Below are positions 1 to 8,568 of a stretch of 8,568 bases of DNA, piece by piece. The notes under the pieces were generated by a model, which worked only from the letters and a program-made list of their open reading frames with translations, was not told the DNA's origin and searched no databases. Source of the stretch: Candidatus Auribacterota bacterium. Its GTDB lineage: Bacteria > Auribacterota > JAFGBW01. The position numbers and the translations under genes are program-made. Position 1 is the first letter of the stretch. Each line of letters opens with the position of its first letter. The stretch spans positions 1 to 8,568 of the forward strand of contig JAFGBW010000030.1 of the NCBI GenBank assembly GCA_016932965.1, read 5' to 3'.

Positions 1-660
1 GAGGCTCAGGATTGCTTCAAGAGAGTGAATGATGTAGCCGGACTCGGACAAGTGAGTCTCGCGCAGGGTAATTATTCGGCAGCCAAGAAAATTTTTAGTC
101 AGACCGAAGAATATTCCGGGATAGCTTTGACTTATCTGGCAGACAATGATTTTGAAAATGCGGAAAAATATTTCATCAAAGCGGGAGATTATTTCGGGCT
201 GGGTCTGACTTTTTTTGCAAAGGGTGATTTTGACTCAGCCAAAAAAATCTTTTCAAGTTCACATAATAAGACGGTTCAGGGCATTGTGTTTTTAATGGAA
301 AATCATTTGGAAAGTGCAAAGAGAATATTTGAAAAACTGAAGGATCATAATCTGCTGGCTGCCTCTTATCGGGCGTTGGGAGATTTGGACAAGGCGCTGG
401 AAATTTATACGACCAATAATAACATGAAACAGGCGGCAAGGGTGTTACTGGAGGACGGGAAACTGCAGATGGCTTATGAATTATTCATGAAAAATGAGGA
501 TGAATTGGGTGTCGCCGATCTTTATTACCGTCTGGGTGATTATGAACGGGCCTATGAGCATTATGACAAGAATCATGCTTACAGCCGGGCTTTTATGTCA
601 TTAATGGGTTTAGGGAATATGCAGCGGGCTTTGCGATATGGGGATCAGATTCTGAATAAA
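1..660 (+). repeat. Array of 26-residue (78-bp) TPR-like helical repeats
   Basis: Bases 37-660 encode eight contiguous units of exactly 26 residues with no insertion or deletion, and bases 1-36 encode the last 12 residues of a preceding unit. Each unit follows a pattern with a small residue at position 4 (Gly/Ala, Phe only in the last), Gly or Asn at 11, Asp/Asn/His/Lys at 12, a hydrophobic residue at 13, Ala at 16 in all eight, and Phe/Tyr at 20 (Gly in the last). This matches the central part of a TPR hairpin but is eight residues shorter than the standard 34. It resembles the short solenoid repeats of coat/IFT-type proteins. The repeats are visible in protein, not as near-identical DNA, so they are old. 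Confidence 0.85.
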
Positions 661-1728
661 TATCCTGATCAAACTGATATTGAATGGCTGATGGTTGAGA
701 CGCTGCGTCTAACACGGGAATATAGAAAGGCGGAAGAACGCATCAAGCGTTTGCGTTCGCTTTCTTTTTATAAGAATAAACTCAATATTTTAGAGAGCCG
801 GCTGGATCTGAGCAGGGAAAAGCCTAATACATTGACACGCCTTCTGCAGGAAGCGGTCAATGAATCGGGACTCAGCTTTTTAACCGCTGAAATCATTAAA
901 GGTGCCCGGGCTCGCGGCTTGACTTTGATCTCTCCGACAGCAAAAAGCGTGGATATTCTGACGAAACAAAAAACGCCTTATACCATTATCAAGTTGATCT
1001 TAGGCATTTTCGCCGGATCCTGGGTCCTCTTCTGGCTGGTTTTGTATTACAAAAAGCAGCGGTCAAAACCTCCTGAACTGGAGGATCTTCATTTGAGTTA
1101 CGGAGAGGTCTCGGAGTCGCATAAAAATATTTATCAGGACCGTACGGCGTTGCGTTTGTCTACTTTGTCGAAATTAAAAGGAAAAAGCGAACAGGAGACG
1201 ACTCCGGCGACTAAAAAAACCACGCCGGCCAGGTTGAGAACTCCGACTCCTGCTACGCCTTCACCGTCCCTGGGGGCGTCTTTAGTCGGGACCGAATCTG
1301 GTCATGTAACCCCCGCCGGTACTCCACAGGGTGAAGGAGGTTTGAAGAAGCTCGAGGATAAAATGATCTGCATGGGCTTTCAAGTTCTGCAGATCGCTTT
1401 AATGAAATTGGGGATTACTTCTTCAGCCATTGAATTGATTGAGCTGTCCGGGGAGGATTTCAATCGATTGACTGTTTATGGGATTTATCTTGCCGCGAGG
1501 GCGAAAGGGGCGCAAGTCCAGGGGATCAAGGTTGATTTCTCCTATCTTCTTGAGCCTACAAAAGGGATTCATCTGGTTTTTTTTAATGATGAGAGTTTTG
1601 CCATGTTGAATTCGATTTCAGGAGTTGAGATTGAATTAACTCATGGGCTGAATCAGGTGAAGAAGATATCCCGTGAAGAATTCATGATCAATTGGAACGG
1701 TTATATCATCACATTAACAAAAATATAA
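1..1728 (+). CDS. Membrane-anchored TPR-like solenoid protein with degenerate C39-like peptidase domain (5' partial)
   Basis: The reading frame is open to the first base. The GTG at 25 falls inside a repeat unit whose earlier half is encoded by bases 1-36, so the true start lies outside the window. Numbering from that GTG: residues 5-212 are eight 26-residue helix-turn-helix repeats, and 213-246 look like one more TPR-type hairpin or cap. Residues 321-342 form a single hydrophobic transmembrane helix, followed by KKQR. Residues 389-439 are a Pro/Thr/Ser-rich linker. Residues 445-567 resemble the peptidase C39 fold: MGFQVL sits where CGPAAL is expected, followed by a helix ending LGI, a GIHLVFF strand that keeps the His (516), and a final ISREEF...W.G segment. 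The catalytic Cys position is Met450 (Cys449 is one residue early) and the oxyanion Gln is missing, so proteolysis is unlikely. A binding or scaffold role for the RHS protein encoded 16 bases downstream is inference. Topology is ambiguous because both sides of the helix are basic. Confidence 0.85.
   Translation, partial: EAQDCFKRVNDVAGLGQVSLAQGNYSAAKKIFSQTEEYSGIALTYLADNDFENAEKYFIKAGDYFGLGLTFFAKGDFDSAKKIFSSSHNKTVQGIVFLMENHLESAKRIFEKLKDHNLLAASYRALGDLDKALEIYTTNNNMKQAARVLLEDGKLQMAYELFMKNEDELGVADLYYRLGDYERAYEHYDKNHAYSRAFMSLMGLGNMQRALRYGDQILNKYPDQTDIEWLMVETLRLTREYRKAEERIKRLRSLSFYKNKLNILESRLDLSREKPNTLTRLLQEAVNESGLSFLTAEIIKGARARGLTLISPTAKSVDILTKQKTPYTIIKLILGIFAGSWVLFWLVLYYKKQRSKPPELEDLHLSYGEVSESHKNIYQDRTALRLSTLSKLKGKSEQETTPATKKTTPARLRTPTPATPSPSLGASLVGTESGHVTPAGTPQGEGGLKKLEDKMICMGFQVLQIALMKLGITSSAIELIELSGEDFNRLTVYGIYLAARAKGAQVQGIKVDFSYLLEPTKGIHLVFFNDESFAMLNSISGVEIELTHGLNQVKKISREEFMINWNGYIITLTKI
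1357..1725 (+). other. Degenerate peptidase C39-like domain (pseudo-peptidase)
   Basis: This is the C-terminal ~123 residues of the solenoid protein. The order of elements fits the C39 family: N-terminal helix, a middle LSGEDFNRLTVYGIYLAARA region equivalent to the ELxxLxGTxxxGTSLxGLxxAAxxLG region of C39, a strand with the catalytic His (GIHLVFF, His516), and a C-terminal SREEF-x-x-x-W-x-G strand. The nucleophile position is Met, and no Gln is found about six residues before it. C39-like domains without Cys are known in some ABC exporters, where they bind substrate instead of cutting it. The assignment rests on reading the motif pattern by eye. Confidence 0.7.
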
Positions 1729-1733
1729 CGAAC

Positions 1734-1747
1734 GGGAACCGATTTTG
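1734..1747 (+). promoter_or_regulatory. Weak ribosome binding site and TTG start of the RHS gene
   Basis: The frame is closed upstream by a stop at 1715-1717 and holds no ATG or GTG before the hydrophobic N-terminal segment. TTG at 1745 is the only sensible start that keeps the basic n-region (MEKRK) and the membrane helix. A short GGGA at 1734-1737, seven bases upstream, is the best Shine-Dalgarno candidate and is weak. The next in-frame Met lies far inside the N-terminal region, after the helix. Coupling to translation of the upstream gene, which ends at 1728, is plausible. Confidence 0.5.
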
Positions 1748-4700
1748 GAAAAGAGGAAGATCAGTTATACTTTGATCATTTTGCTGGTGACGATTCTGGC
1801 TATCCGTGTTGTCGTAGTCAGGACCTTGAAACCCTCGCTTGGACTGGACGCAGTCTATTTGCAAACGGTGGATTTATTTTCAAAATTGAAGAGTCGACCT
1901 GTTCCTTCCATTTTCAATTATTCGATTGATCCGTTTTTGGATTTAAAAGGGTGGCATAAGGATCTGAATGCGAAAGATACCGGATCCGGTTTTTATTTGT
2001 TTTCCGGGAAGATGTTATTATGGGAACGGGATTATTCCGTCTTTCCTGAGGGAAAAAATGCCGTCCCCAATCCCCTTTCTTTCGGCCGCTTATATGATTC
2101 CAGTCAATGTGATTTGAGATGGCCGCTGGGTTATGGCTGGAATCTGTTTTGGAATATTGAGCTTTCCTATGTCAATGATATTTATGTATTCCGGATTCCG
2201 GGAAAGGATCTGGTGGGCTTTAAATTTGACGCAAAGGAGAATCATTATATTCCTTTACGCAACAATGAACTGATCTATAAAATGAATGTAACGGGGAACA
2301 GCATCGAGCTGGTGGATTCTTTGAATCAACAAACTTTTTTCTTCATGAAGTCTGAAAAGGATCCCCAATTCCTTCTCGAGTCGATCATACATTCCAATGG
2401 GATCAAATACCATCTTTCCAGAAATAAGGAAACCAATGAAGTGGACGCTATCATGGAAGAGGGAACGGACCGTAAAACAACGTATGTCTATGATCCGGGA
2501 ACCCATTTAATGACTGCTGTTATTTTTCCTTCCGGTTATAAGCTCAGCATGAATTATGATCCGAATTTGAATTTAATCAAAGTTGAGAACGGAGAAAATT
2601 ATCAGCGTAGTTACGCTTATACGGATTCTTCGCATTATCATTTATTGACGGGACAGGGAACGGAAGAGGTGGAGATGACATTTGATTATTTTAATCAACA
2701 GCTCATCAGGATTGATTATGGAGAGATGGGCTCCGTTTCCATCGAGAGGGATTTATTGCTGGGTATTTGTCAGGTCAGGATGCTGAACGGAGGGGTGTTC
2801 AAATATGGTAATTTAGGGGATTCCCTTCTCACTATAGAGGGCCCGCTTGATTATAAAATCAGGATTTTTTATGATGAAAAGGGACTGCCCATAAAACTGA
2901 TTGATGCCCAGAATCTCACCATGCAGTATTCCTGGAATCAGCAGGGGAAATTGATTCAAAGAGAAGACAGAAAGGATGGTGTAGAGACTTTTGACTATGA
3001 CCAGAATCAGCATCTGACTGCTTACGTTAATCATCTTGGTCATGTAACAAAAATGTCATATGAAGAAGGGCTTTTATCCCGTTTCATTACACCGGAAAAT
3101 GAGGTCCTTAAATTTACCTATAAAGGAAAATTGCTTGAATCTTTGTATTGTGAAACCAATAAAAGCACCATTCGTTATCAACATGATGAGAAGGGTAATT
3201 TGAGTGTTTTTGAACGCGAGAACGGCGATAAATTTCAATACAGGTATAACAAAGACGGTTATCTGACTGAGAAGATCAGTCCCAACGGCTGGAAGGAGAG
3301 TTATGAATGGAGAGGGCCTTATTTGTTTGCCGTTTATTATAAAGAGATGGGAGTGGGTAAAAAGAAGCATGAAGAATACGAATACAATTCATCTGGGCAG
3401 TTGATCTCGAAGAAAAACGAGAAAAATCAAAAGACATATTATTCTTATTATTCCATGAATCGGGTGAATGCCATCACATTTCCAACGGGCACGAAAAGAA
3501 CCTACTCATGGACGTCTGACGGGCTTCTAAAGACCTTGAAAAAGGAAAACGGACAGACGATTTCAATGCAGTACGATTTGTTGAACCGTCTGAATGAGTT
3601 GTCCAAGAATGACGCCGTGATATTCAGATTGCAATACGATAAAGGTTCTGGAATAGAAATCAAACCTTTTGGGGATGCCTTTTCCAGTCTGACTGAGCCG
3701 AGCGGCCGGAAGTTGGAATTGAGTTATGATAAAAATTACTGGATTCAGGAGGTCCGATGTTCCGACGGGAACAACTGTTCGTACGAATACAATTCTGATG
3801 GGGATATCATTTCAAAGACGGAATCGTCTCGAAGTAAAATCATGTACGCCTATGATAGAAATCGTCATCTGGAAGCGATTTATAATAACGAATCCGGTAA
3901 GGTATTTCTTTATCAACATGACTGGCGTGGTCTTTTACGTTCCGCAACGGATGAATCATCCCGGACTTCGATGATTCTGTATGATGTGGTTGGAAGACCT
4001 GTGGGGATTCGGAAAGGATTACAGCCTCCGTTCATATCATGGAAATGGGATCGCGAGTTCAACCTGTGTCATATTTATTCTCATCAGACCGGCAGGGGAC
4101 GGGATTTGTCATACAACGGAAAGAATTGGAACGTGGGGATAAATGATTCCATGAATGGCATGATGGAATATGGGTATAATCTTGATGGGAAAAAGGAATC
4201 GCAGATTGATTTGGATGGGAAAATGATCAAATATGATTACTCGGATTATGCTCAACTGAAAGAAAAAAATCTCATTGATTCCAAGCTGAGTTACAACTGG
4301 ACCTACGATTTATATGGAAGGCCAAAGACCTTTTCAGGACCAGGGTCGTGTCAATACACCTGGAACGATCAGGGGAAACTCATGAAGCTGACTTTTGATA
4401 AAAAAAATATTCTTTTATTGGCCTATAATGAAGCGGGACTGCTTGTGAAGAAAACTTATCCCGGTCTTCTGAATCAGTTGATCAAATACGATGAAAAAGG
4501 AAATTTGATCAGTATTTCTGAAAACGATTTAGAGCCGGTTCAATATGAGTATGATCAAATAGGCAGGATTTCTCAGATACGATATCCCAATAAGATCAAT
4601 ACAACGTATGAATACGACAGTGAAAACCGGGTGAAGGAAATCACCTCCCTCGACGGCAACGGTAAACTCGTTTTTAAACGGGGGTATGCTTATGAAGAGG

Positions 4701-6073
4701 GAAACCGGGTTACGGAAGCCGTGACGGAAAGAGGAAAAATCACATTGAAATACAACAGCGAGGGGGATCTCCTTTCCGGTTCCTATGATGATAATTATAA
4801 TTCTTTTTTTACTTATACCTATAACCATCACCGCCGGATCGAATCCGTTCAGAAGAAGGATTCCAAAGGGGAAAGGTCATTCCGTTATATTTATGATGAT
4901 CAAAGCGGTCTATTGATCAAAGTGATAGATAACAGCAGGACTGATTCCGGAGAAAATAAAAAGCTGCAAATGGATTTGTATGGAACAATCAAGGACGATG
5001 TAGGATTTTTGGAAGTGAATAAACAGGTTGTTCAGATATCGGATAAGGAATTCAGCATTAAAAATGTTTTGCTTTCATCTGGAATCAACAACATCTCTAT
5101 CCGTTCCATCAGTCCCATGGGCAGGGAGCATAATTATTCATTTGATTTATCATATGATCCGTCCGCCTATCTCACGAATCATTATGACAAAATGGGGAGA
5201 TTGACTTTTCAAAGCCGCTCCGGCAGGCATATGAGTTATCAATACAATGATGACGGTTATTTGGAGAAAGTCATATATCTATTAGATGGAAGAATTCACA
5301 CAACGGATTATTCCTATTATCCTAACGATCTTCTTTTCCTGAAGGACATTCATGGCCCAGGTGCAGAATTTCAAGAAGAAAAGGTCCAATTCGTCTTCGA
5401 TGAACAGAATAATATCATCGGTGAATTGATTTATCAGGGATCAGGGTATAAGAATCTTTATATGTTCTCTCCCCGGGGAGAGATTGTTTATCGTATTGAT
5501 CGCGGACACAAGAAATATTACTACCATCTGGACAAGGACGGTTCGGTCATAGGGATCACGGATCATTTGGGGCAGGTTGTTTGTTCCTACTCTTACGATC
5601 CTTTTGGCGAGGTCATGCATAAACACGAGACGATTTCCAATCCTTTTCTGTATTTGGGGCACTATTATGATGCGGATTCAGGCTTTTATTTCTACAAAGG
5701 TTTCATAGGGAACCCGGAGCAGCATGCGTCTTATTTTAACCGGTCTGACCAGAAGGAATATTTCGGCGCACCTGAGGAAGTCTTCTCGAAGTATTTCTCC
5801 GTTTATTTTGAAGACTATCCTTCCCGTGTGACGCCGTCTTCATTTATCCCTTCAACATGCCTGGTTTCATCAAGAGAAAAAATTGACGTTTCGCCTCAAG
5901 AGCTGCTTAAACCGGATTTTTGGTACTCTAGGGTTGAACCGAATTTCGGCTGGAAAAGCGGAGTTTCTTCTTTCGCGTTTTCATGTTATCAGCGATTTGA
6001 AGAATTGTCTTTTCCAATGAATATTGATATTTCCATTCCGGATAATGAGATTGAAACTTGGAAATATCGCTGA
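1745..6073 (+). CDS. RHS/YD-repeat protein with N-terminal membrane anchor or signal
   Basis: The protein has 1442 residues. Residues 2-5 are basic and 8-25 hydrophobic with one Arg, fitting a signal anchor or uncleaved export signal. Residues ~70-240 match the RHS opening region (WPLGYGWN at 126-133 is the typical G.GW signature). From ~250 to 1059 there are about thirty YD-type units of the form Y.YD..G.L. or variants such as [12 protein letters not shown]. Residues 1074-1139 are an Ig-like insert, followed by four more YD-type units. The RHS core end is at ~1254-1320: [22 protein letters not shown] and [14 protein letters not shown]. The usual RxYDPxxGRF.S.DP junction is reduced to GFIGNPEQ...FNRSDQ (1320-1336). 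The last ~106 residues match no toxin I recognise. RHS/YD repeats build a hollow beta-cocoon that encloses cargo or mediates surface contacts. The gene lies 16 bases after the C39-like protein, probably in one operon, and its 3' end overlaps the convergent epimerase gene. Confidence 0.9.
4964..5161 (+). other. Ig-like (beta-sandwich) insert within the RHS protein
   Basis: Residues ~1074-1139 break the YD pattern. They read as a typical small beta-sandwich of the type G.v.D..g...V.vng..v.v....F....v.L..G.N.I.v.a.s..G, here [19 protein letters not shown], then [20 protein letters not shown], then [16 protein letters not shown]. Such domains are common in bacterial surface proteins and occur inside some RHS proteins just before the final core. 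The role is unknown; adhesion or a spacer is possible. Confidence 0.65.
5928..6073. other. 146-bp tail-to-tail overlap of RHS and epimerase genes
   Basis: The plus-strand RHS frame stops with TGA at 6071-6073, and the minus-strand epimerase frame stops with TAG at 5930-5928. The shared segment codes RHS residues ~1395-1442 and epimerase residues ~318-365. On the epimerase side, residues up to ~347 ([13 protein letters not shown]) follow the family's usual C-terminus, while the last 18 residues are a basic, unmatched tail. No T-rich hairpin terminator is visible in or near the overlap for either transcript. Confidence 0.8.
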
Positions 6074-7025
6074 TCCACCACATGTGATCCCCGATCCGGT
6101 TTTGTTCGAAATAATTTGTCTTGATTTTTGTCCCCAGTATCTTTTCACAAAGAGTGACGGCTTCTTTTAAAGAGCAGTGAGCATGTCTGCTTCCCCCTGT
6201 GTTATAGACTGCTCCTTTTTTCGGATTTTGATAGAAATGCCAGAACATGGTGATCAAATCATAGGCGTGCATATTGTCTCTGACTTGTTTTCCCCGGTAT
6301 CCAAAAACAGAATAAGTCCTGTTGGAAAGGGCGCATTCCACGAGGTAGGAGAGGAAACCATGGGATTGGGTTCCGGAATGATACGGTCCGGTCAGGCAGC
6401 CTGCCCTGAAAACTCCTGTTTTCATTCCAAAGTATCTGCCATATTCCTGAACAAGGATATCCGCCGCTGTTTTTGAGGATCCGAAGAGGGAATGGGTTGA
6501 GGCGTCGATGGACATGGTTTCATTGATTCCGGAATAATAAGGGTGCTCAGAAGGGAGTTCCCATCGGGTTTCTTGTTCAATGAACGGGAGACTGTTGGGG
6601 GCATCTCCGTATACCTTATTGGTGGAAGTGTAGATAAAGACTGAGTTTGGGCAGTATTTTCTGGTTGTTTCCAGCATGACGAGGGTTCCGTTCGCATTTA
6701 TGGAGAAATCAGTAAAAGGGTCTGTCGCTGCCCAGTCATGGGATGGTTGGGCCGCGGTATGCACAACGAGTTTGATATCGGACCCGTAATGATTAAAAAT
6801 ACGCTTCATTTTTCCGGCATCACGGATGTCTTTTGCCTGATGTTCGTAATCCGGAACGGTTTTTATTAACAGTTTTTTGTTCCAGCTGGTTGAAGCCTCT
6901 TCGCCGAAAAAAGTTTTCCGCATGTCATTGTCGATCCCGACGCATTTGAATCCTTTTTTGGAAAAAAAACGGACTGCTTCTGATCCGATCAATCCTGCTG
7001 AGCCTGTAATGATGGCGATATTCAT
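5928..7025 (-). CDS. NAD-dependent SDR epimerase/dehydratase, CDP-tyvelose 2-epimerase-like
   Basis: The protein has 365 residues and is an extended short-chain dehydrogenase/reductase acting on nucleotide sugars in the cytoplasm. The start at 7025 is chosen because the Rossmann strand begins at once ([15 protein letters not shown]). The glycine motif is Gly8-x-x-Gly11-x-x-Gly14, Asp32 is placed to bind the NAD ribose, HTAAQ is at 89-93 and the catalytic-type TST at 133-135. The YxxxK motif reads FGSSK (181-185), with Phe at the Tyr position. The segments [19 protein letters not shown] and [13 protein letters not shown] fit the RfbE-like/CDP-tyvelose 2-epimerase-type group, where I recall FGxSK being usual. 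The exact substrate cannot be read from the sequence. The ATG shares bases with the permease stop (ATGA) and has no good Shine-Dalgarno of its own, so translational coupling is likely. Residues 348-365 form a basic extra tail within the RHS overlap. Confidence 0.88.
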
Positions 7026-8032
7026 AGCATCTTGCTGCCGAACAACAATCTCATAAGGAGGTAAGTGATTCCGGAAAAAAGGGCTGACGCGGGAATGGTG
7101 ATGACCCATGCCCAGATGATTTTTCTGGCCGTTCCCCATCTGAGATTTTTTGCGTGTTCAACTGTTCCGACACCCATGATGGCCCCGGCTATCACATGCG
7201 TGGTAGAGACTGGTATGCCGAAATGAGCGGTGGATATCAGAACAATGGCAGAGGCTGTTTCAGCGCAGAATCCCTCCATTTGTCGGATTTTGGTGATTCT
7301 CGTTCCCATGGTTCGAACGATTCTCCATCCTCCGCATATCGTTCCAAGGGCAATTGCTACGTAACATACAAAAACAACCCATCGTTCAATATAAAAGGAG
7401 GAATTGATTCCGGCCGTAAACAGGGTGATGGCAATGATGCCCATGGTTTTTTGGGCGTCATTGGTTCCATGTCCCATGCTGTAAAACATGGCTGAAACAA
7501 GCTGGAGTTTTCGGAAAATTTTTCCGGCTTTTCGGGGGGGGGTTTTTCTGAAGCACCAGATCACAATGATGGTAAAAAAGACAGCCCCGATCAGGCCGAT
7601 CAATGGTGCAATAAAGATGAAAATAAATATTTTGAAAACGCCTTTCAGGATGACGACTTTCATGCCGGCTGATGCCATTCCGGCTCCGATCAATGCGCCG
7701 ATCAGCGCATGGCTGCTGGATGTGGGCAGTCCCCACAACCATGTGGTGATATTCCATGCGATGGCGCCCAAAAGTGTGGCAAGAATGACCGATAGGGTTA
7801 TATGATCGATCTGCACCACACCCTGACCGATCATTTTGGCAACGGCAGTACCGCAAATAAAAAAACCAAGGAAATTTGCGATTCCCGCCATACAGACCGC
7901 CTGGAAAGGAGTGAGGGTTTTTGAAACCACAATGGTTGCAATGGCATTGGCCGCGTCATGGAAACCGTTGATGAAATCAAAAATAAGCGCACAGAAAATG
8001 ATGATAAGAACCGCGATGCAAACAGATGACAT
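7022..8032 (-). CDS. pit: PiT-family inorganic phosphate permease
   Basis: The 336-residue integral membrane protein is complete and belongs to the PiT family, which takes up metal-phosphate or phosphate with H+ or Na+ across the inner membrane at low affinity. Both halves of the internal duplication are present. The N-terminal half has [16 protein letters not shown] (residues 18-33) and [14 protein letters not shown]. The C-terminal half has [12 protein letters not shown] (187-198) and [16 protein letters not shown]. About ten hydrophobic helices can be seen, and a basic loop rich in Arg, Lys and Pro joins the halves. It is much shorter than E. coli PitA (about 499 residues) but typical of compact bacterial and archaeal members. 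It starts three bases after the DUF47 gene with an AAGG Shine-Dalgarno seven bases upstream, and its stop overlaps the epimerase start. Coupling with a DUF47 protein is the standard arrangement for this family. Confidence 0.95.
7534..7542 (-). repeat. Homopolymer tract of nine C (coding strand) in the permease gene
   Basis: A run of nine G on the plus strand encodes part of KTPPRK in the loop between the two halves of the permease. The length shown keeps the frame intact, since recognisable PiT motifs lie on both sides. A change of one base would frameshift and remove the second half. Confidence 0.9.
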
Positions 8033-8035
8033 GAA

Positions 8036-8568
8036 TCAACCTTGCTTTACCATGATGCCCCGGACTAATTTTCCGATATAATCCACGGAATCGATGATGG
8101 ATTCCATATGCTCATAGACTTCCTTGAACCGGATGATGTCAATAGGATCGTGATTGAGCGTGAATAATTCAGCCATGCTTTGATGAAATAAATCATCTGC
8201 TTCGTTCTCTTTAGTGTGCATCTCTCTCTGAATTGAATCCACATTTTTTTTTCTTTCCAGCTCATGCATGAGGGATTTCAGCAGGTTTCCCATGGCAACG
8301 ATCAACTCCGAGAATTTGTACGCTTTCAGGGGAAAACTGCGGATCTGATAAAATTCGATTTTTCTTGAGATGCTGTTCAAAATATCTGTCGCCCGGTCGA
8401 TGTTGATGGCAAGCGTGTGAATATCTTCCCGGTCAATAGGGGTGATGAATGTGGCGTCCAGTTCGTCAATGATTTTTCTCTCTATCTCATCCCCTCTGGC
8501 TTCGCAGTCGTTGACGATCATGATTTTCTTTTTTATCTCGTCCGGTTTCAGTTCTTCGATATGAAAGA
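8036..8568 (-). CDS. DUF47/PhoU-like Pit accessory protein (5' partial)
   Basis: The frame is open to the end of the window, with about 177 codons visible. Family members have roughly 205-215 residues, so some 30-40 N-terminal residues are missing. The Met at 8521 is internal: the codons before it (FHIEELKPDEIKKKI) continue the family's helical pattern. Two PhoU-type helical-bundle signatures are seen: E-A-R-G-D-E-I followed by FITPIDREDIHTLAINID, and later KENEADDLFHQSMAELF. These acidic, metal-binding-type helices are typical of DUF47 (UPF0111) proteins. Such proteins are cytoplasmic, are encoded next to pit genes and are thought to modulate Pit phosphate transport. The gene is followed after three bases by the permease, so the two are almost certainly co-transcribed; the promoter must lie beyond 8568. 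Confidence 0.9.
   Translation of the reverse strand, partial: FHIEELKPDEIKKKIMIVNDCEARGDEIERKIIDELDATFITPIDREDIHTLAINIDRATDILNSISRKIEFYQIRSFPLKAYKFSELIVAMGNLLKSLMHELERKKNVDSIQREMHTKENEADDLFHQSMAELFTLNHDPIDIIRFKEVYEHMESIIDSVDYIGKLVRGIMVKQG
8040..8043 (-). promoter_or_regulatory. Shine-Dalgarno (AAGG) of the permease gene
   Basis: AAGG on the minus strand lies seven bases before the permease ATG at 8032 and inside the last codons of the DUF47 gene (KQG-stop). This supports the chosen start and close translational linkage of the two genes. Confidence 0.65.

Follow-up and report, generated by a model that had tools for sequence, protein, structure and literature searches.

The window, a stretch of 8,568 nucleotides, is contig C47 read from its first base, in an assembly of 3.1 Mb and 300 contigs. 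Two neighbouring genes lie on its + strand. Gene 1 occupies positions 1-1728, with its 5' end cut by the contig start, and is followed by an RHS/YD-repeat gene (1745-6073) whose start codon, TTG at 1745, lies 16 bases beyond the gene 1 stop. Facing this pair on the - strand are genes for an epimerase, a phosphate transporter of the PHO4 type and a PhoU-like protein. Related loci were searched for in 44 genomes of the phylum Auribacterota, three of them from the order of the window, and in 384 relatives across the domain.

Gene 1 encodes a TPR-like alpha-solenoid of 26-residue helical hairpins (1-870, its 5' end lying outside the window), a transmembrane helix (985-1041; hydropathy 2.19 over 19 residues) with KKQRSK shortly after it, a low-complexity linker of ~105 residues rich in Thr, Pro and Lys (1042-1356; AlphaFold2 pLDDT <50) and a C39-like domain (1357-1725). 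No ABC transporter part is found in the frame, which consists of solenoid, transmembrane helix and C39 domain only; the join by a membrane helix and a flexible linker is thus as given in the preliminary description of this DNA. The end of contig C100 overlaps the first 303 bases of the window with 281/303 identical positions (93%) and supplies the start of gene 1 (MAKIINYLLLFLVIVVGG) together with an N-terminal membrane helix. Gene 1 therefore probably begins on C100, with a full length of about 662 aa; the overlap falls short of full identity, so C100 may be either a close copy or a strain variant. Within the overlap, the two copies of gene 1 show 21 silent codon differences versus one that changes an amino acid, which points to selection on the protein. 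A 3684-aa frame on C100, considered as a giant gene, was ruled out as an artefact of masked N bases. The complete homologues (L025, L030 and L040) are laid out alike, with an N-terminal helix, the solenoid, a second helix and the C39 domain.

Concerning the solenoid, Pfam TPR models match above their cut-offs, and sequence autocorrelation gives z = 9.8 at lag 26 and z = 8.4 at lag 52, but z = -2.2 at lag 34. In the AlphaFold2 model, helices start every 13 residues, with a pLDDT of about 80-95 over residues 1-250; residues 1-293 of the model match TPR/PPR solenoids with Z up to 18.1, at rmsd values from about 3 to >13 A, many of them high. The solenoid is thus TPR-like, as first described, but with an unusually short hairpin of 26 residues instead of 34. 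The period of 26 residues is also found in relatives that lack the C39 domain (z up to 22.6) and is weak in the second subgroup of C39-bearing proteins (L030 and L039; z about 2). A strict bihelical repeat of this length is present in L024, L026, L027, L028, L029 and the window (1-870), with a maximum of ~15 units in L024. A literature search returned no family of 26-residue repeats matching the solenoid.

The C-terminal domain of gene 1 has the C39 fold according to sequence and profile searches, in agreement with its first description. Peptidase_C39 (PF03412) scores 34-38 bits over residues 459-574 of 575 (cut-off 22), and the domain taken alone scores 38.4 bits (E 1.3e-9). The same model is above cut-off in two of the five proteins that combine a solenoid with a C39 domain (the window and L025). 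The best match of a profile built from the five homologues is the C39 domain of PCAT1 (E 9.5e-5), and next come the dead C39-like domain of HlyB (E 0.07) and ComA; with the three most divergent homologues alone, the HlyB domain is listed at a non-significant E of 0.57. These three match the subgroup of the window with a profile probability of 94%, and a profile-profile comparison of the whole family with active C39 peptidases gives 84%. The C39-like domains of the homologues are 21-42% identical to that of the window. A single-sequence AlphaFold2 model of the C39 part reached a pLDDT of 40 and was discarded.

All three catalytic positions are substituted in the window. The catalytic Cys column contains Met (codon 1372-1374), and no Cys is found there in the other four proteins (PCAT1, active-peptidase and MAFFT alignments). 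The Gln expected six residues before this position is absent from the domain in the alignments to PCAT1 and active peptidases; both losses had been read correctly at the outset. The His described as kept, on the other hand, is not the catalytic one: the His at 1570-1572 (in GIHLVFF) lies eight residues ahead of the catalytic His column, which contains Ser in the window (1594-1596) and His in none of the five proteins (phmmer, MAFFT and hhalign alignments). One alternative alignment shifts the column slightly later, and no His is found there either. The catalytic Asp column contains His (1642-1644). Judged from these alignments, the domain looks catalytically dead in all five members. Profile scans of genome and viral contigs with a two-row C39 alignment returned no relatives. 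A weak match in G308 (L045) was rejected, as it is a separate small protein with a Cys aligned to the catalytic Cys and does not have the solenoid-C39 architecture.

Among solved structures, the best profile matches to the domain are the C39 domains of PCAT1, ComA and LahT, which cleave double-glycine leaders with Cys, His and Asp intact, whereas the domain of the window has lost all three residues. The catalytic Cys is also replaced, within a C39 fold, in the C39-like domain of HlyB, a type 1 secretion ABC transporter (PDB 3ZUA). In HlyB this dead domain captures unfolded cargo and keeps it tethered (PMC6363468, PMC8277102). Both domains are expected to be cytoplasmic, and each goes with a large exported partner (over 50 kDa). 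The HlyB domain, however, keeps its His (H83) and a Trp six residues earlier (W77) (PMC8277102), whereas the domain of the window has Ser and Val, respectively, at the corresponding positions. It is also C-terminal, behind a second membrane helix, and is not fused to an ABC transporter; its partner is an RHS protein, which is probably Sec-dependent. With no ABC part and neither the conserved His nor the Trp, the gene 1 domain is by its sequence not a member of the HlyB type. C39 domains are also combined with TPR-type helical repeats in PA2778-type proteins (NF033920), and look-alikes of these occur in a sister genome of the order, on contigs C38 and C39 (L041:2450-3635 and L042:2309-3533). 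There the C39 and TPR proteins are encoded by separate genes, the C39 proteins keep Cys and His and have an apparent signal peptide, and no RHS gene is directly adjacent. These C39 and TPR genes are located on the same contigs as solenoid-RHS pairs without a C39 domain.

The RHS protein (1745-6073, 1442 aa) contains tandem YD repeats above curated cut-offs (PF05593, 137 bits; TIGR01643, 86.9 bits). It begins with a basic N-terminal tail and a hydrophobic helix (1772-1828; hydropathy 2.6), with no convincing signal-peptidase site by eye; it is thus membrane-anchored, one of the two alternatives (anchored or exported) first described. An Ig-like, Glucodextran_B-like insert lies between the YD repeats (4967-5134); the match to PF09136 is below cut-off (18.9 bits) and covers positions 18-74 of 83, so that the first strand of the model is missing. 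The RHS-associated core (its DPxG part) is incomplete, with only the first half present (5594-5698; TIGR03696 positions 1-34 of 76, 18.0 bits against a cut-off of 32.5). RHS/YD proteins are often studied as toxin carriers. The YD repeats of the window resemble those of Rhs toxins, TcC and teneurin shells; unlike these, its protein has an N-terminal anchor, an incomplete core and no recognisable C-terminal toxin. The last 146 bases of the gene (5928-6073, ~48 codons) are antisense to the 3' end of the epimerase gene, which is CDP-tyvelose-2-epimerase-like, and the tail is therefore unlikely to be a conserved effector. The C-terminus may be read-through and not a conserved tail. A toxin reading was rejected on these grounds, together with the lack of a known domain in this region.

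Proteins combining the solenoid with a C39 domain are encoded by five genes in three genomes of one Auribacterota order; none was found in the other 41 Auribacterota genomes, nor outside the order among the 384 relatives. In all five loci an RHS gene follows, its start lying -4 to +16 nt from the stop of the solenoid-C39 gene, so the proposed pairing holds at every locus, although the five loci come from three genomes and are related, and the count does not represent five independent events. The neighbourhood is wider than the two-gene module first suggested. A LamG-type gene lies upstream in all three loci whose upstream gene is readable (L025, L030 and L040; the LamG match in L030 is below the Pfam cut-off); the contig ends at L039, and the DNA upstream of the window is masked. 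Where the start is visible (L040), the LamG-type protein has a signal peptide. The two genes might be no more than operon neighbours, sharing regulation and a secretion route with no interaction between their products. Adjacency alone is no proof of interaction, yet nothing speaks directly for mere neighbourhood, which we consider improbable: the pairing is kept across families whose proteins are about 20-45% identical, and the domain content of the partners co-varies. The RHS partners of the second C39 subgroup (L039:1097-4693 and L040:4072-7635) are about 20-25% identical to the RHS protein of the window and have few recognisable YD repeats, which suggests, from sequence comparison, that the RHS shell evolves fast.

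The same genomes also contain solenoid genes without the second helix and the C39 domain, again followed by an RHS gene (L024, L026, L027, L028 and L029). Since solenoids lacking C39 also precede RHS genes, the element constantly paired with RHS is the solenoid. The two types of locus differ in their RHS proteins. Partners of the C39-bearing proteins form one side of a branch with 100/100 support, carry N-terminal anchors in which no signal-peptidase site is obvious, and give 16-22 bits or no match with the RHS core model; they have lost the second half of the core. Inspection by eye suggests a cleavable signal peptide or a lipobox in the C39-less partners, of which the two complete ones score 59 and 90 bits with the core model, above cut-off. 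Three traits thus co-vary in two neighbouring genes. This is the strongest argument for a link between the C39 domain and the way in which the RHS protein is anchored in the membrane, although the co-variation may reflect a single ancestral event. A further difference concerns a membrane family 2 glycosyltransferase gene, which lies beside the solenoid-RHS pair in C39-less loci (L024:6810-8540, L027:5639-7321 and L028:4573-6279), whereas the readable C39-type loci lack it. Outside the order, no solenoid-RHS pair was found beside this glycosyltransferase among the readable matches.

Solenoid and RHS protein thus form the core of the arrangement, with the dead C39 domain as an extra that goes with one RHS subtype. 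This qualifies the proposal that pseudo-peptidase and solenoid together recruit the RHS protein: the solenoid is the constant partner, whereas recruitment by the C39 domain is only half supported, given the pairs that lack it. The solenoid could even act by itself, binding the RHS and LamG proteins in the periplasm, while the dead C39 domain would have no peptide ligand and be either a structural remnant or a dimerisation cap. The C39-less pairs fit such a role, as do the strong divergence of the C39 sequences (21-42% identity to that of the window) and the loss of the catalytic Cys and His. A pure remnant is harder to reconcile with the second helix and the C39 domain being kept in all members of both divergent subgroups, and with the domain going together with a specific RHS type, and we regard this explanation as rather unlikely, if the most serious of the alternatives.

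The topology bears on what the C39 domain could contact. Basic residues follow soon after the second helix in all five proteins (KK, KR or RR in four, DKK in L025). Judged from hydropathy and the positive-inside rule only, the gene 1 protein would cross the membrane twice, so that its solenoid lies outside and its dead C39 domain on the cytoplasmic side. The idea that the C39 domain displays the RHS cocoon is at odds with this charge distribution, which puts domain and shell on opposite sides of the membrane. With a cytoplasmic C39 domain and the shell across the membrane, contact would be limited to the cytoplasmic tail of the RHS protein or to a chain that is not yet secreted.

The reading we prefer, with a probability of roughly 0.45, is that the double-spanning solenoid protein is a constant RHS scaffold, with the dead C39 domain as a cytoplasmic dock, in an envelope operon of the LamG-solenoid-RHS type. 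The window would then represent the middle and last part of such an operon, the usual order being LamG-type gene, double-spanning solenoid gene and RHS gene. From a cytoplasmic N-terminus, the gene 1 protein would place its solenoid outside the inner membrane and return through the second helix to the C39 domain in the cytoplasm. The solenoid would be a constant partner of the RHS protein, or its scaffold. The dead C39 domain would be an accessory, restricted to loci whose RHS protein is anchored through an N-terminal helix that is apparently not cleaved off. By analogy with the HlyB domain and its cargo, the most likely role of the C39 domain would be that of a peptide-binding dock, for either the short basic cytoplasmic tail of the RHS protein or the emerging RHS or LamG chain, which would be kept beside the solenoid; as the His and Trp of the HlyB type are not kept, the mode of binding may differ. 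The outer solenoid would hold the RHS shell or the LamG tail, and the complex would assemble at the inner membrane. The bitopic layout with its flexible cytoplasmic linker would also suit a transmembrane sensor, in which the outer solenoid and the RHS shell detect a ligand and the pseudo-peptidase signals to a cytoplasmic partner. A gene for an FHA sensor kinase does follow the RHS gene at G001 C44 and at its counterpart, G002 C42, but no such gene lies directly after the RHS gene in the window, L039 or L040, and the gene 1 protein carries no fused kinase or other known signalling domain; we give a sensor little credence.

A joining of C39-like domains with RHS or TPR proteins in the manner of gene 1 was not found in the open literature; in the papers cited, dead C39 domains are parts of ABC exporters only, where they recruit cargo. 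If the scaffold-and-dock reading is true, a conserved use outside ABC transporters, coupled to a single type of RHS shell, would make C39 a portable peptide-docking module, and RHS/YD proteins would gain a membrane-anchored structural role with a dedicated partner. It is a doubtful further step that a dead C39 domain moved from ABC exporters to a double-spanning solenoid protein, where it now provides cytoplasmic docking in a dedicated and probably Sec-linked system that assembles LamG adhesins and membrane-anchored RHS shells. C39-bearing and C39-less solenoid-RHS pairs form a natural contrast, which makes the role of the domain directly testable.

Some features of the neighbourhood are shared by part of the loci. 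In two genomes, a gene for an FHA-domain sensor kinase and one for a small TPR/membrane protein lie 3' of the RHS gene (L025:13043-15144 and L079:113-2459), and the sensor-kinase neighbourhood is conserved for that orthologue group (G001 C44, with its counterpart in G002 C42). The proteins encoded upstream of the solenoid (L025:1-7029, L030:4884-5882, L040:9126-12866, L027:4769-5635 and L082:9131-9997) share a type of C-terminal end; their genes directly adjoin the solenoid gene except in L027 and L082, where a glycosyltransferase gene lies in between. In sequence (SP....V/I.G.R or SPIDGAVVTGKPEITE), these C-termini resemble strand 1 of an Ig-like domain. The Ig-like insert of the RHS partners lacks its first strand, and the tails of the upstream proteins seem to end in one; strand exchange, or binding of the C-terminal tail of the upstream protein by the solenoid, is possible.
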